Positions 1 to 64,000 of a stretch of DNA of 64,000 bases are shown here, piece after piece. The notes under the pieces are model-generated. The model saw nothing but the letters and a program-made list of their open reading frames with translations. It ran no database searches and was not told where the DNA came from. The DNA comes from Saururus chinensis. Lineage: Eukaryota; Streptophyta; Magnoliopsida; Piperales; Saururaceae. The translations under genes and the position numbers were made by a program. The stretch's first letter is position 1, and every line of letters begins with the position of its first letter. The stretch spans positions 1,922,001-1,986,000 of the forward strand of contig CP141140.1 in the NCBI GenBank assembly GCA_035235625.1, read 5' to 3'.

Positions 1-314
1 CTTTTTATTGTTCCCGCAAATCTATGTAGGATTCCCTCAAATCCGAACCTCGGTTCTTGGTAACTTTGAAAGATCTTCCAAATCTCCCATACCCAATATT
101 TCCTTTGTTTGGCTGTCCAATTTTCACCCCGACTCTAGCAAGGCGCACGCTTTTTCGGACTCAATCCGAATGCGTTTCTGCAACTCTTCAATGCCCCTGA
201 AGAATATTAGTACTCATGAAATAGTCGTACTAAAAGAAGATCGTCCTAATACGATCCATCTATTTGACGCTATATCTCTCACATTTGTTTGATGTTGCTT
301 GCTTCAATGCCCAG
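1..314. other. Probable intron upstream of the TPR gene exon
   Basis: No recognisable coding sequence. The stretch ends in a pyrimidine-leaning tract and CAG at 312-314, directly before codons that match the interior of the TPR family. I read it as the 3' part of an intron whose first exon lies left of the window. An open frame crosses it but resembles nothing I know. Confidence 0.5.
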
Positions 315-2198
315 ATCGTGGACAAGTATATTAAAGATGCCAAGTCGCTGATCGCCACCCACGACCCGTCGGACATAGCCTCGGCTACTAACCTCCTGGA
401 CTCGGCCCTGGCCGTATCGCCTCGACTGGAGACGGCGCTCGAGCTGAAGGCTAGGTGCCTCCTCTACCTCCGCCGCTTCAAGGATGTGGCCGACATGCTC
501 CAGGACTACATCCCCAGCTGCAAACTCCAATCCTCCTCCTCCGACTCCTCTCTGTCCGACAACTCGTCCCAACAGCTGCTCCGTGAACGCACGAAGCTCC
601 TCCCATCCTCCTCCGAAGACTCATCCTCCCTCGCCGTAGACGATGAAGACGGGCGACACCAACAGGACCGCTCGTTCAAGTGCTTCTCTGTCTCCGACCT
701 CAAGAAGAAGGTTCTGGCCGGACTCTGCAAGAACTGCGAAAAGGAAGGGCAATGGAGGTACTTCTTCTTGGCCATTTCTCCTCCATAAATAACGATTGAA
801 TGAACTCGATTGTTCCTCCTTAACGTAGGCCGTAGAGCATGGACATTAGACTAGACGCATATGCAAATTTATTATTGCTCCTCTAAATGACTAAATAGAT
901 TGAATTGATGACGCAGGTACCTAGTCCTAGGCCAAGCTTGCTGCCACCTGGGTCTGATGGAGGACGCTATGGTCCTCCTACAAACCGGAAAACGCCTTGC
1001 TACTGCCGCCCTCCGCCGCCAGAGCGTCTGCTGGTCCGATGACAGCTTCTCCCTCTCCGAAACGGCTCTCATAAGCCGGGAAATCCCGAGCAATGCGTCA
1101 TCCTCCTCCACCACCTCCACAGAATCCGAGAGCGTCGCCCACCTCCTGGCTCACATCAAGTGGCTCCTCCGCCGCCGGGCCGCAGCCCTGGCTGCCCTAG
1201 ACGCGGGGGCCCACGTTGAGGCTATCCGCCACTTCACCAAGATCCTCGAGTCGCGCCGCAGCACCCCGCAGGCCTTCCTTGCCGAGTGCTACATCCACCG
1301 TGCCGGCGCCTACAAGTCCGCCGGGCGCGTTGCCGAGGCCATTGCGGACTGCAACCGCTCGCTGGCACTGGACCCGGCCTCCATCCCGGCCCTCACCTTG
1401 CGGGCCCAGTTCCTGGAGTCGATCCGGGCCTACCCGGACTGCCTCCGGGACCTGGAGCATCTCAAGCTCCTCTACGACGCCATCCTCCGGGACCGGAAGC
1501 TGCCTGGACCCGCGTGGAAGCGCCACTCCGTCCGCTACCATGACGTGTCGGGCAACTTGCGGAATCTGACGGGCAAGATCCAGGAGCGGCGCCAGTGGCT
1601 TGCGTCCGGCTCCGGGTCCGAGGCGGGTAGCGCGGTGGACTATAACGCACTAATGGGCCTGCGCCGGGGCTGCACCCGGTCCGAGCTGGAGCGGGCCCAC
1701 CTTCTGCTTACCCTCCGCCACCGGCCTGACAAGTCGACCAGTTTCGTGGACCGGTGCGAGTTCATGGATGACCGGGACGTGGACGTGGTCAAGGACCAGG
1801 CCCGCATGTCGTCCCTACTCTTGTACAGATTGCTCCAAAAGGGCTACGCCAGCGTCATGTCCGCCATAATGGAGGAGGAGGCCGCCGAGAAGCAGCGGCA
1901 GAAGGCGGCTGCGACGGGGCCAGATATAGCTGAGACTCAGCAGCCGATAACCAGTTGGGTAGCTCCGAAGCGCGAAGTTACAGTCAATAAAGAGGAAGAT
2001 TGCGGGGTTGGACGCGTGGGTCAGGCTAAAAACGGAATAGCAGGCAGAGAGCTGCCGGCGTCAGCACCGGAGATGACGATGTCGACGTCGGCTTTCCAGG
2101 GGGTTTTCTGCCGGGACATGGCGGTGGTAGGCAACTTGCTGTCGCAGGTGGGTTTCAACCGTCCGATCCCGGTGAAGTACGAGGCGTTGAGCTGTTGA
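315..2198 (+). CDS. TPR protein with degenerate J-like C-terminal domain (5' exon missing)
   Basis: Two exons, 315-757 and 917-2198, give 574 residues. The intron (758-916) is GT/AG, and the join restores WRYLVLGQACCHLGLM in one frame, a block I recognise from plant TPR proteins of the Arabidopsis TPR13/TPR14 type. The protein opens inside the family at IVDKYIKDAK, so the short first exon is outside the window. Order: N-terminal helical repeats, a Ser-rich linker, a second helical block (VEAIRHFTKIL), a clear TPR (CYIHRAGAYKSAGRVAEAI ... LALDP), then a J-domain-like region (YNALMGLRRGCTRSELERAH). There the HPD triad of true J proteins is replaced by HRPDK, so Hsp70 stimulation is doubtful. 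The family is thought to act as cytosolic TPR co-chaperone-like adaptors. Coding GC is much higher than in the flanks. Family assignment is firm; function is inferred. Confidence 0.88.
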
Positions 2199-2390
2199 TC
2201 AAATGGGGTTGATTTGTATAAATGATAGCTTAAAAAGATAATGAAAACTTAGGTGTAAGTGAAAGGCGGAAATTTTGTTCTTTCATATGTAGGTTTTTCC
2301 TTTACTTGTCCTACACTTTCTAGCTTAAATGGTAAGTTTGTCCAGCTTATTCATGTCGCCTAATTCTCTCTTCTCCGGGATTTGTACCCA

Positions 2391-2598
2391 CTCTCTTCTA
2401 AGATTGGTAGTTATATTTGAAAAAAATAGTAATATTATTGAATCGATAATTCACATTTAAGTGAAGAAAAAAATAATTTTATAATAGTTTTTTAATTATT
2501 TAATCATTCAAATTGAACTAATTAAAAGATTTTAATAAAACTATTAATATAGAATAATTTTATATCAAATGAAACTATTGATTTAAAACGAAAAAGAG
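2391..2598. mobile_element. Degenerate Stowaway-like MITE, 3' flank of the TPR gene
   Basis: About 205 bp, aligning by eye along its whole length with the copies at 6694 and 61707. Shared blocks are the left GTAGTTATATT, the internal CACATTTAAGTGAAGAAAA, and the right ACTATTAATATAGAATAA and AAACTATTGATTTAAAACG. The terminal inverted repeats are eroded, so the left end is approximate. It is non-coding. Confidence 0.55.
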
Positions 2599-4698
2599 TA
2601 TAATGTTTTCGACCTTGAATTCATGAACGAACATGCTGTAGACTCACAATGGAGTAGAGAGTCAAGTGTGCCAAAGGACTAAAGGAGTCGTTCATCCTGA
2701 CCATTTTCTGTCACACTGCATATCACGCAGGGGCAAGTATGTAAATTGAGAGCAAATCATGTTGGAGGACAGTTACATCTTTCTTAATAAGCGGCAAAAT
2801 TGGAAGTGAAACATGGAACAAACCTAACTGACCCCAGTGGAAGGTGATAATGGTTGCCCCTTTGATCGAGAGGGAGCCAAGTAAAGTTTCATGTCCCAAT
2901 TCTCCCACGATATAGTTGCGCACACATCGCGCACTCTGCTGCTTGTGCATGCATAGAAGGGAGAGGGGACAAGTAGGGCATGGATTGGTAATTTTCCTGT
3001 TGCATTGGTCGTGTCGTTGGTGGGGTATATTTCGATCTAGTGTGAACTTGTCTTCTGACTTTCATCACGGAATTCTTATAGAAACAAAAGCCCCAAACGT
3101 CAACTAGACCGCATATTTATTTAGAGAAGACCTGGAGTTCTACAGGCTTTGCATGCTGATGGCTCCCACGATTGCAGTGAACGAATGTGCAGGGCACGCG
3201 ATATCCAACAACTGGCTGTGCCCACTGCCCTGCCATCATCCTGAGGAGAGGTTGTGGTCTCTGTTTAGGTGTTTTTGTATCAGATATATATCAATGTCAT
3301 GCTCGTCGATCAATAGTGTAGAGGCTACGATTGCGATGTGGAAATGAATGAATGTAATTAATTAGACAAGGATGTCGCGCGTTTGAAGACAAATTGACAC
3401 AGGATAAGCTGCGTTACAAAAGTGTCGTAATCAAGAAGGGGAGTCATCCACAGTTGCGCGTTCGGCTTCCTTTCGGGTTACGGCTCAGGGCCCTGCCAGC
3501 TTGTTCCTGTAGTCTGCAACGGATGGTGAAGGGAGAGGAACAGGAGTCTGGATTTCTTCCCTGGATTAACCAAAATGCCAATGGCCGCAGGTGTCATTAT
3601 TATATCTTATCCTGGAGGTGGAGGGTGTCAGTGACTAGTTTAGTAGGAGGATGTTGATATTTGAATTAGACCCTTCCCACAACAGGGGCATTGGATTCTC
3701 TGTAGCTTTCTATCAGCACCCGCGGAGGAGCAATTGCAGTTGCAGACTCGGTGGCAGAAACTGAGGCAGGAAGACGAGACATAGGGTCTCCCGCCTTGGC
3801 CTGATTTCCTCTCATAAAAACAAATTTACACAAAATTTCATCCCGCCCAGCCCGCTCTATTTAAAATGTGGGGCTCTACCAAACCCACCACCATCAAGGC
3901 GACGGCCCTTACTTTCACTTTTTTTAATTTGATCAAGATCTCAGTTTTTTTTTTAATCTTTTCCCTTTAAGAAAAGGAAAAAGAAACTCCCATGACAAGC
4001 ATTACTTGTGGAAGAAGGGTAAGAAGTAAATGTACACTGATGGGTAGAATAATAAATTATGTAACATTATCTGCCACAAGTATAAATGTATTAATAGGGT
4101 TATTAATGCACCGGTTTATTGAGCAGCCCCAACTTGGCTGGGCTTGTATTAGGTTTGACTCAAATTAAGCTTTGTTCAAACTCAATTTTAACTCGAATAG
4201 TTTTGAGTGAGTTTATATATACTCAAATAAAATTCAAACTTGATTATACTATACTCAAGCTCGAACTAAAACCTTAATATAAATTTTAAATTACATATAT
4301 AATATATATAAAATAAATAATATACATATATTATATAGACATAATAATTCATTAAATATGTAATAAGAGATATTATCATATATATATATCAACATCATGC
4401 ATCATATATAATATATAAGAACTATTTATACGAGCCTAGGCTCACACATGACAACATGAACCCCAACATTATGCGCTTTAGATTTCAAGCCGACAATATA
4501 CATAATTTATTAGACAAATTAGTTTCTATCCCCTTCCATCTTTTAATCTCAATCTGATGGCCCGTGATGCCAGCATGAGCTCAAACTTATATACAATTTT
4601 TCTATCATATATTCTCATTAAATTATAATAGATGTATAATTTTTATGTATAATATATTTTTAAAAAATAAAAATTTTGAAGACACAAACACTTATATA

Positions 4699-4802
4699 CT
4701 CATTTCATCCTAAATTAATACATTCATTTGGTTTTTTAAAATGAATATAAACTACTTTAATTGAAAAAATAAATAAAACTATTAATATAAGACGGAGGGT
4801 CA
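4699..4802. mobile_element. Short Stowaway-like MITE derivative
   Basis: A TA precedes CTCATTTCATCCTAAATTAA. The right end reads CTATTAATATAAGACGGAGG, the reverse complement of the usual Stowaway terminus (CTCCCTCCGTC). About 104 bp, so an internally deleted relative of the 200 bp copies. Confidence 0.55.
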
Positions 4803-6693
4803 ATATGATATCAAACTAATATACCCAAGAACTCTTTTAAAATAAGTATGACATTATGAGGACAAACCTCAATTTACAAAAGAATAATTAAAAATTTTAT
4901 TTCAAAAGTTGAAGCATGACATTGGAGGATCAACCTCAGTTTAACTGTTTCTATTTCTACAAGTACTTGAAATCTTTTAGAGGCATACTAAGGTTAAGAA
5001 TAATTATTTTATGAATAATTTATAAATATGTAAAGAAAAAAATATACAAAGAAGTAGATGGTAACATTGCCTAAATGAGTTTATATTTTTTGCATCTTTT
5101 TTATAGATTATATGTACGAGCTCGAGCTGGAAATTCCTATTAAAAAATATAGTTTGAGCCCTTATAATAATCTTTGTTATTTTGAGTTAAGTAAATTTAG
5201 TTAACTTATATTCAAAGTTATAATAGAATAAATGAATATTGGTTGTAGTGTTAGAATGACTAATGTCATTCTTATCATTTTTGAAATTAGATAAAGATAA
5301 ACTTTGATGGGTTGAAGGATATATTCGAAGAGTCTTTCTCAAGATTTCTTTTCATTGTGTGTGCATGTATCTTATTAGACTTTATTTGTATCCTTTGGGT
5401 GTCTATCCATATGTCACCTTGGAGATTGGCCATACCTTTTTATTATCTATTTAAATAAGTCTTTTGCATACATAAGAGAGATACGAAGTTTTCTATTATG
5501 CATCAGTTCAGTCTAAGTTTGAAGAAAAAAAATAGATTTTTTTTGCTATGAGTTACTGTTGGAGTGCTTTCTATTACACATCGGTTCAAGGCAATATTCG
5601 GTTTGACTTAGCTCATTAACACCCTTATATATTAATAGTTCAACACATTACTTGTATAGCCATGTTATCTTTTTATTGCTTAAAAAAAACGAATGCCAAA
5701 TATGTAAAGCGCAAGTTCCTCCAATTTGATGTAATTTGTTTTTTACTGCTTCATCTTGTATGAAAGAAAAGGAACCAAAGCTTTAATTTTGTTTACCAAG
5801 GAGAAAAGGTCGAGGTATAATAGACATAAACAGTATTAAATCATTTCTTTTGCTGTTGTACGAAAACACAATTGTGACGCGATCGAAAATGATGGTGGCC
5901 TTCTTGTTTAGGCAATTTAATAGAAACAGCTGTGTGCAAGATAAGGGAATCATTCACGAAGATGTAAGTGTCGCCAGGGGGGATGGCCGGTGATGATGTT
6001 TGTCTAGAGACATGGCATATAAAGGTGTCATGTGGATGAAGAAGATGTACAAGTGCCCAGAGTTTTATGTTTTATATACATGTTGGTTTCTTTGCTCTTG
6101 ATTTGTAATTTACAATACTTTTTCCACTAATCAGTGTTAATTACTACTAAAACATAGCGAGTTTTTCTTCGGCTGCAAGACGAACTTTGGGTTGCACAAA
6201 TGCATGGGATAACCGGCGAACGCACGATTCCTGGCCATATCATAGCAAAGATTTTGGACATTTGGTTGCTACCATGTCTGAATGCGTGGGCCCATTTATA
6301 GTCTCATCTATTGATTATGAACTGGTTGAATGATTGTTGTAAGTGAAATCGTATAGATTCCCCAATCGTCAGTGGGTTATTCTTGCATTGGAAGGTCCCT
6401 CTCTGTGTGATGGGGATGTGCCAGTGCCTCATCTCCACGAGGTCACCAAAGTCCCTCATTTACAGCAACGAAAGGCTGGCCAAAACAGAAATCCTTCCTG
6501 TTGATGACAAGCGACATAAATCCTGTTATAATGCGATAGATTCTCCATAATTATGTTCTTGTTCGTTTAAGAATTTCCAACATCTACCTGCCAGTCGTAA
6601 GTAAGGCGAATGATGATGAAATGGGACCGATGTACATAAAAAAAAAAAAACGCTTAGTCGCTTAGATAAAAAACTTAATAAGTATGTATAATA

Positions 6694-6893
6694 CTCCATT
6701 CGTTTACTATTAGTAGCTATATTAAAAAAATAGAAATTTTTATTAAATATTAAAATTCACATTTGAGAAAAAAGAAAATAGATTTATGATACTTTTTTTA
6801 AGTACTTAACTATTTTAATTGAATAAAATAAAGTTATTAATATGAAATAATTTTTTTTTACTAAATGGAACTATTAATATAAAACAGAAATAA
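6694..6893. mobile_element. Stowaway-like MITE
   Basis: About 200 bp. It starts after TA with CTCCATTCGTTTACTATTAG and ends with CTATTAATATAAAACAGAAA before TA. Internal blocks CACATTTGAGAAAA and TTTTTTAAGTACTTAACTA are shared with the copies at 2391 and 61707. Confidence 0.65.
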
Positions 6894-7871
6894 TAAACCT
6901 AATAAATTTGTGTACACAATTGAATTACAACTACAGAGATAGTTCTATTTAACCGGCCTCCCGAAAACTGGCCAATCCTCCAACTTACCGCTCAATTGGC
7001 CATGTGTATTCTGCACTTTCCAGCCACTGTCCAACTTCACTGTTTTTTCTACATTTCCGTCATATGTTCTGCAAGTCAAGACTCAAAAGCCCTCAGGAAG
7101 CAAGATCAGAACTCATTAGAAAAGGAATCCGTGTCCAGAGTCAACACCGGCAATCAGATTCACAACTTCAACACGATAGAAGTCATCTCTAGTGCCCAAC
7201 AAAACAAGTCACGAAAATGCAGATGTGTTGTCTTTTGGACTTTTAGACGCAATCATGTGTAAGGAGAAAAAATGTCAACAGATGACCAGACATGGCATCA
7301 TTCCCACCATCCCGTACTCCAGGCCCTCCAGATGGCCATGGATGGCTCAAGCAAAGCAGCATTCCTTTCCCACAAAAATTTGCAACTGAGGCATTCTACC
7401 TTGTCCTGCCCGTAGCTCAGAATAGTCCTGTCCGTGAAATAAAAGGCCCATAATGACTGACTAGGAAAGTATTGCCGTGTAAAGTGTGCAGGTTTATTTT
7501 CGCTAGTGGTTTTAATGGGCTGGGGACCTGTTTGAGTTTCTGACAATCGTTTGGCTACTTTGTCAACTTTAATAGACGGCTTGAAATACCCCAGGGCCCA
7601 GCCCACGCACTCCGGGGCTCATATTAATTTTTTTTCTTGTTTAACGTTTTACTGTTTACAATACCCAAGTGCCTGCCTAAAAATGAAAAAAAGGAGAACC
7701 GACGCATTAAACAATAAACAGATTAACTGACGCATTTAACAATAACCAAATCAAATAACAAAGCACTTGGAATCAATGTCCAAGAGGCATTAATAGACTG
7801 AAATTACACCGCATTCGCAAGATGACTTTGAGCGGTGTAATTAGAATGGCAGAATGCACAACGTACATAAA

Positions 7872-10800
7872 CTAGGACTTTCGTGATGAACGCGACCTAT
7901 TACCTTTACTCAAAACATTACTGCTCTTAGACCTGCTGCTATTATCAGTAGCACACTGACGACAGAACCAATCTTCCTCAGGAACAGCCTCAAATGGAGG
8001 TTCACAGCAGTCAATATGGGTTGCTGCACCACAGCCCAACGACCCGCTTTCGTCTCCACAAATTAACATAACTTCCCCTCTGTCGCGTGAGCCACACACT
8101 AGGCAAGCAACATCATCATCGTCATCGCCATCGCCATCGCCATCGCCATCGCCATCATTATCATCTTCGTCATCGCCAGCATCATCTGAAGGTGCCAAAG
8201 TCTCAACAATTTCCTCTGAATAAGCCACTAACTTATGCATCGACCTTTCAGCCCAAGAATGTGTGCCGTAGAGCACGTGCCTATCAAGAGGATACCCAGA
8301 CTTGCACACATATTCCACCAAGTAATCCACCACTACGCATGGGATTTCATGGTTTAAAAACTCTTGGATCCAACAGTCTGATCGAGGCATGCCAGCACTG
8401 ACAATGGCAAAATCTACGCTCGATTTGAGAAAACGACTATATGGTGGTGAGGTTGCTAATATGACACCGTCTCCAGCCTTCACGACACGCTTCAAAGTCT
8501 CCTGAATTCACCCGGGTGTCAATCATGAGTTAATTGTCATCGTTTTAACAAGCCTTAAATTAACACGAAGACAGGATTATATAAACACTACCAGAGGAGG
8601 AGTAACGCATTCTCCATATATGACGATGCGCATTCCAAAAAAAGCACCATGGCCTGTCCTCTCACGTAGAAGGCGCCATTTCCTTGGAGCTTCCATACTA
8701 ATTGCACCATCTTCATTCAGACCCTTCTTGTACCATTCATAGGTGTCTTCCTCCAGGAATCTGCCGGCCTCATTGCTGGCAATCAGATAATCCGTCTTCA
8801 GAACCCACCTGCAGTCAAAGTCGAAACCTTAGTTAGCAGTTACAGTGTGGATGTTAAACAAATAGAAGCAATGTAAAAGGCCTGATGTTAAACAAATAGA
8901 GGCAATGTAAAAGGCCTGACTCATGCTAACTAATTAAGCAATTATGGGACTCTTTACTAAAAAATATTTCTGTTTCCATCTCTAAAAAATACATTACCTT
9001 CCAGCTGCTGTGGCAGCAAAAAGCTTTTCTGTCCTCCTCACTGGATCAGGGACAATGAAATGTGTAGCCTGATAGGACCACTGGTGAGAATCCCTGCAAA
9101 ATTTCCCTCGAAGTCGTCGTATTACCTGTTGAAACTCCTTTCTTTGGAGACGATGCCCGCTCAAGATAAAATATGCTGCTTGATGTGCAACTTTTAAACT
9201 AGTCACTTTAGTTTTAGCTGACACTCTGCTTGATTTAACAGCAAGTTTCGGAAATCCTTCTTTATCTGGTTTCGAACTGACATTTTCACTTTCAATTGGT
9301 CTGTTCTCCTTTTCTGCGTGTACAAATGTTTCACAGTCAGCAGTAGTATTTGTAAATCTTCCTTGTTTGAATTGATTCATCACTGACATCTCAGCCTCGT
9401 TGCTAATTATTTCCTCAAACTCAGATCCCACCTTCCGTTTCCTTGCATCTAATTCAGCATCCTTTGCGTTAATATTATTCACATCAGGTCTGCTCTTTTC
9501 ATGTTTTTTAAATTGAGCTGTGCCCAGCTTTCTATCGATACCAGTGCTCCTCTTCGCATTTGTTTTCTTCCTGGAAGTAGCCAGAGGTAGATCCTCACCT
9601 CCATGATCATGCAATTCGGATATTTTATAATCGCTTATGGGGAATGAGATTTCATCCTCAGCCTGTGGTATAGGCAATTTCCCTACTTCGTCAGAATAAT
9701 CATTTGGGTGCTGATTCATAGCTACAGCTGCATCATTACAGTTAGTGTCCGACTTCACTTGAGGTAGATCTTCCAAAAACGTATCAGGTGCCTGCTCTTT
9801 TTTGTAGTTCTCCACAACCTCCTTAGAAGCACCAGATGTCTTGGCCTGCAAGATGGTTCGTCCATGTTTTAATGGTTTCTTAAGACGCACACACTTAGCT
9901 TTTGGAAGATCCAGAGTTTGGTTCACAATCGGGTTCACACTGTTAGAATTTTCAAAAGAATTGCTACTATTATTAGGTTTATGGCTGGATTGAGGTTCAT
10001 CAATAATCATATGACTTTGTTCTGATTCGGAAGATCCCATGTTTCTTGATGGAGCTTCTGCAGAATTCTTGCCTCCAGACTTCAGTAGACTTAGACCCGC
10101 CACAGAATTATGCACATTTCTGTTTTCTGTTAATGTAGTTTCTTGCATCAGACCCTGTTTAGCTTCTTCAACACATGACATTTGGGCCACATGGGATCTA
10201 AATTTAATATCAGAATGTGCACTAGTAATCATAGAGTTGTCAGAAATACCTTCAATACGCCTTTTATCTAAGATCCCCGTGGAAGAGCTCCAACAACGAG
10301 GGGAGCTGCCGTCAGGGGATTTCTTAAAATTTTGTCTTGAGGTATTTAGTGATCCATGATTTCCATCGGTTACTTCAAAATGAGAGGATCTCTTCTTGTT
10401 CTTTGTGTTGATGGACGACCCACATTTAAAGTTACCAAGTTTGTCAATAGGGGTTCCATCTCCACCGAGCCTACCATGGTATGTTTCGGTCATAATGCAC
10501 TCTCCATCAGGTGGTGCGTGGGAATTAATATTTGAATACTCAACCTCTCCAGGGTTGTTGCTTTTGTCATCATCTCCCAAGGGTTCACTGGAGAGGATTT
10601 CAGACACTTTTTTTGAAGAGGCAGGTGTTTTTGCTTCAGGTATTTTCAAATTACTAGATATGCTGTACCTTCTCATGTTAGGGGACAATTTATGAGTTTC
10701 TTTGTCATCATTAGCTGATCTTGCATCTAGGATGCCTTCACAATGGTTCATACAGGCTTCTTTCACTAGACAACATTTCTCATCTTCACCAGAAGAATTG

Positions 10801-13800
10801 AAGCTTTGATGGCCAAGCTCTTTAACATTACTCTTGTCAGCTTCATCTGTACCCATAGTAATTGCAGATTTCAATCCCCGGCCTGGAATAGACACTAACT
10901 TATTTTTCCCAACCATAGCTGCCACATCATCAGATTTGTCTGATTTAGTCTCCTTTTCTGACGTGTATATTACACTATTCTTCACAAGAACTTCTTCAGC
11001 ATCAAATAAACAGGAATCTGCTGCCATAACACGTTGGTCAATCTTGCAAAGTTCTCTCAGTGGCATGCGAGGACCAGAACTTCCACAAACAAATCCACTC
11101 TGCAACTTAGTGAGTTCAGTAAGATCCTCCTCTGTTTCTTTTTCAGAATCACTTGCTTGAGCCTCAATAAGTTCTATCTCCCAGCCACTGAAGCATGAAG
11201 CACATCAAGTTTAGTGACATAAAAAAATTATCAATATAGTAAAATATCCTAAGAATATATCATGTTACAAACTATTGTTATTTATGGAATAAAATTAGAA
11301 CCTCTTGTTGTAGCCATCAACTGGAAGGATATCCCATGATTTCAAACTGCCAGAAAGCATATACACACAAAAATCACAATTAAAAACTTGGCACACACCA
11401 ATTGCATATCGGAAAGTTGTATCATTAAAAAAGTAAAAGCATAAGCTTCAAAACAAGAATAAACGCGGTTAAAAAGACAGAAATGATATCTGGATTTACC
11501 AATCTTCCAACCATCGGTGATTCACAAGCTTCATCTTTGTTCTTTTTGCTAGCTCATACTTCTCACCTATTCAAAGAAAGAACTTCACTGTACTTTCTAC
11601 TTGGGCAAGTACAAGCAACATGACATTGTCTAATGCAATCAAAGAGACTAATAAAACGATATATCTACCAAAAGGACTTCTCTAAACAATATAATTAACA
11701 TTTCAAACTTAGATATGTTTAAGGACAAGCCCCATTACATGAATTCTCGTAAAACTGGGTGAAGCTAATTCCCGTGAAAATCAAGCCATTAAAGTGAATG
11801 CCATAATGAAGTAGCTTTAGCGTGTACTAATATGTCATAGCAGTAGCTAAAAAAACCGTAAGATTTGTTAACCTATCTTATTATAACATAGGACCAAGTT
11901 TTCACTAAACCAGATGGAAAAAGGCTACAGAAAATATTAAACAGGATTAAACTAACTATTTTATGGATTTTACAGAAAATTAGCTTCGAAGGTTCAATAT
12001 TAGGTGTTAGTAATAAAGAAAAATAAACTGGAGCAGCATAAGTTCTTTTCCTAAAACACAAACAGATACAGGATAAGGACAGCCTTTCAAACCCTAATGG
12101 TTATCCTAAAAATTTGTGATGATAGATACAATCAACAAAAGAAAATACAAAAAAGGGAATCGTGTTAAATTATCAGACTGGAAAATTCAACCATCCACAA
12201 CATAAACAAATCTTTTCATAAGCTAGACAACCAACCTTCAAATTTGTAACAAACAAGATGAGTGACTTTGGCAGCAATCAAAGGCTTTGAAAACTGTGCA
12301 CCCATCAAGTCGACCATTTTCTGAAAAGAAACAGTAAGCAATTGTCATGTAAATTGGCATTAACTAATAACTTCAATAAAGGATAGAAATCAACAAGATT
12401 TCTTTTTAAGGAAAAAGAAAAACAACATCCAATATTTGATGCACAACAAAAAGGTGTAGAAACAATATTCATTCTTCTCGCCTTATCTTCGCCCTCATGC
12501 AATTGCAGGGTTTTCATTTTTTTTGGGTGGGCGGGATAGGTCATTTGGTTTTTATATCATAGTGAAATAATTAAAGGTGCTAGATTTTTCTTTTTTAGTT
12601 CCGAGCAGAGAAAATGGGGTATATGTCAAATACTATCTATGACAGGTAGTGTAACTTGGGAGTCAATAACTTAAGTGTTTTTCAAGGAGTAGTGTATTTG
12701 AGAAAAAAGGAAAAAATATAATCTCTTACTATTGTGTCATAATTTTTGTTGTACTTACATAATCTGCAATCACATAAACACTATGCAAAAATGTGCCACA
12801 ATATGAAAAAAGTACCATAATGTCATCTCGTTGTGGCTTTTGGTATCCTGTCAAGCAAATGCACAGTGAGTCAGCACCCGGGATTCCTTTTAAATCTTTA
12901 ACAGGTTGATACAAAACCTGCAACAAATATATGGTTCAGAACAAGAAATAAATGTGGGTGTGATGCAGAACAGAATAAGCCTTCGATGGGCAAGTTCAAT
13001 TCATTGATACATTTCAACAAACATCCACTCGAAGTCTTTGGCAGGGGTAATATGGTATTTTTAAGTAAACTTCAAGTTGTTTTAAGTATGAATCACAAGT
13101 GGAGGGCATTTGTGTATTGGGTAAATGACAAAAGTATATATAGCCGGGATTTAGATAAGTCGGGCAGTTGTTAACGAAATCATTTCTGTACAAAAACATT
13201 GACTCTTGTTCGGAGCAAAGGTTGCTCATGGCTGTGGATTCAGCTCGTTATTTGTAATTTTCTTTGTGAGTTCATGGTTTTGAACTATGGTTGTGAATTC
13301 TAACTCGTTTAAATCTTATTTTCCTATTTCAATTCAATAAAATCATTATTTTCATTCAGTTTGTGCTTCGATTCTACATCAGAATGTCACCCGGTTAAGT
13401 TTGTAGACAATAATAGTTTAGTCTGCATATTGATCTCCTAAACAATAAACACTTCCAAGTTCTAAGTGACCATGTGTGTTACATAGAGTGACAACCCATT
13501 CCTCATCGTAATGAGTGATCATCAGAACATGCATTTCAAATATAAAAAACAACAAAAAAGTAATTATTTATGAAGGAATCTATGGTGGCCCTGTCTTGAC
13601 ATGTCAAGATTAGTACTTTTGGGTAGCTTCAATGGCGGCCATGAGTAGTGTTACACGACACAAAGTGGATAGAAAGCACAGATTTTCTTCTAAACCATGT
13701 CATAAAAAAATCATAAGAAGAGGATCAAAGTGCTGAAGCACTGACCCGACTAGCATCAGCAAGTCTTCCGAGTTCCAGACTATCCTCGATCCATAGATCT

Positions 13801-14245
13801 GTTAACAGCGTTTTACCATCATGACGAGCAGCTACACACACAGGATCATCCTGTAGGAGAATGTAAGTGAACAGCATTTTGAAGTGAACATCAATTCCAC
13901 GTAACAAGGGCGGGCGTGAAGAAACGGACTTGGAAAATAGAAAAGTAGTTCACAATAAAATCGAAGGAGGAATATAGAAGGACTCACATAAACGCGATCG
14001 TGAACAATCACGTGACTGCAGCTAGCGTCGTAGCGGGCAACATCGATGCCCCCAGCATTGACAACCTCCGAGCGATACTGAATTGTGCAAAAGATACAGC
14101 AAATGAATAGAAGAGAGAGAAGGAGAGAGAGTATAGTATGGAGCACAAAAAGCAGGGGGAAGGGAAAAGACAAGAGGGGAAGAGTCACCTGGGCTTCGGA
14201 GACGGAATCGAAACCGATGAGAACGAAGCGAACGCCGGAAAACAT
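7872..14245 (-). CDS. BRCT-domain and PHD-finger nuclear protein (At4g02110-like)
   Basis: Ten exons, all joined in phase with GT/AG sites: 14189-14245, 13988-14077, 13746-13850, 12816-12917, 12236-12320, 11500-11566, 11302-11346, 8998-11187, 8592-8808, 7872-8501. The product is about 1195 aa. Residues 1-95 (FSGVRFVLIGFDSV, GGIDVARYDASCSHVIV) and 104-185 (CLTGYQKPQRDDIM, KVTHLVCYKFE, VNHRWLEDCLKSW) form two BRCT repeats. A long polar Ser/Lys/Glu-rich linker, almost all in one 2190 bp exon, follows. C-terminal BRCT repeats lie around 855-1070 (YFILSGHRLQRKEF, GRWVLKTDYLIAS, FFGMRIVIYGE). Then come an acidic Asp/Gly run and a PHD finger (CLVC ... HIDC ... CRQC, about 1119-1169). The first ATG in frame before FSGVRF was chosen; an upstream in-frame ATG at 14401 would add 52 low-complexity residues. 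The family is linked to chromatin and DNA damage responses by homology to PTIP/TopBP1-type proteins. The exact role is unknown. Confidence 0.9.
8111..8160 (-). repeat. In-frame hexanucleotide repeat encoding an acidic Asp/Gly run
   Basis: Five tandem GCCATC units (8127-8156), flanked by CATCATCATC, encode alternating Gly-Asp on the minus strand just before the PHD finger of the BRCT gene. The unit length keeps frame, so copy number can vary without breaking the protein. Confidence 0.85.
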
Positions 14246-14847
14246 ACTCTTCGGACGAGCGAGAGAGGAGTGGCGAGGGGCAGAAGTCGCCGGTAGATGA
14301 GAGGAGGCGGGGGAAGAAATGAGAGGGAAAAGAGTGGGGATTCGTCGGATTTGGGTTTTGATTTTGGAAGAGTGGCGGGAGGAGGCGAAGAGAAGTGCCA
14401 AACGATTTTGCTCCCACGTGCTCGGCGCGTGTGGCCCCGTTCCCCATTAAGACGCAGTTAAATCTAAGCCGTTAAAAGGAGAAAGGGCCGCGTTGTAGTA
14501 GGTAGCGGCTAGAAAAATCGCGTGTTGGGCGTTCAGCATGGCCACTCCACGCTGTCCACTGCCGCCGGCACATCAAACCCGCCCCTCCATTCCCACGCGA
14601 TAGGCTCCACCAAACCCCCTCCGTCGTCTGGCCACCACCAACGCGTCGTTATCTGCAGGTGAAAGTTCCGCAAGCAAGACGTTTACCGTAATCACGTGAT
14701 TCCATCGAATTTTGTTCTTTTAATTCTCGTTCTCAGCACCTCTTCGTTTTGTTGTCTCCTCGTGCACTCGTCAAATTGCAGCAAATCAAGGGCTGGCTGA
14801 TAGAGAGTGAGGGGTTCGGTGATAAGATTCTCATTTGTTGACGAATC
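14246..14847. promoter_or_regulatory. Divergent promoter between the BRCT/PHD gene and the TMEM205-like gene
   Basis: The two start codons point away from each other and are 602 bp apart. The spacer is more GC-rich in the middle (about 14400-14660) than the surrounding intergenic DNA. It must hold both 5' UTRs and promoters. No element was assigned with confidence. Confidence 0.6.
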
Positions 14848-17009
14848 ATGGCTTGGATTACTCGTTTCCTGGCCGTCACTGCCTTCTTCGCCTTCGGAGT
14901 TCTCTTCTCCCCCGAATTCTTCCGCGCCGGAGACTCCTCCTCCCTCCTTATCTCCCTCAAACTTGTTCATCTTTTAAGCTTCGCCACCGCTTGGGGCGCC
15001 GCCTTATGGGTCACTTTCATCGGCGGAATCATCATGTTCAAGTAATTCTTCCTCCTTTCATAATTTCCTTTTTTAGTTAAAATGTTTTTTCCTTTTTCGC
15101 ACTGTTTCTGGATTTTCTCTTTTCGACATTAATATGTTCCGTTGTCGTAAATTCTACTAAAATTTTCGTGATATTTTTATTGCATTTGGGAAATTAGACA
15201 TCTGCCGAGACACCAATTCGGGAATCTTCAGAGCAAGATGTTTCCTGCTTATTTTTCTACGGTTGCTGTCTGCGGCGCCATGTCCATTGGGGCTTTTGCT
15301 TATCTCCATCCCTGGAAGACGGCGTCTCCCGCTGAGAGGTTCCAGATTGGGTTCCTGCTTTCTTCGTTTGCCTTCAATTTAACCAATCTGTTTGTGTTTA
15401 CGCCCATGACCATCGAGGTAATTTGTCTTTTGGTAGTTCAATTCTTCTCCTTTGAGGTTAGAAAGCTTTTTCCTTCTTTTTTTCTTGCCTTATGTAGAAG
15501 CTTGAAAATTTTGAAATATTTGATTTTTTTAAAATCTTCCAAAAATATTCAAAATATAGAAAAAAAACAAAGAAGATGTGTCTATTGATGCCACTGCGCT
15601 TGTTCTGGTCTTTATAAATTCATTGAGTATCTTATGGGGTGCACTTATCAGCTGGCTTAAGTCTTATCTTGTCTTAATTATCTTCCTGAAGTTTAACTAC
15701 TAGTGTCAAATGCTATAGCGAATAATCACTAATCAGTGATAAAAACAATTGAATTTCTCCTGTTGAAGCTGAAAAGACCTAAAGTACGCAACTGTTGCAA
15801 TTTGCTGTTAGGAATTTCATGTTCAGGGTATCTCTGTCTGTCTGCCAAATAGAGGCCTATTTTTATTACTTTTCAGTCGTTATTAAGCTTTATTTGAATG
15901 ATTTAGTATATCCTGCCAAATGCTTGTTAGAATCTCTGGCTAGACTGACCCCTCCAAATAGTTTTAAATTAAAACGTTTGATTCTTTTTCCTGAATGTTG
16001 AATTCAACTCCCTGTTTGATTCGTAACCTGAATAGATTTTTTTATGCATATTGAATTCTAGGCCTTCTGCTTTGATTCTTAATCCAAATAGATTTTGCTA
16101 CAAGTACCACTTTATGTGATTTTATTTCCTTCGGCTTGTGTATCTTGTCCTCTTATCTTATTACACCCCGTTCAGGTATCACTGCAAGATGTGCTCTTAG
16201 TGATGTGCAAAATTGAGCTGCAGCTAAGTTTTACTGTTGTTGTGAAAAACTGTTGCAATCATAATTACTGATGTGCTTACGCACAGTGGCTGCTTTTCCA
16301 TGCCCCGCTTTCGACTAGGTCTTAGGGATGTTTTCTTGAACATTAATTTTACAAAGAGAAAGGAAGTTTTTGAGATTTTCAGGAAAAAGGTGGTTTTAAT
16401 TTGAAAGTAAAAAGATTTTTTTAGCATAGCCATTATTCTTTTGCCAAAGAATCTAGGTTTTGCAGCTTATTCACGAGAGAGGGTGAGGTTTGGCTCAGCA
16501 TGGCTCTATGCTGTCTCGGCAACCTTAGTTTGAAATTTCCACACTTGAACACTGACAGGAAACTAATCTGCATTCACTTTGGGTAACTTAGGGATAATAG
16601 TTGTTACTCCCATATAGGACCCTAGAAGAAAGAGGATGATCATTCTTGGTGATGCTGTCATGCCCCTGTTACTAAAACAAGATTGCATTATATGCATAGA
16701 GTGGACTTTTTTAACATATTGCCTGCTAGGATCTTTAAATGTTCTGCCACTAGGTCGTATGTGGAATAGTCACAAGTCATTGTTTTTATGTAGATGATGA
16801 AGAAGAGACATAAGGTGGAACGAGAGGAAAACATTGGCGAGGAAATCGGATGGACAAAGAATAGGGAAGTGGCAAAGGTCAATCCAAAACTTGCCGCAAT
16901 GAACAAAAAGTTCGGAATGATCCATGGATTATCATCCCTTGCCAATATTATGTCATTTGGTAGTCTTGCCATGCACTCATGGTTCTTAGCTGGAAAAATC
17001 CAACTTTGA
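14848..17009 (+). CDS. TMEM205-like (DUF4149) multi-pass membrane protein
   Basis: Three exons, 14848-15041, 15198-15417 and 16794-17009, give 209 aa with phases 2 and 0 at the junctions. Hydrophobic stretches lie at about residues 5-25, 36-64 (LKLVHLLSFATAWGAALWV), 80-100, 110-135 (FLLSSFAFNLTNLFVFTP) and 180-203. The 139-178 segment is charged and soluble (KKRHKVEREENIG). The HLLSFATAWG, LQSKMFPAYF and FNLTNLF motifs and the C-terminal NKKFGMIHGLSSLANI are typical of plant TMEM205-domain proteins. The biochemical role in plants is not established. The start is the only ATG giving the conserved N-terminal helix. Intron 2 is 1376 bp and holds nothing recognised. Confidence 0.88.
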
Positions 17010-20000
17010 AACTCGTTTTAGTGGTGATGGATATTATACTTTTCAGTTACATCACCTACTCAGTGAAGAAAAATAAAATTCATCTGCAGTTGGACTGTAA
17101 ACCCGTACACGGTTAACAAAACTATTACTAAATATGTTATCCAGCAATAGTAGGTAAGATGAAATTGTTGGGTATTTTTTGATACTTGTTGTGCTAAACA
17201 TGCAGAAAGAGTGGGGACTTTTTTACTATTAATTCTACTATTTGCAGGGCGTTAGCGTTTCTGGTGAACTGTATATATGTTCAGGGATAACTTCACGATA
17301 AGTGAAGATCGATGTAGTTTGGGGAAATGCCCTTGAATCACCTTATTCATTGTCTTCTATTCTTGTCGTAATCATCATCATAAATCTCATGCGCGGTGTA
17401 GTGGATCACCCGTGTGGGAGATATTATATCATATTTTATTATATAAAACAAATTAGGTGACTATAGAAATTTTAATTTTGGACTATTTTACCTCTGATTT
17501 TACCCTTAAATTTTTATTTTACCCATGTTTCATATCTTTATGTTTTTTAAAGCTTGAATTAGTATGTAAGGTAAAGATATTTCAGTAAAATTATATACTT
17601 AATTTTTTTTAGATTTTTTGTTGCATGTCAACATAATACTGGGGTTGATATGACATAAATTTTATTTTTTAAGATTTTAACATTGTGAATGTTATATCTT
17701 CTACTCCTAAATTTGGATTTGCATGTTTTTAGTATTATTAGAAAGCTCTTGATAAATTTTATTAAATGAAATTATACGTGATTATTTTTAAAAAAAATTA
17801 TAGGTTTTACTTATACAACACTTCATAATAACAATTTTTTGCTTTTGCTTATTTTATATCTTTTTGGATTTGTTAATTTTTAACACCTTTGAAAAATGTC
17901 TAAAGATCTTTATCAAATTAGACTTGCTGCTAAATTAATCCTAAATATGAATAGTATATTTTATAACATAAAATCTTTCAATACTATTGTCTTTGTAGAT
18001 TATGACATAATATTTTATATATAATATTTAAATTCATATATATTTACTATGAGTGTATATAGTTAAATGTAAAATTTGTGTATATAATTAATAGCCATTG
18101 TAATCTTAAAAGTATTTATTGTAATTATAGTATACAAAGAAATTTTTTCTTAAATATATATTTTATTGTTATTTTATTTTGTCTAATTTAAGTTATACGG
18201 GGTTCTTTCCAATAAGGATAAATAACTCAATTAATTTACCAATAGGTATACAGTAAAATTATATTATGTATAATAATATAATTTTATTATTATTTACTTG
18301 CGATAAATTTTTTTGTAAAGCCAAGCGTGACTAACAAGACCTCTTAGAATCCCTGAACTAATCATAAAGTAATTTTATTTTTTAAAAAATATAAAAAAAT
18401 AGAGTTTGTGTACCGATATTAAATATAAAAGGTTTAAGTTATAATATATGAGAAGCTATACGACTTAGTCTCTTGCTAAGACCTATTTGTTATCTATATA
18501 TTATTATTATTATTGTTAGCAGACAATAATAAAATTATATAATTATATATAACTTAATTTTGTTGAAGATTTATTGGTAAATATAAATTATTTTAATTTA
18601 TATTTATATGCATAAATTATTTTAATTTATATTTATACGCATTATATATATATATATATAGAATGTTATTATCTATAGCAGCCTATAGTCGTTGTTAAAT
18701 TATTTTGCTGCTCATGGGCGAGTCATGCCGGACAAAGAGATTGACGCACATAAGTATCTCTCATCTCTCACTAATAGCACACATTTTCAAAACTACTTTC
18801 TGTCTTGGGTGAATGTGCTGCTTGTGTCGACACTTTTTGAGGCGTAAAATAAAATTTTGTATGAAGGTTTTTTTGTAATTAAGTTTACTACTAAGGTTTT
18901 TTGGTCTATATTTCTTTTTATTAATAATAATTGGCTTATGTTAGATTTTTAAAATTACACAATTTGTATCATTAACAATTTATTGTATGTAGCTTAATCT
19001 TTTGAATACAATTAACCATTTTCAATCATACTTCACCCCCTTAAGTAATTTTAGAATGTAATGAGCCCTTGAAAAATGTCTAGAATTTTCAACTATATGA
19101 AAATTTATATTTTTTCTCTAATTTGACATTTATTGCCTAATAAAAGTTTCATATTATTGTCTTATCTTTCTTGATCATAAACATTGGTAGGAGAAGAATA
19201 TCATGATTTTTTTTAATATTCACTTTCTTTTTTTAGTAGTTAAGATTTTTTGATATGATGTTATTTAGATTATAAGTTAGCTTTCCTACATTAATCTCTT
19301 GTCCTAAATTCAGTAAGATTAATATTTTATTTTATTTACCTTATTACCTTAGGAATTTAATTTTATATTTTTATAAATTATAATACACAACCAATTCTAA
19401 GGTAGATAATTATATTTAATAGTTAATTTATTTAGGTTTATGCCATAATTTCTTTCTTTCTATCTTACCCTGAGTCTACCATGCTGGAAGCTTCCGCCAC
19501 TTGGCACCAAGTCATCCCCCCACGGGGCGGATTCCTTGGCTCTATGTGATGTGCCCATTTTTGAGTCCTCCCTTACTCGTCTTCACTTTTTTGTAATTTT
19601 TTTTATATTTTTTATTGAGAATAAAATCTATAAGGTAAGTTCTATAGCATGTAATTTTAAGGGAAAATGATAATTGTACATAGAATTTGAACAACAAAAT
19701 CAACCAAACGTGAAGCGACAAGTTTTGGTTGGACTGAAAAACATTAGCTATGTGAGATTCACTTTTTTATTTCAACCAAAACCAACCACCTCAGAGTTGG
19801 ATTGTTCTGTTATACAGATTTATTGTAATGTTATCGATGTCCTTAATGATTGAAACCCACATGGCAAGTTGATAAAATACAACAAGAAAAATGCACATTG
19901 TTATAGCTAGATTAGAAATGATGATTGATGAGTAATGAGAAAGGTAAGTATGAATTTTCATATCTGAATTATAGCATATATTTGTCTTATTCTCTCTCTT

Positions 20001-20468
20001 ATAGACATTTATGTGGCTTTTGTTTTGGTAATTATGCTTTTCATATAAGACTCCATTGTATAATACAAATAAATTAAATGGGGCTTTATTTTTCATGGCG
20101 CCTTAGGCAGCGGCCTAAGCTACCTATGGCTCTAGCCGGCTCTATCAACAAGTCGGCAACCAATATAACGTGATTAATCAAGAATTAACTTCTAAGAGAT
20201 TGTAGGTGATGAGTATATTGGAAGAGTTTAAACTTCTTAGTGTTGGGTTACAAGGCTAGTGGGCCTAAGTGGGTTGTCCACTCGAAGCCTACTATGAGTA
20301 GCTTATAAGCGGAAACACATAAAGTGATTTAAATTCAAGATTTAGTGAGAAGCCTAGATTTTATTTTTTTTAAAATCAAATGTTATTTTTCATGTTAGAG
20401 GGAAGTTTTTTACTTAGGAATCTCTAGAAGAGTTTCATTTAGTCCCACGTAGCAAAGAAAGTGAGACA

Positions 20469-20473
<5 letters not shown>
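17010..20473. other. AT-rich intergenic DNA
   Basis: Very AT-rich, with a short TA run near 18645-18660. Small patches of higher GC (18695-18790, 19480-19560, 20100-20150) look like pieces of old repeats but carry no recognisable protein or terminal structure. No gene supported. Confidence 0.6.

Positions 20474-20500
<27 letters not shown>
20474..20500. repeat. (TA)n microsatellite, left of foldback copy 1
   Basis: About 13 TA units immediately abutting GGAAAAAG, the left end of the first foldback element. Confidence 0.95.
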
Positions 20501-20702
20501 GGAAAAAGTTAGTATGAGCCCGGGCGTACGCGCACCGGCATGCGCCCGGGCTCAATAGGCCGTCAGATTTACATCCGACGGCCTATCAAACTCACGGGTT
20601 AAAATGCCCCGTGAGTTTGATGGGCCGTCGGATGTAAATCCGACGACCCAATGAGCCCGGGCGCACGCCGGCGCGCATGCGCCAGGGCTCATACTAACGG
20701 GA

Positions 20703-20705
<3 letters not shown>
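20501..20705. mobile_element. Foldback MITE copy 1 in a TA microsatellite
   Basis: 205 bp, almost a perfect inverted repeat: arms 20501-20598 and about 20607-20705 with a loop of about 8 nt. Each arm contains a smaller GC-rich palindrome (GAGCCCGGGCG ... CGCCCGGGCTC) and a second one around GGCCGTC ... GACGGCC. Non-coding. TA repeats flank both sides, so the target-site duplication cannot be read. The placement recalls Micron-type MITEs of rice, known to sit in (TA)n tracts. The ends are related to those of the 8.9 kb element to the right. Confidence 0.85.

Positions 20706-20762
<57 letters not shown>
20706..20762. repeat. (TA)n microsatellite between foldback copies
   Basis: About 28 TA units separating the two foldback elements. 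Confidence 0.95.
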
Positions 20763-20764
<2 letters not shown>

Positions 20765-20964
20765 AAAAAGTTAGTATGAGCCCGGGCGTACGCGCACCGG
20801 CATGCGCCCGGGCTCAATAGGCCGTCAGATTTACATCCGACGGCCTATCAAACTCACGGGTTAAAATGCCCCGTGAGTTTGATGGGCCGTTGGATGTAAA
20901 TCCGACGACCCAATGAGCCCGGGCGCACGCCGGCGCGCATGCGCCAGCGCTCATACTAACGGCA

Positions 20965-20967
<3 letters not shown>
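20763..20967. mobile_element. Foldback MITE copy 2 in a TA microsatellite
   Basis: Same length and orientation as copy 1, with only about four or five base differences seen by eye (GGCCGTTGG for GGCCGTCGG in the right arm, GCCAGCGCTC for GCCAGGGCTC, and small changes at the last bases). Such close identity with matching flanks points to a recent segmental duplication, perhaps by unequal exchange between TA runs, rather than two insertions. Confidence 0.85.

Positions 20968-21031
<64 letters not shown>
20968..21031. repeat. (TA)n microsatellite between foldback copy 2 and the 8.9 kb element
   Basis: About 32 TA units. The next base starts the left end of the large element (GGATCCCGTTTATAAACG). 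Confidence 0.95.
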
Positions 21032-21033
<2 letters not shown>

Positions 21034-21194
21034 ATCCCGTTTATAAACGCCCGCGCTTACGCAAGCGATAAGCGCCCAATTCGCAATAACCGTCCGATTA
21101 ACATTAAGTTGTATTTGATTTCTCTCGTACGATTAACCCCGGTTAACGAGTTAGAGCCCTTAGTTCCATCTCTCAGGACTACCTCCTCTCCAAC

Positions 21195-21350
21195 CCGCCG
21201 GCGGTTGCCACCCTGCGACGGATATCCTCTTAGCTGCCGACCGTTGCTGCCCCGCGACAGATCCCCTTCTATCCGCCGACCCTTGCCACCTCGCGATGAA
21301 TCCCCTCCTAGCCGCCGACCCTGGCAACCCCGCAACGGATCCCCTCCCCT
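21195..21350. repeat. 39 bp minisatellite, four copies
   Basis: Units start at 21195, 21234, 21273 and 21312, each about 39 bp, with a CCGCCGACC-TTGCC core and a GCGACGGATCCCCTC-like tail. Three times 13 codons keeps frame, so an open frame on the plus strand (21109-21579) carries a 13-residue RRPLPPRDxSPP-like repeat. No known protein family. Confidence 0.8.
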
Positions 21351-22556
21351 GCTCATCTCGCAGCTGCTCCGCCATCAGCCAGTTGGAAAACTTCCCAACA
21401 TATGGCTGCTCTCACACGTCGGATCCGCCACTGGCAACCTTTCGTCTTCCTCTCCAAGCCGCTCCATGGCTGTTGATTGTCATGGAAAACATTCACTACT
21501 CTCCTGCTTCGGAATGGCCGCAGGCTGCCAGCTGCCCTGCCTCACCAGCTTCCCAATCCCCACCCCCGCCACCCCATGATGGATCTGCTCCCGGTCGTCA
21601 TTGGATCTCACAGGATTTACTTGCTGGTAGAATGGAAGAGGGCGTCGTCTTTGACTGGCCAACATGGTCGAGAAGCTGGAGTTAGTGACCCTAGGTCGCC
21701 CAATGTTGATCATGGTGTCTCTCTCGTCCAGTATTCTCGAAAATTCCCTAGAGCTTGGTATGATTCTTGATTGTTACAAATTTAACTCATCAATTTGCGT
21801 ATGAGATTCAAGATAGAGTTAGGAGTTGATTACTGTTGCTCATGTTGAGGACCTGAGCTAGATGTCAAACTTACCTTTTTTTGGTGGCTTGTTGAGTTCT
21901 TAAATTAATCTGTTTCAATCTCGCCTCTGTACTATTTTTTTCCTTAATTTTGTTTGCTGTTTCGAAAACTTATCCGCTTTAAGATCTAGTTTGTACAAAT
22001 AAATGAATTTATCAAACAAAGAGATGTAGTTGCATAAGTTGATTGCTTCGATAAAACTAAATAGTAGGATGATAATGTAGTATCAAATCTGATTAAAAAA
22101 ATGAAAGGAATGAGTAAAGAAAGAAGTGCGGAAGGAATTCATTGTGACAATGAGAATATTGTGTGTATTCTCTAAATGATTCCCTTTTCTAGCTGTGCGG
22201 AGAAAGACATCTTAATCAGAGTCTTGACCTTGTTATTTGTTCAAAGTTTGATCATTATTGCTCCCTCACCAAGGTGCAAATTCTGTATGCCTTACCTGGA
22301 ATCCTTATGTTTTGCCCTGACAATAAGATAATAGAACAAGCTCTATTCACCTGATGCATAAATTTCCAGCACCTCCTATAGTTGCAGCTAAATCTTTTCA
22401 TAGGGTGACTAATTTACGTGGAATTTTTGGGTCCTTTTACTTGCTTGTGAAGGGGTCATGTTCCTGTTAACTTGTAAATTAGTGAGCCTTTGTTATCATA
22501 CTTGGGATTGGTCTCTTTCAGGCGAATTGTATTAGCATAACAGCTGTTATGTGCAG

Positions 22557-24448
22557 GAAAAATATGTGACCAGCCGTAACCTTCGAGATAGGCTTTACCG
22601 TGAGCTTGAAAGGAACCTGGCAATGAGAGTTGAAGACAGCGAAACTGCTGACACATTCATTGTTAGTGGGAGGGGTACATTACACTTAACCATCTTGATA
22701 GAAAACATGTGAGGAAATAGTTAATGTAACTGCTTCCTGATTTGAGTATTTTAATCTGCATCTGTAACTTTGTGTTAGTAACCTTTGTGCTATTGTCATA
22801 GGTGAAGAGAAGGGTATGAGTTTATGGTGGACCCACCTAAGGTCATAAACAAGAGGGTGGATGACAAATTACTAGAATCATTTGAGGTATATTTTCCTAA
22901 CCCTTTGGTTGGATTAAGAAGCTCCTCCAAAAGTTGGATGATAAGGAGAACCATCTCTCTTCTCTTTTTTTCGTTTGGTTTTGGAGAAATGCAATTGTTT
23001 GAAACAATCATGCTGTGTTAGCATCATTTATCAGTTAAGATTGTTTTTGGTTAAGGTGCAACTGTCACCTAAATCTACTTAATAAATGTGCTAGTAATAC
23101 GTGTCTTACATAGGGCTTTGTTTGCAGCATTTCATTTTGTTTAGAATGTTAAATGACTGCCTAATTCTTGTTTACCCTGCACCTCCAATCTTTCTGTTTT
23201 ATTGAACAAAAATATAAATCACTGCCTAATTGGTGTATATACAGATTGCAACCGTGGAGATACCTGAAGAATATATGGGACCTGTGGTCAAACTTCTAGG
23301 GAAACGGCGTGGGCAAATGTTTGACATGCAGGGAGCAGGGTCTGTAAAACTTTTCTAATCAATTTTAAACTTATATTCTATTCGCGATTGAAGGTCTCAA
23401 ATAATTATGGTGGTAATGAGATGGCAAGTACAGAAAATACTAAATTTACTGGTCTTGGTAGAGAACTTGTAGTAGGATTCATCATATGCCATCCTACCTT
23501 GAACAGTGTTTGGGAGATAAGTTGATGTAATGTTCCTTTTTTGCAAGTGGGAGTGGCGCTGTGATCAACATTTTAATTTCTATCTAAATATATTCTCTAG
23601 AACCTAAACTCTGCATTGGTGGATAGGTCAGAAGGAACATCATTAATAAAATATAAAATTCCAACTCGTGGACTTCGGTCTTCGAAATGCAATTTAACAG
23701 CTTCTAGAGGCACGGCAGTTCTCAATACTGTATTTGATTGCTATGGACCTTGGGCTGGTGATATTTCAACTCGTGACCAGGGTTCCTTGGTAATGCTACC
23801 TAATTTGCCCTCTTTTTTTCACCTGTTGAATCCACCTTCTCAAATTGTACAGAAGTTTCTCGTATAATTATGACTTACAACCTGAAGTAATTTGCTAACT
23901 GAAATTGAATTTACAGGTTGCCTTTGAGGATGGTATTACTACTTCATATGCTTTAGCTAGTTCTCAAGAAAGGTCAGATGTTTGTGAGCCCGGGAGTGGA
24001 GGTTTACAAAGGACAAATTGTGGGTATTCATCAGTGCCCTGGTGACTTGTCCATCAATGTGTGCAAGAAGAAAGCAGCAACCAATATTCTCTCCAAAAAG
24101 GAACAGACAGGTAAATTTAATCTATAACTAATTATATATGATTACATCTTTTTATTTTTTTGATATTTTTTAAGTCTTAAATTATAATCTGCAAATCTAT
24201 TATGCTCTGGTGGGGTGTAATATTGCGTTTATATGAAAAATAATGCCTTTCATTGTCAGTACTATTCAATTCGTTATTATGTGCTTTTTTTGGCATTTAT
24301 TAATAGAGACCTTTTTCCCTTGATAGTGGTTCTGGACACACCACTGAGCTATAGTCTGGATGATTGTATAGAGTATATTCAAGAAGATGAATTGGTGGAA
24401 GTCACCCCAGCAAGCATCCAAACGTGCAAAAACCGAAAACTTGTGTGA
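22557..24448 (+). pseudogene. TYPA: Captured 3' part of a plastid TypA/BipA GTPase gene
   Basis: Six exon-like blocks with introns kept: 22557-22708, 22802-22886, 23245-23339, 23627-23789, 23917-24110, 24327-24448. They read [96 protein letters not shown], then DTPLSYSLDDCIEYIQED to the stop. This is the C-terminal half of TypA (SVR3-like, a chloroplast translational GTPase); the GTPase domain is absent. Breaks: an in-frame TGA where the family has Arg (22802-22805, a CpG-to-TpG change), small compensating indels near 23668-23697, and a 2 bp loss near 23973 that shifts frame. Intron retention means capture at DNA level, not retroposition. Not a working GTPase. Confidence 0.85.
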
Positions 24449-27104
24449 TGTAAAAGTGAAGTTTATAGGATGGTGAGTTATTCACAGCCGATCACATGCA
24501 ACCACTAGGCAAAATTTATTTTATTTTTATATTGAAAATCTACCACACAGACATTAAATTAAACAATTGGATGTGAGTATTCAAATGTTCAATCAAATAA
24601 TTTATAGAGATAAAATCAGTATTAAGATTCAATGTTTCTGGTGCAATTGTTGCCTACTTTAAAATGTACTGTACATATTATGTTGGAAATTTAATGCATC
24701 TCTCAGGTTTTGAGCGGAAGTCAAATGTTATTTTCCTATTTATTTTTCAGAGTTCAGGTATTTAAAACTTAAATCTTTTATGGGATGATATACTTACCTC
24801 AGTCCTTGCCAGCCTTTCTCTCCCGACCAGGATACCAGTGTTAGCATGTTGGGCTGATATTTTGATCGATCTTGGTGGGGAGGTGAGGTGGGCTGATAAA
24901 TGATGGGTATTAGCAAGGGGAGACGGGCGTATTTCCTCTCTTTAATTATTGAGTGGAAATATTTCAGAAAGTTTAACGAATGGGTCACCGGAGGATGCAC
25001 TCATCATTTTATATCCGTGTCTCGTGGCTAGTTGGATGCCTATCAACATACTGCATATTAATATATGTCAAAGTTGGCTTCATAGTAACTAGACAAACAA
25101 AAAAATTTCTCCTGCCGTAAGTAAAACCGCTTTAAATATCAATACGATATCAGCGAATCAAGGGCGAAGACTTGCACAACAGGGCACACAAGGCAGGACT
25201 TTTAAGATGGGAGTTTAGTTGTATATGGCGATCACATTATACAGCCGTCCATCAGATCATTCATTTTTATGCTTGTGGTGGCCCTTATGAAATGTGATGG
25301 GAACAGGTTGGTGGAGGGCTGGCGCACCAAGAAGCCTGTATGTGAGCCTCTTGATTTGGGAATAGTTCTCGCAAGTCTTATTATATGTGAGCCTCGATAT
25401 GGGAATTGCATCTACTAACCCGATACAATTTTGGGTCTCTTCCATTTCAGATCTTCAAAATTGCAGACCTTTGTCTAGAAATTGTTAAGCATAGTGACAA
25501 GTTTGGCATTAGGTTTCAATTCGGGTAGGGGTTAACTTTAATTGGATTCGGGAAGTCCAGAAAAAATTCAGCAGAGGGGAGCTGCAAGAAAGGCTGCAGG
25601 AGAGCCCGAAAGCTAAGGGGCTGGAGGAGCTCGCCAGAGCTTAAATTTGTGTTACGATGTTCTAGTAGGAGAGCCTCCGACTAGCTTCAAGGGCCTGAGA
25701 GAGCTTGCTAGGAGCTTCAGTCCGTACTGTCGGCCAAAAAAGACCCTCAATCCAAAAATTAATCTATTTATGGAACTCCTATCACTAAAATTTTCCCAAA
25801 CCAGGTTAAAAAAACAATTGTCCCAAATTGGAATGACAAAAAATTTGGGATAAAAATTCAAACAAAAAAATTGCCCAAAGGTCATTTCAACATTTATCCA
25901 AGAATTTCAACAATGCAGGCCGTCCTTTCCCAATTGCTGCACAGTAACAGACTCCTTTTGGCAACTTTCAAACTCGTTCTCCCTCTTCGCTGCTCCTTTC
26001 TAGGTCATTTCTCCCTTTGCACAGGCACAACAACCTCCTTTTTCTGTTATGTCCATGAGAAAAGAAGACATATGGATACATTGTTGCAAACACATGGAGT
26101 GTATTCATTTCAGTTGAAAAACTTTTGATGGCATTCTTCTTCATTTTGCTCCTAGATTTCTTTTATTGCAAAACTCTCCCACGAAGATTCACATGGTACT
26201 TTTGGAGGAAGCCCACTCGTCCATTTCGACAGTATGATTTTCTGCAAACGCAAAGTAAGTTACTGAGAAATGGGGATGAAGCAAAATTTTATTACTATGC
26301 TAATCTATCCATCTCAGTTCTCACAATAGGAAATCTAAAACATACTCTAAAAGTCTCATACAGAGAAATAAAATTAAAGAATAAGAAATAAAAACAAGAA
26401 CAACCAAAATATAAAACAAAATGTGTATTTACCCACCACATGGCATTTATCGACAAATCCAAAACTTCTAACGCTGAAACCTCCCCACTCATTAGCATAG
26501 AAACAAGAAATGAAGCTCTGTATATAAACACAAACCCAATACAACTATATGAAAAAAAAACACTCAATTTCGGTGAAATAATATGTTCTATACTTGTCAT
26601 ATCCTTGAAGAACCTGATTATGCTCCACATTCCCATTTGCAAAAGCTTTACAACCTATATGAGAAAGCCAAAATAAAAACAACAAGATAATAGATCAACT
26701 AAATTAACCCATTAACTATACTACTTCAAAGAGGTAACAAGATCCAGTTGCTGGAGCTTGGATTAGTCAAAACAAAAGGGGACATTCCAAGGAACATGAC
26801 ATTGCCAACTCCAAGGAGATGCGACTCCCCCGCCTATAACAATTCCTGACGGTAGAGGAAGGGAGGGGAGAGACTCACAGACCACAAAAGGAGAGGGAGA
26901 ACACAGTCAGTCTGGAGTAGCCAAACCCAAATGAACCCGGTCTAGGGCCAGTTTGATATGAGTGAAGCCAAATGGAGCCCCCCGTTAAGCAGCATTAATG
27001 CAGAACATTTGTCGAAAAGAGACCGGACAAGGAGAGAATTTTCAAATTCTCTCCTTGTACAAGGGGCTGATCTAGACTCCAGTAGCAGTAAACAAATTTT
27101 CAAT
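24449..27104. other. Unassigned interior of the 8.9 kb element
   Basis: AT-rich with scattered short open frames. 25550-25760 is more GC-rich, with repeated GAG/CTGGAGGAGCT-like words. 25870-26400 and 26820-27060 carry short frames on both strands that I do not recognise. They may be further captured fragments too eroded to name. Confidence 0.4.
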
Positions 27105-27640
27105 AGAAAACTATCCATAAATAAACTAACTTGGACTAAGATACAAGAAACAAGTTCACTAAAAAAAGGGACTGTGCAGCCATTGCAAGCACCAACTCAT
27201 TTCAATAAAACTAAAAACAACCATCAATGCATAGAAAGATGTCCATGAGTGAGTGGCATCTAAGGGAGACTCTACATTCTCATACAGATATTGAACACCT
27301 AGTACAGAGAAGGTCAAACAAAAACATTCATTAAAACATATGTATGAAGAAGATTAGAGCAAAATCCTAAAAAGCAGATTGACATATGTAGATGCTATTC
27401 CATTTTCGCAAACCCATATAAAAAAAAGTGAGGAAACTGTTTAACAGTAAATAGAAAACAAGAAATACAGTCACATCTATAACAAAAATCACAAAGAAAA
27501 GAAAAATAACAAAAATCAGAGAAAACCATTACTGGCTTAAACGTCAAGCATCTGAATCAGCATAAATGTGATGTTCACACCAACAATTTCCTGTCAATGG
27601 GTATTCACACATGGAGCAAGAGTAAACAAAATTCAACCTT
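27105..27640 (-). pseudogene. ELMO-domain gene fragments, copy 1 (rearranged)
   Basis: On the minus strand, 27640-27545 contains a CAG-free exon-like start GAATACCC and then, one frame over, VGVNITFMLIQMLD, the signature of the plant ELMO/CED-12 domain (EYPFAVAGVNITFMLIQML). A second block, 27200-27105, matches the LQRLQ-containing exon seen in copy 2 (28730-28810) but lies on the wrong side of the ELMO block. This suggests duplication and shuffling. Frame is broken within the EYP segment. Plant ELMO proteins are presumed GTPase-related scaffolds; this piece is not functional. Confidence 0.55.
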
Positions 27641-28631
27641 AACTTATCATTGCAAAAAATCATCAGAAAAAAGAAAAAATCATTCGAATCATCCATGGAA
27701 ACATCGATCAACTGAGCAATTGCCAAACACAAGTGACTGAATAATTTCACAGCAGTCTCATCCATTGATGATCCAAGGCACCTATCTTCTACTTTAACTT
27801 TCGTTTATCCATAGGCTTATGTTGAACCATGTCATGATCATTTAGAGCTGCACCGATAAGTGCAAGAGCTCCCTTGAGCCATGCCGTGATCATTTACCCT
27901 TGAATTAAACAATAAATTGCAATTAGAGCTATAACAAACAACATATTTACTTGTTCAAAACATAAAAGCTCAACTCACATCTTGTATTGCATAGAACCTA
28001 CATTAAAACAATTTACATCCATGAGGGTAGCCACATAGAAGGAAAAATATCTATGCTGATTAACAAACTAACTTCAGCAACCTGCCACAGTTGATGACTT
28101 GAACCCAATATTCAAAGGAAGAAAATTTTGTTGGACAAATTGTCAAAAAATTGCGAGTTTGAGATGACAAGGATCACCACCCAATGCATACATCACAGAC
28201 AGTCAAGTATGCTGATTCAAGAACATGGCTCTACTCTCAAATGCTCAAAATTAAAAAGATGCAGAAAAGGAAATAAAATAGATTATGTGTATGCATACTC
28301 TTGCACCTCTCTTCCGGCAATATGAACTTCCAAGAAATACCCTATGTTTATAAAGGTGAAGGATAAAATCAGTATGATAGAAAACGTGAAGCAAAAATTT
28401 GGAATACAAGGCAGAGCAAATTGATGAAAGTCATGTAAAAGATTGAACATAGAAGCAAGAGGCGAAAAAAATGGCATTGTTTCAGGTGGAATTACTTGAA
28501 CATCATCATTATCATCTTAACCCAATTAATTAGAATTGGAGCATATGCATCTATATATCATTGAAATCAAACAAAGCTGTTGTTAGCTTATGAAAAAATC
28601 TTGAATACCCATCAGACATCTACTAAAGAAG

Positions 28632-28810
28632 GTTGGAATTAGCATAAATGTGATGTTCACACCAGCAACTGCAAATGGATATTCCTGCATGAAGCAATAG
28701 TAAACAAAGTTCGAGGATAAAACTAAACATAAATAAACTAACTTGAACCGGGATACAAGAGTTGAGTCCTCTAAAAACTGGACTTTGTAGTCGTTGCAAG
28801 AACTCCTCCT
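28632..28810 (-). pseudogene. ELMO-domain gene fragment, copy 2
   Basis: Reading down the minus strand, a TTTCAG acceptor precedes EEFLQRLQ, matching the family's EECLQRLQ block, after which the frame is disturbed. About 40 bp later a second CAG acceptor precedes EYPFAVAGVNITFMLI, an almost exact match to the plant ELMO core. The exons that normally lie between (roughly 65 residues) are missing. It is homologous to the two separated blocks at 27105-27200 and 27545-27640. Confidence 0.65.
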
Positions 28811-29119
28811 GAAACACCAAATATGGTCAACATAGTTAATTATTTGATTCGTAAGAAAAAAAGTGAGACGAACCTATATAGGAATAGGACAAAAACATGG
28901 ATACTCTGTATCTTCAATAGTTCAACTAAAGAAGCAAAACTAGCAATATGCAATGATAGAGGAAAGAAAGACAGTGTTTTTACCTCAGTAATTTGCAATG
29001 GAAACTTTCTAAGGAAGGATTGGAAAGGTATGTCCCTCGCATTGTGCATTATAACCCTGACGAGCTACTGACCGACACAGTGTTGTTCTAGAATTTTGAA
29101 AGGATTGTGATGAGCTCGA

Positions 29120-29657
29120 GGAGAAGAGGAGAATATGTCATATGTGTACTCAACGTTGAGAATAATTTTCAGTGTAATACGAAATCAGAGTAAACAAGTG
29201 TATAATGCAAAGAGAAGAAGAAAAGGCAAGTACTTTGGATGTCGTGGAGGGGCATTGGGTGGGAGATGGTAGGATCGGCATTCAAGACAAGGCAGCAGTG
29301 GGGGAAGAGGGAGTCGGGGACATAGCGCATGTGGAGGGTGATGGGGTGGTGGGTTTTGGTGTCGCCACCGATGTGGTTGAACTGAAGGCCCGTGAGAAGC
29401 CTCCACCAGAGCGCTCTTGCCGTCCATCCGGTAGCCCAACACAATCACCGTCGGTGCGTTGAAGGGCACTTGTGAACCTCGTTGTACGCCTCGTACAGCT
29501 TCCTCTGCACCACACTCGTGTAGAGGTCTTTGTCTGCTGCCTCCCTCTCTGCCATCATCACCAACACCTCCTCCCTTTGGAGAAGAATTTCAGACGGGTG
29601 GGGCGGAGCTGGGCAGGGCAGGGTAAGGAACTCAATGGGGCGGGGCCAAGGAAGCAA
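29120..29657 (-). pseudogene. Captured 5' part of a DRP5-type dynamin gene
   Basis: Minus-strand frames give, in family order, LYEAYNEVHK, then PFNAPTVIVLGYRMDGKSAL (the dynamin P-loop, normally VVGHQTDGKSALVEA), then LQFNHIGGDTKTHHPITLHM, ADPTISHPMPLHDIQ, and KIILNVEYTYD near 29170-29135. These correspond to the N-terminal GTPase domain of DRP5A/ARC5 plant dynamins, which act in cytokinesis or plastid division. Consecutive blocks lie in different frames, so there are at least two frameshifts, and everything after the start of the GTPase domain is absent. The 3' boundary is uncertain. Sequence continuing to 28990 is unassigned. Confidence 0.75.
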
Positions 29658-29927
29658 GGAGCTCGATCTTCTCTACCGATCGGCCATGGACGCGCCTTGC
29701 CTTGGACCACGAGACCTGGACAGTGCAGGCAGAAATATGGTGGTTGGTGGGAACTGCCGCAGGATAGGCGGGAAATCTTTTCTGAGGTGAGAACTCTGAT
29801 CGAGCTTTGGTTAAATGCTATAAATGGTTAAGTTAACTTCAACAAATTAACAGCGTTAGATGCCATCCGACGACCCTTCTTTAACTGGGCGCTTATATAC
29901 AATATAAGCCCAGGCTCACGATAACTT

Positions 29928-29932
<5 letters not shown>

Positions 29933-29982
<50 letters not shown>
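29933..29982. repeat. (TA)n microsatellite, right of the 8.9 kb element
   Basis: About 25 TA units immediately after the right end TTTACCC of the large element. Confidence 0.95.
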
Positions 29983-29986
<4 letters not shown>

Positions 29987-32263
29987 CTAAGTGTAATGGG
30001 CACGTGTGGTGTGTGCGCATTGTGATGCTTTGCTTTATTTCGTATGTATCGTTGTGGGCTTATGAGCCTTTCTTGAAGGGTATGGTCTAGTTCACTTGAC
30101 CTAGTTTGGGTCAAGTGGGTTCGACCTAGTGCAAGTTGGGTTAGTTTGGGAATCAAACGGGGTAGGGTCGTACGCGCTTGAGTGGGAGTCCACTCGTCCG
30201 TTGTCGTTAGATGATTATTAGGGAGAGGGCACCTTGTAGGGGGGTGATAACCCAAGGGATTTATAACGGGCCTACAAAAGCCCATGATAGCGAATCCCAA
30301 AATAGACGCAGAATAGCAATTTCTATAGCACATAAACAGTTCCTGTAATTTCTGTCATCTTCTTTCTATGTTTGTGAGTCTTTGCACAATAGAAACATCT
30401 CCTAAAGTTTGAATTAAAGTTGGGCTTATTACATTGTACCCTAAGCCCGAGAGTCCATTGTGCCCTTCATCCGCTTCAAAGTTAGCAATTTCATCGTATG
30501 ATTGTGTTATTCCCCCAACAAAAACTTATATAAAAATTTTAATTAAACTTTACAAGTAGGCCCTACATATAGTTCACATAGGCTCACTTATTTAAAACTA
30601 ATCAAAACTTATATGTAAGTTATTAATGTATATTTTTTATGTAAAAATATTATTTTTCTTCATTGTGCCTTGGATCATATCCTTTCACTCTGAATTTCTT
30701 AGCATTCGACTCATTCTAATTTTAGATTTGAGTTAATTATCTATTTGTAAAGTATTAGCATTCCTCCACGTATTATTCTAACACCTAGTCGAGTTAGATG
30801 GGATTTTTAGGGCAATACAAGATATCAGCAAGCTAGCATCAACAACACCAGAGATACCCAACAAATATTTTTTTTCGTTTTTTTTGTTACATTCCTCTAT
30901 ACTTGCCCATCATATTACAAATCTTAGGAAACGAAAAAGAAACATTTTTTTGTCAAAAGGCATGCCATGAAGGATTGGTGCGATTAAAAGCATCTCCAAT
31001 GGCAAATGCCGTGGACAAAATTAAAGTATCCCACAGACTCCAAACGCGGGTGCCATTTTTTACATGGAAATAGTATCTCTTACTTGGGACTTCAAATTTA
31101 AAGTCCCATGTTGAACTTTTAAATATTTTATTTTTTATATTTTAGCCATTATATCTCAAAGTTTCGGCTTCTCTTACTTATATTTGACATCGATAATTAG
31201 AATTTATTTATTATCAAATAACTACATTGGTAATTAGAAATGTCAATTTAAACCACTTAAACGTGCCAATCACAGCTTTCTTCCGCTAAGTGCGCCGCTT
31301 GTTGTTAAGGAATAGGGATAACATGCCGCGTCGTCCGGAGGCATATCGCCGCCCACCTTGAAACTTTAGATACATGTCGAGGACGATAAGCGTATCTTAC
31401 GTGTATTATTCTACCCAATCTGATGGTCCTACTCTGATTTTTCTCAAGGCCACCCTGGAGAGATATGCAAAGGTTAGACACGTAATGCGGGTCAAACAGG
31501 GTGGCAAGTTCCAGCTAGATGCGAAGAGAAGGTCTACAGAGAGAAGGGGTTGTCGTCGAGTGGATGCAGCCATTTTTCGCACGTGCTCTCCGATACGAAT
31601 GGGGCACCGGAGATGCAAGAGAAAAAAGACAAGCGGCTTTCCTTTTTGCTTCACCATGCAGTGTTTGGATCCCTACTTGCCCGCACTTTCGATGAAATCT
31701 CTACAATAGAGACAAGAGAAAGGCGTGTAGAGTCTTTGACGCGACTGATCCCTGGCTGGCTTTCCAGTGAAATGGGGCCTAAACCGAGAGAATTGGTACA
31801 AGTATAACCCACATTCCACGTAATTGTTTTTACTTGGATCGGGACTAATTTGGGCCTGGATGCAAAATAAAAGAAGTGATGGCATGGACGAACAACGGGA
31901 AATGCGTGGTGACGGCGAAGTTGTCCCTTTGCGGGAAGAATGAATTGGTCGGTTACTGACTTTTCCTGTGTAGGCCCATCTCAACGGTTGGACATTTCCT
32001 CAATCATTTCGGTGATTAATAGCACGTGAAATCGTTTCGGCTGAGGACCCCATAATTCATATAAGTATGGGTAAAAAAATTAGCACAAGATTTGAGTTAC
32101 AGGGAAATATCAAGTTCCCAGCTCGTAAAGTTTTTATGCACAAAAATCTACTGCGAGTGACGTATACACATTTGCAATTGAAATCAGTAGGTGTAAAGAA
32201 TCAGCCGTAGGTGCGACCACAATTTTGGTAGCAAACGGCAAAAAACCGAAAGGGACTAATAAA
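29983..32263. other. Intergenic; possible solo LTR fossil and unassigned frames
   Basis: 29990-30521 begins TGTAATGGGC and ends CCCCCAACA and looks like a lone long terminal repeat, but no target duplication was found. 30980-31130 contains the CATCTCCAATGG word common in plant MITEs. Open frames at 31374-31984 on both strands are not recognised and lack splice or family support. The remainder to 32263 includes the 3' flank of the lipase gene. Confidence 0.4.
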
Positions 32264-35200
32264 TCAGCGGGAACTAATGACCGGGAACGCACTTAACAGC
32301 AACAACCGTACGGGGACCAAAAGCAGAAGCACGTGCGGATGCTGAGATGCCACAAGCCTGCTGATCCGCCTCAACGACTCCTTCCCAGTCCGCAAAATTC
32401 CAGAAAAAATGAGTTGGTAATTCTGGCCTGAACTCACTGCTGAGAATGGCCGTGGAGCAACAATCACACCCAAATGGGCGGCCTCTCTTTTTGGGGAGAC
32501 AAGGGGCCACCAGAGCTTCCTCCTCTGCTCTCTCTTGGCCTTCATCAGGCGGTTGAGCTCTTGACGTACAACAAAACGAACTGAGCGTAGGTAGGAGTTC
32601 ATGTCATGGTCCCGGTAGATGGTGCCGTCAGACCCATATGCGGACCTATCACTGAGGATCTCGAGTGGGTGGGGTGAGTTAAGGAATGCGGTCTCAGCAG
32701 CCCGTAGTTTACCCGCTAAGATATCGGCAGACTTTGAATCAGGGCTACCACTCAAACGATAGAAACCACTGCCAGGAGGAAGGAGATGGTGTTGAGGTGA
32801 GAATTTCTCATCGGGCTGCAGGATCAGAAGTTCACCCATGGGAGTATACAACGATTTCTGTTCAAGAGGCATAGGAAAAAAAGGGCAAAAGGAGTTATGA
32901 CTGTTCTCACTAAACTTCATTCCAAGAGTACTTGCTGATCATCAAAATTCAAAGTTAACTGTTACCTGGTATTTTAAGCAAGGATGATTCCGGAAGTTCC
33001 CATTGACAGCCTTCAATAACTCTGCCACATGATCAGGGTAGTTGCAAGAGAATGCCCGGGGTACAATGTCGCGGTGCATTGTTATGGCCTGCACATGGCT
33101 CCGAGGCAAATCTAACTTCCGCAGGAGATAATCTCCTCCACACATTATTGATGGTGAACCAAATGTTATAACAGGAAGAAGAGAAGAACGCGGAACTTCT
33201 CCTCTTACAAGCAACATAAGATTTACCAGTAAAGCCAGGCTTCCCCCGAGTGAATGACCTGTAAATCTAAGTCTGGCAGACTCACCATGTAACTTTAGGT
33301 GGGCCTGTACTTCAGGCAACATTTGCTTGTATATACCTTTAGCAGCTTCATAAATGCCTCTGTGCACAAGCACATCTAACCCCTATACCAACAACAGCAA
33401 AATGCTCTTTCACATACTTGATTATATGATATCACAAAAGGAGCATACATAATTACTGAGCAAAAAAATACGAAAGGAGCATGAATAATTTTGCAACCAC
33501 TACATTAAGAAGTAAGTTCAGCCAGCACAGGCCAATAGCAAGAACAATTAAGACAACCAAAGCAAAGAGTGCACGGTGGTCTCTAGGACTAAAGAGGTTA
33601 TGCCAGTGAACTTTACATCAAATGTTACCTTGGAAGAGTTTTTACTTATTACCTGTTTTTCATAATTGTTGTCTATATATAACTGAAATAGGTTTAAGAA
33701 ACCCCATCTAACCGACTGGACTAGAGGTGGCTAGCAGTGATCAAGTGATTATCCACCAAGTACATTAGCAACCTAAACATAATATGCTATAAAATCACAG
33801 AAACAGAAAATTTTGAAAAAAAAATCACAATTACATTTGTTGATCTTCAAGAAACATACGAATTAATAACCTTCTTCACATATGTGGACATTAAAGGTTA
33901 ATTAATAAAAAAAACACTAATTTTTCACTATCGCTTAAACATCCTAACCTTTGTATGCTTCCTTCTTTTATTTTCAAAGTCTAACAAGTTTTCAACAGGC
34001 ATACAACTTCCAATTCCATTGTCATCAATTTGTTTTTATTTTTAAAGGCTAATTGTTGAGAGGAAACTGAAGAAAGTAAAGAAAACCATAAGCAAGTGGG
34101 ACAGTATACAAAATTAACATTGGCTTTAACTTGTTAACCATGAAGATTAGAAGAGAATAATAATTGAGTAAAAAGTAAAACGCAGAGCAAAATTAAAGAC
34201 TGTACATCAATAAGCAGGTCTGCATAGATGTTACCTCAAATTGAATAGGCTCAAAGAGAAGATTTGCTTGCCAGGATGCCAGTGTTTCAGACCCCTGCTT
34301 GTTCACAAATATCAAGTCACATCATTTAGGAGAATTTTCCCACGCTAGCTAAAAGGTTCAATATAAAACAAAATATAGAAATTATGTATACACATGTTTA
34401 CCTGAATCACAAACAATCTTGTCTCCATATTCTCAACATCACATATGAACCATTCACAAGGTGATGAATGCACTGAATTCAAGTCCTTAGCAACTGCTTG
34501 CTTCATCTCTTCTTCTGCAGCTACCACAGCTGTTACTGAACTTGTAGTAGCTACAAAAGACGCTATGTCTGAGCCTGTTATATCACTTGTTCTGCTACAC
34601 TCCGAGTCATTTGCATGGGCTCCTTCATTAACATTTTTCACTTCGGTTTTTGCAGGAGAAAAGGGTAACATATTTTTTGTTTGAGATTGTACATAGGAAG
34701 CTGCCGCAGCAGCAATTTGATATGCTGCAGAAGCACTTATTTGGATTCCAAACATTTTCTGCTTTTCAACCTCCAATTTATCATCTGTTTCTTTCACTAT
34801 CTCTTCATTTTCTGGTGAACTCTGTTTTTTTTCAGTTTTTGAGGATTTTGACTTCATCTTGTCTTCAGTATTTACACCCTTTATTTCTTTCTTCTCCAGT
34901 GAAGATGTTACAAACCGCAAGCCATGATACTTGAGTAAATTTCCAGGCTGAAGGAAGCAGAATCCAATAGGAATGATCCATAAAAGATATTAACTACTAA
35001 CAAATGGACTCTATATATAATCCTACTTGATTGTGCATTCCCTAAGATTTAAAAAAGGAGTGATGTAAATGTGTCTAACAAAGATCGTTGTATGTAAATA
35101 GAGTTACTGTATAATCTCATAATTCATGAAGGAGTCTGTGATGAAAATATTTAGTAACTAAGCTAAAACCTCAAATCCATGACTAAAAACCGCATCAAAT

Positions 35201-36236
35201 GCAGAAGTCCATGTGGAATACATACTGAACACCTAGCACATGTAGATCTCTTACAACAAGTTTTGAAAATGGCAACTAAATTTCAAAGTGGAACAATTAT
35301 TTCATCATGCTACCAATTTTGAGTAATATCTGGAGAATGTTAGCCAAAAAAAAAAGGTGTAATATCTGGAGAAATATTGGAAAAAAAAGTGTAAACCCTA
35401 AACCTAAAAAAAACAAAAATTTCAACTCAAGAACCAGAGATATAAATTTCGAACCAAAGTTTAAAACAGAAATGTCCGAACAATACGCTAGAAATTCATG
35501 AATAATTCCACTTAGCTTTCAGGGGAAAAAAACGCTGTTCTCTGAAAAGCTAAAAACAAAAAGAAAGTTAAAAAGTATTTACCTTGATCTTGCTAATGGC
35601 ATAGGCCAGATTACCCAAATACGACATTTGAGCATAGAGCCTCGCCTCCACCAACGAAACCCTCTTCAAAAATCTGGAAAACGTAGCCCTGTCAAAATCC
35701 GTCAGTTCCCCACCGTCCCCAACTCCGCAAACTCCATCTTGATCGTCGCCACAACACTGGCAACAGCTTTGATCCGTCGCAAGCTCTTCCGAGTCGTCAA
35801 CCTCTTTGTCACCAGTAACCCCATTGCGGTCTTGTCTCGCCTTTTTCTCCGACCATATGGATCTGATGTGCAGAATCTTCAACACCCAATTCCCGCGCCG
35901 CTTCCCCGGGTATAGGTTCTCGTACTTGTGCTCGGATTCCTCGCCCTCGGGATATAGCTCCTCCTCCGTCACAAAGGCCTCACCAAGGGCGAGTTCGTCA
36001 ATGGGTTTCTCGGCAGCGGCAGACCACAAAAACCGGAAGGGCCGGGCAAAGTAATTGGAAGTAGTACCAGGATCGGCGGGGGTGTCAACGGAGACGGCGG
36101 CGGCAGCGGTTCGGCGGCCGAGGGAGCTAACATGAGTGGGAAGCGGGCGGGAGTCGAGGGCTGACCCGCTGAGGGGGATGGCGGCCGGCGATATCCTGGG
36201 CACTCCGGACCCATTGAAGAAACACACACTGTCCAT
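32264..36236 (-). CDS. PLIP: Plastid class 3 lipase (PLIP2/PLIP3-like)
   Basis: Five exons in phase 0 throughout: 35583-36236, 34402-34947, 34235-34294, 32966-33382, 32264-32857, giving 756 aa. The start [11 protein letters not shown] resembles the MDSLC opening of plant PLIPs, followed by a Ser/Ala/Arg-rich putative chloroplast transit region. Conserved blocks are [51 protein letters not shown], an Ala-rich insert ([16 protein letters not shown]), CEWFICD, and the lipase elbow FTGHSLGG with Ser about 464. Asp about 525 (HRDIVPRAF) and His about 643 ([10 protein letters not shown]) are the likely triad partners. Known PLIPs are thylakoid-associated phospho- or galactolipases feeding acyl groups to oil and oxylipin synthesis. 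Substrate cannot be read here. ERDJ3B lies on the same strand 24 kb away, as in Arabidopsis, where At3g62590 (PLIP3) neighbours At3g62600. Confidence 0.92.
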
Positions 36237-36347
36237 CAAAACCCAACTAGGTAGGAACAAATGTCCCAAAGATCCAACGTAAAGCCCAGAGTCCAGAGGG
36301 GAGAAGAAGGGAGGGAGAGAAATAATGACAAAAAAGTGGTGGTGGAA

Positions 36348-36372
36348 GGAACGGAACGGAACGGAACGGAAC
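36348..36372. repeat. (GGAAC)5 in the lipase 5' region
   Basis: Five perfect GGAAC units 112-136 bp before the lipase start codon, probably in its 5' UTR or core promoter. Confidence 0.9.
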
Positions 36373-39300
36373 TCGCTGATCGTGAAAGTCGGAGGGATGG
36401 ATGAATGATTCCTTTCCTTACAAACTAACTGACTAGTACTATAAGTTAAATGTAAATAAAATGGCCAAACTTAGTCTAGTAATCCTATCTATTTTTAGGA
36501 GAAGTAGGAGGAGTGAATGCCTCGGCTGATTCTCCGCTCGCTCGCTCGCTTTCTTTCTCTCTCCCGACTGTTCGGATTCTCCTCGCTTTTCTGGGTTCCT
36601 GGAATCTCCGGCTTCTCTTTTTTAAAACTGTGGCGTTGGGGGGGGGAGTTGAATTGAAGGAAGGAAGGAAGGAAGGGAGCGCGTTTGCAGCGTGCAGTGG
36701 GGGGAAACAGTCCCTAGGAAAAAATCGGGGCAATGCCAACTGCCACGTCGGCAGATTGTCAGTTCAACTAAAAACAGCTCCGCTTACGTGTTCCAAAAGC
36801 TTCATGCTTCTTCTGTCTCCTGTCCGCTCCGGAGACTCGTGCAGAGAGAAGGCATCGTCGTAGGTGATCCGCTCTTATCTCCTTCCTCCACGTCCGCCTC
36901 ATGGATTTGTTTGATTAACCCAGCCGTCGTAAGTCGTAACTCGTTAAGAAATTTAATGTGATCATGAGAAATGGACTGCTCCTCTCCGTGGTGGCCCGGA
37001 GACTCGGCCCACACAGGGTTATAAGCACGTGTTACTTAGGGGGTACTTCGATTTGAATGGACCCCCGAACCTCGATTACATTAAGATTAGATATGGCCAA
37101 GCAAAATGAACACAGTTCATCTCATATTTGTTGTTCCCAATCCCGGGTAAGCACCACGGTTAGATGTGGAGATCAACTTCTGGTTGAAAAGAAGAAGCTC
37201 CGCCCCACCCCACCCAACAACAGCTTTCATAAGCCATCCTCCACGACCACGATGGGCGTTATGTTCCCCGGTCAACAATGAACGCCTCTTTACTACATTA
37301 CACTACACACACGCCTAGTCTCCACTGATGTCTACTTGGTGAATTATTTTCGGTTGGACATTAACGAGCCTCTCAGTCATTTCGGACCCACAGACATGGA
37401 ACATGTGCTGGACAGTTCGGTCACAGACCTGGCCCACTCAAAGGCGAACATGCCCGGCCCCGAACTTGTGTTGTTGACGATTTCCTAACACTGAAGTAAC
37501 ACGTTGGCAACGCGTCCACTTCATCCATATGAAGAAAGCTGGAATTAGCTGCCAGGTACGGAGTACCTGCCTCTGGTCCTGGTTGGAAGACTGGAGAAGG
37601 GTCCACACAATGTTCACGCATACGGCATACGCAACCTTCCGCGTAATCGGTAGCGTGCGATACCAGGGCCGACTCCCCATTTTTTAGCACAAATCTTTAG
37701 GTGTTAGTAGCACAACGCGATGGCAAGCTCAGGTGGTGTATTCCGCCACTCAACAAAAGACGCGTCAGCAGGACCTGGGCCATCTAGAATCCATGAAAGC
37801 CGGCTTTACGGAGTAATAAAAGCCAATTTATTGAACATAATATACGATAGATTTTGCCATCTTCATGTCAAGACTTTTCTTCAACCGTTATAAATACTGA
37901 AATATATTTAAAAAATCTGCTAATGTGATTTTCAGAAGTTTGTTCTTCAATTCATAAACGATTGAGAAGCTTGTACCGCTTGTTACTCATGAGAACAAGA
38001 ATTGCAATCGAATTTCATCAAATAACTGCTTGGGGCCATTTGAAGAGTTAACCATCCAACGAGTTTCGGTTTGGATAATAGCATTATAAGAACAACCACT
38101 AGCTAACCGAATAGAGACTTCCGAATCTATCATACATCTCACATAAAAAAGACAAAAGAAAAAAAAATCATCACATTAGAGCATAATAAGCTTGCTGGGA
38201 TCATACTAGCCTTTAATTAGTCTTAGCCTAGACAATGAAATGTTGTAATACTCTAATCATACATTTCCCCTGCCAAACAATCAAAATTTCAATAATTTCT
38301 TGCTTTTTTAGGAATGCACTTTATGTTGAAAATAGATACAAAATCCATTACAAAAGAATGCATGTACAGACAAACAAACAGAGCGTGCAAGAAAAGTAAT
38401 TAATCTTACAAAGACTTGCAACAATATGTTGTGTGCCCATTATGCCCATACAATTATATTTATGAAAAACTATGTAACATGATTTGCGTTTGTTTTTTTC
38501 CCGAACAATTTGTTGGTTTAGTTAACATAGTTTGAATGATTATTAATTCATTCTCTATTGAATGTGCTTGTTTTTTGGCTAAAATTTCAGTGGCTTAGTG
38601 TAAGCTACGCTCGTTCATCGAGTTTGATGGGCACATTCTGGTAATATGCAAGCTATGTTAAAAACTTGGCTTTGGTAAGCCTAAGGATCAACTATAGGGC
38701 CATTTCATGTTATTAGCACACACAAAAAAGCCTAACTAGAGTGTTATACCACGTCCGCTGACTTTTAAAATTATCAATATTAATTGCACCTAAAAAAAGT
38801 CATCCACATCAAGCCGTTGACAAAGGATATATGAGGCAATATTTTTTTGGTCTGTTTTCATCGTTTTTCTAGAATGATTTTTTTATCACCTTTTTATTTT
38901 TTTCATCACCGAGCAATACTCTGCAGAGTTTGGATCGACTATTGCTACACGTTTTGGGACTTATTGGTTTCCCCTTTTAAAGATTTTTCCTACAATTCTA
39001 TTGTTTTGGAAGTGGGAGCAGTCATTATCCACCAATAAAAACCCACCACATCATTAAGTCCACTCTACCATATGAAAGGTAGCAGTACACTTTGTCATAG
39101 TGAAAAAAATTATAAATACAGTTCAAACATAATTCTGACCCTTTCTAACATCATGGATGGATAGAGCAAGATGTAAAAAGACAAAATTGACTTTTAAACT
39201 TCAGTGTTTTATGAATTACATGTACATTTGAATGAGACTTTTGATAAACTTTCTTGTATAATCAATAACTCCAGTCTTCAGAAGCTTCTCAAGCTTATCA

Positions 39301-40539
39301 TGACCCATTAAATCAATCCTCACAAATTTAAGAAGCAAGAAGAATCTAATAGTAATTTTTCATAGGATTTGCCAATACTTGATCTTCCTTTACGTTATGT
39401 TCTATCGCTTTAAGGTGGTTTGTTTCACATGGCGAACCCAACAATGACTTTTTTCCCTAAGAGGGGTGCTCATGATTGAATACATATCGACATTGGGGCC
39501 CTCTCCTGAATGTTGATTTTGGAGCTCCAGCTACCTTGAAGTTGTCATCGAGCATGACTTTCTATTGACATTATGTCACAACATTAGCTGGCCATTTGGA
39601 GACTGGAGCTTAAGGTCTTATATCATGAAGGTGGTCTCCGTATATGTCATTAGTGCAAGCTTTGGGTTTATTGTTATTGTTGCGTGTTGATCATATGTTT
39701 TTTTTCCATGTAATATGCAGCTTATAATAGGTGAAAAATTAGGTCTTATCTATGTTTGGCTTCTCGCAACCCACATGTTTCTAGTGAGCTATACTTCTAC
39801 GATTTTGTTTGTAAATGAAAAAATCCCCATAATAAAAGTCATTTTTTTTTTATTTTACAATTGATCAACAAAAAAGTGACTGTAGTAAGATAAAACTAAA
39901 GTGGCGTAATCATGGAAGGACATATTAGTGTCAACGGAGTATAAATGATTAATTATATGGGTACATAGCGATGATACACTAATAAGTATTGAGCCAAATG
40001 ATTTTTTTTAATATATACTAAAATCTATTAAAATTAGTGAAATATAATTACAACACTTATGCAGAGAATAATAATACATGAAAATTTTTGTAAGTATATT
40101 TACACTTATTAACTAATAATCAAAATATTATTAAAGTAATTAAAATTTAAGTACAAAGTAGAAGATTAAATTAAAATATCTCATAATGCAACTATGACAG
40201 CTTTGATATGTGAAGCTCATTGATAATAGCATGCATTTCTTTCTCTCCTTTTTTGGGTATAATAGCATGTGTTTCTTAGATAAAGGGATTTACATGTTGA
40301 AAATGATCATAATTTTTTTTATAGAAATACTAAGTTTATGCATTTTAAAATATGACTCCCTAAACTAATACTATATGGAAGGCCTTAAGTTAAACATGTG
40401 AATGAATGATAGGTGTAGCACCTATCATAGTCAATTTTATATGTAAGTGATATGAGTGTCACTCCCAATTAACCTCATGATTTTTTTATTAAAAAGATAA
40501 ACTTTATATATAAAAGTAGAATATTTATTAATGAAATGG

Positions 40540-40625
40540 AATGGCCCAGTTGGCTAAGGGATAAGACTTAAATATTAGAAGACACTAGGTTCAAATTGGG
40601 TATAAATAACCTTTTTTTTATAATT
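40540..40625 (+). mobile_element. Possible tRNA-derived SINE head
   Basis: An A-box-like segment (AGTTGGCTAAGGGATAAG) and, 35 bp on, a B-box-like GGTTCAAATTGGG are arranged as in a tRNA gene and followed by a T-rich tail. There is no good acceptor stem, so it is not a functional tRNA. No target-site duplication was found. Confidence 0.4.
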
Positions 40626-41054
40626 TTAAAATAAAACATCGCTAGTATCAATAAGCATCAAACATACGATTCAATACAATCCATTCGCAACATCTATATC
40701 GATAACTTGGGTGTATTGGTGTGAAGCCCCTATACTCATATAGATATGAATTAGTGGATACGACCTTCAATGCACATAATAATTAGCCAAGTACTAGGCA
40801 TCTTTTAGGAAGAAACTAAGCCTTCGGTTGTATGATAATATTTATTATCATCTTTATTGCTTTAGGGGATGTAGCTCAGGGAAGTCGCTCCCTACCGACA
40901 AAGAGCCCAGCATAAGCTACACATCGGAACCATTGATATTTTAGATCGATAGTACATTCACTAGTACACATTAGAGTAAGTAATATTGATGCCAATGTCC
41001 ACTAGCATGTGCACTATCTATATGAAATATCAATGGCTACCATGCATAGCTTAC

Positions 41055-41458
41055 TGACACAGACTTGATCTAAATACCTTTGTAAATATATTTTAATACT
41101 TTTATTTATGTTTTTATATAACTATGATCGTAGAGCCACTTTGGCTGCCACTTTAGCAATATACAAAAAATCTCTTACACTATATAGGGGGAGGGTAGTG
41201 CTGACTCATATATTTTATACTCATTGCTTTGTAAACGCATTGACAGTAAATGTAATATGTCTTCATATTTGTGTTCATTTGTTTTTTTACAATATATCAC
41301 TCTCGTTCCCCTTATCTCTTGCTTTGCAAGTTCCTTCGCATGTGATCTGCACAGCGCCTTGCCAAGGAAGAACACATGTTGCACTTGAAAGGCTAACTTG
41401 CTAAGCAGATAGCCTCCAAGTGCGCACAGTAGTATGTCCATCAAGCAGGGTCGTGACA
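41055..41458 (+). repeat. 5' LTR of the Ty3/Gypsy fossil
   Basis: About 404 bp, alignable along its length with 43629-44072. Shared landmarks are ACCTTTGTAAAT, CTCTAGCAATATGCAAGAAAT-like, ATATAGRGGGAGGGTAGTG and TTTGTAA-CGCATTGA. It ends in CA, two bases before the primer-binding site. Confidence 0.8.
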
Positions 41459-43628
41459 GTTGGTATCAGAGACTTGGTTCATGCGACCCCCCTTTCAATT
41501 CAATCAAACTTCGAAAGGGATGCCGAAATCTGTGGTTGAGGAAAGCAGGGTGAAAGAGCCCACTACGATGCCATTAAAGACATTGAAAACATTATTGTGC
41601 ATGGATGTTGTGGAGGAGCATTTAACATCCCTTACAACTGGCTATGATAAGCTGAACAAGAAGGCCCACTCCCTCGAAGTATGGAAGAAAGGGAAACATG
41701 ATTTGAGCATGGAAAATTATGAACTGATCAACGACATTTGTGATGATATGAAAGTGTCTGTAACTTATAGAAAGAGATTCATGGCTTGGCAGTGCAAGTG
41801 TCACTTCTCATGTGTATAGTTGCCCGCCAAGAACCTATTGCAACTATTAGCAGCCCACAACACTCTAATGTGCCAGAGCCCACTGCATACAGTGGTGCAA
41901 GAGAATGCTGAGCAACTTAAGAATTTTTTGTTTTATATAGAACAATACCTTCAGGTTATCAACCCAGAAGAAGTTTTCTCCAAAGCAACCTCGTTGGTAG
42001 GATTTCCTTGCTGAATTTAATTTCACCTTAGATTACAAACCTGGAAAGGACAACATTATCACTGATGCTTTGAGCCAAAAGGTTGAGTCTGATGACTTTG
42101 CCACACTGCAAGTCTGCAGCTAAATAAGTTGGCCTGTGTTAGCTAGTGCATGAGTGATTTACATGCTCGAATTTGTGCTACACTCAATAAGGATAACTTA
42201 GCCCCCTCCCTTCTCCAACAAGCAACTGAAAGCAAAAATTGCAAGTTTTAGGTAGAACATAGACTACTTCAGACAAATGGGAAGCATCTATATGTATCGA
42301 AGGTTGACAACCTAAGGAAGGATCTCCTTAAGGAATGTCATGACATGTCGTGGGCAAGATATATAGGTATTCATCGCACATTAGCTCTATTAGAAAGGAG
42401 GTACTTTTGGCCCCACATGGGTGATAATGTCGAATAGTATGTTCACACATGCCTCACATGCTAATAAGATAAGGTGGAATAGGACAAACCACGCGGTTTT
42501 CTTGAACCACTACTTGTACCACAAGGGCCATTAGAGAGTGCCTCCTTAGACTTTATCTTTGCCTTACTAAGGGTAGGCGGCTATGGATCGATCTTGGTGG
42601 TAGTCGATTGTTTCTTGAAATATGCTACTTTCATCCTGACATCAAAACACTGTACGACTAAGGAAGTTGCACACCTATTCCTAAAAAATATTATCAAGCT
42701 TTGGGATGTACCCCAAACCATTGCGAGTGACTGTGATGCGTAGTTCACTAGTTATTTCTGGATAGAGTTATTCAAGCTATTGGGTTCAAAGTTAAATTTC
42801 TCCTCTAGCACACATCCTCAGACTTACGACCAAACTGAATGCATCAATGTTATTCTTGAATAGTACCTTCACCACTTTATCAGTGTCAATCAAAAGAATT
42901 GGGTGAACCTGCTTGATGTCACCCAATTCGTCTACAATCTCTAACAAAATTCGGCTACCAACCACAGTCCCTTTGAGTTGGCCATTGGTCATCAATCGGT
43001 AATACCACTTACTCTAGCAACCAAATACATGGGAAACAACCCACCTGCTTTCCACCTGGCAAAAGATTGGCACCTCCAAGTAGACATTGTCAAGGCCTAT
43101 CTTGATAAGGCCACCTACCCAGTGAAGAAATGTGCTAACAAAGGCTAGAAGCTTTACACATTCAAGGTGGGAGATTTGGTTCTTATCAAATTGAATAACC
43201 CAATTGAAGCTATTTCAGCAACTTCATCGTGGTCTCGTTCATAAGTACGAAAGTCCCACCTCCATCACTAAGCGGGTGAGGAAAGCCCCTTATCAAGTTC
43301 AATTACCAACCTGAATGTAAGTCCACCCAACCTTCTATGCCAGTTATCTTAAACCATACCATGCCGATGCCGAGGACCCCTATAAAAACTAGATTGATCG
43401 GGGTAATTTGAAGGTCACATCTGATGTTTGAGTCTTAAATGAAATTTTGGCAGATCACAAAATTCTCCAAGGGAAGGAGCAAGTACGTGAATTCATCATT
43501 AAGTGATAGGGCCTTCTACACAGCTGGGAGCCCGAAGATGTGCTCATCATTCAACAAGTGCACCACATTGAAGCCTATCTCCAAGAACAACATCAACAAG
43601 GACGTTGACAGAACTAAGTAGGGGATAA

Positions 43629-44072
43629 TGTAACGTACCTGATCCGAACACCTTTGTAAATACCTTGTAAATACCTTTTAATATATTTCTTTATATTTTT
43701 GTATATTTTCTTTTATTTTTATGTAATTATGCATGTATAGTTATTTTAGCTACCACTCTAGCAATATGCAAGAAATCCCTTATGTTATATAGAGGGAGGG
43801 TAGTGTTTATGTGATTGACTTATGTGTTTTGTACCTATTACTTTGTAACCGCATTGATAGTGAATACAATCTGTCTTCTTGCTTGTATTCATTTATTTCT
43901 TTGCGATGTGTTATTCTCGTTTCCCCTACTACTTATTTTACAAGGCCCTTCGTATATGATTTGTATAACACCTAGCTAAAAAAGAACACTTATTACACTC
44001 AAAAGGTTGACTTGCTAGATAAAAAGCCTCATAGATTACATAGTAGCTTATCCATCGAGCAAAGCCGTGATA
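43629..44072 (+). repeat. 3' LTR of the Ty3/Gypsy fossil
   Basis: About 444 bp, beginning TGTAACGTACCTGATC after a short purine stretch (AAGTAGGGGATAA) that may be the polypurine tract. Diverged from the left LTR by many substitutions and small indels. Confidence 0.8.
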
Positions 44073-45181
44073 TTAAGCAGGTTCATTGTCAATAAATAAC
44101 AAAAAACTCTACTATAGCTCAGATGGTAGAACTCTCTCTTGCCATTAAAGAGAGGCACTGGGATATATACCACCCCGCAACTGCAATTCATGTCGCCTAC
44201 TAAATTTCTTCTTTTTTGTGGGGTTTTCCAATTTTTCCGTTCGGTGCATGACTTAAATATACACAACACCATAAAAAGTCCATAGATCTAGAACATGGCT
44301 ACATCTAGAAAGGTTAGGTTAGGTTAGGTTAGGTTCTTTCTTCAGTAGTCAATGTCGTCTTAATTTTTCATATCCATCTTCAAACTGCCATTGACCCTTA
44401 TTTAGTGCAAACCTCTGTTTTTTCCATTTAATGATCCATCGACGAAAGGGACGATGCAAAAGGGACACCTACGAATTTCTCTCTCCAACTGAATCTTCCA
44501 TTGAGCATGAGAATTAATGTAATGACTTCAACGGTATCTTCCTCCTCCATTTTGTTAGGTGATATTTACGATAACATATATAGGCTTTTCAAATATAAAA
44601 AGGAGGAGGATGTAACCGTGTCATTTTAAATTGAAATAACCCCGTAAATGAGCATGCACTGTCCCGGACGCAATCCCATATGTCCACCACACCGAGCTGC
44701 GGACACCCATAAAGAGCAGTGCATTGGTAAGATTTTAAACCCATAAAGAAGAAGTCTTGTTAGCAAGTAAAGTTGGTGACTTGTCCTCATGAACCGAGAG
44801 GCCAACTACTTCCTCATTCTACCTATTTTTCAGTTTAGGTGCAGCAACCGGACTCTCCTTCCACTTCCAGTGCATGCAAAATTGCCCCATTTGCGCATTC
44901 CTAATTGCCGAAATCATTGGGTAAACTAGTTTTGAGTTGCATGTTTTGTTGGTGTCTTTGAAAGTAAAAAGTTTGATCACAGGTTCCATTTTCAGAAATT
45001 TATTTTTCTGGGTATCTTATTCATTAATTCTAAATGCTGTTTGTCAATATGACAAGTTACATACGTAAGGAAAACATCCCATTACCATGTGACCACAAAC
45101 GAGTATTATGTTAGACGGGGTTATATATCGCTAGCTACGTTGTCTTGCAGGAGCTCTAATGTTTGCCGTCAGACCCTTCTC
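44073..45181. other. Intergenic; upstream region of the small secreted protein gene
   Basis: No gene supported. It holds a five-unit AGGTT repeat (44311-44335) and a tRNA-like stretch near 44112-44165 with an A-box-like TAGCTCAGATGGTAGAAC but no B box. The last several hundred bases should contain the promoter of the gene starting at 45182. Confidence 0.5.
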
Positions 45182-46077
45182 ATGGCTTCCCTATTCACCA
45201 TCAAACATTGGTTTCTTGCCGCTGCTCTCTCCTCCGTAGCAACTTTCTGCTACTCGCGTATGCGTACTATCACATCAACATGGTTTCATTTTTCCTTTTA
45301 TTTTTTTGAGCGTTTATGTTGTTCTACATGGAAATTTGCATCTTTTTTCTCTGATTTCGCAGAACAAAATCCAGCACAAGTTGTAGCGAAGGCTCTCGTC
45401 TGTTTCAATAATCAGCTGGTATGTTAAGACTCTTGACATATGAAAGCACGCAACTTCAATTGCTTATAAATTCGGTTTCTGTTTCAAAGGGTGTAGGAAG
45501 AAAAAACCTACGTACTATGGACTTCACTTCAGGAGCTTTTTGTTGAGTAATTGTGACTGACATATATGATGTCAGATTTACAACAGTTGCCAAGAAGACT
45601 ATCGACTGAACGAGAGCGGAAACCTAAACGTCCCTCCTGAAGCAACCGACCAGTACTGCAATGGCCCCTGCTTGGACGAAACACGTCTTGTTCTCAACTG
45701 CGTGGATGGATTACTCTCCAACTTCATCTTCTACAACAGGGCTACCATCGGGAATGTGAGGGCCACAATCAAAGCAGCTTGTAGTTACACCAGCGAAAGA
45801 GGTAAGAAACGTTTCAAAAACATTGCTCGCATTAGATATATAGAAGATTTAAATCAAATGTATATTGTTGAATAAGAACCGAAAATGCACATATATTGTT
45901 GAACTATGAACCCTACTTTGTTGACTCTAAATTTCTAACGCTTGACATATGAGAGCAGGCAATTTCAATGTGGCCGAGCATATCCAAGATGAATACGGTG
46001 GCACAAATAAGCCTGTTGTAGCCGGCCGGATGGTGATGGTCGCCACAGTTGTCCTAGCAGTCTACTTGTTGCTTTGA
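45182..46077 (+). CDS. Small cysteine-rich secreted, probably GPI-anchored protein (DUF7731-like)
   Basis: Four exons, 45182-45257, 45363-45418, 45576-45801 and 45959-46077, in phases 1, 0 and 1, give 158 aa. Residues 1-25 (ASLFTIKHWFLAAALSSVAT) form a signal peptide. The body has a conserved six-cysteine pattern: LVCFNNQ, YNSCQEDYRLNESGNLNVP, QYCNGPCLDETRLVLNCVDG, FIFYNRATIGNVRATI, KAACSYTSERGNFNVAEH. The C-terminus ends in a hydrophobic tail (MVMVATVVLAVYLLL) after small residues, as expected of a GPI-anchor signal. I recognise a plant-wide family of unknown function that I believe is DUF7731; that name is from memory. Location at the cell surface is inferred. The first Met giving a clean signal peptide was taken as the start. 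Confidence 0.82.
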
Positions 46078-47287
46078 AGATGCAACTAATTATCATGTAG
46101 TTCGGTTTCAGGATAACCGGGTATCGTTATACTACTAGCAATTGTCGAGTTGAAGATGGTGTTTCGTGGAGCTTGTGCTATGTATTTTACATGAAGCTTG
46201 CATAAAATGTCCATGCTAACTACAGTTATCTATTGGCATGACCATATTGCATCAATGTAATTTTGAAAAAATTGGAGGATAATAACTCCAACGAGATATA
46301 TAGGATTTATACATTCTCTTCAAAACAAATGAGAAAAACCACCATTTCGAAACCAAAGTTAATGCAAGTTTTAAAATATACTCCCGAGTGCACGAATCAA
46401 GAATAGATCAACAGCTAAATTGAGGTCGATTCCACCATGAGTGACTAGATTTTAACCCAATTACAATACCTTAACTAATTCAATGGAAAGATTCAACAAG
46501 GAAGTAAAGTAACAAAACTTAATAAAAATTCAATTAAGAAGAATCCGAAGCATATATAGAATCAACCACTAGTTATCACAACTTTATTTCTACTTATCAA
46601 TCTAAAATACATAACAAATTTTAAAAATTAGGAACGTTCACATACTTATTGTTGCAGCTTTAACTACTAACGTTTTATAATTCTTCTTATCTTCCAGTCG
46701 AACGCTCGACTTCCATAGTACAGATGTTTGTGTACAACAAGTTTTAAAAATAGAATTCTTCAACTCAATTTTGAATTCTTCTTTTCTTTATCAATACCAC
46801 TTGGCAGTGTATTTACTCTATAAAAATCAAATATCCGTAACTTAGCCATGTTCAAACAGCAGAAAATGCCTAAGTGAGCAATTCAACTAAATTAATGGAA
46901 AGTCAATGTAACTCTCAATTCCAACTAAACACATTTAAACAAATTTCCTTTGTGATGTTGAAAATTTAATATGGATGAGTGTAGGTTTGTGAGTGTCAAT
47001 TTACATAATGTTAATGTGTACTTATAATTATTAGGCATGTACTCAAGCAAGGATCCACATAATGTTAATGTGTACTTATAATTATTAGGCATGTACTCAA
47101 GCAAGGATCCTCTTTGGTTTGCATGATGGATTTGGATTGTCTATTACCCCAACATATTCTTATTGATTAATTTTTAAAAAAATGTGTACATAATTTTCCA
47201 TTGTGGTGATTTCCTAAAAAAATATATTAAAAAATCGTACCGCGTGACAACCTACTTGTACCAATATCTTATTGTTTAAGTTGTGGC
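46078..47287. other. AT-rich intergenic DNA
   Basis: Includes the 3' UTR of the preceding gene and a perfect 54 bp tandem duplication. No gene supported. Confidence 0.6.
47003..47110. repeat. Perfect 54 bp tandem duplication
   Basis: The 54 bp unit starting ACATAATGTTAATGTGTAC at 47003 is repeated without change at 47057. Identity implies a recent event. Confidence 0.95.
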
Positions 47288-48010
47288 ATGCTAAAGTTTC
47301 TGTATAAAATCAGACATTTTGTGTGGAAGGGCAACTCCAACGGCTTGCCAACTGCTCATTTACTATGTCAACGGCTTTATATGTATCCCAATTATTGTTC
47401 CTTCTGCTCTTTGGTATTTGAATCTATTAATCATGTCTTTCTCAACTGCTTTGTCATACGACAACTTTGGCATTGGCTATCTAAGCAACTTTATACCAGA
47501 GGAATGTGAAACTATCTTAAGGACTATTTGCATCAAATCTGGAAAAAGAGGTTTGAACCGTTTACTCATATTGCTAGATGATAAAATGATGTCGGCATTT
47601 ATGATCTTCAAGTGGATACTCTGGAACACTAGGAACTGTTTCTTATTCGTCTTCAAGCTATTTGCAAGGAATTTACTATTAACTTCAAATTGCTTAAAAC
47701 AAAGATGGAAAGGTTAAAAATCTGCCTCCTTTTTATAGTGATAAATTTTTTATACGGCCAGCTCCTCCTTTTGACTCGATGTGTCTAAAAATGCTTCGCG
47801 TCAAAGCTTGATGATTGCAGCAGCATAGTTGCAGCAGTGGGGGGCATTCTTCGCGACTGTCATGGTCAATTTTTTGCTACCCATACAGTTCACTGCCGGT
47901 TAAATCAGCTTTAATGGCTGAAGCTTATGCTTGTCCGTTGAGTTTCCAGCTAGCGAAAAACTTAAATCTCTCCAAAATCATCAGTCTAATTTTACTAATT
48001 CAGCCTTGAG
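47288..48010 (+). mobile_element. LINE remnant: RT zinc-binding and RNase H regions
   Basis: Plus-strand frames read KIRHFVWKGNSNGLPTAHLL, YCSFCSLVFESINHVFLNC and RQLWHWLS, the zinc-binding domain that follows reverse transcriptase in plant L1-type LINEs. Further on come GGILRDCHGQFFATHTVHC and ALMAEAYACPLSFQLAKNLN, the start of an RNase H domain. The frame shifts between the two (about 47480-47510 and again before 47850). Endonuclease and RT cores are absent, so this is a 3' part of an old insertion. It lies about 200 bp beyond the stop codon of SNU23, on the opposite strand. Confidence 0.7.
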
Positions 48011-48205
48011 CAGGCTTGCTGCAGCGTGCTTCCTGAATCCTCTGTACCGATACGAGAAAATGAGACCTCTTTCTTAGTGTAACTTAGGTATGTGAAGCGT
48101 TCATGCCTAAGATAAAAACAAGAAGATCCTACGATTATATGTTGGTCAATAAAAATGATTTTTATAAAAGATGTAACAGCAGCATCATACAATTCAGGAT
48201 TACTT

Positions 48206-51200
48206 TCACTTTTTTGACGAACGGAACCCACCAAAACCCATCAAGGCAGCAACATCAGTATCTTCTTCTTCGACATTTTCCTCCACTGCTTTTTCCTTCT
48301 GAATTGCAATATTACATAAATGGTTCAGAGACATTATATACATCTAAAACACAAGTGGGATAAGACTTGCAAAAAATATATACGTTGGGTGGGAGTGGTA
48401 AAAGATGTCATGCATAAGTAAGGCTATTAAGAGTACCTATTCTACCGTTTCATTAAGAAGTTAAATGATATAGCTAAATTTATTCAATTGGTAAATAAAA
48501 GGATAATTTTATCTAACCGTTATCTAAATAAAAGGTAATAAAAAAAATTCTTCCATACCCGTTTATCCGTTACCCATATGTCATATTTAAAAATTATACA
48601 TATATTATACCCATTAGTCTTTTAAGTAGTTTAATTTCAAAATAGATTGACTTATGGTCTTTTATAATAATTTTCGTGTCCTGATTCACAAGTGTGATTT
48701 ACTCAACGGAATATATCATTCAAATCCCAAACATTTATTAAATTAATTTCACTAGTTAGAACCATTCATTATAGATTTTATAAGCAGCTACTCAGAAGAT
48801 GATTTACTCTTCTTAGCTCTTCTTAGCGTTTTATATCTAACCGTATTCTTTTGTTAAAAAAATATCAAATTACAATTTACATTTTATATTCTTTTAAAGT
48901 CACTTTGCTTCGATGTTTCCTATTTGGTTGCTTTGTCCAATTTCTATGGTCTCGCAAGGTCAAGGTTTATCTTTAATCATACGTGCTAAAATCTTAACTA
49001 GCTACACACACTTTGTCAAAACTTTTTTCAGCTCTCAAGTTAGTTTAGAATATGTTTTGACAACTCAAACATATAAGTATTTTTTTGTTTTTGCTAGTTA
49101 AACTTATAGTGTTAGTTTATGCAAAGAAATGATTGATGGCGTAGGATTGTTGAGTCAATTCTATTCTGCTTGAGGCTAGACTCAAGTAAGCTCAAATCAA
49201 AGCTCGAACTTGAACTAATAAAATTAAACTCTTGATTGGCTTATCTCGAACTGGCTTGGTTTGAGTGTTAGCGGGCTTGACTTTGAATGAGGTGTAGGTG
49301 ATTTATTTTAAGGTTTGATATATACTAGTTAGAATTATGATTATGTTCCAAATAATATTTGTATGTTAAATTGTAAAATTTAGAATGATAATTTACTTAT
49401 TGAAATAGGTTAGAATCAACAAGTTTTGAATCACCAAGCAGGTTTAAGTAAATTTTTTTTCTAAAATATAAGGGGACTCTTTTAAATTTTTTTAGGTGAT
49501 GATGTCAACATCCAATCAACCCAGGTTGACCCGGCCCAACCACTAATCCGGGTTAGGGTGGTTTTAAAATATTGCTTCAAAGAGACAATAATGGATGATG
49601 TGCATCACTGCATATGGTCTTATTCTTGCCTGCAAGACACCTTAGAAGATAGCTAGCTTGATAAGGCAATTGTCATTCTTGTTACATTTGAGATTTTTCT
49701 AAAATAGGCAGTGGATGAATGTTTTGGGGTTAAATTCATGTAAAAAGAAAGAATTATTAGAAAATAAGTAATTTTATTAGGTATGCACCTAATATACATG
49801 TCTATTTACATTTCATGTTTAATCCTTATATTTTATTTGCAACAACTATAAACAAGAGTAATAATAATGCTAGTTTTTTTACCTTAGTAATATTTGATTA
49901 AGTGAATAAAAAATATTTATTTAACCTTTTATAGTACATTTAAAAGAATATAATAGATAATCGTTATCCAATTAATCAGCTGATTATTAGTGGAAGGAAC
50001 AGTTATAAAAGTACTATACTGTTTACTTAATAAAACGGTTATGGATAAAGATTTAGGAAACAGTTATGATAATAAAATAGATTATAGTGTAACCATATCG
50101 TTCCATTGGTAGCCCTAAGCATAAGGGGAAGTAGGTCCAGCATTGGAACAAGGTCCCAGTGTAGGTATAGTAGTGGCTTATAAGTAGGTGATGCAATATA
50201 GATTTAGATATAAAAAGATTCAAAACACAGGAATCGTGAACTGGTTCTACATAGAACGACGTCCAGTAATTCCTCAATATTTCTAATTTCATTCACCGTC
50301 CTTTAAACAGATCTATCAATCAAATTCTTATTGTCGTGAGCATTTACCTTCTTTTCCTTCTTCTTCTCTCGTCGCTGACGCTTCCGTTCTTCCTCTTCTT
50401 GTTGTTGTTTTAAAATCCTTTCATCTAAATCTGAATAATATAGAAATTTTTGTTCCTTACAAACACATATTCAAATGCAAAGATTAACAGCAAAACGTGA
50501 CAATTTTAACCTTGGAACTAAAACAGTTATTCAGACAATAAAAAATCCATACTGCAAATCACAATAAATTGCATTTTTTTCCTTACCTCGCTCTGTAAAG
50601 CTGCCTGTATCTTTCCGCTTTTTGAGATTTTCAAAGCGTTCCTGGACCTGCAAGGTGTAAACACAGGAAAAGACAATCGGTCTTACATATCCTGCAACAA
50701 GATAACATCAGGAGGAAATATTTTGCACGACCAACAATTGGTCTTGCATATTCAGCACAGTCAACAAGATAAAATAAAAAAGTAAAATTCTGCCTACTGT
50801 CATGCAAGTAAGTCCTCACTAGACCAGAGCAAAAGGTTTCAGCAAAGAACAGAATACCTGTTGAAGAGATGCTCTCTCTACCCTCATAGACATCCCAAGA
50901 GCTCTTTGATCTAAATCAATCAATTCAGATGGCTCAAAAAACGAGAACAGCAAGGCCAATATAGTAAATGGCAAACATGATATGTAGCAGGATTAAAGAG
51001 ACATACGCTTCTTCCCATTTATATGGTCTAGATAATTTGCTGAATCCTTCACTACACATTCACATACGGAACAATAATATCCAGCCTGAAAAAACAAACC
51101 TAGATTTAGGAAGCCACAACAAGCATGCAGTAAATTGTTTCCACTAGGATATCTAGCAATTTAATAAAAACAAGCTTTAAAAACTTTATTTGTTTATTGA

Positions 51201-54200
51201 TGGAGAAAGAAGGAAGCAAAAATAAGTTACCACTAAGAAAGTGGCAGAACACTCTTTCACTAACACCAAGCAAATTGAAAGATGACTAGACCTAGCATTA
51301 TATATAACAAATGGAATATTCAATCAAAGTTCTTTCAGCAACAATCACTGGCCTGCAGGCTCTGCACCAATCTGGAACTGCTATCAGCCACCAGCAGAGT
51401 TGTCAACCACCTCAAGCTCACAATGTGGCAACCTCAGTTTAGAAAAAGTTCAGTTTGTTTGATTAGACTGAAGCTGGAGAATTACTCTAACTAGGATCTT
51501 TTGGCAAGCCGAAATCAAGCTAGGCATGAATATAGGCCTCACTCATCTCAAAATCAAGGTTGGCTTTGTATCACATACATCTTCATATACGCTATCCATA
51601 AGGGTTTTTAAGAATTCAAGATATGGAAGAGGATTTATTTGCGTTGTGTAAGATTTTTATAGACTTGGAAGTAATACTTAAATGAATTTTACCAATCATA
51701 AACTACAAATAATTTGGCGGTTTAAAATTATAACTTGGGTGATTCCAAGCTGGGGGTTAACTTGGCCTGAAAGTAGTTAACCTTGAATGCAAGCTCAATT
51801 GTTTGGCTAATGCATCAATCTTGAGACCTTTCTGAGAAACTGAAGTCAACCTCAGTAGAGCTCAACTCTAGGTGAATGAGTTCCAAATCACGCCGCACCT
51901 TCAGGAAATTTAAGCTCAGCTGAACCGTATGTTGTGAAAGGCATACAATATACACAGACAACTGCCTCTCAAGAATGAATAGTACATTCAAGCATAAAGA
52001 ACTGAAAAATGAGCATAATTATTACTGGGGCAGTGAAAGAGTTAAAGCCTCTGACTCCATGAACCTAGAACGTGGAGAAAATATGCCTTCAAATTTTCAT
52101 TGTGAAGTTGTCCAGATGTTCTTTAACTGTGTCAAAAATCACAATTCCACCCAGTAAAAGATATGTTTGAAACTAATGGCTGTTACTGAGGAGTGAATCA
52201 GACTATTATTTTGCAGTTCACTAAGTGTATCCATGCGATGAGAACTTCATGTTCCTATCCACATGGAGTTCCGAGGCCTGTGTAAAATTTATGGTAAGCT
52301 CTGAATGTTCCTTTCTATTCATAAGTATTTGTCCCTTTCATGTTCACTCATACACAATGGAAAATACAGATTTTAAGTGTGAACTGTGACAAATGCTCAT
52401 AATCGGAAGGAACTTAAGAAATTTACAGCAAAAATAATTATCACATAGCATGCCTATATAGTAGGGGCTTCTTGCTTGTAAGACTTTGCCCAAATTAAAC
52501 AAAAGCTCATATTTGATTTTCAATACTCAGCTACTTGTTCATTGTCATAACCAAGAAGCGCCTTTTCCCAACAATTTAGGGTCAGCGACATAGATCTTGC
52601 ACCTTCACTCCAACCTGTTTTGGGCCAACTCTTTTTAAGTAATAGCATAGCCATATCCTTTTTAATAATTCCATCCATGTCCATTCCAATCTTCTTCTTC
52701 CCCTTTTGGCTTCTTCAACTCACATGTCCTCCAACCTTCTTGCCGGGGCAGCCATTGGTTACCTTTGTATATGTCCATACCAATGCAACCTACTCCTCTA
52801 ATCTTCTCCCCAAAAAGGTGTACCCCTAAGTTTACTCTAATATACTCACTTATAGTTTCTCCTGGTTATCCCCCATTATCTTAGCACCCTCATTTCTGCA
52901 TTCACCCAAAAGTCTGGTGTTAACCAAACAAATTTAGCTATATTTATTCATTTCTTTTGTTGTAATTTTCAATTTTCTAGTGACAACACCAAGGGCGCTC
53001 CAGAATAACATCAAATACTTTGACACACACATTCCTGCTTTTCAAGACCAAATTTCTAAAACTGTTACCCTAAAGAAAATAACCCAAAGTAACAAACTAC
53101 TGGCATATGTTTAAGAGGATCTATCATATACCTAAACTCATCTCTTGCACCAGCAAGCCAAGTATAGCCAATAATTTAACTTGCCATACCAAACATGCAG
53201 CAACATGCATTTCAGTGAAAATCCAGCTCAACATAATTAAACTCCCATCCCCACATTAAAGGTTAACTGAGAAATTTAATGAATTCCCTTGATCCAAGAA
53301 CATGCTTCGCCATAACCAGGAAACAAAACGAATATATGGAAATGAGCTACAATAACCAAAATACTAAATCGGATCTATTTAAAATTAGAGCCTTGAATAA
53401 AATTCAAAGAAACGTAAACCCAATTTATCAGAAAGTCTTAATAAAAGACAACGCAGCATAAAGGGACTACCTGCTGGCTCAACGGAGCTATTGGAGTAAC
53501 AACCTGAAGCCAAAGTAACCAAATGACACAAAAAAAGATGGAAATGAGAAAAAACATAAAATGAAATCAATCGTTAGCAGAATTCATAAAAAATGAGAAA
53601 AATTCGGATAATCTGGCATTCTTCCACATCAAGTCCAAGTGCATATAAGAGACTCATGACCTGAGTTTTTCCTAACCGAGAAGAAAGGTCGACTTCATAA
53701 TCCCTGTGCTTCAAAGGTTTCCTTTGAACTGGAGGACCTTTTGCTGGAACAAGTTAGAGAAAAGTTTGAAAGAGTGGATTAGATTTCTATATGGACTGAA
53801 ATGTACTACGAGCTTCGAATATAAATGTTACAAAGGCACAGTATATTGGCCAAACTTACATTTGGATTTTAATCGTGTCTCCTGCTCCTAAATCACAGGA
53901 AAAAGATATACTTCAGCAAAGAAGTAACACATACAACCAAAAACTTAGAAAGAAAAACTCTCAACTTAGAAATGACAAACCTGTTCCTCTCGTTGACGAG
54001 CTCGTTCCAGATACTCTTCCTTGTCAAATTTCCTTCTGTGACTGTTATCCACTCCGCTAGCCTACAACAATCCCAGGATGGAAGATAAATTCACAGCCAG
54101 TTTCCAAAGAAGTACGCTTCTAAACTCTAAAGATGAGAGACGTGTTTCTATTTTGAGCAAGTCCAACTAAAAACTTAATTTCTTTTTCTTTTTCTTAATA

Positions 54201-54491
54201 TCAGCGGACAAAAAGCCGAAACAAAAAATCCAAAAAGGCTTCAGATTATTATCTGCAGAAACAGAACGAAAGTAAGTTACAATCCCTTCAATATTATTGA
54301 TAGAAAAAACTCAATTAGCTATTATCACATCATCTCCCACATGAATGAAGTTGATGGCGACCATAATCCCGAAACAGATGAAATCAACTTCAGGCACAAC
54401 ATTCGAATCGACAACCTGAAAGAGGGGGCGATTGGCGCAAAAAAAAACACACGAAGTGGAAAAGGTAAAATACAACACACACCGTCGCCAT
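48206..54491 (-). CDS. SNU23: U4/U6.U5 tri-snRNP zinc-finger protein SNU23 (ZMAT2 family)
   Basis: Ten exons, all in phase: 54483-54491, 53981-54061, 53860-53887, 53661-53743, 53471-53503, 51007-51085, 50858-50910, 50587-50647, 50348-50430, 48206-48298, giving 200 aa, the usual family length. Landmarks: [53 protein letters not shown], then a matrin/U1-type C2H2 finger (C83, C86, H99, H105 in YYCSVCECV ... [11 protein letters not shown]), [15 protein letters not shown], a Glu/Lys/Arg-rich coiled segment, and the conserved tail [11 protein letters not shown]. The family acts in the nucleus in the precatalytic spliceosome around 5' splice-site handover. Exon 1 holds only ATG GCG ACG, so the start rests on exon-join logic. 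Introns 5 and 9 exceed 2 kb and hold transposon debris. Confidence 0.92.
52555..52960. mobile_element. Possible RTE-type LINE 3' end in SNU23 intron 5
   Basis: The stretch CCCAACAATTTAGGGTCAGC followed by GACATAGATCTT resembles the CCCAACTAGTTGGGGTCGGC motif and TACATGGATC common near 3' ends of plant RTE-like LINEs. It is followed by C-rich, T-rich text with the same word style (CCATATCC, CCATCCATGTCC). No protein domain seen. Identification is by memory of the motif only. Confidence 0.35.
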
Positions 54492-54707
54492 TGCCCGGAG
54501 TCGAGCTGATAAGTTTCAAACCGGCGCAGTGAAAACGTAATTTCCGCTGCCCAATCCAGCCAGAAGAACAACAAATAAGAATTTCGAAGACGCTATCAGG
54601 AATTTGAAAAAATTGCTAATGATGGGCATTTGGAGCGAGTTCGGAGGCTGGGGTTCTAGGTTCTTTAAAACATTGTATAGCTAATATTCGACCGGAGTGC
54701 ATGCTAC

Positions 54708-54779
54708 GGGCGTTTGGTCTAGTGGTATGATTCTCGCTTCGGGTGCGAGAGGTCGCGAGTTCGATTCTCGCAACGCCCC
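54708..54779 (+). tRNA. tRNA-Pro (anticodon CGG)
   Basis: 72 nt cloverleaf. The acceptor stem GGGCGTT pairs with AACGCCC; the discriminator is C. The D arm contains the A box (TGGTCTAGTGG), the anticodon stem is CTCGC/GCGAG with loop TTCGGGT (anticodon CGG, Pro), and the T arm is GCGAG-TTCGATT-CTCGC with the B box. There is no intron, and a T run (GTTTTAAA) follows about 30 bp downstream. It matches nuclear plant tRNA-Pro closely. It sits 216 bp from the SNU23 start codon, transcribed away from it. Confidence 0.95.
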
Positions 54780-57700
54780 CATACATGCGAGTTCTTCGTT
54801 GTAATAATGTTTTAAATGTTATTTCAAAATAGTTTAATAAGGAAAACACGAGAATTTTTTATTTGGAAGTAATTTTATTATGAATGTGGCTATTCAAACT
54901 TTATTTTTTTCCTGTCCTTTTTTTTTACTGTATTAGTTTTCATTAAAATTTCTTGTATCCTCCCTTTTACCCCACTTCATTTTTTCTCACTTTCTTCTCC
55001 TCCATCTCGGGCACCCATTCTTCGACACTGATGTCAGTGACCTCCACGATGGCTAGTCATGGCCGCACTAACCGCAGATGGCCAAATCCGTTAGCCGATT
55101 GCTTGTGCGGCCAACGACCACAACTAGATTTGGCCGTAGCTGCTAGAGCAACTGGCTCCAGCGGCCATGGCCAGATCTGGTCGTGGCCTCTAGCCGCTGG
55201 ACTAGCTGCACAAGCTAGTTTGGCTTACACAACTAGTCCGATGTGTTGCCGAAGTCGAAATTGCCAGAAAAAATAGGGGAGAGGGGGGAAAATAGGAGTT
55301 TAATAGAGTGGGGGAAAGATGAGCAAATTAAAGGGGGAAATATGGGGGAATAAAGTAAAAAAAACACATTTACACTTTTTTGGGGGATGGGAAAAAACAT
55401 GAGTCTAAATAACATCATTCTTTTATTATTGTCTTAGGGTTATTTTTATTTAAATCATTTTATGATCAATTTTGAGACCCGTATATGCTAGCTAGAGTGC
55501 CAACAATTGCATGCCGTTAAATTTTAATTTGGCGGTGCACCTAATTTAGGGGTTTGATTTGTTTTTGCCTCTTGCGTCATTAGATAATGCTTATGCTCAT
55601 GCGCATCATAAAGACTTTTTTCATGTGTTTTTGACATTAAGCAGAACTATATTTTATATTAAAAAAAGAGATACTTTTATATCATGAGAATTTTCTAAAT
55701 AACCATGAAAAAAATAACATATACATAACTCTTTGACTTGTAGCATATCGAGCCTCTAAAAAATATTTTTCAATAAATGTATAAATAAGACCGAAAATTT
55801 TAAAATAGGAGGTTGACAGAGCAAGGGTGGGGAATGTGCTACTCTTATCGTCCTTTTCCAGCAAACCCCACCCCCAACATGTCGACCTGCCTAATTATTG
55901 TCAGTATATTTGTGCAAACAACACTTTCAAAGTACGGTTTTTATCACTTTGATGAGTAGCCCATGCAATTCCATCATGTTAGTATTTTTTTCATAATATT
56001 ATTCTTTTAGAATCTTGTTTGAATACTCCCTCTGACCCACTTTAATTGTCCTACTTAATGTTTAAAAACAAGCTATTTTAGTTATTTTGGAACAAAAATA
56101 AAGTGGGAAAATGGAGTATATTGTTATGCTTGTTCTTTTTTTCATGTCTTTATGAGTTCCACAATTAGTTCGACCTAAATGTCTTTCCCTCCCTTTGCTT
56201 CCTCATGTACCAACACCTAATTAAGACATCTCCCTCATTTGCTTTTGCCTTGTTAGCCCTTTTGCCACCTTTGCATCAATGGAGATGGGTATTTATATAA
56301 ATGCTATTTAGGTTTTATTTGATACATCTGTGAAGATAAGTCACATGAGTTATTTGAATAAGTCAAGTACTTGAATCATTTGAATTAGAATTTTTTTTCA
56401 AATTTGATTGAATTTGTTTATTTCATAATTTGAATATGAATCATCTAAATATGCTCAATTTTATTTTTTTACTCTTGTAATATCTAAATATTTAACCTTA
56501 ATATAGCAGTTAACATATCTAAATCTTCTAAAAAATAAACAATCAAATAAATGATGAATTAGAAGTTTGTCACCTCTTATTTTAGTCAACCCAACCCGCT
56601 ATAGACAGTAGATATCCATCAATTGTATTAAGGGGTTCGATTTGCTGAAAGATAAGGTGGGAGATTCCTCACAAATGATATAATACCATAATAAAAAAAG
56701 GAAAATAAGACCTAAATTTCATTTCCCAAAATACTAGTCCCTCCTACCCTCCATTCCTACTCCCACCATTCTACACAACCAAAATACCCCTTCGTATAAT
56801 TATACACCTCATGTAACAAGGTTGGTGTAAGATCCAATAATTCTTCTTTTTCAATTATCTTATTTGTGATCGACTTGTAGAAATTTAAGGAGCTTGACCT
56901 TTTAGCTTTACTAGATAGATAACGTTGTAAATAAGTTGAATCTATGGTTGAGACTAATATAGTTAAAAACTAGGCAGAAATAGCTTTCAAATGCCATAAA
57001 GAAAGCTCAAATAAGAGTTCACATGAGTGATATATGGCCAGTCGAAGTTGTACTATATGCATCATACCCAATTACCTGATTTAAACCTAAAATTGAGACT
57101 TTTACTTAGTCTTTTATGAAAATTTAAAGTGAGTTATATAAATAGTAATTTAAAGGCTAAATTTGGTGGCTTATGGTTGGTTTAGTAGCCTAAACCCTAG
57201 GAGGATTAGAAATCCTAATTCTCACCCTTTGTAAATATGTCATAAGAGCCTTAATTAAAGAGTTTCTGAACTTTTTAGATTTTGCTAAGAATTTTTCATG
57301 CCCAAGCCTCCCTCGAGGTGAGTAATTTAATTATTTTTTCCTTAATCATTTAATACATAATGGGGAATTAAAGGTTATTCGTATTTAATTATAATTCTCA
57401 TGTCTTCTTCCATTAAAACCCCTAATTTTTTTTTATTTTATAAACCCTACAACCCTTGTTTTGATGTGAAAACTTATATTCCATTGTTAGAAGTCATTTG
57501 ACTCAAGGAAGTACCTTAAATTACATGATGATTGTAATTATAAGCCTCTAGTTGGTAGAAATTATATTTTATGCATATATCTAATAACAAAAATCCTCAT
57601 TTTGTTGAATAAAGATCTATAAATTTAAGAAGATTTGAGAAGTTTTGTTTCCCTAATGTTAAAAGGTTTTTGTTTAATGAGGTTTTGCTTATATTAACGC

Positions 57701-59644
57701 CACATTTGTGAGTGAAATCATATTCTTAAAGAATAGATATGACTTTAATTATTTTTAGTTTTTATTTTGGATTAACGACTATGTTTCAAATATCTTTACT
57801 TTGAGTTTGGATCTTTTTTTTAGTAGATTATTATGTCTAGACTATAATCTTAATTTTTTAGAATAATATGTATTTATTAAAATTTTAAAATATATGTTAT
57901 ACAATAAAATAATTCTCTATTTATGTGTTTAGAAGTGTGTTTATGGATGAAAACATATGATTTTTAGGTCATTTTTTATGAGTTGATATACGTGTTATGA
58001 GTATGATGTAAAAATTTTAAATTGTTCGGAGCAAGACAAGTCAAGGGCATAGTTATAAATTTGTAAATCAACTGTTCTAATAGAACCACACAATTCCATT
58101 AATTAAATAACAAAATTAATTTTTATACTTATTTTTATGTGATATTTATTTATATTGTAATTAAGACTATGAAGTAGGTTTTTGCAAATTTTCAAATCAA
58201 TTGGAGTTCATTTGCTATTTTTTCTAATATGTATGAGTTATGTGCTATGATTATGTTAAAATATCTACTTAAGTTAGTATGAGGATAAATGAGATATTGT
58301 ATTGTTGATTGTGCAACTTTTATAATTTCAATATGTTTAACTTTATTAAGGATAAGGATCCATATATTTAAGGTTAATTTAGCAAACCCCTGTTTTATGC
58401 ATGTCTTAGTACATATGATCTTATCTACTAAATTATGTCTTATATAAGATAATATAATTACTTAGGGTTGCACTTACAATCTTATATATATTTCATGCAT
58501 CATGAAAATGATTTGTAAACTATGGATTAATCGTAGTTAGTTAAGGTTTTTATAGTTACCAGATTAGTTGTATTAGAAGTTCATCGAATGGGTTTACATT
58601 AAAAATGATGGGGTTTACATCTAATGGATGAGGTTTTATGTGTAAAATGACAGGTTATTTCTTCCCCAAGTTGAGTTGATTGAGATTATTTATTTAATGA
58701 GATTTTTGGATTTTGATCTAGGCTGGTCATGGTTGTTGTGTATTGGCGTGACTAAGGATTTCTCATATTTCCAAATATTTAGGATGCCAGATGATAAGCA
58801 ACAAGTGATTAGTAACAGATTTTAATTGGTTGCATTGTTTTATTATATTGTGACAACTTGATATTTATTTACACCAAATTATTGTGTAAGACTTTTGTGA
58901 TTGAAATACTGAGATTTATTTGCACAAATTTTTGTGTAAAGATATTGCTTTGAATGAACTTATGTGTTATGATATTAATGTAAGTGTGTGCAAAATCTTA
59001 CGTAGTTTATACTTACAATTTTGTTTTTTTGGTAATCCTTTGGGATCCCTTATATGATGGTGTTACATAGGTATTCATAACAACTTATTTTACAAGATGA
59101 ACGATAATTAAGGAGCAACTGGGCATAAGATTATAATTTACTAAAAGATAATTAGTAAGAAATAAATAAAAAAATATTATGAAACTTTATTTTACTTGAT
59201 AGTGTTTTATTTTTTGTTAGTAGTTTTTTTTTTCTTTAGTTTAAGGCATGTGTTTATGTCATTGCATTGTGACTTTAATAGATAGATGTTTGATTATAGT
59301 TATATTAAAAGTAATTAAATTTCTTTTTTACATTATTCTCCTGGTTTTGGGTGGTCCGTCATTATGAATCGCATCATATGCAAGTTTAGCCTCATCTCTG
59401 TTTCCATGGAACTGTCCAATGTCTAACCCTTTGCCACTCCAGCTTCACATGAAAATGGGATTCTCGGGACTGCTTGTTGTATGGATGTTAGAGGGCATCG
59501 GCCCTTTATATAGTTTGTAATAGTTTTTATTATTTTTAAATAAAAATACAAAATTGATCAAGTTAAAATATGGTCACCATGCCCTTCTGACAAGTAGGCT
59601 GGGAAATATGCATTTATTTATAGCAATAAGCTGGTGAGCAAGCA
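54780..59644. other. AT-rich intergenic DNA
   Basis: No gene supported. 55015-55260 is a GC-richer patch with repeated GGCCATGG/GCTAGT-type words, perhaps an old repeat. 56.1-59.6 kb is very AT-rich without recognisable domains. A 91 bp MITE at 56026 is listed separately. Confidence 0.6.
56026..56116. mobile_element. Short Stowaway MITE
   Basis: 91 bp between TA dinucleotides. The left end CTCCCTCTGACCCACTTTAA and the right end AAAGTGGGAAAATGGAG are inverted copies (CTCC-TTTTCCCACTTTA). The small size suggests an internally deleted form. Confidence 0.75.
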
Positions 59645-59650
59645 TCCTAT

Positions 59651-59938
59651 CAGGGGCTGTTTGAATATCAAAAAGAGAATTGGAATTATTTTGATAGTCA
59701 AATACCCTGATTTTATGGAAAGGAATAGAATGTTATGGGTGTGCGGCTGGGTAATCAATTGGCTATTCCACGTAATTGATGAAATTGACCGAAAAACAAT
59801 TTATAAACGTGGGAAAATCCAGGCAATCGGCTTTCATGCTGATAAACTTTTGCATCATAGATTTCACCTAAAACCTAAGGAATCATGTCCTAAACCACAT
59901 AATCAGGGGCTAATTCACTATCCAAACAGCAGCCCGTT
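59651..59938. mobile_element. Possible MITE with GGGGCTGTTTGAATA ends
   Basis: The left end GGGGCTGTTTGAATATC and the reverse complement of the right end (GGGCTGCTGTTTGGATAG) match, typical of Tourist- or hAT-like MITEs. No clear target duplication. The right end overlaps the start of a tandem duplication, so one event may have followed the other. Confidence 0.45.
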
Positions 59939-60418
59939 AGATCATTCCAACTTATTCTAACATTGGTGACGTTTGGGTGCCACAGAAATCATGTCATAAT
60001 ATATTGGTCAATCACGAAGCACAACAAAATTATAGTAGAAGCACACAGGCAGATGATCTGATTTAACTTCCTGTCGCCATAGTTTATAATGGCACATTAT
60101 GATCACATCACTAATCTTTTGCATGCCACCAATATGCTAATCATTCTAATTAATCATAAATTAAGAGAGAACTAATTCACTATCCAAACAGCGCACATTC
60201 CAACTTATTCTACCACTGGTCACGTTTGAGTGCCACAAAAATCATATGTTATAATAAATTGGTTTACCACGAGGCACAACAAATTTCACCAAAAAATCAT
60301 CGGCAGATGATCTGATTTGACTTACTGTAACAATAGTTAAAAATGACAGATTAAATCACATCACTAATCTTTCGAATGCAACCACTATGCTAATAAATTA
60401 CAAATTCAGAGACTACTA
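59910..60418. repeat. 262 bp imperfect tandem duplication beyond ERDJ3B
   Basis: Copy 1 (59910-60171) and copy 2 (60172 to about 60418) share CTAATTCACTATCCAAACAG, ATTCCAACTTATTCTA, GGCAGATGATCTGATTT and CACATCACTAATCTTT in the same order. Many substitutions and small gaps separate them, so the duplication is not recent. It lies 350 bp past the ERDJ3B stop, possibly reaching its 3' flank. Confidence 0.85.
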
Positions 60419-60766
60419 CATGACAGTGGAACCTAAACATTCAAGTGATACAACTGTGAACTTTCAGCGGATACAGTTTTTTATCCTGAGCAAAACCCGC
60501 AAAGCTTAGAAATAGCTAGTGTAAAATTCATGCCTGCAGAGCAGCTGGAACAAGCCTAAAATGGATCACCTTCTCATTTAATATTTTCGGTGACAACTTC
60601 GTTCAGTCATCACAAAGCTATATAAGTGAGGAGAAAAAAATTGATCGCAAAATTGGGGACTCATGGAGCTGTAGACAGCATATACATAAGTTTGTTTAAA
60701 TAGATCTCAGGGCGACCCCTCCTTCCTGTTAATTGCGTCACGGTATAGAGCTAGGACATTTTGAAC

Positions 60767-63676
60767 CTACGACAGAATTTCCTTTATTTTTGTCTTCTGA
60801 GCTTCGGTTAGTGAAGTCGGAAATGAAACCTCAAAGGTTACATACAAGTCGCCCTTCTTCGTACTAAAATGCAAAGGCATCCCTTCTCCTTTGAACTTCC
60901 TTACTTCTTTTGGTTTGGTTATCACCTGAAGATGTTACCAATGTCGAAATGTACTGAGAATTGTTACATTATCTAGACATGAAAAGCCAATAGAATTTAC
61001 TTATTGTTTACTAACCTTCGAGCTGATGTCGACCAGATGCTCATCAAGATGTTTTATGGTCTTCTCAAAGCCCACAAGGGCTTGAACCTGGAGAGACATG
61101 AAGAAAAGAGGCAACCAACAATTCCAGCAAAGCAGTAAGCAAAAAAGAAAAAGAAAAAAATGAAGAAGATAATTCCAACAAAGCTTGGAGCAAAAGAATT
61201 ACCAATGAGATTGTAACAGTTATATGTAAGTCATTGCCTTCCCTCCTGAAGCGTTCATGTGGTGCAGTTTTGATACGAAACTGCTCAGTCCATGATATAT
61301 GCAGTCAGCTCATCCAAAATTTATGATAACAAAAGAAGTGAAATAGAAAAAAAAAACATCAAATGAAAGAGTTGCAAAACCTTCAGATCTCCAGGCTCGC
61401 CATCTATTATGGGCTCCCCATCCTCATAGAACACCACCTCCTGGCAAAAACAAACAAGGGAGTGTAATTCGCCAGGAAAATACATTTAAAATAAAGGCAC
61501 TGGATGAAGCAACAAAGAAGAATGACTGAAATGCAATTTTGTTCCATCCATATTACTTTTACTCTAGTCAATAAAAGTATAGCTGTTAATTAATTTGTCA
61601 CTTGTTAAAATATATCCCACAGAATTCCCATTGTGCTATTTTTTTCAATAGTCCAAACTGAAAACAATGGTGTTTCATGTTTTTGTACTTCACAAATTAA
61701 AATATACTCCCTCCGTCCTATATTAATAGCTACACTAGGAAAAATGGTGGTTTTCATTGAATGGTGAAACCCACATCTAAGAGAAGGGAAACTAAGCTTA
61801 TGATGCTCTTTTTTAAGTACCCAACCACTTAAATTTAACAAAATGGAGCTATTAATATGGAACAAACTTTTTCCCCAAATGGAGCTATTAATTAAGGATG
61901 GATGGAGTATATCCCCTGTGGCAATTCAATTGGCATTTTAATTGAATATTACACACTTGTAGCAGCCGTATCCACACCCATATCGAGCAAGGTAGAAAGG
62001 GAAACAAAATATCCTTCCTATACATGAATCTCATGAAGCTAATCGACATAATTGGAAAGGCTTATGACGTAGATGATGATATAGAATCTTCATCTCATTG
62101 TCCCCTTGTAGAAGCTTTCATCATGAAGAGCATCTGGTTGACTTGCAACTGAGTTTCTTCACATGGATTTTGTACCATCAATTTGGTTTTGACACCAGTC
62201 AAACATGGTATAAAATCGATGTTGCCAACCCCCGATAGCTAGGATAAGGCGTATCATGAAGATAAAGATGAAGATGATGCATGAATATTATTTCATTCTC
62301 TAGTTCTTAGGAAGTTTGTCTCAAATGTAATAAATTCTCTCAATAGCTTAAACTTTGAGAATCAAAGTCTCCCCTCATTGGTACTCTTTTTTAGCACTCC
62401 TCTCATTGGTCTCTTTTACCTTCATATGCATACACCCTACCAGCATATACATATCAGCATACCATCACCATGTTCTTTTTAAAAGACTGTACCAAACTAT
62501 ATTACTGTTTAAGAAAAGTAAAGGTAAGCACTACCATAGAGGGGGATGTAAAGGCTTACTTGTCCATCTTGTATCCCTTTCTCAATATCCACAGTAACAA
62601 AATACCCTTCTCGTTCAAACTTCACATTTTGGCACTGTTCACAGACCTGAAAGAAAGCGAGAAAGGCCGATTAAAGCAAAAATTGTCAACAGAGACAAAC
62701 ACTTGCTATGATTATAAAACTGTGGTAGATGCATGAAGAGAGTGAAGCACCATTAAAAACGATTTCATAGCCATATAATTTAGGGCAGAACCACCACTGG
62801 TTGCCTGGAAGGCTTAATAACCCTGTTTTATTGTTGTAGGTATGAATCGCACAGGCTGTGCAAGAAGATAACAGAAGTTTAACAAAATGCAGAAGTCTGT
62901 TTGGCAGGGCTCAATGGCCCAGTGATGCATTCCATAAGAAAATTTTTTGAGTGAGAACATTTGCGTCATTTTATTTGGAATTTTTTTTGTGGAATCATAT
63001 TGTGTATCACTCTGCAGTTAAGGTTCATCATCCAGTAAAAAGACAAAGCTCACAAACCACATTTTATAGTTGCACAAAAAGGAGAAGAAAAAATAGAGAA
63101 GAAATGAAGCAATTTCTTTTTAAGAAAATAAAAATCTCCTATTTTTGTTTAGTAAGGTTTTTTCAACAATTTATAGATTGAAGAAGAAAAATTCAAGCAC
63201 ACAACAAGAAGAAATATACCTGTTCTGTCATTTGCTGGAACATCCCTGGACCAATTTGCTTATGATATACCTCATTTCTACAGTTACAACGCCTTTTCCC
63301 AGGGGCTGGCTTTAAAACATTTTTCTCTCTCCAAACCTGACATAAGATGAGATAAATGACAGTGAAGAACTTCCAAGTGAGTGAAAAACCACCTCTACAA
63401 AATTATGCCAAAAATATCTGCCCTTCCTTTTGAAAGTAAAATGAAAATCTTCTGATACCAATTAGGAATGTTCCAACTACCCCTAGCTAAATATATAGTA
63501 TCGGTTAAATTAAAGGGAACTTGGTAACCAGAGAAACGTGATTTAAAAGAATGACCATGTATACCTTCAAAGAGCCTCCCATATACAGATCTTCCAGTGT
63601 TGCTTCCAAATCAACAATGACATCATCACCCTTTACAATCCTTTCTTCCTCTTCCATTGGACCCCCACCAAAGAAG
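60767..63676 (-). CDS. ERDJ3B: ER-lumenal J protein ERDJ3B, C-terminal part (5' end outside window)
   Basis: Seven exons in phase: 63565-63676, 63220-63336, 62560-62646, 61381-61440, 61203-61280, 61016-61087, 60767-60925, about 228 residues. They read FFGGGPMEEEERIVKGDDV, VWREKNVLKPAPGKRRCNCR, the cysteine motif CNC ... VCEQC, YFVTVDIEKGIQDGQ, ERFRREGNDLHITVTISL, VQALVGFEKTIKHLDEH, then KFKGEGMPLHFSTKKGDLYV to the stop. This is the DnaJ type II substrate-binding region of plant ERdj3B, an Hsp40 that works with BiP and SDF2 in ER protein folding and immune-receptor quality control. The J domain and signal peptide exons lie right of the window. A Stowaway MITE sits in the 61441-62559 intron. 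Arabidopsis ERDJ3B is At3g62600. Confidence 0.93.
61707..61907. mobile_element. Intact-looking Stowaway MITE in an ERDJ3B intron
   Basis: 201 bp flanked by TA on each side. The left terminus CTCCCTCCGTCCTATATTAA and the reverse complement of the right terminus (CTCCATCCATCCTTAATTAA) pair well, both continuing into TAGCTC/TAGCTA. It belongs to the same family as the copies at 2391 and 6694 and is the best preserved. Confidence 0.85.
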
Positions 63677-64000
63677 CTATCAAAAGTAATATTAGTCAGC
63701 CTAACAAAACAAATAGTTCATCATACTCAATAAAGTGATGCAGTTGCAATGTTGACACATCATAACGAAACTAGTTTACGGACTTAAAGATGCTAAATTG
63801 CCAGCTCGATGCACAACTCAAGCTCTTCTCAGTCTAGAGTAAAATTGGTAAAGCAGAATCCTTATTGCCGAGCAACATCCCTAGTAAAATATATGAATAC
63901 TTTCCCTACCTCACACTTTCAACCAGTTATAAGGCTTCCTTAAACAGTGAAGAAGGTTAAGAAAAAAGCAGCATAATCACTTTGTACAATAAATTCATGC
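63677..64000 (-). other. Intron of ERDJ3B
   Basis: Sequence upstream of the exon at 63565-63676. No further ERDJ3B exon is visible, so the intron runs past the window edge. Confidence 0.7.

Follow-up and report, generated by a model that had tools for sequence, protein, structure and literature searches.

Three elements with related ends lie one behind another, each set off by pure TA repeats, in the 64-kb stretch of Saururus chinensis DNA analysed here (the window), which raises the question of what kind of transposon settles in such tracts and whether a segment of 8,901 bp can belong to the same family as two foldbacks of 205 bp. The array occupies positions 20475-29982 (Table 1). Both the sequence and a tandem-repeat scan bear out the sizes and boundaries given in an earlier sequence-only reading: perfect (TA)13, (TA)29, (TA)31 and (TA)25 runs border and divide the elements. 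These four are all the TA tracts of at least 10 repeats in the 64 kb, where two others reach at least 5 (5 and 9 repeats). The elements sit side by side and are not nested, an arrangement also seen for L043, a large element discussed below, and its neighbouring element. At three related empty sites (L108-L110) the array is absent and the corresponding position holds (TA)3 at most, which suggests that the TA runs were short before insertion and grew afterwards. We consider it very probable (about 0.92) that all three are non-autonomous members of one extended family of Mutator-like transposons and landed next to one another in TA-rich sequence.

Table 1. Features of the TA-bounded array. Positions are those of the window; class names follow the reading favoured here.
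Feature	Position	Strand	Remarks
(TA)13 tract, left border of array	20475-20500	.	Sequence, tandem-repeat scan
205-bp foldback MULE-MITE, copy 1	20501-20705	+	Ends GGAAAAAGTT / AAGTCCCGTT
(TA)29 tract separating the foldbacks	20705-20762	.	First T possibly part of foldback copy 1
205-bp foldback MULE-MITE, copy 2	20763-20967	+	98% identical to copy 1
(TA)31 tract	20969-21030	.	Base 21031 is T, adjoining the 8.9-kb element
8,901-bp non-autonomous gene-carrying Mutator-like element	21032-29932	+	Chimeric, as judged from its sequence
Left end, type A	21032-21180	+	GGATCCCGTTTATAA...; 23 genome matches, self included
GC-rich subterminal tandem repeat	21184-21347	+	39-bp unit, 4.2 copies (tandem-repeat scan)
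Captured broken 3' part of TypA/BipA gene, introns and downstream DNA	22524-26014	+	Right limit probable
Switch point	27554-27589	.	About 96% to A-B elements before, C-type lineage after
Right part, C-type lineage	27590-29932	+	About 88-92% to L045
Right end, type C	29780-29932	-	Inward reading GGGTAAAGTTATCG...; 10 genome matches, self included
(TA)25 tract, right border of array	29933-29982	.	Sequence, tandem-repeat scan

The two foldbacks are part of a 262-bp unit that is repeated directly at 98% identity, and their terminal inverted repeats take up everything but the last 7 nt at either end; the family form of the ends is GGGAAAAGTT / GAGTCCCGTT. Folded as single-stranded DNA, copy 1 reached -99.3 kcal/mol (z = -18.6), and 0 of 200 shuffles did as well. 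The claim that the ends in the array are related and alignable was confirmed for the GGGAAAAG-type foldback end against the right end of the 8.9-kb element (alignment score 23, equalled by 0 of 500 shuffles) and for the two ends of that element, which form imperfect terminal inverted repeats (60 nt aligned at a score of 23; 0 of 500 shuffles got there, their mean being 11.0). The other, GTCCC foldback end matches the left end of the large element weakly over 60 nt, with 23 of 500 shuffles reaching its score, and the similarity is carried by the cap G(A/G)(G/A)TCCCGTT at the terminus.

Any target duplication of the window's own copies is hidden within their TA tracts. We examined 29 distinct foldback copies, taken from 30 loci (L050 and L073 are one copy) that were cut from 40 scored of 1,436 candidates; they are the copies that scored best and no random selection. 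Both flanks were TA in 15 of them, one flank in 2 and neither in 12, and exact 9-bp target duplications lay flush with the ends in 10 of these 12. Inside a tract, whether the duplication was odd or even can be read from the two bases that adjoin the ends, because (TA)n alternates and slippage by whole repeats leaves parity intact. The rule was applicable to 13 of the 29 copies, and in all 13 of these TA-flanked foldbacks the two bases were identical (chance 1.2e-4), as is bound to follow when the duplicated length is odd and the tract alternates. The 8.9-kb element and L043 also fit, with T/T. Such a comparison is a simple test of odd against even hidden duplications in any genome, and it makes the route of entry into microsatellites, cut-and-paste or recombination, addressable from sequence alone.

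These duplications bear directly on the superfamily. TA flanks taken on their own would suit a 2-bp TA duplication, and the array could then be made of small Micron-like elements that belong to a different superfamily, be it Tc1/mariner, Stowaway or hAT, and have a TA-related duplication of their own. Against this stand the 10 of 12 non-TA copies whose target duplication measures exactly 9 bp, the odd parity in 13 of 13 and the finding that ends of the same types enclose a MULE/FAR1 transposase, and we rejected a Tc1/mariner-like, Stowaway-like or hAT-like origin as very improbable on duplication length and transposase. Mutator-like elements make target duplications of about 9-11 bp. With 9-bp duplications and a MULE transposase the superfamily is Mutator, a point that the sequence-only reading had considered unclear. 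Parity also speaks to a route in which circular elements with microsatellite filler enter by homologous recombination, in the style proposed for SaTar elements. The non-nested arrays and long TA runs are like those of SaTar in the part of the published account used here (PMC5907723), and three large elements with TA on one side have no matching duplication; however, identical bases in 13 of 13 TA-flanked foldbacks are not obviously enforced by recombination between TA repeats, and we hold this route to be improbable.

A long relative encoding a transposase, which the sequence-only reading had proposed to look for, is present on C4 (L079). Here, left-type and far-type ends 13.9 kb apart enclose a stop-free ORF of 680 codons with four Pfam domains, all above their cut-offs: MULE (PF10551, 1.3e-28), FAR1 (3.6e-12), ZSWIM1-3 RNaseH-like (7e-11) and SWIM (6e-5). 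A PDB search with this transposase gave no match. By eye, the L079 element is flanked by AATTTTAAAA on each side, and a 95% relative lies in a 16-kb end pair flanked by TTCTAAATA; the two transposase-carrying copies with both flanks read, also by eye, show 10-bp and 9-bp duplications, and both are outside TA tracts. One transposase-linked end (L085) is TA-flanked, and this end together with the presumed non-autonomous partners suggests a TA preference for the L079-type transposase. From shared caps and duplication length we infer that it may also move the foldbacks. With tblastn at 1e-3, it had no match in the window or in L042-L047.

The gene-like content of the 8.9-kb element is a host TypA/BipA stretch of about 3.3-3.5 kb, and the element has Pfam BipA_C matches at 1.3e-14 and 5e-9. 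The piece is 96.1% identical to locus L078, retains introns and has a broken reading frame. Positions 22524-25148 match 268-3286 of L078 (C4:32350067-32353085), 25157-25813 match C4:32349134-32349716 and 25809-26014 match C4:32339041-32339223, about 10 kb further in the same direction; going by these matches, the captured piece extends to 25813 and probably on to 26014. That the window's end pair recurs in none of the matches found would suit an ordinary host gene lying between two small TA-flanked elements. We rejected this explanation, which is very unlikely: the truncated and broken TypA piece occupies the equivalent position in three other A-end elements, and outside such elements it is found at one other locus, C4:32.35 Mb. 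Pack-MULEs are non-autonomous MULEs that carry part of a host gene in genomic form, introns included, and no transposase; typical ones are smaller than about 9 kb. Since a host TypA piece lies between MULE ends and no transposase is detectable, the 8.9-kb element is Pack-MULE-like, sharing the intron-bearing gene piece and the lack of transposase and differing in its size of about 9 kb and its preference for TA tracts.

Pfam searches of single ORFs in the right half, which were scanned in part and may have missed small gene pieces, gave nothing convincing; an ELMO_CED12 match in this half (E 0.0036) falls under its cut-off. Two short stretches near 29.45-29.6 kb, considered as dynamin-like, had no match in Pfam or among PDB sequences. 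Several C11 matches to this region exist, and two of them are full of stops.

Sister copies of the large element bear on whether such units are mobile. Three copies of about 9-12.5 kb share the left 6.6 kb, and two of these are 99% identical end to end; between L043 and L044 identity is 99.0% across 9,177 aligned bp and stops at the element ends. Among the TypA-carrying A-end elements, two of about 9.15 kb have both ends flush. Near-identical whole copies at unrelated sites mean that large gene-carrying units of this lineage moved. In 8 of the 23 A-end matches, the A end is paired with a related right end, type B. Three of these A+B pairs are TA-flanked on both sides, two on neither (9-10-bp duplications) and three on one side, the last without a matching duplication by eye. 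At one pair with TA on both sides (C4:15.70 Mb; L014, L086) the end-adjoining bases differ, contrary to the parity rule, and its left flank is too impure to pass the purity requirement of that rule. A B-type and a C-type end on C7, 7.3 kb apart, have no matching flanks by eye. A further A/B pair is possible on C10, with ends 43.9 kb apart.

Of 53 intact large-element ends, the window's own pair among them, 27 have a TA tract of at least 4 repeats no more than 6 bp away (10/20, 13/24 and 4/9 by set); in 124 kb of other sequence this holds for 0.17% of positions. TA flanks are thus a preference of the family and not a requirement. The (TA)n target choice claimed by the sequence-only reading stands as a preference, but 26 of the 53 ends have no TA flank, so 'TA-anchored' is too strong a label. 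Ends that lie outside TA tracts and have other partners do occur. The sequence-only reading had named this as a refutation, and taken literally it applies; it contradicts strict anchoring and is in keeping with a TA-preferring MULE family.

Pairing of the ends elsewhere was likewise borne out in part: A recurs with B, but the window's own A+C pair has no second copy among the 23 A-end and 10 C-end matches. Elsewhere a different but related right end accompanies A, so it is the right side that makes the window copy chimeric. Judged by its similarities, the element is a chimera of two lineages, its left 6.6 kb tracking A-B elements (96%) and its right 2.3 kb tracking copies of type C, L045 among them. 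The switch point sits on a 33-bp motif that recurs at 28636-28668. It is possible that the 8.9-kb segment never moved whole and that neighbouring A-B and C-type insertions were fused by deletion or unequal exchange, leaving the outer ends. The two-part similarity with its switch on a repeated motif fits such a fusion, as does the finding that no other A and C matches lie within 20 kb of each other (the nearest are 47 kb apart, on C4); adjacent elements are, moreover, common in such arrays, as with the neighbour of L043 and in the part of the SaTar account used here (PMC5907723). On the other side, T/T flank parity fits a single insertion, although it has a 50% chance of arising anyway, and the stretch 26039-27589, common to L045 and the A-B elements and thus to both lineages, would make an exchange inside the element before insertion equally easy. 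We give fusion a real chance, somewhat below even.

If the three elements are Mutator-like insertions placed side by side, a transposase supplied in trans would bind the conserved caps GGG(A/T)AAAGTTA and G(A/G)(G/A)TCCCGTT, cut the element out and join it to a 9-bp staggered cut, with TA-rich sites favoured. Within (TA)n the duplication would read TATATATAT or ATATATATA and fuse with the tract, which slippage would lengthen later, and the TA tracts bordering one insertion would be the target of the next, giving non-nested, side-by-side arrays. The host gene piece would have been captured as genomic DNA prior to the spread of the ~9-kb elements, and the window copy would have gained the right end of the other lineage at the shared 33-bp repeat, then or at birth. 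More tentatively, and short of an even bet, one FAR1-type MULE system with one asymmetric cap pair may mobilise 205-bp foldbacks, ~9-kb gene carriers and 14-16-kb transposase carriers alike and favour TA tracts, and in TA-linked arrays its large members may trade entire right ends with those of a sister lineage. If true, the system would recombine captured gene pieces and leave them parked in microsatellites. No effect of the array on host function is shown by these data.

The window elements extend a known kind of TA-seeking MULE, that of MuTAnT, SaTar and Ac-mMITE, and are no new kind. According to the part of the Medicago truncatula account used here (PMC4486113), the foldbacks of MuTAnT/AutoMuTAnT mostly measure 200-300 bp, with copies up to more than 1.6 kb, and sit in TA microsatellites; 9-bp duplications outside perfect TA and a related Jittery/mudrA-like transposase element are shared with the Saururus family. 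All but 14 of 218 MuTAnT insertions are in perfect TA, whereas about half are here. The MuTAnT transposase carrier measures 4.9 kb, so TA-targeting elements were not known only as small, as the sequence-only reading had it; the carriers found here measure 13.9 and 16 kb and are joined by ~9-kb gene carriers. The same part of that paper describes no gene capture, in contrast to the TypA piece. SaTar elements of guayule, rice, sorghum and citrus (PMC5907723, in part) are also non-autonomous MULEs joined end to end via microsatellites, with some 9-10-bp duplications and autonomous relatives. Their non-autonomous members measure 233-1,900 bp, and that part describes no large gene-carrying member, unlike the ~9-kb carriers; its authors propose a recombination route, whereas parity here favours ordinary 9-bp insertion. 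In pineapple, going by the portion of the report considered (PMC8449440), TA-flanked Ac-mMITEs and copies with 9/10-bp duplications coexist and form clusters, as here, but no transposase-carrying relative was found, where Saururus has several. Among the papers listed in literature searches, judged by titles and abstract openings, none treats large gene-carrying TA-targeting MULEs, a weak negative. Micron of rice and TAFT of maize, compared by their descriptions in parts of two of these papers (PMC4486113, PMC5907723), share the (TA)n targets, and the short-TA empty sites L108-L110 resemble those of TAFT, where short TA runs are longer after insertion (cited in the same part of PMC5907723). Set beside these systems, the array indicates that TA-seeking MULEs are not necessarily small, as large gene-carrying members of the family use the same kind of site.

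A tandem-repeat scan of the sequence bore out the lengths and borders proposed by the sequence-only reading, two 205-bp foldbacks and one large element set at pure (TA)n: perfect TA runs of 13, 29, 31 and 25 repeats border and separate the three elements, and these are the window's only four TA tracts of at least 10 repeats, every one an array border. On the genome's contigs the window corresponds to C1:1922001-1986000.

Features of the window and of two transposase-carrying relatives on contig C4
Feature	Position	Size or reading frame	Basis
Array of three elements in a row	20475-29982		sequence, tandem-repeat scan
Foldbacks, two		205 bp each	
Large element	21032-29932		
Perfect tandem duplication	47003-47110	54 bp	tandem-repeat scan
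tRNA-Pro (cgg) gene	54708-54780		
Element with A-type and B-type ends	C4:27407653-27421566	13.9 kb	end matches, Pfam
95% transposase relative	C4:42283911-42299959	16 kb between ends; open for 760 codons	

With the foldback as query, the genome (516 Mb, 11 contigs) yielded 1,436 candidates, 40 of which were scored; the 30 best-scoring loci were cut out and represent 29 distinct copies, L050 and L073 being the same. The family form of the first 25 bases, from which the window's copies differ by one base, has 33 exact genome occurrences, versus 0 for the pattern read backwards. Among these best-scoring copies, (TA)4 or more lies on both sides of 15/29, including the window's two, on one side of 2/29 and on neither side of 12/29. 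An exact 9-bp duplication abuts the ends in 10 of the 12 copies without TA flanks (for example TTCACTATT, AAAGTATAA and TTAGAAAAA), and in the other two, L069 and L071, the ends are disturbed or lost. L063, scored as TA-flanked, also has a 9-bp duplication of imperfect TA, TATATATAA. Within the window, short TA runs in the AT-rich stretch 4300-4450 precede TTTATACGAGCCTAGGCTCA, a sequence similar to the ends of the TA-preferring MULE family; this stretch is perhaps another foldback.

For TA-embedded copies, we considered the parity of the flanking bases: in alternating TA a 9-bp duplication has the same first and last base, a 10-bp one differs, and slippage by whole repeats leaves parity unaltered. 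Thirteen of the 29 foldback copies are flanked immediately on each side by a pure TA alternation of 8 bases or more, and the bases adjoining the two ends are identical in all 13 (binomial 1.2e-4), with the boundary slightly less certain in L061 and L072, where the outermost bases are altered. The window's large element and its sister L043 (both T/T) also agree with an odd length. From this parity, the duplication masked by TA flanks is most likely 9 bp as well.

Genome matches numbered 23 for the left end of the large element (A), 10 for its right end (C) and 31 for the far end of L043 (B). With a TA flank defined as at least (TA)4 no more than 6 bp from an intact end, such flanks occur at 10/20 A, 13/24 B and 4/9 C ends, a further 3, 7 and 1 matches lacking the end. 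Consistent (TA)n flanks thus do not hold as a rule, but these proportions lie far above the background of 0.17% of positions. L040 and L041, both C ends, have one flank in common and are perhaps a single insertion. An inverted B match lies ~9 to 16 kb from 8/23 A matches by match coordinates; TA stands on both sides of three of these pairs (C4:21.2, C4:15.7 and C2:47.2 Mb), on one side only of three (C9:27.8, C7:3.7 and C11:31.4 Mb), in which no matching duplication was seen by eye, and on neither side of two, both transposase-carrying and with duplications. At C2:15826338-15826993 (L015, L024 and L031, one locus), three A-like ends follow each other in direct order within ~0.65 kb, an arrangement like that of MULEs with multiple terminal repeats.

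The long transposase-encoding relative that the sequence-only reading had called for was found twice on C4. The 13.9-kb element contains a 680-codon open frame encoding MULE, FAR1 and SWIM domains, and its flanks, by eye, have AATTTTAAAA in common; those of the 95% relative share TTCTAAATA, which is 9 bp, or 8 if an ambiguous A is the element's. Both combine open frames and duplications with positions outside TA tracts. The scores of the C4 copy's A end against the window's, and of its B end against B, were reached by 0/500 shuffles each, and both full transposase-carrying pairs have both end types of the window's family. Further relatives, 97% (partial, C2) and 93% (two stops, C11), lie 2.7-2.8 kb inside B ends, with (TA)6 at the former's B end and none at the latter's; a 71% relative with seven stops (C10) lies 2.8 kb inside a damaged B end. 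As the general MULE search scored 150 of 2,831 candidates, there may be further relatives. The transposase of the 13.9-kb element (L079) gave no tblastn match at 1e-3 in the window or L042-L047.

Across 9,177 aligned bp the sister elements L043 (contig C4) and L044 (contig C9) share 99.0% identity, which ceases at the element ends; gene-carrying units of ~9 kb have thus moved. L042 is a third such unit, which looks to be interrupted by another transposon. At C4:21223884-21224160, another array of adjacent elements has the A end of L043 (9.15 kb) followed by (TA)42, a small foldback in the style of the window's and then (TA)9. Window 21032-27589 is ~96% identical to L042-L044, and from 27589 to the right end the sequence belongs to the C-type lineage (L045, ~88-92%), with 26039-27589 common to both; the switch point sits on a 33-bp motif that recurs at 28636. 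On these alignments the window's large element is a chimera, which may have inserted whole or may have been fused at its present site. Its two ends, expected to recur as a pair, were not found together elsewhere within 20 kb among the 23 A and 10 C matches, the nearest being separated by 47 kb on C4.

Part of the cargo matches the TypA locus L078 on C4. Window 22524-25148 aligns with it, introns included, in two blocks (95.3% and 92.5%); 25157-25813 continues in the same direction at C4:32349134-32349716 (88-89%), and 25809-26014 at C4:32339041-32339223 (87-90%), ~10 kb further on, again in the same direction, a gap that a later insertion into the host locus would explain. The L045 match starts at 26039, near the end of this piece. 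Pfam recognises BipA_C on two exons, with EFG_III and EFG_C below their cut-offs on others; the 5' part is missing and several exon length changes break the frame. All five candidates scored carry the piece, namely L078 and four elements, the window's among them. In the main block, L042-L044 are 99.6-99.9% identical among themselves and 98.5-98.6% identical to the window's copy, which shares 96.1% with L078; on the simplest reading, genomic DNA would have been captured before the ~9-kb elements spread. L078 (C4:32349800-32354799) has the last-exon region twice and the element copies one joined version, which suggests either a deletion between the two regions or that the host locus duplicated its region later. 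Genome matches, Pfam and PDB sequences identified no donor for the remaining cargo.

A search with the array's joined flanks found diverged relatives. In the three examined out of 8 (L108-L110) the array is absent, and no more than (TA)3 stands at the corresponding point. L108 (66%) alone matches across both flanks in one piece; L109 matches both in separate pieces, and in L110 the match covers the left flank plus nine further bases. These sites, too diverged to prove the pre-insertion state, agree with insertion into a short TA run that lengthened afterwards, matching the pattern described for maize TAFT elements as cited in PMC5907723.

In Medicago, published TA-targeting MULEs include foldbacks and show 9-bp duplications (PMC4486113); related ones are described in guayule, rice, sorghum and citrus (PMC5907723) and in pineapple (PMC8449440). 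TA-targeting MULEs with gene capture in ~9-kb members were not found in the parts of the literature searched, a result that gives weak evidence that there are none. Pack-MULEs have gene capture as their hallmark; here it occurs together with TA targeting, in ~9-kb members of a single family.
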